From Dysgonamonadaceae bacterium (GTDB lineage Bacteria; Bacteroidota; Bacteroidia; Bacteroidales; Azobacteroidaceae): DNA of 12,962 nt. Within the stretch, counting starts at the first letter, position 1; every line of letters begins with the position of its first letter. This document shows positions 1 through 12,962 of the stretch, piece after piece. The position numbers and the translations under genes are program-made. The notes below the pieces were generated by a model. That model was not told the origin of the DNA. It saw only the letters and a program-made list of their open reading frames with translations, and did not search any database. The DNA lies in NCBI GenBank assembly GCA_031260235.1, contig JAIRKG010000048.1, forward strand, positions 1-12,962, read 5' to 3'.

Positions 1-1076
1 GCCTCAACCTGCGAAAGCCCAATGAAAACCGCCGACAGCAACGTAAACACATACGCCTGTATAAACGCGACCAGCAACTCGACAAAATCAATGAAAACAG
101 TCATCACAACCGACAAAACGCTCATTCCTGCATTCATCGCAGCACCCAAACCGACCGTCACGAAAACAACGCAAGTCAATCCCAAAACAATTGCGTGACC
201 GGCTAAAATATTGGCAAACAAACGAATCATCAATGCAAACGGTTTCGTAAACATGCCAACCACTTCTATCGCAGGCATAATCGGAACGGGTACTTTCAGC
301 CACGCAGGCACATCAGGCCAGAAAATCTCTTTCCAATATTCTTTCGTCCCGAAACTGTTGACAACGATAAAGGTACAAATCGCCAATACACAAGTAATAG
401 CAATATTTCCAGTCACATTAGCCCCTCCCGGAAACACAGGGATAATCCCCAGCAAGTTATTGAAAAAGATAAAGAAAAAAACCGTCAGCAAATAAGGCGT
501 ATAGCGTCTGTAATTCTTCCCGACACAAGGTTTTACCACATCATCAACAATACTCATTATCAACATCTCCATCATTGCTACAAAGCCTTTGGGCGATGCT
601 TCTTCCACTTTCCGCCTCCGATACCAGTTCGCGCAAATCATGATTAAAATAATTAAAACCGTACTGCTCATTATCAGGGAAACAGCGTTTTTGGTCAGCG
701 AAAAATCCAGCGGGCGAATTTCCTCGCCGGAAACATTCTTTTCGACAATCTTCCCTTTGTATTTCCCTTCGCGGGCAATGGAAAATCCCTCATACCCGGC
801 ATGTCCGTGTTCAAAACGCGAGGAAAGGAAGATGCGCCAAACGCCGTTGCTTCCACGCACAATCACCGGCAAAGGAATCGAAACCGAATGTCCTTTAATC
901 GTCAAGATATGCCAGTCATAAGCATCGCCGACATGCTCAAGAATCAATTCGGTTACATTCAAGTCTTTCTCTGATTTGCCGATATGTTCCGCTTCGACCG
1001 GAATTTCATGAGCAAATATACTCGTCCCTGCGAACAGGAATAAGCCCAACACCATATATATCACTCTATTTTTCAT
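1..1076 (-). CDS. atpB: ATP synthase F0 subunit a (partial, C-terminal end beyond window)
   Basis: Subunit a of the F0 membrane sector forms the proton path beside the c-ring. The reading frame is open for 358 codons from ATG at 1076 and runs off the left edge. Residues 1–22 look like a signal peptide ending SIFAHE. A periplasmic extension of about 100 residues follows, a trait I associate with Bacteroidota subunit a, and then the usual hydrophobic helices begin around residue 130. The family signature MIRLFANILAGH is present; Arg285 matches the essential arginine (E. coli R210). The next-to-last conserved helix, VELLVAFIQAYVF, is at about 332–344. The start overlaps the upstream membrane-protein gene by 11 nt, so the two are probably translationally coupled in the atp operon. 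The identification is firm; only the last helix segment is missing. Confidence 0.95.
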   Translation of the reverse strand, partial: MKNRVIYMVLGLFLFAGTSIFAHEIPVEAEHIGKSEKDLNVTELILEHVGDAYDWHILTIKGHSVSIPLPVIVRGSNGVWRIFLSSRFEHGHAGYEGFSIAREGKYKGKIVEKNVSGEEIRPLDFSLTKNAVSLIMSSTVLIILIMICANWYRRRKVEEASPKGFVAMMEMLIMSIVDDVVKPCVGKNYRRYTPYLLTVFFFIFFNNLLGIIPVFPGGANVTGNIAITCVLAICTFIVVNSFGTKEYWKEIFWPDVPAWLKVPVPIMPAIEVVGMFTKPFALMIRLFANILAGHAIVLGLTCVVFVTVGLGAAMNAGMSVLSVVMTVFIDFVELLVAFIQAYVFTLLSAVFIGLSQVE

Positions 1077-1467
1077 CTTTTATTACTCTATTTTTCTCGC
1101 AGCAAACCAGATAAATCGTATCAAACGCTAAAAATATCAGGTACAAAGTTACGAAAATAATTATAACCCGCCGCATTTCCATTTTAACCATAAATGCATA
1201 TAACATTACAAAAAAGACGGATAACAAAATCTTGCCGACTTTCAGTCCCATAAACAGATTGATTGATTGCCGGGGCGAAACGGATTTATACTTTTTATTG
1301 ACGATAAAAACAGCGGCAATTTCATATAAACCCAAAAGCAGGACGCTTGCCTGACACCACCAATACGGCTCTGCTTTTACAAACAATTCGCCTCTGAAGT
1401 TGTTCAACAACAAAATCAAAGCAAGCATTAGCGAACAGGTGAGATATTCTATTTTCATCTTCTTCAC
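1066..1467 (-). CDS. Small four-helix membrane protein at the atpI position of the atp operon
   Basis: This protein of about 130 residues lies between atpC and atpB, where Bacteroidota operons commonly carry an uncharacterised AtpI-like gene. Four hydrophobic stretches are visible at roughly residues 9–23, 38–56, 69–94 and 100–123. Basic residues sit in the loops, and the C-terminal tail is charged (EKNRVIKDEK). The longest frame starts at GTG 1467. An ATG at 1458 (MKIEYLT) gives 130 residues and is at least as likely, with an AG-rich stretch just before it. The gene begins 9–18 nt after the atpC stop and ends inside atpB. By position and topology I infer a role in assembling the c-ring or the F0 sector, as proposed for AtpI. 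No motif proves this, and no gene symbol is safe. Confidence 0.8.
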   Translation of the reverse strand: MKKMKIEYLTCSLMLALILLLNNFRGELFVKAEPYWWCQASVLLLGLYEIAAVFIVNKKYKSVSPRQSINLFMGLKVGKILLSVFFVMLYAFMVKMEMRRVIIIFVTLYLIFLAFDTIYLVCCEKNRVIKDEK

Positions 1468-1476
1468 ATTAAGAAT

Positions 1477-1710
1477 TTATTCTATGCAAACCGAAACCAT
1501 ATTCTGTTTGACTTCTGCAAATCCGCTGTTTATTTCCAGCGTATTTTCGCTATCGCCGATTTTGTAAGTCAGCATTCCTTTTTTCAAAATCGAAATAATT
1601 GGGGCATGATGATTCAAAACGGTAAACAAGCCGGCTGCACCGGGCAAAGTAACGGAGTCTGCTTCGCCGCTGTAAATGACTTTTTCGGGGGAGATTACTT
1701 CGATTTTCAT
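1477..1710 (-). CDS. atpC: ATP synthase F1 subunit epsilon, short form
   Basis: Epsilon belongs to the central stalk of F1 and couples the c-ring to gamma. The 77-residue product opens with the typical MKIEVISPEKVIYSGEADSV and contains the LPGAAGLFTVLNHHAPII block of the N-terminal beta-sandwich domain. The whole C-terminal helical hairpin found in about 130–140 residue epsilon subunits is absent, so the inhibitory, ATP-sensing part is missing. I recall short epsilon subunits as normal in Bacteroidota, so this is not read as damage. ATG 1708–1710 overlaps the TGA of the upstream methyltransferase gene as ATGA, instead of following atpD directly. Its translation therefore probably depends partly on ribosomes leaving the methyltransferase gene. 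Confidence 0.95.
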   Translation of the reverse strand: MKIEVISPEKVIYSGEADSVTLPGAAGLFTVLNHHAPIISILKKGMLTYKIGDSENTLEINSGFAEVKQNMVSVCIE

Positions 1711-3227
1711 TTCTTTTGGTTTTTTATTTCAATTTTTACCTTATCCGTCCCGCTAATACCTTCCCTGTCAACGGCTTCAACTGCAATCTGATGCTCACCG
1801 TCCGGAAATTTCTTAGTCTGTTTTCCCGTTTTATCAAACAGGACGTCGGGTTTAAATCCGTTTTGTTCGCTGTGAGAAAAATCCCACGCATAGAAATCAA
1901 TGCCCGGTTCACTTTTAGCCTTTGCGGTAAATTCAAATTCATTTTTGTCGATGCTGTCGGCAGAAAGAGACACTTCGGGCTTTTTGCCGTAATCAACAAT
2001 ATCGCTGACCTTCACGAGTTTGATGATTGTACTGTTTTTATTTTTCAGACGGGCTATTTCTTCTACCGCACCTTTGCCAAATGAAAAAGCGATAATATAG
2101 CCCGCAATTTTTCCATCTTTTTTATTTTTTTCAAACAGTTTTTCGTCTTGCCGCCGAATTGCCGAAAGAAAATTATCAACAACATTTCTACCGATATTGT
2201 CGGAGCGTTTTACCTGAATAGGCGTGTTGTCCGACATTCTGCCGTCCAGCCCAAAATCGTTGCGCTGTTTGGCATTGGGTATGCCGCCGAATTTATTTAT
2301 AATCCACGATTCAAACTCAAAAGCATTGGAGCTTCTTAAAATATCGTAATCATATTTTCTCAAAATCAGTTCGTATGGCTGCGAAAAAGCATCATGCTGC
2401 TTTTTAAGCCGCAAGTCGGAAACTTTTATCGCCATCGAACTCTGGTCAATCCCAATCCATTTTCTACCCAGTTTGTCGGCTACAGCAATGGTTGTTCCAC
2501 CACCCACAAAGGGGTCAAGGACTGTATCTCCTTCGTTACTTGCCAACTCAATAATTCTTTCTAATAATAATTCGGGTTTTTGTGTTGGATACCCGATACG
2601 TTCTTTGGCTGATGGTGCGATGAAAGGTATTTGCCAAACATCATTTTCTCTAACGCCCTTTTCGTCAATCGTTTTATCACTCACGAGCAAAGGTTCTTCC
2701 CCTTTTTTGAAACGATGAAGTTTTCCACTTTTTTTTCTGCTCACAGAACCGTCCGTGTAATCTGTAAAAAGCGGATTAAACGTATAATTATCTGATTTTG
2801 AATACCAAAAAATCATATCGTGCAATTTTTGCAGATTATTAGATGGAGCAGTCCATCGCCGATAATGCCAAACGATTTCATTTCTAAAATTATTCCTGCC
2901 AAAAATTTTATCCAAAATCTCCACGCGGATATTTGCGCTCGCGTGCCAGTCGCAATGCAAAAACATACTGCCTGTCGGTTTCAGTTTGTCGTACATCAAA
3001 CGGACACGCTCATATAGCCACCCGATATAATGCTCAATCCCGCCTTCAAAACGGTCTTCAAAGCTGCGCACTTCGCCTTCATCTCCCCAAATCACCTCGT
3101 AGGTTTTATTTGAGAAAAAAGGCGGATCAAGATAAATCAAATCAATTGAATTATCTTCAATTCCTTTCAGCGCTTCGAGATTATCGCCGAGAATCAGTTT
3201 GTTGGTAAAATCTTTATCTTCAGGCAT
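1707..3227 (-). CDS. DNA amino-methyltransferase fused to Mrr-like nuclease and PKD-like domain
   Basis: This 506-residue protein appears to have three parts. Residues 10–280 are a beta-class N4/N6 DNA methyltransferase, with catalytic motif IV DPPF at 34–37 in the context DLIYLDPPFFSN, YPTQKP at 213–218, and SAM-binding motif I LDPFVGGGTT at 237–246; the order IV before I defines the class. Residues about 300–412 resemble an Mrr-type PD-(D/E)XK nuclease: FEFESWI, then FGLDG at 325–329 and QVK at 338–340 as the D…QxK metal-site pattern. Residues about 416–503 resemble a PKD/Ig-like beta sandwich (YAWDF at 446–450, then alternating strands ending DKVKIEIK). ATG 3227 lies 11 nt after the atpD stop; the TGA overlaps the atpC ATG. 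No separate specificity or endonuclease gene is visible. Target base and site cannot be read from sequence. Adenine methylation is only a guess from the DPPF motif. Confidence 0.9.
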   Translation of the reverse strand: MPEDKDFTNKLILGDNLEALKGIEDNSIDLIYLDPPFFSNKTYEVIWGDEGEVRSFEDRFEGGIEHYIGWLYERVRLMYDKLKPTGSMFLHCDWHASANIRVEILDKIFGRNNFRNEIVWHYRRWTAPSNNLQKLHDMIFWYSKSDNYTFNPLFTDYTDGSVSRKKSGKLHRFKKGEEPLLVSDKTIDEKGVRENDVWQIPFIAPSAKERIGYPTQKPELLLERIIELASNEGDTVLDPFVGGGTTIAVADKLGRKWIGIDQSSMAIKVSDLRLKKQHDAFSQPYELILRKYDYDILRSSNAFEFESWIINKFGGIPNAKQRNDFGLDGRMSDNTPIQVKRSDNIGRNVVDNFLSAIRRQDEKLFEKNKKDGKIAGYIIAFSFGKGAVEEIARLKNKNSTIIKLVKVSDIVDYGKKPEVSLSADSIDKNEFEFTAKAKSEPGIDFYAWDFSHSEQNGFKPDVLFDKTGKQTKKFPDGEHQIAVEAVDREGISGTDKVKIEIKNQKK

Positions 3228-3238
3228 AACTGTGTTTA

Positions 3239-4774
<1,536 letters not shown>

Positions 4775-4808
4775 TCATTAAAAACATAATTTCTTAAAAG
4801 AAACTCGA

Positions 4809-4839
4809 CAAAATTACTGTTTTCAATCTTAATATACAA
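4809..4839 (-). promoter_or_regulatory. Candidate Bacteroidota promoter for the atp operon
   Basis: Read on the minus strand, TAATTTTG (4809–4816) matches the Bacteroidota -7 consensus TAnnTTTG. A TTG (4837–4839) lies 20 nt upstream of it as a -33 element. Transcription would begin near 4802, leaving a leader of about 60 nt before the atpD ATG. The region is A/T-rich, so a chance match is possible. Confidence 0.45.
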
Positions 4840-4852
4840 GAAATTGATCAAC

Positions 4853-4885
4853 TTTGTCCTAATTACAGAAAAGTATATATATTTG
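4853..4885 (+). promoter_or_regulatory. Candidate Bacteroidota promoter for ogt
   Basis: TTTG at 4853–4856 and TATATTTG at 4878–4885 fit the -33/-7 pattern with 21 nt between them. The start would fall near 4892, about 25 nt before the ATG at 4918. It lies back-to-back with the candidate atp promoter, so a single 176-nt gap serves both genes. Confidence 0.5.
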
Positions 4886-4917
4886 ACACTGCAAAATTTA
4901 GAATACAGGAAAAAATC

Positions 4918-5427
4918 ATGGAATATATCAACAAAATCAAATCGCCGGTTGGAATACTCACTGTGTCGAGTGACGGTCAAAATATTTCCGGTCTTTGGAT
5001 TGAAGGGCAAAAATATTTTGCAAAAACATTGGGAAAGGATGTTTTGGAACAAGACCTGCCTCTGTTTAAAACTGTTCGGCAATGGCTTGATATTTATTTT
5101 TCCGGCAAGGAACCGGATTTTATGCCGCCGCTTATGCCCAAAGGAAGTCCATTTCAAAAAACGATATGGAATTATCTTTGCAAAATTCCTTATGGGCAAA
5201 CCACAAGTTATGGGGAACTCGCAAAACAGTTTGAATTGGAAAACGAAGGCAAACCAATGTCGGCGCGGGCGATTGGTGCTGCGGTAGGGCATAATTCTGT
5301 TTCCATTATAATTCCCTGTCATCGTATAATCGGCAAAAACGGCGATCTTACGGGATATGCCGGTGGTATCGACATAAAAATAAAACTTTTGCAATTGGAA
5401 GGTTTTCGGCATTGGAAAGTCCGTTAA
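4918..5427 (+). CDS. ogt: Methylated-DNA–protein-cysteine S-methyltransferase (Ogt/MGMT family)
   Basis: This suicide DNA-repair protein moves the methyl group from O6-methylguanine to its own cysteine. The 169-residue product has the acceptor motif IIPCHRIIG with Cys134. The DNA-binding helix carries SARAIGAAVGHN, where Arg117 corresponds to the base-flipping arginine finger and Asn126 to the hinge asparagine. The segment FQKTIWNYLCKIPYGQTTSYGELA (about 79–102) is the usual winged-helix entry. The length suits Ogt-type proteins without an AraC/Ada domain. It stands alone, divergent from atpD, and no Ada-type regulator is nearby. A longer frame runs antisense over it but shows no family features. 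The choice between the names ogt and adaB/mgmT is only by domain layout. Confidence 0.95.
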   Translation: MEYINKIKSPVGILTVSSDGQNISGLWIEGQKYFAKTLGKDVLEQDLPLFKTVRQWLDIYFSGKEPDFMPPLMPKGSPFQKTIWNYLCKIPYGQTTSYGELAKQFELENEGKPMSARAIGAAVGHNSVSIIIPCHRIIGKNGDLTGYAGGIDIKIKLLQLEGFRHWKVR

Positions 5428-5513
5428 ACAAAAAAGCCTGACAAAAATAATCTGTTCTGTGGAGGATTGCCTCAAACCCTCGTTCAAATTCTGCGGAAAT
5501 CTTTTCCGAATCC

Positions 5514-5540
5514 GGCAAAACGGGTTTATTTGATTTTGCC
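5514..5540. repeat. Small inverted repeat between ogt and trpB
   Basis: GGCAAAA (5514–5520) and TTTTGCC (5534–5540) form a 7-bp stem around a 13-nt loop. A second small hairpin, CGGAAA/TTTCCG, lies just before it at 5494–5508. Neither is followed by a clear T-run on the plus strand, so termination of ogt is possible but not shown. Confidence 0.4.
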
Positions 5541-5568
5541 AATATTAAATCTGCGAAATACAAAATGA

Positions 5569-5599
5569 TTTGAGAATATCAAAAAATTCACTACTTTTG
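5569..5599 (+). promoter_or_regulatory. Candidate Bacteroidota promoter for trpB
   Basis: TTTG at 5569–5572 and TACTTTTG at 5592–5599 give an exact TAnnTTTG with a 19-nt spacer. The transcript would start near 5606, leaving only about 14 nt of leader before ATG 5620. That leaves no room for a tryptophan leader peptide or attenuator, so repression at this promoter is the only control the sequence allows at this end. Confidence 0.55.
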
Positions 5600-5619
5600 C
5601 AACTCAAACGCCTATAGTT

Positions 5620-6807
5620 ATGAACAAACAATTTAACATCAACAAAAACGGCTATTACGGTGAATTCGGTGGCGCCTATATCCCCGAAATCCTCCATTCC
5701 AGTGTGGAGAATCTGAAAAACGTTTACCTGCAAATAGTAGAAGACTCGCGGTTTCAGGAAGAATTTCACGCCTTGCTACGCGATTATGCAGGCCGACCGT
5801 CTCCGCTTTTTTTCGCAAATCGACTGTCGAGGAAGTATGGTTGCAGGATTTACCTGAAACGGGAAGACTTGAATCATACCGGCGCTCATAAAATCAATAA
5901 CACAATCGGACAGATACTTCTGGCGCGGCGAATGAACAAAACCCGCATCATTGCTGAAACCGGCGCAGGTCAACACGGTGTGGCTACTGCAACCGTCTGT
6001 GCCTTGACGGACATGGAGTGTGTCGTTTATATGGGCAAAATTGATATGGAACGGCAGAAACTGAACGTCCGGAAAATGGAGATGTTAGGTGCAAAAGTGT
6101 TCCCCGTAACCAGTGGAAATATGACCCTGAAAGACGCGACCAACGAGGCTATCCGCGACTGGTGCTGCAATCACGACAATACACATTATATTATCGGTTC
6201 AACGGTGGGACCTCATCCCTATCCCGATATAGTTGCGCGGCTGCAATCGGTTATCAGCAAGGAAATCAAGGCGCAACTGCCTGAAAAAGAGGGGCGGGAT
6301 TATCCCGATTACCTCGTTGCCTGCGTAGGCGGAGGCAGCAATGCCGCCGGCACAATCTATGAATACCTCGACGACCTGAGGGTGAAAATTATCTTGGCGG
6401 AAGCGGCCGGCAAAGGCGTAGATTCCGGAGAATCGGCGGCGACCGTCCAGTTAGGCACGGTCGGAGTCATTCACGGTGCGAAAACCCTGCTGATGCAAAC
6501 CGCCGACGGACAAATCGAAGAACCGTATTCCATCTCGGCAGGACTGGACTATCCGGGCATCGGTCCCATGCACGCCCACCTCGCAAAGACCAGCCGCTGC
6601 GAAGTCCTCGCTATTGACGACGCCGAAGCGCTCGACGCCGCATTCGAACTGACGCGGATGGAGGGGATTATTCCTGCCCTCGAATCGGCGCATGCTTTGG
6701 GCATCTTTGGGAAAAAACAATTTAAGCCTGAGGATGTAGTTGTGGTTTGCCTGTCGGGACGAGGTGATAAAGACATGGAAACGTATATTAAATCGGGTAT
6801 GCGGTAA
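5620..6807 (+). CDS. trpB: Tryptophan synthase beta chain
   Basis: TrpB condenses indole with L-serine through pyridoxal phosphate. The 395-residue protein is of TrpB1 type and complete. It shows the N-terminal [12 protein letters not shown], the PLP lysine in HTGAHKINN (Lys91), the catalytic glutamate in AETGAGQHG (Glu113), the phosphate loop GGGSNA (237–242) and the [22 protein letters not shown] region that contacts the alpha subunit. No trpA or other trp gene is in the window: ogt lies upstream and a convergent glycosyltransferase ends 4 nt downstream, so this copy stands outside any trp operon visible here. It may pair with a TrpA encoded elsewhere or be a second copy. The start is supported by the promoter just upstream. 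Confidence 0.97.
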
Positions 6808-6811
6808 GCGA

Positions 6812-8098
6812 TTAACGGTGAACAACGCGGCAATCGTTTACCAAAGATTGAAACAGCGTTGCAAACTGTCCCGCCTGGTATTTTCGTGAAAACTGTTGTA
6901 TGAAAGGTCTGTTCACTTGTTGGCGGGTATATTTGTGCTGTTGCCATTCTGCATATTTTTCCATGATAAAATGCTCAACTTCTTTGAGTGTAGCGGCAGC
7001 GAGGCCTGCACGGGCGCTGTTGATTGTTTCTTCCATACATGCTTCGTCGTTTCTTACGCATAAGATGGGTTTTTCCACAGCAAGATATTCAAAAATCTTC
7101 GTTCCCATTATTCCTTTGGGACATTTCGCTCCGGACGATTTGTTTGTCAGCAGCAATAAAACGGAACTCTCGTTCAGTATTTTAGGTAGTTCGATGTTTT
7201 GCACGGTGTCGAAACAATCCGTAAATTCCGCGACTGAATATTGTTGAATAAGCGCAGATATGATATTTTTTGATATTTCGTTTGTCAGATAAAAACGGAT
7301 TCGGAACGTTTCGGGATTGATTAGCTTCCGCGCCGATAAATCAACAACTGCAGCAAACAATAAAGAAGGATCTTTCAATTCGATGCTTTCAATCCTGCCC
7401 GTATAGGTGATTATAAACCTGTCGTTTTGAATCGTTTGGGGATAAAATAAATCAGGGTCGAAGCCATTGAAAATCAAATCCACATACTTGTTATATTGCG
7501 ACAGAGTTTCCCTGTGCCAGGAAGAAACGGTCGTTACGGCATCTGCTTTCACAAGAACTTTGTCCCTTTGCCGGATAAATCTTTTCGTGATAACAGTCGC
7601 CAGCGCATTGTTGAGGAAAGACGCAATTCCCGGCAGTTGTTTGCTTATGTGTTCATTGTTGGGAAACTGCTCGATAATATCCCTCAAATCCACCACAAAT
7701 GGAACATTATACCTGTGGGCAAGTTGACAGGCAGCAATCGCCGGATAAGTTCTGCACGAAGAACTGGAAAGGACGAGTGAAATGCCGTGCTTTTCCACAA
7801 TCACTGTCGCTTTTTTCTTTGCCGCCCGATGCTTGTAATCCATAATCAGTTCGGCGAGAAAAACAAAAGCATATTTCAATTTTTGCAGCGTATTATTTTT
7901 CGACCAATAATAATTGATACGGGTAACGTTTATCCCTTTTGCCAAGTCGTTGTAAAAATTTTGCGGTGAATATTCGGTAATAACGATTGGATTCCATCCA
8001 TATTCGAGCAAGTATTTGCACAAATAGCCCATTCGGGGATTAAACGCCGGCGGAAAGGCGTCGCACACGATTAATACATTTTTCATTGTTCTGTCCAT
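6812..8098 (-). CDS. GT-B fold glycosyltransferase (GT4-like)
   Basis: A 428-residue protein with two Rossmann-like halves. The N-terminal acceptor half opens NVLIVCDAFPPAFNPRMGYL, a typical GT4 beginning with a proline-rich loop, and contains PFVVDLRD at 133–140. The nucleotide-sugar half begins near VDLIFNGFDPDLFYP (206–220), with FIITYTGRI (228–236) and the donor-site segment GTKIFEYLAVEKPILC (332–347), which holds the conserved glutamate region. No signal peptide is seen, so it probably acts in the cytoplasm on a lipid-linked or polysaccharide precursor; the sugar is unknown. ATG 8098 opens the longest frame, but the ATG at 8086 (MKNVLIV) matches usual family starts better. It follows pepT by 62 nt and probably shares its transcript. 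Its end nearly touches trpB from the opposite strand. Confidence 0.85.
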   Translation of the reverse strand: MDRTMKNVLIVCDAFPPAFNPRMGYLCKYLLEYGWNPIVITEYSPQNFYNDLAKGINVTRINYYWSKNNTLQKLKYAFVFLAELIMDYKHRAAKKKATVIVEKHGISLVLSSSSCRTYPAIAACQLAHRYNVPFVVDLRDIIEQFPNNEHISKQLPGIASFLNNALATVITKRFIRQRDKVLVKADAVTTVSSWHRETLSQYNKYVDLIFNGFDPDLFYPQTIQNDRFIITYTGRIESIELKDPSLLFAAVVDLSARKLINPETFRIRFYLTNEISKNIISALIQQYSVAEFTDCFDTVQNIELPKILNESSVLLLLTNKSSGAKCPKGIMGTKIFEYLAVEKPILCVRNDEACMEETINSARAGLAAATLKEVEHFIMEKYAEWQQHKYTRQQVNRPFIQQFSRKYQAGQFATLFQSLVNDCRVVHR

Positions 8099-8160
8099 TC
8101 CTCGAGTTCTTTTTTAGAGATTCCGTAACCAATATTCCAAATCATTTTCAAACCCAATGA

Positions 8161-9396
8161 TTATATTCTTGAAAAGCGTGTCGGCACGAGTAGGGAGGAG
8201 GTGGCTATTCCCACAATCACCTGCACAGCCATCTCCATCACCTGCACGGAAATCCACTCATAACGACCGTGTAAATTCATGCTTCCGGTAAATATATTAG
8301 GGCAAGGCAAGCCCTTGAATGACAGATGGGCGCCGTCCGTCCCGCCGCGAATGGGACTGATGACAGGCGTTACGCCTGCCTCTTCCATAGCATGAACCGC
8401 CAAGTCTATGATGTGCTTTTGGGGCTTGACAATCTCGCGCATGTTGCGGTATTGCCGCTTAATTTCCAGTTGAATGGAATTGTCATACTTCGTATTCATG
8501 TCGTCGACAATAGCTTGCATATATTGCAAACGGCGTTCAAACCATTCGGCGCTGAAGTCGCGGACAATGTAAGACAATTCGGCTTCTTCGACCGTACCTT
8601 TTATGCCGGTCAGATGAAAAAAACCCTCGTAACCGCTTGTATATTCGGGGATATCATTCGGGGGAAGAAATTCGTTAAACTCAATCGCAACCAGTCCCGC
8701 ATTGCGCATTTTATTTGCCGCATAACCCGGATGAACGTTCAGCCCTTTGATTTTTATTTTTACGGCTGCTGCGTTGAAGTTCTCGTATTGCAGTTCGCCG
8801 ACGTTTCCGCCGTCAACCGTGTAAGCCCAGTCGCAACCGAACTTTTTCACGTCGAACAGAGAAGCGCTCCTGCCGATTTCCTCGTCGGGCGTAAATGCAA
8901 TACGTATTTTCCCGTGTTTAATTTCAGGATGATCAATCAGATATTGGACGGCGGTCATGATTTCGGCGATGCCGGCTTTGTCGTCGGCGCCCAAAAGAGT
9001 TGTGCCGTCGGTAACGATAATATCTTCGCCCGTGTGCTGTAACAGTTCGGGAAACGTTTCCGGCGAAAGGATGATATTTTCCTTTTCGTTCAAAACAATA
9101 TCCATCCCATCGTAACATGTTACAATGCGTGACTTTACATTCGCTCCGGACACATCGGGACTTGTATCCATGTGAGCGACGAAACCTATAACAGGGAGAT
9201 TTTCATCTGTGTTGGCAGGCAAGGTTGCCATCAGATAAGCGTGTTTGTCCAAAGAAATTTCGGTCAAACCCATCAATTCAGCCTCAGATTTTAAGGCCTG
9301 TGCAAAAAGCAATTGCTTTGCGGTGCTCGGTATTTTAGCCGAGGTTTCGTCCGATTGTGTATCGAAAGAAACATAATTTAAAAAACGTTTTGTCAT
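8161..9396 (-). CDS. pepT: Peptidase T (tripeptide aminopeptidase)
   Basis: PepT is a cytoplasmic zinc enzyme of the M20B family that releases the N-terminal residue of tripeptides. The 411-residue length is close to that of E. coli PepT. Metal and catalytic residues can be placed by motif: His75 and Asp77 in AHMDTSPD, Asp138 in LGADDKAG, Glu172/Glu173 in TPDEEIG, Asp195 in YTVDGG and His377 in [10 protein letters not shown]. The start [17 protein letters not shown] is the normal one. The last dozen residues ([12 protein letters not shown]) are not what I recall for this family, and the frame after the stop stays open for a further 25 codons, so the 3' end may have been remodelled. It precedes the glycosyltransferase gene and is probably co-transcribed with it. 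Confidence 0.95.
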
Positions 9397-9501
9397 ATTA
9401 ATTAAATGCGAAAATCATCGCAAGGTACGCATTTTTTGACGATATATTAAAATCCGCATGTTTGAGCGCATTGCATTTGTCTTCAGCCGACAAGATTTCA
9501 T

Positions 9502-9546
9502 CACCCGCACCCTCGCAATGACGAGGTAGGCTCGCAATGACGGGTG
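9502..9546. repeat. Short repeat block: two direct copies of ctcgcaatgacg inside an inverted repeat
   Basis: ctcgcaatgacg occurs at 9512–9523 and again at 9531–9542, a 19-nt period. The first copy sits in a small palindrome, cctcg–caatga–cgagg (9511–9526). The block is bounded by cacccg (9502–9507) and its complement cgggtg (9541–9546). On the minus strand this reads CGTCATTGCGAG, a word I recognise from dispersed intergenic repeats of many bacteria. It lies between pepT and the tRNA terminator, in non-coding DNA. The rest of 9397–9589 shows nothing else I can support. Confidence 0.65.
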
Positions 9547-9589
9547 CGAAGAGTAATGATGGGTATGGAAGGGGGGAATCCGGAGAAAG

Positions 9590-9624
9590 AAAAAACCTCT
9601 GTAAATATTTTTAATTTACAGAGG
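9590..9624 (-). terminator. Rho-independent terminator of the tRNA-Gln gene
   Basis: Perfect 11-bp arms, cctctgtaaat (9596–9606) and atttacagagg (9614–9624), flank a 7-nt loop. On the minus strand the hairpin is followed by TTTTTT (complement of 9590–9595). It starts 5 nt past the tRNA 3' end, so the tRNA is a single-gene transcript. Confidence 0.85.
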
Positions 9625-9629
9625 CTTTG

Positions 9630-9700
9630 TTGCCCTGCCAGGATTTGAACCCGGACAAGCGGAACCAGAATCCGATGTGCTACCGTTACACCACAGGGCA
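9630..9700 (-). tRNA. tRNA-Gln, anticodon CUG
   Basis: Read on the minus strand, the 71-nt sequence folds into a cloverleaf. The acceptor stem is TGCCCTG/CAGGGCA with discriminator A. The D-arm is GTGT–AACGGTA–GCAC, the anticodon loop TTCTGGT has CTG at 9666–9668, the variable region is 4 nt, and the T-arm is CCGGG–TTCAAAT–CCTGG. CCA is not encoded. Pair 27–43 of the anticodon stem is a T·C mismatch; the other four pairs are sound. Anticodon CUG reads CAG, so a second tRNA-Gln(UUG) must exist elsewhere for CAA. The gene is divergent from glnS, which encodes the enzyme that would charge it. Confidence 0.93.
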
Positions 9701-9714
9701 TTATTTTTCGGCGC

Positions 9715-9744
9715 CAAAGTTATAAAATATATTCGGATTACAAA
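9715..9744 (-). promoter_or_regulatory. Candidate promoter of the tRNA-Gln gene
   Basis: On the minus strand, TAACTTTG (9715–9722) is an exact -7 match and TTTG (complement of 9741–9744) lies 18 nt upstream. Transcription would start near 9708, about 8 nt before the mature tRNA. The -33 half overlaps the candidate glnS promoter. Confidence 0.5.
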
Positions 9745-9760
9745 AAAATACGTAATTTTG
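9732..9760 (+). promoter_or_regulatory. Candidate promoter of glnS
   Basis: TAATTTTG at 9753–9760 is an exact TAnnTTTG. The best -33 candidate is the imperfect TTCG at 9732–9735, 17 nt upstream. The predicted start near 9768 leaves a leader of about 18 nt. Only the -7 element is convincing. Confidence 0.4.
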
Positions 9761-9785
9761 TGCTTCATAAAATGTCATAAATAAT

Positions 9786-11510
9786 ATGAACGAAGAAAAT
9801 ATGGTTCCGGAAGACGGGAAAAGAAGCCTGAATTTTATAGAAGCGGTTGTAGAAAAAGACATCTCCGAAAATGTGAATGACGGCAGAATCCAAACCCGTT
9901 TCCCTCCCGAACCGAACGGCTATCTGCATATAGGTCACGCCAAAGCGATATGTCTGGATTTCGGCATTGCCCGCAAATATGGCGGCGTTTGCAACCTGCG
10001 TTTCGACGATACAAATCCGATAAAAGAGGATACGGAATACGTCGATTCCATTATGCAGGACATTCAATGGCTGGGATATGAATGGGGGAATATTTATTAC
10101 GCTTCCGATTATTTCCAACAGTTGTGGAATTTTGCTACCGACTTGATTAAAGCAGGCAAAGCCTATATTGACGAACAAACTTCCGAACAGATTGCACAAC
10201 AAAAGGGAACACCTACCCAGCCCGGCGTTCACAGTCCTTTCCGCGACAGATCTGTTGAGGAAAACCTCCGTTTGTTCAATAAAATGAATACCGGAGAAGT
10301 CGCAGAGGGACAAATGGTGCTACGGGCAAAAATCGACATGGCAAACCCGAATATGCACTTTCGCGATCCAATCATATACCGTGTGATTCATACGCCGCAT
10401 CACCGGACGGGCGACACGTGGAAAGCTTATCCAATGTATGATTTTGCGCACGGACAATCGGACTATTTTGAAGGAGTTACACACTCTCTTTGCACTTTGG
10501 AATTTGAAGTGCACCGTCCTTTGTATGACTGGTTTATTGGTGAATTGAAAAAGTTTCGTTCCAAAGACGGGGCGTATCGTCCGCACCAATACGAATTTAA
10601 CCGTTTGAATTTAACTTATACCGTTATGAGCAAACGGAAATTGTTGCAGCTGGTCAAAGAGGGCTTGGTTTCCGGGTGGGACGACCCGCGCATGCCGACT
10701 ATTTGCGGGTTCCGCCGGCGCGGCTATACGCCGGAGTCCATTCACAGGTTTATAGATAGAATCGGTTATACGAAATATGACGGTATTATTGATTATGCTT
10801 TGCTCGAACATTCGATTCGTGAGGATTTGAATGCTAAAGTTAGGCGGGTATCGGCTGTATTAGACCCTGTCAAACTGGTTATTACGAATTATCCCGATGG
10901 GAAAACGGAAATGATGGAAGCCGTCAATAATCCCGAAGACGAATCGGCAGGCGTGCATGAAATTGCTTTTTCGAAAGAGTTATATATCGAAAAGGATGAC
11001 TTTATGGAGGATGCGCCCGGAAAATTTTTCCGCATGACGCCGGGGCAGGAAGTACGCTTAAAAAACGCTTATATCGTTAAGTGTACCGGCGCAAAAAAAG
11101 ATGAAGCGGGGAATATCGTTGAGGTTTATGCGACATACGACCCACTCACCAAAAGCGGCATGCCTGAAAGCAACCGCAAAGTAAAGGGAACACTGCACTG
11201 GGTTTCGGCGGCGCATTGCCTTACGGCGGAAGTCCGCCTGTATGACCGGCTGTTCAGCGTGGAAAATCCCAATGAGGAAAAAGACAGGGATTTCAGGGAT
11301 TTATTGAACCCCGATTCTTTGAAAATATTGACCGGATGCAAGGTGGAAAAAGAGCTGGAAAACGCCGAAGCGTTGGATAATTTCCAATTCCAGCGCGTCG
11401 GTTATTTCAACGTGGATACGGATTCCAGACCCGGCAAACTGATTTTTAACCGTACTGTTTCCTTAAAGGATTCGTGGAGTAAAATAAAAGAAAGGATAAT
11501 TAAATGTTAG
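9786..11510 (+). CDS. glnS: Glutamine–tRNA ligase
   Basis: GlnRS charges tRNA-Gln directly with glutamine, so this organism need not rely on the Glu-tRNA(Gln) amidotransferase route. The 574-residue class I synthetase has the RFPPEPNGYLHIGHAKAI block with HIGH at 48–51, the RFDDTNP motif at 72–78 and the second signature VMSKR at 280–284. The C-terminal anticodon-binding beta barrels run from about residue 340 to the end. GlnRS rather than GluRS is indicated by PEPNGYLHIGHAKAI and VMSKRKL in place of the GluRS-type KLSKR. Length is close to the Bacteroidota and E. coli enzymes (554–580). It is divergent from tRNA-Gln(CUG) across 85 nt, and its stop overlaps the following TPR gene by 7 nt. Confidence 0.97.
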   Translation: MNEENMVPEDGKRSLNFIEAVVEKDISENVNDGRIQTRFPPEPNGYLHIGHAKAICLDFGIARKYGGVCNLRFDDTNPIKEDTEYVDSIMQDIQWLGYEWGNIYYASDYFQQLWNFATDLIKAGKAYIDEQTSEQIAQQKGTPTQPGVHSPFRDRSVEENLRLFNKMNTGEVAEGQMVLRAKIDMANPNMHFRDPIIYRVIHTPHHRTGDTWKAYPMYDFAHGQSDYFEGVTHSLCTLEFEVHRPLYDWFIGELKKFRSKDGAYRPHQYEFNRLNLTYTVMSKRKLLQLVKEGLVSGWDDPRMPTICGFRRRGYTPESIHRFIDRIGYTKYDGIIDYALLEHSIREDLNAKVRRVSAVLDPVKLVITNYPDGKTEMMEAVNNPEDESAGVHEIAFSKELYIEKDDFMEDAPGKFFRMTPGQEVRLKNAYIVKCTGAKKDEAGNIVEVYATYDPLTKSGMPESNRKVKGTLHWVSAAHCLTAEVRLYDRLFSVENPNEEKDRDFRDLLNPDSLKILTGCKVEKELENAEALDNFQFQRVGYFNVDTDSRPGKLIFNRTVSLKDSWSKIKERIIKC

Positions 11511-12622
11511 GCAATGACAATCTGTACAACAATTTTTACGAACACAGGAGCCGATTCCGCCCCGAGTGTTTCTCCGAATGGGACGATGCTGTCCGGAAAG
11601 GCAAATCTTCAGGTTATTACGAACCGGAAGATTTGAGTGGTATTATTGAGGCTTATTTGTCCGACTACGATTGTAAAAGAGCAAGGCAAGCCATTGAATA
11701 TGCTTTACGTTTGCATGCGAACAATGAAGATTTGGTTGGCGAAATTTTGATACTGCTGAATGAACATGAGCTGTGGAATGATTTGCTTGCCCTGTGCGAT
11801 CGGTACAAAGATACGGCAGACGTCTGGAGCAACGGGCACCGGTTGACGTCTCTGCTTCATCTGGGAATGGAAGAAGATGCTTTTAATTTTTTCGTTACAT
11901 TAAAATATAAATATGCCGGAGACGATGAAGCGCTAAATACCATTTATATGATTATGGGAGAGGTATTGTTTGAAACAGATCTTTTCGAATCGGCTATCGA
12001 AGTCGTTAGAGAAGCCATTGCAATAACCGGCGAAAGCATTGATTATGACTGGCTGCTGCTGCAATCATACGCTGCGCTGCTCAAAAAAGAAAAAGTCTCT
12101 AAAATTGCGGATAAAATTCAAAAAACAGATCCCCTGAACGCCGAATCCTGGTATCGTATGGGCGTTGCATTTCAGCAAATCGACGATATAGGAAAAGCGA
12201 TAGACTGCTTTGAATATGCCCATTCTCTGGAACCCACTTCCACAAATAATATACTGAACCTTGTATATGCTTACGCAAAAAACGGAAATCATGGCAAAGC
12301 GCTGGAAAAAATACACGATCTCACGCTCCTGTATCCGGATAGTTGTGCGATAAATATCCTTGCGTCAAAAATATGTGCACAAGTCGAACACTGGGAAGAC
12401 GCATTGCAGATGGAAACCGCGCTGAAATATATCAATGATGCGATTAAATTTGCACCGGAAATGGATGAGTTATATTTATATAAAAGTTCTTTTTTCAAGC
12501 ATTTGGGAGAATACAGAAAGGCAAAATCCGCACTGAAAGACGGAATTGAGCAAACCGACGATCCTGACGGATATCTGGCAAGGGAACTGACCCGCTTAAA
12601 TGAAAAATATCCCGATTATTAA
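11504..12622 (+). CDS. Tetratricopeptide-repeat protein
   Basis: This 372-residue protein is largely helical repeats. The clearest TPR unit is about 212–245 (AESWYRMGVAFQQIDDIGKAIDCFEYAHSLEP), with further units at about 246–279 and 319–352 and weaker helical pairs before them from about residue 40. No signal peptide, membrane segment or catalytic motif is visible, so it is probably a cytoplasmic scaffold or chaperone-like protein. Its ATG lies inside the last codons of glnS (7-nt overlap), preceded by AAAGGA 8 nt upstream, an unusually good Shine–Dalgarno for this phylum. It is thus coupled to glnS and sits just before the vorD-like gene. The function is unknown and the partner cannot be read from sequence. 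Confidence 0.85.
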   Translation: MLGNDNLYNNFYEHRSRFRPECFSEWDDAVRKGKSSGYYEPEDLSGIIEAYLSDYDCKRARQAIEYALRLHANNEDLVGEILILLNEHELWNDLLALCDRYKDTADVWSNGHRLTSLLHLGMEEDAFNFFVTLKYKYAGDDEALNTIYMIMGEVLFETDLFESAIEVVREAIAITGESIDYDWLLLQSYAALLKKEKVSKIADKIQKTDPLNAESWYRMGVAFQQIDDIGKAIDCFEYAHSLEPTSTNNILNLVYAYAKNGNHGKALEKIHDLTLLYPDSCAINILASKICAQVEHWEDALQMETALKYINDAIKFAPEMDELYLYKSSFFKHLGEYRKAKSALKDGIEQTDDPDGYLARELTRLNEKYPDY

Positions 12623-12655
12623 ATCACTCGTGTAACGTAATGTTGATCGGTCACA

Positions 12656-12683
12656 GGGTAATGCCCTTACCCAACCAAGGGTA
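12656..12683 (+). promoter_or_regulatory. Overlapping inverted repeats in the leader of the ferredoxin gene
   Basis: GGGTAA (12656–12661) can pair with TTACCC (12667–12672). The same TACCC (12668–12672) can instead pair with GGGTA (12679–12683), and CCCTT (12664–12668) with AAGGG (12677–12681). The two folds exclude each other. It may be an operator with repeated GGGTA half-sites or an RNA switch; the stems are short and no T-run follows. No good TAnnTTTG was found in this gap; the nearest word is ACCTTTTG at 12701–12708. Confidence 0.3.
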
Positions 12684-12735
12684 TGATGTATACAGGTAAC
12701 ACCTTTTGCGTAACATAAGTAAAAACAAGTACATG

Positions 12736-12960
12736 ATGGCAAAAATAAAAGGAACTGTCGTTATTGACAAAGAACGCTGCAAGGGATGCGATTTATGCGT
12801 AGTAGCTTGTCCTGCCGGTGTTCTGGAATTAGCGAAAGAAGTGAACGGCAAAGGCTACAATTACGCTCAAATGAAAAAAACCAACGAATGTATCGGTTGC
12901 GCCAATTGCGGATACGTTTGCCCCGACGGGTGCATAACAGTTTATAAAGTGAAACTATGA
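12736..12960 (+). CDS. vorD: 2x[4Fe-4S] ferredoxin, probable delta subunit of 2-oxoacid:ferredoxin oxidoreductase
   Basis: A 74-residue protein with two complete cluster motifs, CKGCDLCVVACP (Cys15, 18, 21, 25) and CIGCANCGYVCP (Cys52, 55, 58, 62), followed by DGCITVYKVKL. This resembles VorD/KorD, the electron-transfer subunit of the enzymes that oxidise branched-chain 2-oxoacids or 2-oxoglutarate to acyl-CoA with ferredoxin as acceptor. I chose ATG 12736 (MAKIKGTVVIDKERC). ATG 12733 adds one Met, and a TTG at 12706 opens a longer frame that looks unlikely. The stop overlaps the start of the next gene (ATGA), as expected for a tight vorDBAC or korDABC operon. Which 2-oxoacid is used cannot be told from this subunit, so the vor/kor name is provisional. 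Confidence 0.85.
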   Translation: MAKIKGTVVIDKERCKGCDLCVVACPAGVLELAKEVNGKGYNYAQMKKTNECIGCANCGYVCPDGCITVYKVKL

Positions 12961-12962
12961 AA
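12957..12962 (+). CDS. Start of the next gene (partial, probably oxidoreductase alpha subunit)
   Basis: ATGAAA begins inside the stop codon of the ferredoxin gene (ATGA overlap), and only two codons lie in the window. From the usual order of such operons the product would be the VorB/KorA-type subunit. That is inference from context alone. Confidence 0.4.

Follow-up and report, generated by a model that had tools for sequence, protein, structure and literature searches.

In the genome of a Dysgonamonadaceae bacterium, the genes coding for the beta and epsilon subunits of the F1 ATP synthase, atpD and atpC, are separated by a gene coding for a restriction-modification-type protein. This arrangement raises the question of how such a gene comes to reside inside an essential operon, and whether it is held there. 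The window analyzed here, a stretch of 12,962 nucleotides, makes up an entire contig of a genome of 1.41 Mb (158 contigs, 75% complete). On its minus strand lie, in the order of transcription, atpD (3239..4741; TIGR01039, E 3.1e-232), the intervening gene, hereafter the guest (1707..3227, 506 aa), and atpC (1477..1710, 77 aa; PF02823, E 1.8e-22). AtpD and AtpC are ordinary members of their families by their profile matches, and the guest was recognized from its open reading frame, its Pfam match, a structure model and the presence of relatives at the same junction. The next gene on this strand (1066..1467), an open reading frame with a sub-threshold DUF2619 match alone, is presumably atpI-like, judging by its position. 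The open reading frames place the guest with spacings of 11 and -4 nt: a gap of 11 nt (3228..3238) separates the atpD stop from the guest ATG, and the guest stop and the atpC start overlap by 4 nt in an ATGA (1707..1710), an overlap also present in two other genomes of the genus, G022 (second copy) and G012. The clean co-directional fit that the first-pass annotation had described is thus confirmed, as is the boundary that it placed at 1707; its other boundary, 3241, takes in the atpD stop.

Repeats are likewise missing from the edges of the gene, as had been claimed. The interval 1400-3500 contains two short direct-repeat pairs, both inside the guest, and no inverted repeat pairs, and no terminal repeat or target duplication common to the junctions could be read by eye when these were compared across copies. 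A promoter scan of positions 1000-5000, the consensus of which does not cover Bacteroidota promoters, gave 14 matches against 8.4 expected from shuffles, none of them in the 11-nt gap between atpD and the guest, and one weak minus-strand match (1732-1703, 9/12) that spans the guest-atpC junction. The guest apparently has no promoter of its own between atpD and atpC.

Architecture of the predicted enzyme

The guest protein matches the Pfam family N6_N4_Mtase (PF01555) over residues 28-268 (E 1.3e-53; 182.6 bits against a cut-off of 26.7). The methyltransferase comprises a first part (residues 8-117; 2877..3206, like all features of this section on the minus strand), with a DPPF motif at 3117-3128, and a second part (residues 207-278; 2394..2609) with a DPFxGGGT motif. 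DPPF is the catalytic and DPFxGGGT the SAM-binding motif of methyltransferases, and D34, P35, P36 and F37, as well as D238, F240 and G242-G244, are invariant in 47/47 rows of an alignment of relatives (A2). The two parts enclose a variable stretch (residues 118-206; 2610..2876), presumed to be the target-recognition domain, whose identity between copies is uncorrelated with that of the C-terminal part (r=0.04). A predicted Mrr-like nuclease domain (residues 279-413; 1989..2393) and a PKD/FN3-like beta-sandwich tail (residues 414-506; 1710..1988), recognized by structure comparison, complete the chain. The whole protein was modelled with a mean pLDDT of 86, falling to 53-72 at residues 151-190, and the C-terminal 228 residues, modelled separately, with a mean of 91. 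The fold searches do not bear on the nuclease fold, as the PKD/FN3-like tail filled their match lists.

The nuclease assignment comes from a D-x9-QVK motif at 2208-2246, the catalytic motif of Mrr-like nucleases being of the D...QxK form, and from Pfam Mrr_cat, which matches 22 of the 47 C-termini compared in the family (best E 7.3e-5) and has no match in the C-terminus of the window protein itself. With this qualification, the description as a methyltransferase-nuclease-type gene in the first-pass annotation is borne out. Another reading would see in the guest an orphan regulatory methyltransferase, with an inactive nuclease part and methylation that tunes host genes. It would account for a single gene with no separate nuclease, and for an Mrr_cat similarity that is weak and absent for the window protein; moreover, the motif is intact in only 12 of the 14 rows of a second alignment (A1), with E at position 328 in the second copy of G022 and L at position 338 in one murG-side copy. 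However, D328, Q338, V339 and K340 are invariant in 47/47 rows of A2, and the nuclease part is under purifying selection like the methyltransferase, so that we find the orphan reading improbable. Taken together, sequence and structure model point to a DNA methyltransferase of the N6/N4 type that contains a variable stretch, presumably for recognition, and is followed by an Mrr-like nuclease domain and a PKD-like tail; the enzyme probably cuts DNA.

The closest solved structures for the methyltransferase are M.BceJIV and CcrM. The beta-class N6-adenine methyltransferases M.BceJIV, CcrM and M.RsrI resemble the first ~280 residues of the guest in fold and sequence, but the chains that matched (248-366 residues) cover nothing beyond its methyltransferase part. 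PADLOC gave the MTase_II model as best match (E 3.9e-79) and MTase_III as second (E 4.5e-50). The latter recalls the Mod subunit of Type III systems; however, no Res gene adjoins the guest, whose neighbors are atpD and atpC. The combination of a methyltransferase and a PD-(D/E)XK-type nuclease, here predicted, in one chain would be shared with Type IIG (IIC) enzymes. These have the order nuclease, methyltransferase, specificity, according to a passage of PMC4389544, whereas in the guest the methyltransferase, interrupted by the variable stretch, comes first and is followed by the nuclease-like part and the PKD-like tail; because of this different domain order we do not file it as Type IIG.

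The atpD-atpC junction in related genomes

The comparison of this junction across relatives, proposed with the first-pass annotation, covered 38 genomes of the genus, in 31 of which atpC was found. The junction is interrupted in eight of the 31, six times by the guest family when one remnant and one internally deleted copy are counted. A guest gene lies there in five genomes: that of the window (G000), G012, G022, where two copies stand in tandem, G008, whose copy is split over two contigs, and G009, whose copy has an internal deletion and runs off the contig, leaving its atpD out of view. In G033, a remnant matching guest residues 8-71 is left and atpC is kept. The remaining 23 of the 31 genomes have an atpD-atpC spacing of 0-55 nt. 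Outside the genus, the junction is uninterrupted in 28/28 relatives of the order, with spacings of 1-119 nt (the 30 best-scoring loci minus G000 and G003; atpD was found in 137 of 159 genomes). Ignoring kinship, the difference between 8/31 and 0/28 has p=0.005. The interrupted junction is a derived state in the genus.

It is also unstable. The first-pass annotation had spoken of a stable, selected residence and of a gene that could not easily be lost. Selection is indeed visible, the parts outside the central stretch being under purifying selection to judge from dN/dS values of 0.02-0.20 where computable (10 pairs, several with saturated dS), with a single tail value of 0.37 as exception. The claim of stability, however, is not borne out: the junction is empty in the related genome G004, occupied by other genes in G019 and G017, and holds an internally deleted copy in G009 and a remnant beside a retained atpC in G033. 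Given how common remnants and empty sites are, the data give no support to a gene that has become fixed there and resists loss.

In G019, a near relative, the genes found between atpD and atpC code for a HEPN and nucleotidyltransferase pair of toxin-antitoxin type (L035 3011-3702). In G017, the same place is taken by an open reading frame of 214 residues with no Pfam match, lipoprotein-like by eye (L040 2218-2862).

Given a fragmented genome of 158 contigs and 75% completeness, an error of assembly or binning would be an obvious suspicion, and the first-pass annotation had named it as such. However, the atpD-guest junction is seen in four assemblies (G000, G022, G012 and G008) and the guest-atpC junction in five (G000, G022, G012, G008, there on the other contig, and G009), the window's own included in both counts. 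The junctions recur in other assemblies and are therefore not an assembly error, and we give an artefact practically no weight.

Relatives of the guest in other operons

A scan of named genome contigs yielded 484 confirmed relatives, from which the 80 best loci were taken further. By record titles and tree labels, these best 80 of 484 belong to Bacteroidota, Spirochaetota, Planctomycetota, Pseudomonadota and others; two records (L087 and L159) name Ca. Symbiothrix, a symbiont in termite guts. Among the same 80, several copies have core genes, checked by Pfam, as neighbors on their own strand. Copies lie between PurH and MreB (L084), between V-ATPase subunits B and D (L085), between NuoK and NuoL (L111) and between PrfA and PyrF (L126). 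Others are flanked by subunits I and K of the V-ATPase (L091), by LepA with PurE 211 nt further on (L101), by an ODP flavoprotein and FlpD (L159), or by FixH and a copper-type P-ATPase (L162); on one side only, the neighbor is NuoI (L155) or V-ATPase K (L099). The L091 and L100 copies were placed at V-ATPase B|D by tblastn. In G022, one contig carries FtsW, MurG and then three guest-family copies up to its end, and another carries guest-family copies, a DUF5131 gene, a weak GMT-wHTH match and then MurC (L065, L066), which suggests, short of proof, a single guest-family array between murG and murC, two genes that are adjacent in the reference genome G003. Where the guest is absent, the corresponding junctions are usually short: nuoK and nuoL are spaced by -1 to 88 nt in 21 of 29 genus loci, the genus itself serving as reference because G003 has nuoK and nuoL split, and the V-ATPase B-D gap is 3-137 nt in 27 of 30 loci of the order, where subunit D was found in 41 of 119 genomes. 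Many guest-family copies among the best 80 of 484 have no core-operon neighbor.

We compared the placement of the family in the genus with that of 40 control loci drawn from two further methyltransferase families (PF00145, 21 loci; PF02384, 19 loci), using the gene order of G003 as reference and counting contig-edge halves separately (23 family rows). Both flanking genes were mapped and adjacent in G003 in 5/23 family rows (four at atpD-atpC, one at prfA-pyrF) against 0/40 controls, and a co-directional mapped neighbor within 150 nt was present in 12/23 against 0/40 (Fisher p 5e-7). Dropping G008:C90, a row fetched for its atpC, leaves 11 of 22 rows with such a neighbor, and counting G027:C41, a genus hit of similar identity that had been outside the comparison, as a further negative gives 11/23 against 0/40 (Fisher p=2.2e-6); these p values are only a guide, because the family rows share ancestry. 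Any mapped neighbor was found for 18/23 family rows and 23/40 controls, and mapped neighbors on both sides for 7 and 6. Loci of the control families are often part of multi-gene systems and for this reason an imperfect match for a one-gene unit.

Tight packing within operons was also considered as proof, and dropped. The family is no tighter than its surroundings: 13 of 63 family copies have gaps of less than 60 nt on both sides, as do 38 of the 212 further genes in these loci (p=0.71). It is, however, more often co-directional on both sides (44/63 against 108/212, p=0.009).

Core junctions of this kind also hold genes outside the family. Between nuoK and nuoL we found a different N6_N4 methyltransferase, in one open frame in G005 (L417 509-1465) and in pieces in two frames in G027 (L414), and a 23S_rRNA_IVP family protein in G035 (L403 1747-2055); in G007, an RNA_ligase gene precedes nuoL, and nuoK was not found there. 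In V-ATPase operons, a PDDEXK_3 protein lies between subunits B and D in G120 (L445 2361-2744), and genes for a HepT-like protein and a nucleotidyltransferase lie as a pair between D and I in G139 (L442 938-1491).

These occupants, together with those of atpD-atpC in G019 and G017, bring in another explanation, namely that the atpD-atpC, nuoK-nuoL and V-ATPase junctions take up any small accessory gene and that the guest is one passenger with no special gain. Since the same or neighboring junctions hold unrelated methyltransferase, HEPN, HepT, 23S_rRNA_IVP and PDDEXK_3 genes, they may simply be permissive, and this would explain part of the pattern; that the family is packed no tighter than other genes agrees with it. 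On the other hand, the occupants with a Pfam label are all of defense, toxin-antitoxin, methyltransferase, nuclease or IVP type, and none of the 40 control loci lies in such a place in the G003 test. We regard mere permissiveness as a serious possibility, somewhat short of an even chance, and one that is compatible with the guest being a mobile enzyme that lives in operons.

Insertion into operons has precedents. New genes rarely integrate within operons, as a passage of PMC5635113 states, and passages of PMC4615327 and PMC10273834 describe restriction-modification systems of the PabI family that lie within operons for glutamate and histidine as insertions, with retention by post-segregational killing as the proposed explanation. 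The first-pass annotation had allowed that the arrangement might already be described, and this applies in part, to the extent of these other restriction-modification genes. The guest is on the same strand as the flanking genes of one operon and relatives have empty sites, as in operon insertions of the PabI kind. As far as the PabI cases are described in these passages, it shares with them the position of restriction-modification genes on the operon strand between functionally linked genes, the empty sites in relatives and the replacement at one site. It differs in being one fused gene, where PabI systems are two genes (glycosylase and methyltransferase), and the guest family in occupying energy, cell-wall and translation operons at several junctions and in exchanging its presumed recognition stretch. 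Among the matches listed in a search of titles and abstract starts in the open-licence PMC literature, there was no report of this family, or of a methyltransferase at atpD-atpC or nuoK-nuoL, and the passages on "operon" in PMC12707154 contain nothing on operon insertion. Restriction-modification genes inserted in operons were thus already known, and the guest family at the junctions described here is real, derived and recurrent.

Descent, exchange of the central stretch and residence

The tree of the methyltransferase family (408 columns, central stretch left out) and the tree of atpD and atpC, a comparison proposed with the first-pass annotation, give a divided answer on how the guest reached this junction. 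On the atpD+atpC tree, a weak one with 15 of 31 inner branches open, the carriers require four changes by parsimony. On the family tree, the copies group with those of other junctions: the window's gene with a purH-mreB copy from Prevotellaceae, to which it is 90% identical over 403 columns (support 88), the pair of G022 with another Prevotellaceae copy (support 85), and the atp copy of G008 with the prfA-pyrF copy of G011 (support 98, starred). One to three arrivals at atpD-atpC are possible, because the tree is weakly resolved and recombination blurs that of the methyltransferase.

A single old insertion, passed down vertically and since degenerated or replaced in most lineages, would fit the position of all carriers except G012 in one clade with the empty G004 and the HEPN-bearing G019 (support 94/62), as well as the ATGA junction common to G000, G022 and G012. 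The N-terminal MPEDK shared by G000, G022 and G008 also agrees with it, yet is present in the L084 purH-mreB copy too. The groupings of the G008 copy with the prfA-pyrF copy and of the window's copy with the purH-mreB copy argue against common descent at this site, although replacement of the gene body by recombination could still reconcile them. A single insertion therefore seems to us a tentative reading, on the doubtful side.

Recombination has left clear traces within the gene. The identities of centre and C part show no correlation over all pairs of 88 copies (r=0.04); for the N and C parts, r is 0.53. The tandem copies of G022 are 96% identical in the N part, 29% in the centre and 95% in the C part, and the centre of copy a of this pair is 96% identical to that of the V-ATPase B|D copy L091, against 56% identity in the C part. 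The G012 copy has a centre like these two. At V-ATPase B|D itself, L085, L091 and L100 carry three different centres (identity 0.21-0.30) with C parts at 0.87-0.91. Centres can also be alike across phyla, as in L090 (Prevotellaceae) and L157 (Treponema), whose centres have an identity of 0.86 and whose C parts have one of 0.52. Judging from these sequences, copies exchange the presumed recognition stretch separately from the remaining protein.

The three centres at one V-ATPase junction bear on a further mechanism, intronless homing, in which the nuclease would cut empty junctions in or beside conserved genes and repair would copy the gene in. A single-gene unit with a nuclease motif, its recurrence at conserved junctions and the tandem copies of G022 are what homing would produce. 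However, three related copies with three different centres suggest that insertion site and presumed specificity are not tied, and unrelated genes at the same sites and many family copies elsewhere also speak against it, making homing very unlikely.

The guest is best seen, with a probability of roughly 0.7, as a single-chain enzyme of restriction-modification type that moves horizontally and has its place within the operons of its hosts. Such an enzyme would arrive by recombination of DNA brought in by phage or other transfer, having no mobility gene of its own. Once between atpD and atpC, it would be transcribed from the ATP synthase promoter, and the end of its translation may be coupled to atpC. 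The promoterless place in a steady operon would give even expression; the expression at ATP synthase level foreseen in the first-pass annotation is in this sense what we infer. The enzyme would cut unmodified incoming DNA. If methyltransferase and nuclease use one common recognition stretch, a swap of this stretch would change both specificities at once and the host would not be killed. Dependence of the host on the methylation and the precision needed for excision would help to retain the gene, though only for a time.

A possible carrier of such DNA is the viral contig L165 (161-7832), where a relative matching residues 8-501 adjoins terminase, portal and major head genes. Among plasmid records, 15 matched at E up to 1e-40 and one of them covers at least 80% of the query, at 30.7% identity; among reference phages, 7 records matched at the same threshold, 0 of them over 80% of the query.

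More broadly, the interiors of essential operons may form an overlooked class of defense hotspots, a generalization that we hold as a conjecture with the odds against it. Core junctions such as atpD|atpC, nuoK|nuoL, V-ATPase B|D and murG|murC would dock promoterless one-gene restriction-modification enzymes and other selfish or defense genes, offering steady expression and resistance to clean deletion, with recognition cassettes exchanged across families and phyla. If this were general, searches limited to defense islands would miss such genes, and the guest pattern provides a natural test of whether expression from an essential operon helps selfish restriction-modification genes to persist.

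Some arrangements around these genes are worth recording. In G022, a DUF5618 gene, absent from the window, lies between atpC and the next operon gene (L064 10984-11382). A Thiotrichaceae record (L096 4159-7518) has three family members in tandem, two of them short. Finally, G027:C41 (L471 992-4868) carries a row of three related shorter methyltransferases of 411-464 aa that have no nuclease part; they are 38-53% identical to the guest over residues 5-298 only, and their starting residues are near-identical.
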